7,714 bases of DNA. Source: a bacterium. Its GTDB lineage: Bacteria > UBA9089 > CG2-30-40-21 > SBAY01. A program made the position numbers and the translations under genes. This document shows positions 1-7,714 of the stretch, one piece after another (position 1 is the first letter of the stretch; each line of letters starts with the position of its first letter). The DNA is taken from contig JBFLYA010000177.1 of the NCBI GenBank assembly GCA_040757115.1, positions 1 through 7,714 on the forward strand. The letters run 5' to 3'. Under the pieces are notes generated by a model, which was not told where the DNA came from, ran no database searches, and saw only the letters and a list, made by a program, of their open reading frames with translations.

Positions 1-3000
1 AACACTACCTTTATCGGCTCTTTACTGACTATCAGACTATACTCTCCTTTATTGCCACTATAACTCTTATTCTTGCGCATATCAATCAGATTATCTCTAT
101 CCTTTAAGTAGAGATAGTATTGGAGTGGCACAGTGGTAATATCCCAACTTATCTTTACTTTCCCTGGCTCTCCTACCTGCTCTACCCTAAATTTCCATTC
201 CTTGCTTGTTTCTACTTCACTGCGATAGTCAGAGCCATATTCATCTTCCGTCGGTGAAATAAAGTAACACGCAAGATAAACAGGAGCGAATTCTCCTTCC
301 TCTGCTGGTAACATTGGAATTTCAGCAATATCATATCCATCATCATAGGCATCACTCGCCTCAGAGCTAACGCCAGCAAAGTTGAATCTATCAGTCAGGC
401 TACCAGCCTTAGCTGAAAGCTGGATTGCCCAACTATCCTTATGTTTGATTGGGTTAAACTCATCCACTTCACTCTCACTACGAACTTCATTTTCCACCAC
501 CCACTCCTCTATCGGACAGAAACTCTTCCCCTCTTGAGAGGGGTTAGGGGTGTGTTTCCTACCTATCTCCTCTGCTGGAACGAGCATCTCGCAATCCACT
601 GTCACCGGGATAAAATATCCTATCCAGGGACGAAGGACGCCAGGATATGACACCATCTTAAATCCCATCCCATCATAATACCATAATGAACTCTTTATCC
701 AGCCATTTACATAAGCCGTCACCGGGTCAACTACCTCTATTCCTTTGCGAAACTTTACCTGCGCATTTAAAGCCACCGGGTAAAGATATGGGTGTCCAAT
801 ATGATTCCACCTTTCAGGCAAACCGCCTTTTAATGGAATAACATAATAACCAGAAGGATTAGTCGAACTCCCATAAACAATAATTTCATTATCTTTATCT
901 GCGGTAATCCCATAGCCTATCTCCGGGGCAAAGTTTGGGACAGTTGAGGCTGGCGGATTATGAATGACCCAATTACTCCCATCGAAATAGACCAATCTGA
1001 CATTTTGCTCAAAATTACCCCAATTCCACAACACACCTGCCGGGTCAGGATTCACGGGATGAACAGGAACAGAGATGGATTTGTAAGTTGGATAAATAGC
1101 ACCAATTTTACCTGAGCTAACTGTGCCATAAGTAATCGTCGTCCAGATAGTTGATAAAGTGTCATTCTTGCCATCAGTTGCCCAGATAGCATAAAGTAGT
1201 CCTCGCATCGTTACATTAGAGGCAGGAATAGTTCCTCGATACAAATCACCACCTACATTAGTCATCACTGTAGAAGAGATGGTTTTTGTGCCACCTATCT
1301 TCCAGTATAAAATCGCCTGTTCAACCTTAACATTATCGGTTATCGTCGCCCTGATTATCATTGGCAGACCTGCAGGTGCTTCAGTAATCGGGGTATGTCC
1401 AATAACAGGTGGTATCGTATCTTCAAGGATAAAGAAAAAGGCTATTGCATACGCCCCTGTTTGGAGACCTCTAACTACAACTGTAGTTGTGCCTGGTGGC
1501 TGTATATCTGCTACAAAATAACTAATGAATCTACCATTAGCATCAGTTGTAGTCGTCGTAATACTTATCGTCGTCCCAAAATCTATGCCTATCTGCTCGC
1601 TGGTGCCATAACCATTGCCTATCACACACACAAGTGTCCCTACTGTTCCTTCTGATGGACTATCTACTTTAATCTCTGGGTGGATAAAGAACAAAAATTG
1701 AGCCTGGCAACCTGATTTAATTCCAACAACTATTATACTTTTAGTCCCATACGGTTGGGTATCTACTATAAATGTCTGCCTAAAAGAACCTGTCTCATCA
1801 GTAGAACTAAGAGCAATACTGATGGTCGTCCCAAAATGAATATAAATCTCCTCCTGTCCAGCAAAACCATTTCCAAAAACAGTTACAGATGTTCCTACCG
1901 TCCCAAACATAGGTGAGACTAAGATAATATTGCCTTTGATAACAAACCAACCATAGGCAACACAACCAGAGATAAGTCCTCTACCACTTACACTTACAGT
2001 CCCACAGCCTGCCTGTGTATCTACTGTAAATGTAGTCTTAAACTGACCTAAACTATCTGTCATCGCCAGAGTTATACTCGGATTGATACCAAAGTCAATG
2101 GCTATTTCTTCATAGGCATGATAGCCATTACCAGCAACAGTAACAATACTCCCTACTGTGCCATAAATTGGTGTTACCATGGTAATCTGTGCCTGCATCA
2201 CAAAATATGCCTCTGCCTCAGAGCCAGAGCTAAGTCCTTTAGCCCTGACAGTTAATGTCCCACATCCTGCCTGAATGTCCACAGTGAATGTAGCAACGAA
2301 CCTACCAACCGCATCAGTTGTAGTCGTCGTAATACTTATCGTCCTCCCAAAATCTATGCCTATCTGTTCGCTGGTACCATAACCATTGCCTATCACACAC
2401 ACAAGTGTCCCTACTGTCCCTTCTGATGGACTATCTACTTTAATCTCTGGCTGGATAAAGAACAAAGATTGAGCATGGCAACCTGATTTAATTCCAACAA
2501 CTATTATACTTTTAGTCCCATACGGTTGGGTATCCACTATAAATGTCTGCCTAAAAGAACCTGTCTCATCAGTAGAACTAAGAGCAATACTGATGGTCGT
2601 CCCAAAATGAATATAAATCTCCTCCTGCCCAGCAAAACCATTTCCAAAAACAGTTACAGATGTTCCTACCGTCCCAAACATAGGTGAGACTAAGATAATA
2701 TTGCCTTTGATAACAAACCAACCATAGGCAACACAACCAGAGATAAGTCCTCTACCACTTACACTTACAGTCCCACAGCCTGCCTGTGTATCTACTGTAA
2801 ATGTAGTCTTAAACTGACCTAAACTATCTGTCATCGCCAGAGTTATACTCGGATTGATACCAAAGTCAATGGCTATTTCTTCATAGGCATGATAGCCATT
2901 ACCAGCAACAGTAACAATACTCCCTACTGTGCCATGAATTGGTGTTACCATGGTAATCTGTGCCTGCATCACAAAATATGCCTCTGCCTCAGAGCCAGAG

Positions 3001-4346
3001 CTAAGTCCTTTAGCCCTGACAGTTAATGTCCCACATCCTGCCTGTAAATCTACTGTAAATGTGGCAGTAAAAGTCCCATTTTGATTAGTTTGTGCAGTAG
3101 CAATGGTCTTAGTTATCCCAAAATCTATGGCTACTTGTTCATTTTGCCCAAATCTATCACCTGTTATGGTAAGAATTGTTCCTACTGTCCCAGAAGTAGG
3201 CTCTATAAATATCTCTGCAGAAGGAACAGAAATTATCTTAAAGTATGTATCAGCACTCAGGTCAGAATTAAGCCCAGTAGCTTTAATTGTAGTCATACCA
3301 GCTAATTGTATGTCAATCGTAAAAGTAGCAGTAAATGTCCCTTTTGCATTGGTAATTGAGGTAGTAATAGTCTCAGTTGTTCCAAAGTCTATGCTAATAC
3401 TTTCTGTCTGACCAAATCCTTTACCTGCTATCTCTACTATCGTTCCTATAGTTCCTGATGTAGGGTTAACTATTACCCTTTGTTGAGTGAGTGATTTTAA
3501 AGCTATACCGGTATCGTAGGTTTTATCATTCCAGGAACCATTTGGTTGCTGATGATTACGAATATAATTTAATGCCTGTTTTAAATTTTGTGAGGTTCTC
3601 AATTCTGGTTGTCCTAAAAATGCTAATGCTACAATTGAGGTCTCATAGATAGTGCTTCCATCCTTTCCAAAACCACCATCTTGATTTTGTTGTCCTTTTA
3701 ACCAGTTAGTTCCCTTGTTAATAGCACCTTTTATCACTGCTATATCATTTGGATGAGTAAATATCCCTGCGTCTAATACTTGAACTAAAGAAAGGATAAC
3801 TTGTGAGGTACAATATATACTTCCGGAGGTTTCAAATGGGCTAAATCGCCAATAGTCATAATTACCTTGACTATATAATAAAAAATTAACTATATCTACA
3901 TAAACTTGAATTCCACTATAATTAGACGCTAATAATGCCATTAGAACAAGTCCTGTATCCAACGGACTACCTAAATCATCCTTCTGATACCCAAAATTTT
4001 TATAATAACCATTTTTATACGAGACTAAAATATCTGTTAAAGTACCTACACCTATACCTGCTGAATTCAAAGCTACTATTTTCCGTGCTAAATAATCACA
4101 AACATCGAGTTCAGTTGCCTCGATATAATCTATTGCCCGCAAAAGATTACTCTTAGTCCCTTCTAAATCTAATAATGTTTGCGTAACTACACAGGTATCT
4201 CTAAACCCGGTAGTATCAGGATTGCCCCACGAATAATCGATATTCTGGTTGTCATACAACCACTTAACACCATCATTTATCTCAGCATAGCAAAAACTGG
4301 AAATAAGGACTACACTTAGCATTAAAAACAATCGTGTCCTGAACAT
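1..4346 (-). CDS. Giant exported toroid/IPT-repeat protein, 3' end outside window
   Basis: The frame is open from an ATG at 4346 to the window edge (1448 codons, no stop). I checked frame continuity at several points along it. A signal peptide is clear: MFRTR, then a hydrophobic core, with likely cleavage after CYA (residue 22). Residues about 23-288 resemble the alpha/alpha toroid of the terpenoid cyclase/prenyltransferase superfamily, with repeated WL..QQ..DGGFG-type motifs (DGGFG at 223-227, then QQPNGSW). The acidic DxDD-type cyclase motif was not seen, so a binding or structural role is more likely than cyclase activity. Residues about 290-976 are eight repeats of about 86 residues with the pattern PxxGTVGTxVTVxGxGF, then IDFG, then TFxVD, like IPT/TIG domains. 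Residues about 977-1063 form another Ig-like unit (IPPVI start). The remainder is a beta-rich C-terminal region. The site before ATG contains GGTGGTGAAAG, a weak ribosome binding site. A cell-surface or secreted adhesin-like role is inferred. The exact function is unknown. Confidence 0.9.
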   Translation of the reverse strand, partial: MFRTRLFLMLSVVLISSFCYAEINDGVKWLYDNQNIDYSWGNPDTTGFRDTCVVTQTLLDLEGTKSNLLRAIDYIEATELDVCDYLARKIVALNSAGIGVGTLTDILVSYKNGYYKNFGYQKDDLGSPLDTGLVLMALLASNYSGIQVYVDIVNFLLYSQGNYDYWRFSPFETSGSIYCTSQVILSLVQVLDAGIFTHPNDIAVIKGAINKGTNWLKGQQNQDGGFGKDGSTIYETSIVALAFLGQPELRTSQNLKQALNYIRNHQQPNGSWNDKTYDTGIALKSLTQQRVIVNPTSGTIGTIVEIAGKGFGQTESISIDFGTTETITTSITNAKGTFTATFTIDIQLAGMTTIKATGLNSDLSADTYFKIISVPSAEIFIEPTSGTVGTILTITGDRFGQNEQVAIDFGITKTIATAQTNQNGTFTATFTVDLQAGCGTLTVRAKGLSSGSEAEAYFVMQAQITMVTPIHGTVGSIVTVAGNGYHAYEEIAIDFGINPSITLAMTDSLGQFKTTFTVDTQAGCGTVSVSGRGLISGCVAYGWFVIKGNIILVSPMFGTVGTSVTVFGNGFAGQEEIYIHFGTTISIALSSTDETGSFRQTFIVDTQPYGTKSIIVVGIKSGCHAQSLFFIQPEIKVDSPSEGTVGTLVCVIGNGYGTSEQIGIDFGRTISITTTTTDAVGRFVATFTVDIQAGCGTLTVRAKGLSSGSEAEAYFVMQAQITMVTPIYGTVGSIVTVAGNGYHAYEEIAIDFGINPSITLAMTDSLGQFKTTFTVDTQAGCGTVSVSGRGLISGCVAYGWFVIKGNIILVSPMFGTVGTSVTVFGNGFAGQEEIYIHFGTTISIALSSTDETGSFRQTFIVDTQPYGTKSIIVVGIKSGCQAQFLFFIHPEIKVDSPSEGTVGTLVCVIGNGYGTSEQIGIDFGTTISITTTTTDANGRFISYFVADIQPPGTTTVVVRGLQTGAYAIAFFFILEDTIPPVIGHTPITEAPAGLPMIIRATITDNVKVEQAILYWKIGGTKTISSTVMTNVGGDLYRGTIPASNVTMRGLLYAIWATDGKNDTLSTIWTTITYGTVSSGKIGAIYPTYKSISVPVHPVNPDPAGVLWNWGNFEQNVRLVYFDGSNWVIHNPPASTVPNFAPEIGYGITADKDNEIIVYGSSTNPSGYYVIPLKGGLPERWNHIGHPYLYPVALNAQVKFRKGIEVVDPVTAYVNGWIKSSLWYYDGMGFKMVSYPGVLRPWIGYFIPVTVDCEMLVPAEEIGRKHTPNPSQEGKSFCPIEEWVVENEVRSESEVDEFNPIKHKDSWAIQLSAKAGSLTDRFNFAGVSSEASDAYDDGYDIAEIPMLPAEEGEFAPVYLACYFISPTEDEYGSDYRSEVETSKEWKFRVEQVGEPGKVKISWDITTVPLQYYLYLKDRDNLIDMRKNKSYSGNKGEYSLIVSKEPIKVV
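526..554 (-). repeat. Dispersed palindromic repeat (NPSQEG type) inside the coding region
   Basis: The core at 528-543 is CCCCTC-TTGA-GAGGGG, a 6-bp stem with a 4-nt loop, followed by TTAGGGGTGTG. Read on the gene strand it gives the in-frame peptide HTPNPSQEGKSFC (residues 1265-1277). From general knowledge, TPNPSQEG-like peptides are the translation of a short palindromic repeat scattered through many bacterial genomes. Here it interrupts the C-terminal region, between PAEEIGRK and PIEEWVVENE, without breaking the frame. Confidence 0.7.
1540..2273 (-). repeat. Internal tandem duplication, C-terminal-side copy
   Basis: This segment matches 2311-3044 at a constant offset of 771 bp (257 codons). 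I count ten mismatches over 734 bp and no gaps. It encodes the end of IPT repeat 5, repeats 6 and 7, and the first half of repeat 8. Weaker identity continues a few bases below 1540 (about 1527-1536), so the lower boundary is approximate. Confidence 0.92.
2311..3044 (-). repeat. Internal tandem duplication, N-terminal-side copy
   Basis: This is the partner of 1540-2273. It encodes the second half of IPT repeat 2, repeats 3 and 4, and the first half of repeat 5. The 37 bp between the copies (2274-2310) and the flank above 3044 no longer match base for base but still encode the same repeat fold. Repeat 5 is therefore a chimera: its first half resembles repeat 8 and its second half resembles repeat 2. 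This is what unequal crossover between neighbouring repeats leaves behind. Confidence 0.92.
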
Positions 4347-4365
4347 CTTTCACCACCCTTTGGTA

Positions 4366-4443
4366 TATAGTAATCGGATTCAACTGATTAATCAGATTTT
4401 CATTAATTTTTATCCGTTTTATCCGCTAAATCCGTTTACTATA
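4366..4443. repeat. 78-bp inverted-repeat element
   Basis: The ends are TATAGTAATCGGATT (4366-4380) and AATCCGTTTACTATA (4429-4443). They are inverted repeats matching at 14 of 15 positions. The interior holds a perfect 12-bp palindrome CTGATTAATCAG (4384-4395) and short ATCCGTTTTATCCGC-like direct repeats. The element lies 20 bp upstream of the start codon of the large gene, so it would lie in that gene's promoter or leader. It looks like a small dispersed palindromic element; copy number cannot be seen here. Confidence 0.6.
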
Positions 4444-4483
4444 AATTTCCACCAATTTCCATGAATTTCTATTGTATTTCTAT
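4444..4483. repeat. 10-bp periodic AT tract
   Basis: Four successive decamers (AATTTCCACC, AATTTCCATG, AATTTCTATT, GTATTTCTAT) put TTT runs at 4446, 4456, 4466 and 4476, exactly one helical turn apart. Phased A/T tracts of this kind are known to bend DNA. The tract sits between two inverted-repeat elements upstream of the large gene. Confidence 0.55.
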
Positions 4484-4493
4484 TTGTCTTTTA

Positions 4494-4547
4494 GTAATCG
4501 AATCAAACTAATCTTTTCCTTTAGTTAAATTCGCTTAATTCGATTAC
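4494..4547. repeat. 54-bp inverted-repeat element
   Basis: The ends GTAATCGAAT (4494-4503) and ATTCGATTAC (4538-4547) are perfect 10-bp inverted repeats. The left end resembles the left end of the 78-bp element (TAGTAATCGGATT versus TAGTAATCGAATC). The two are probably diverged relatives or two halves of one composite repeat. Confidence 0.55.
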
Positions 4548-4573
4548 CATATCTAATTCACAATTCAAGATAC

Positions 4574-4793
4574 GACCCTAAACTCTACCCCTAAACTCTA
4601 CCCCCTAAACTCTACCCCTAAACTCTACCCCTAAACTCTACCCCGACCCTAAACTCTACGACCCTAAACTCTACGCGACCCTAAACTCTACGCGACCCTA
4701 AACTCTACGACCCTAAACTCTATACGACCCTAAACTCTATAAACTCTAAACTCCCCCCGACCTTAAACTACCCCCGCGACCCTAAGCTACCCT
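4574..4793. repeat. Minisatellite of CCCTAAACTCTA units
   Basis: Eleven copies of the 12-mer CCCTAAACTCTA are seen from 4574 to about 4740. They are joined by variable linkers: C, CC, CG, CGCGA, CCCGA or TACGA. Unit length is therefore 13 to 18 bp rather than fixed. Towards 4793 the units decay (AAACTCTAAACTCC, GACCTTAAACTACC, GACCCTAAGCTACC), and the array ends against the stop codon of the gene at 4794-5723. It contains no open frame of note. On the gene strand the array is G-rich (GGG or GGGG about every 14 nt) and would lie in the spacer read through between the operon and the large gene. Confidence 0.93.
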
Positions 4794-5723
4794 TTATTTT
4801 TTCTCTTCACGCTTTTTTAATACTTCCTTTATCTCTTTTATGAATCCTTTTATACGATACTCTTCATATTCTTTACCACCACATTCAGCTACAGGTATAG
4901 TAGGGTCTTTAAGATACTCTTTGAGATATATCTCGAATTCCTCAATAGCCTTCTCTAACTCACCTGTTCCCCACCAATAGCTAAATGCTAAAGTAAGATG
5001 TGCTTGGTAGTATGTAGGATCAATTCTAAGTGTTTTTTTTGCCTTTTCTAAATCTCCATAATAATTAGCTTGTTCATGTAATACTATAGCTTTTTCTCTC
5101 TTAGTAACTGGTTTTTTTATATAAAAAGTGACTGGTTTAGCAATAAGTAATCCATGAAAGATGTCTTTATCAGATACAGAACGAGAGTCGTAGATACCAG
5201 TAATTTCATATTCCCCTGGTTCAAGTTTAGCAGTTATATCTGGTGGAATAACCCATCTCGTTCGTACATCTCCGCCTGAACCCACAAGTTCTATTTTATC
5301 TTCCTTATAATCGTGTATTTTGGAGTAATACCTACACCAATTAATATCTTTCAATTTTTCCTCTCGACGAATAACTTCACCTGATGTTCTTGTAACCTTG
5401 TTCACTTTAATTTTCAGATTATCATCCCATCTCCATGTAGGAGTTGCTATCTTTACTTTAATAATCTTCTCTTTTACTTCTTTTCCATAAGATTTCTCAT
5501 TTTGAATTCTGTTAAATTGCCTAATACCTGCATTATTAACCCAGTAAATTTCGAAGGATAGTGGTTTCCCCTGCAAGCATTTATCATGTCCAAGAGTAGA
5601 GAATTTGAGTTCCAGGTCTTCTTCCTTTATCGAAGAACTATAAACAGGAGATATTCCTCTACATATAATTAGGTTTATAGAAAAAATAAATAAATTTGTA
5701 AAAGATTTTCGTTTTCTTATCAT
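4794..5723 (-). CDS. Exported Ig-like/TPR protein (309 aa)
   Basis: The ATG at 5723 follows a textbook AGGAGG at 8-nt spacing, which fixes the start. The N-terminus MIRKRKSFTNLFIFSINLIIC is basic and then hydrophobic, a likely signal peptide with cleavage near VYSSS (about residue 30). Residues about 36-205 are beta-rich. They contain a LEPGEYEITGIYDSR segment (167-181) typical of the last strands of an Ig-like sandwich, ending in PVTFYIKKP. Residues about 207-270 look like TPR helices: AIVLHEQANYYGDLEKAKKT, then AHLTLAFSYW and ELEKAIEEFEIYLKEY. The tail is lysine- and glutamate-rich. The architecture matches the 302-aa protein at 6451-7359, although the sequences are far apart. It is the last gene of the tight minus-strand cluster, with a 38-bp gap after the protease frame. 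The family was not recognised; an envelope or periplasmic scaffold or partner protein is inferred. Confidence 0.87.
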   Translation of the reverse strand: MIRKRKSFTNLFIFSINLIICRGISPVYSSSIKEEDLELKFSTLGHDKCLQGKPLSFEIYWVNNAGIRQFNRIQNEKSYGKEVKEKIIKVKIATPTWRWDDNLKIKVNKVTRTSGEVIRREEKLKDINWCRYYSKIHDYKEDKIELVGSGGDVRTRWVIPPDITAKLEPGEYEITGIYDSRSVSDKDIFHGLLIAKPVTFYIKKPVTKREKAIVLHEQANYYGDLEKAKKTLRIDPTYYQAHLTLAFSYWWGTGELEKAIEEFEIYLKEYLKDPTIPVAECGGKEYEEYRIKGFIKEIKEVLKKREEKK

Positions 5724-5731
5724 TGTATTTC

Positions 5732-5737
5732 CCTCCT
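5732..5737 (-). promoter_or_regulatory. Ribosome binding site AGGAGG
   Basis: The gene strand reads AAAAGGAGGGAAATACAATG. The spacing of 8 nt to the ATG at 5723 is ideal and sets the start of the 309-aa protein. Confidence 0.85.
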
Positions 5738-5761
5738 TTTTGTGAAAGATTTAAATTTTCC

Positions 5762-6358
5762 TTATTTATCACTAACCTCAAACTGACTTTTACAATCTGA
5801 GCAAAAATCTACGCCAATTGGCATTGTATTCCATCCATCAGCATCATTAGTGCCGGAGTGCTCTGGAAGATGAGGTTTTCGATATAGATTCCATTCATCC
5901 CACAAATATCTCATCGCACATGAAGTATCACCAGCAGTGGGTGGATCATGATGAGCAATTGAGATACCATGTCCTAATTCATGAGTAATATTATGCATTA
6001 CAGCATCAGCTGATCTATCGTTTGCTCCATCTGGACGATCCCACTTCTCATCCCATCTCACCTGTTCTACATCACATCTAATTTCGGGATGGTTTTTAGG
6101 AGGTCCATTCGGACCTAAGGATAGCCCCCAATGATGATACTCCTCCCGATCTGAACCTGGACCTGGAGGACCAAAATCAAAATCTATTAACCATAGCCCA
6201 TGTTGCTCAACAATATGAGCAGTTTTATGGTTAAAATTGACTACTCTACTGGTAACCCCATTAAATTCATCAGCAGTTATTTGATAATGAACACTCATTC
6301 CTGATGCAGAGGTAAAGTTCCCTCGAAGATAAATATTATCCTCATCATAAATGAACAA
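5762..6358 (-). CDS. Metzincin-type zinc metalloprotease, start uncertain or N-truncated
   Basis: The frame contains HELGHGISIAHH (residues 126-137, counted from the TTG at 6358), which fits the HExxHxxxxxH zinc-binding motif of metzincins. The usual Gly at position 8 is Ser. E127 would be the catalytic base. A Met-turn candidate, SCAMRY (146-151), lies 10 residues after the third His. A CSDC pair (186-189) near the end may, with C147, bind a structural zinc, somewhat like archaemetzincin-type enzymes. The start is unclear: the only common start is this TTG, which has AAGGA just 1 nt upstream, too close to act normally. The frame stays open upstream to a stop at 6464-6466 and reads plausible protein (SGLRAQYQGFLVSG, RTNPNTKDLF) with no ATG or GTG. 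No signal peptide is visible although both neighbours are exported. It is either translated by coupling from the gene upstream or is an N-truncated remnant. Confidence 0.75.
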   Translation of the reverse strand: MFIYDEDNIYLRGNFTSASGMSVHYQITADEFNGVTSRVVNFNHKTAHIVEQHGLWLIDFDFGPPGPGSDREEYHHWGLSLGPNGPPKNHPEIRCDVEQVRWDEKWDRPDGANDRSADAVMHNITHELGHGISIAHHDPPTAGDTSCAMRYLWDEWNLYRKPHLPEHSGTNDADGWNTMPIGVDFCSDCKSQFEVSDK

Positions 6359-6463
6359 GTCCTTCGTATTTGGATTTGTTCTTACATGAGTACCACTTAC
6401 AAGAAATCCCTGATACTGTGCCCTTAATCCTGACCTGCTTATTTTACTTTTTACTTTAACAAT
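6359..6463 (-). other. Upstream in-frame extension of the protease frame
   Basis: Codons from 6463 down to 6359 are open in the protease frame: IVKVKSKISRSG, then LRAQYQGFLVSGTHVRTNPN. The extension overlaps the last codons and TAA of the 302-aa gene (stop at 6451-6453). Its only unusual start would be the ATT at 6463. The later part reads continuously into FIYDEDNIYLRG, so the real or ancestral protein probably began upstream of 6358. Confidence 0.5.
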
Positions 6464-7359
6464 TTATCCTCACATCTTTTAATCCACTGCTTTTTCTCAT
6501 AACTATCTGGAAGTTTTTGATACGCAAGTCTTGCTCTTTTATAATCTTTCATCATATAATAACCCACAGCAATAAATTTCTGGCTATTTTCACTGTAATA
6601 TGGATAATCAGGATATTTATTAATAAAATTTTTATATTCAACAATTACTTGTTCAAAATCATGGAGTCTTAAAAAACATTTACCTGTATAATAATAAGCA
6701 TGTATTGCATAATTACTGGTAGAATACTCTCTGACTATCTTTTTGAAGTACTTTAATGCTAATCTATTATCTTTATCCTTGCCATGTAAATTGAATTTTT
6801 CAAGAGCTTGTTTCCAAATTTCTAATGCTTTTTTATCTTTTCCGGCAGGAGGAATTATTCTAAAAGAAATAGTTTCATATTCAATATGTTGAGAGTATAT
6901 CTCTGGATATTCTTTTTGATATCCTTCTGTAGTATAAATAAATTTAATCTTGTAATCTCCTAAACTTAATCCAAAGGGGAAGTCTTCATTTAAATTCCAA
7001 GCACAACTGATTGATTGACCTGGTGTTAAATTTATCCCGTAATCCTTAGGAAAACCCACTATCATAGGCATGAGCCTTGGTTCTTTAGATATATCACCTC
7101 CAATTTTTATTATTTTATATTTAAGAAAATGATGTAACACCAATGGCTCTGCAACTTTTAACGATACTGAACCACCATTTGTCAAAGTGGCATTTACTAT
7201 AATGGGTTCTCTTTCTAAATATTCATTTTTAGATAAAACTACATCTAATTTTAGTAGCAATGAAGTTTGATTATTAACAACTTCTCCTGCATTAATAGTG
7301 GATAAAGAAATGCTAATTATATACAGCGTTCCACATAACAGTTTTAGTAATTTCCTCAT
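6451..7359 (-). CDS. Exported Ig-like/TPR protein (302 aa)
   Basis: The ATG at 7359 is preceded by GAGGAGGT at 6-nt spacing, a very strong start. Residues 1-24 are a signal peptide (MRKLLKLLCG, hydrophobic core, cleavage probably after TINA). Residues about 34-168 form an Ig-like sandwich: LDVVLSKNEYLEREPIIVNA, then LTPGQSISCAWNL, then LSLGDYKIKFIYTTEG, ending YETISFRIIP. Residues about 174-300 are TPR-type helices of the periplasmic kind: ALKYFKKIVREYSTSNYAIH, AYYYTGKCFLRLHDFEQVI, EYKNFINKYPDYPYYSENSQ and YKRARLAYQKLP. They are reminiscent of the TPR region of BamD/CpoB-like proteins, but this is not one of those. It is the first gene of the cluster. The layout of Ig-like domain then TPR is shared with the 309-aa protein downstream. 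A role in holding or presenting a partner outside the cytoplasm is inferred. Confidence 0.88.
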   Translation of the reverse strand: MRKLLKLLCGTLYIISISLSTINAGEVVNNQTSLLLKLDVVLSKNEYLEREPIIVNATLTNGGSVSLKVAEPLVLHHFLKYKIIKIGGDISKEPRLMPMIVGFPKDYGINLTPGQSISCAWNLNEDFPFGLSLGDYKIKFIYTTEGYQKEYPEIYSQHIEYETISFRIIPPAGKDKKALEIWKQALEKFNLHGKDKDNRLALKYFKKIVREYSTSNYAIHAYYYTGKCFLRLHDFEQVIVEYKNFINKYPDYPYYSENSQKFIAVGYYMMKDYKRARLAYQKLPDSYEKKQWIKRCEDKLLK

Positions 7360-7365
7360 GGTAAG

Positions 7366-7373
7366 ACCTCCTC
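7366..7373 (-). promoter_or_regulatory. Ribosome binding site GAGGAGGT
   Basis: The gene strand reads GAGGAGGTCTTACCATG. An eight-base match to the anti-Shine-Dalgarno consensus, six bases before the ATG at 7359, fixes the start of the 302-aa protein. Confidence 0.88.
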
Positions 7374-7399
7374 GTATAATATGTTTAATATAGTTATTA

Positions 7400-7416
7400 A
7401 TTAATTTATAATTAAT
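7400..7416. promoter_or_regulatory. AT-rich inverted repeat, possible operator
   Basis: ATTAATT-TAT-AATTAAT is a perfect 7-bp inverted repeat with a 3-nt centre, about 40 bp upstream of the 302-aa gene and inside its likely promoter region. It could be a regulator site, but in such AT-rich DNA it may be chance. No convincing -35/-10 pair for this gene was found. The best -10 candidate is TATATT on the minus strand at 7387-7392, with only a weak -35. Confidence 0.3.
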
Positions 7417-7420
7417 ATTT

Positions 7421-7589
7421 AACCTGGAATCGGCAAGTGAAAGGGTGATTAATCAATTAACTCCTTACGGCATAAACAGATATATACGATTCAAAAGTGT
7501 AGATTTCTCACTTTGCTCGAAATGACAGAAAAAGACTTTTAACTCTCATTCCGAGCGTAGCGAGGAATCTTACTTGCCGATTTCAGGTT
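7421..7589. mobile_element. MITE-like element with 18-bp terminal inverted repeats
   Basis: The left end AACCTGGAATCGGCAAGT (7421-7438) and the right end ACTTGCCGATTTCAGGTT (7572-7589) are inverted repeats matching at 17 of 18 positions. They enclose 133 bp without a gene. Inside, 7501-7528 and 7543-7570 form a second inverted repeat (22 of 28 positions) that can fold into a long hairpin around an A/T-rich loop. Its halves carry the motifs CTCACTTTGCTCGAAATGA and TCATTCCGAGCGTAGCGAGG, which I recognise as a class of short repeats dispersed in many bacterial genomes (often seen translated as ILRFAQND-like peptides). TAATATTT occurs just outside the left end (7413-7420) and 3 bp beyond the right end (7593-7600), a possible but imperfect target-site duplication. 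No transposase is present; mobilisation would be in trans. Confidence 0.6.
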
Positions 7590-7600
7590 TAATAATATTT

Positions 7601-7617
7601 CTCTCCTCATGGGAGAG
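7601..7617. repeat. Small hairpin CTCTCC-TCATG-GGAGAG
   Basis: A 6-bp stem with a 5-nt loop lies just beyond the MITE-like element. Neither strand has a proper T-run after it (plus: TTTATGAAA; minus: AAATATTATT), so it is not a convincing terminator. Its shape recalls the CCCCTC/GAGGGG palindrome at 528-543. Confidence 0.45.
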
Positions 7618-7651
7618 TTTATGAAATCTTTGATTGTGAACAAAAAGAAAC

Positions 7652-7680
7652 TTGACTTTTATGACCGGATCCTTTATTAT
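7652..7680 (+). promoter_or_regulatory. Sigma70-like promoter, divergent
   Basis: TTGACT (7652-7657) and TATTAT (7675-7680) are separated by exactly 17 bp. Each hexamer matches the TTGACA/TATAAT consensus at five of six positions. Transcription would start near 7687 and run to the right, away from the minus-strand operon, into the ATG at the window end. Confidence 0.55.
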
Positions 7681-7711
7681 TATCTCTATAGGATAAAGAG
7701 AAACAGGGTAA

Positions 7712-7714
7712 ATG
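7712..7714 (+). CDS. Possible start codon of a divergent gene
   Basis: The last three bases are ATG. They follow a purine-rich leader (GGATAAAGAGAAACAGGGTAA) with weak Shine-Dalgarno matches (AGGA, AGGG) and lie 32 bp past the promoter -10 box. Nothing of the product is visible, so this is only a positional suggestion. Confidence 0.3.

Follow-up and report, generated by a model that had tools for sequence, protein, structure and literature searches.

A bacterial intergenic tandem array composed of truncated ends of a dispersed hairpin-forming element and a locus-specific flank word

The intergenic spacer and its tandem array

The stretch of bacterial DNA analysed here (the window, 7,714 nt at its full length) carries a tandem array in the spacer between two genes of the reverse strand. 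The left-hand gene (3-4346), which encodes a large repeat protein, is open at the contig edge, while the right-hand gene (4794-5723), for which profile searches of the open reading frames gave no Pfam or NCBIfam match, adjoins the array with its 3' end, its stop codon occupying positions 4794-4796. The same searches found no transposase gene in the window. Positions 4370-4500, upstream of the left-hand gene, hold a dispersed intergenic repeat containing AATCGGATT and ATCCGCTAAATCCG that is also present in the genomes G002 and G003.

An exact pattern search places 11 CCCTAAACTCTA cores at 4576-4739, in agreement with the first-pass annotation of this DNA, and the tandem array was also called by TRF (scores 201-213). 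Parsed into units, the array (4579-4739, forward strand) alternates a variable linker, ranging from CCC to ATACGACCC, with the constant word TAAACTCT, sometimes extended by A. The linkers had been described as changing in blocks (C, CGA, CGCGA, TACGA), and they do, in the order CCC/CCCC, CGACCC, ACGACCC, (AC)GCGACCC and ATACGACCC; every one of them is a suffix of GATACGACCC, the sequence immediately to the left of the array. Beyond 4739 follow the degenerate units TAAACTC, CGACCTTAAACTA and CGCGACCCTAAGCTA (4740-4793, forward strand), which run to one base short of the stop codon of the right-hand gene. The units close to the left edge are homogeneous and contain recognisable pieces of the adjoining sequence, while those on the distal, gene side have decayed, a gradient that bears out the decay noted earlier and supports growth from one side. 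The array that had been reported is real, with the correction that the first element-derived bases lie upstream of its reported start, at 4554-4578.

The literal unit is confined to this locus. A search of its own metagenome-assembled genome (G000) for core arrays, as the first-pass annotation had suggested, returned the window locus and no second place with two nearby CCCTAAACTCTA cores (a reversed-pattern control gave 0), which disposes of same-word arrays at other loci of that genome. Spread of the array by plasmids was rejected, as it has no match among plasmid records, and a known RNA was rejected because the window has no Rfam match.

A dispersed hairpin element with its own flank word at each locus

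A DNA search of G000 gave short matches confined to the opening 21-26 bases of the query sequence, and none to the core. Those first bases, AATTCACAATTCAAGATACGACCC, belong to a dispersed element, here called element A, so that the left edge of the array is a hairpin-forming element found at many other places. Exact copies of AATTCAAGATRYGACCC number 20 in G000, 13 in G001, which belongs to the same genus, and 8 in G002, a member of the same family, against none in G003 and one across 15 other genomes of the phylum, with 0 matches for the reversed control pattern; the search was also run allowing two mismatches. Full copies are two-armed palindromes, GGGTCRCATCTTGAATTGTGAATTA ... TAATTCACAATTCAAGATGYGACCC, predicted to fold into a near-perfect hairpin, and they are dispersed as singles, dimers and clusters. 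The window holds a single arm, TAATTCACAATTCAAGATACGACCC (4554-4578, forward strand), which falls within the upstream region of the left-hand gene; the opposite arm is absent.

Two familiar classes were tried for element A and rejected. At the two-armed copy in G000:C125 the outward flanks differ (TCACTCATAC and TTCTCCCCTC), giving no target-site duplication, and this speaks against a classical DDE-type MITE and against the flank word being such a duplication. Membership of the REP/REPIN group, defined by a GTAG tag and a hairpin of 20-40 bp, was rejected because the tag is not conserved: GTAG is not fixed at the hairpin foot and occurs only in some flank words. An inverted-repeat element of approximately 280 bp, AGGCTGTTGACA ... 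TGTCAACAGCCT, is inserted into copies at four G001 loci. Many near-identical attC-like sites, AACGATAAAGTTCAGGTGCGGCGGGGAG ... CCCCGCCGTCAACTGCAACGCAGGGTTAG, dozens in G000 and G001 together, suggest large integron cassette arrays, and several copies of element A and of a second palindromic element, B, lie inside integron cassettes.

The sister copies of element A reveal the class to which the window array belongs. There too a variable element-end tip is followed by a constant, locus-specific flank of 8-12 nt and the pair is reiterated, each locus having a word of its own: TTCATGGTTCC in G001:C40, TACTCCCTACC in G000:C30, TATTCTACGCC in G000:C70, TATACTACC in G001:C100, TATCTCCACC in G001:C125, TACTCCCCTCC in G001:C297 and TCATACCCC in G001:C411. 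The spacers between word copies are element-end suffixes of 0-19 nt, most commonly CGACCC and sometimes CAAGATGTGACCC or the entire CAATTCAAGATGCGACCC. The joint from tip to word is precise and that from word to the next tip is ragged. The window array is thus not a free-standing minisatellite; its linkers are 5'-truncated pieces of the element end and its core is the local flank. Although the array is, in its literal unit, a single-locus one absent from relatives, dozens of loci in three genomes share its grammar with other words.

The likeness of the core to a telomere repeat, on which the first-pass annotation had remarked, is accidental, being the product of GACCC meeting TAAACTC. The suggestion that transcripts might form quadruplexes gains no support either: the loops are about 9 nt and too long, the word is different at each locus, and folding of the G-rich strand is predicted to be weak. 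Telomere-like and quadruplex functions were rejected on these grounds. A proposed tie to surface-protein genes is not borne out, as integron cassettes and Rhs-like regions contain arrays too, and others have chemoreceptor, TPR or transposase genes as neighbours.

At least two copies of an element's own first eight flank bases were found at 31 of 50 element ends in the three genomes, and at least three copies at 17 of 50, a sample that includes a few duplicated loci and is not fully independent. The corresponding values at control GACCC sites in 720 kb of the same genome are 26/608 and 2/608, and about 4% of random positions have a repeated flank. A different and unrelated dispersed repeat, found in the sister genome G001, begins CTAAACTTTTGCGTTTTTTGCTAACACTTTGTATTT; as a control, it carries such arrays at one of nine copies. 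These counts bear directly on the possibility that an ordinary locus-specific minisatellite (VNTR) has come to lie beside the element by chance, a reading that could draw on the restriction of the exact unit to one locus and on the wealth of other short tandem arrays in G000 (some 206 intergenic arrays of period 8-60 in 720 kb). We regard it as very improbable: the linkers derive from the element end next to them, such arrays accompany 31/50 copies against about 4% of controls, and the sister loci contradict it.

Gene junctions and transposase genes with the same ends

Two paralogs of the right-hand gene, with 65-67% protein identity, lie in G000:C290. Similarity to them at the DNA level extends to TTA|GGGTC and ends there, and at that same spot the paralogs bear element B, GGGTCAGACCTTGAATG ... 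CATTCACGGTCTGACCCC. On the gene strand the distal flank of the window array reads GTAGCTTA|GGGTC and the array word GTAGAGTTTA, and one paralog has a similar 3' end, GTAGAAGATTA|GGGTC. As GTAGAAGATTA is close to GTAGAGTTTA, the window word is plausibly the right-hand gene's own 3' end. A comparable case is G002:C355: its G003 ortholog shows, at the position of the array, a purine-rich gene end that is similar. The source of the word cannot always be seen, because at three loci the homolog of the right flank lacks it.

Right flanks that are truncated homologs occur at three sister arrays: a chemoreceptor-like gene (named from its translation), compared with two homologous loci; another gene, compared with one; and a dispersed repeat that lacks its first 35 bp relative to nine copies. 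In G000:C290 two gene fragments follow element B: directly after it comes one of 127 bp that matches window positions 1-127, in the 3' part of the large left-hand gene, at 100% identity, while the other, of 259 bp, stems from the gene at 5762-6358 and has 90% identity. Together, the fragments and truncated homologs place the elements at joints of gene pieces. The same contig contains a duplicated protease-like/TPR-like gene pair, 79% identical to window positions 4778-6409, whose copies are separated by element B and fragments of genes. Rhs-like or immunity-type loci rich in element A and in near-identical repeated gene pieces (G000:C70, C210 and C347; G001:C40 and C312) are apparent hot spots of reshuffling, and two same-word arrays in G001:C40 sit within a duplicated Rhs-like tail.

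The grammar recurs, with different words, at most copies of the element, and intact Y1 transposase genes from several phyla have it at their ends. One such gene, in contig G001:C398, is intact; its 225-aa Y1 product has the HUH and tyrosine motifs and matches the NCBIfam REP-associated tyrosine transposase below the curated cut-off. The left end of this gene reads AGCTTATCT-GGGGACACAATACCT-AGCTTATCT-GGGGACACAAT-AGCTTATCT-GGGGACAC-AGCTTATCT-GGGGACACAATACC..., and at the right end AGATTACCT is repeated with pieces of GTCCCC or GTGTCCCC. Shorter arrays lie at Y1 gene ends in G001:C40, G000:C12 and G000:C7. Relatives of the G001 transposase were absent from viral contigs. Identical Y1 proteins are present in two species (G000:C7 and G001:C9), with GTAG-tagged hairpin ends and differing flanking duplications.

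Among distant homologs in complete plasmids, arrays are found in Pseudoalteromonas sp. THAF3 (pTHAF3_a), Skermanella mucosa (pSM-2) and S. rosea (pSR-1), with two units in Legionella adelaidensis and a weak case in Acetoanaerobium noterae; Iodobacter, Rhodospirillum and Sporomusa have clean repeats and no array. Of the eight TIR-bearing loci in this small sample, three therefore lack an array and five have one, weakly so in one case. Recognisable GGGG repeats were absent at four Paraburkholderia homologs and one from Caballeronia. Independently assembled genomes show the grammar too, as do complete plasmid records from other phyla, which makes an artefact of short-read metagenome assembly extremely improbable, even with G000 in 462 contigs and a run of N in the sister array of G000:C30.

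A link between the window arm and a transposase comes from the Actinomycetota MAG Ch49 (G041:C61), in which repeats reading ..GTGAAGATACGACCCC, doubled together with their flank, enclose an intact gene for a 295-aa Y1 protein. The sequence AAGATACGACCC is common to the window arm and the TIR of this transposase, and solo copies in Ch49, ACAATTCAAGATACGACCCC, match the window end exactly over 19 nt. Within G000-G003, no Y1 gene with element A as its own ends was found.

In the window the boundary of element and flank falls at C|T (4578-4579, forward strand), a candidate cleavage site suggested by the boundary counts and by the cut sites of TnpAREP enzymes, and T follows the terminal C run at 44 of 50 element ends (a manual count from the table). 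Across the class the element passes into the flank at a precise point, C|T or C|A, while the joint of flank and next piece is ragged. TnpAREP enzymes cleave single strands at C|T, and one of them also at C|A (PMC8266576), and the boundaries of element A (C|T) and of most GGGGWSAS elements (C|A) are consistent with that chemistry. A scheme that dispenses with the transposase would have the hairpin stall replication and the polymerase re-copy its last bases through CC/CCC matches. It fits the strong folding of the element, the C runs at the joints, the prevalence of the CGACCC piece and flank words that are C-rich on the array strand (37% C, 6.5% G), and it is a serious rival because none of the Y1 genes found in G000-G003 has element A as its own ends. 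We nevertheless judge passive slippage on its own rather unlikely: the boundary is highly precise, the pattern tracks Y1 transposase ends across phyla, and the unrelated dispersed repeat, although not hairpin-matched, is almost free of arrays.

Proposed origin and relation to known systems

The array is probably the amplified outer edge of a solitary, nonautonomous TIRYT-type arm, a terminal inverted repeat like those on either side of REP-associated-like Y1 (HUH) single-strand transposases. Its end would have gone through repeated rounds of nicking and recopying, frequently at rearrangement junctions. The nick, in single-stranded DNA where the arm ends, would be the work of a Y1 HUH enzyme whose gene lies elsewhere or has since been lost. 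While the DNA is repaired or replicated, the new strand, having just passed the tip and some ten bases of flank, could then slip back onto the tip, often by way of a CC/CCC match, and the tip would be copied again. Such a cycle would leave precise tip-to-flank joints, ragged flank-to-tip joints and growth on the element side, and the same broken ends may sometimes join distant DNA, leaving gene fragments beside the arrays. As a wider and distinctly tentative proposal, TIRYT-type single-strand transposases, or the repair of their nicks, might possess a previously undescribed activity that copies the tip with about ten neighbouring bases again and again, creates a private minisatellite at each insertion and joins ends to distant gene fragments. 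If true, minisatellites and rearrangements in several bacterial phyla would share this activity as a general source. The reading of the window array given above explains how minisatellites that look unrelated can have one origin within a genome, and it ties these elements to gene truncation and shuffling. It also supplies a footprint for the poorly understood REP-like elements, namely a precise tip/flank joint, a ragged flank/tip joint and a C|T or C|A boundary. As this footprint can be seen in complete public plasmids, it makes the way in which REP and TIR elements spread accessible to experiment.

Cyanobacterial STRRs are intergenic short tandem arrays of heptamers in many copies, and their units are common to many loci, in contrast to the present arrays, which have their own word at each locus and are tied to a transposon end. 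Other arrays of G000 do resemble STRRs, many having a period of 14 or 21 and being built from heptamers (AACTATC/AACTATA, TCTGCCC/TCTGTCC, TGGTGAT/TGGTAAC), with no tie to element A. The IS200/IS605 elements share Y1 HUH chemistry and palindromic ends with the system described here and differ in that guide/cleavage pairs were not found here; we know of no counterpart to the reiterated tips.

The nearest relatives are the TIR-associated tyrosine transposases named TIRYT by Di Nocera et al. 2013 (PMC3733652), which form TIRtrons and in many cases have the motif GGGGWSAS. The likeness lies in short terminal inverted repeats of Y1 HUH transposases and in dispersed families, which occur as singles, dimers or clusters; element A is dispersed in the same way and shares its end with an intact TIRYT, and its variants read GGGGTCAC. 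The window differs in having one arm, no Y1 gene between repeats such as is found at G001:C398 and G041:C61, and the variant GGGTCGTA. Against the strict motif, which is seen in the sister GGGGTCAC copies, it reads TAGGGTCGTATC, one G short and with G for A, where sister copies read GGGGTCACATC. The relevant subclass is probably TnpAREP subclass 2.1 (PMC6006769).

REP/REPIN clusters and BIMEs are likewise Y1-mobilised hairpin repeats with tandem reiteration that takes in flanking DNA: REPIN tandem clusters include their flanks (Bertels and Rainey 2011, PMC3116915), and REP clusters are described as tandemly reiterated along with flanking DNA segments (PMC3733652). REPIN clusters, however, repeat whole REPINs with flank, about 100 bp and more, whereas the arrays described here have units of 12-30 nt, made of a 0-19 nt tip and 8-12 nt of flank, and no conserved GTAG. 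The passages of PMC3733652 consulted make no mention of arrays of 5'-truncated TIR tips with a constant locus-specific flank. The element family and its tandem reiteration with flanking DNA are already known from TIRYT and REP/REPIN clusters, while the truncated-tip grammar, of which the open-access literature searched yielded no description, and its association with rearrangement junctions look new.
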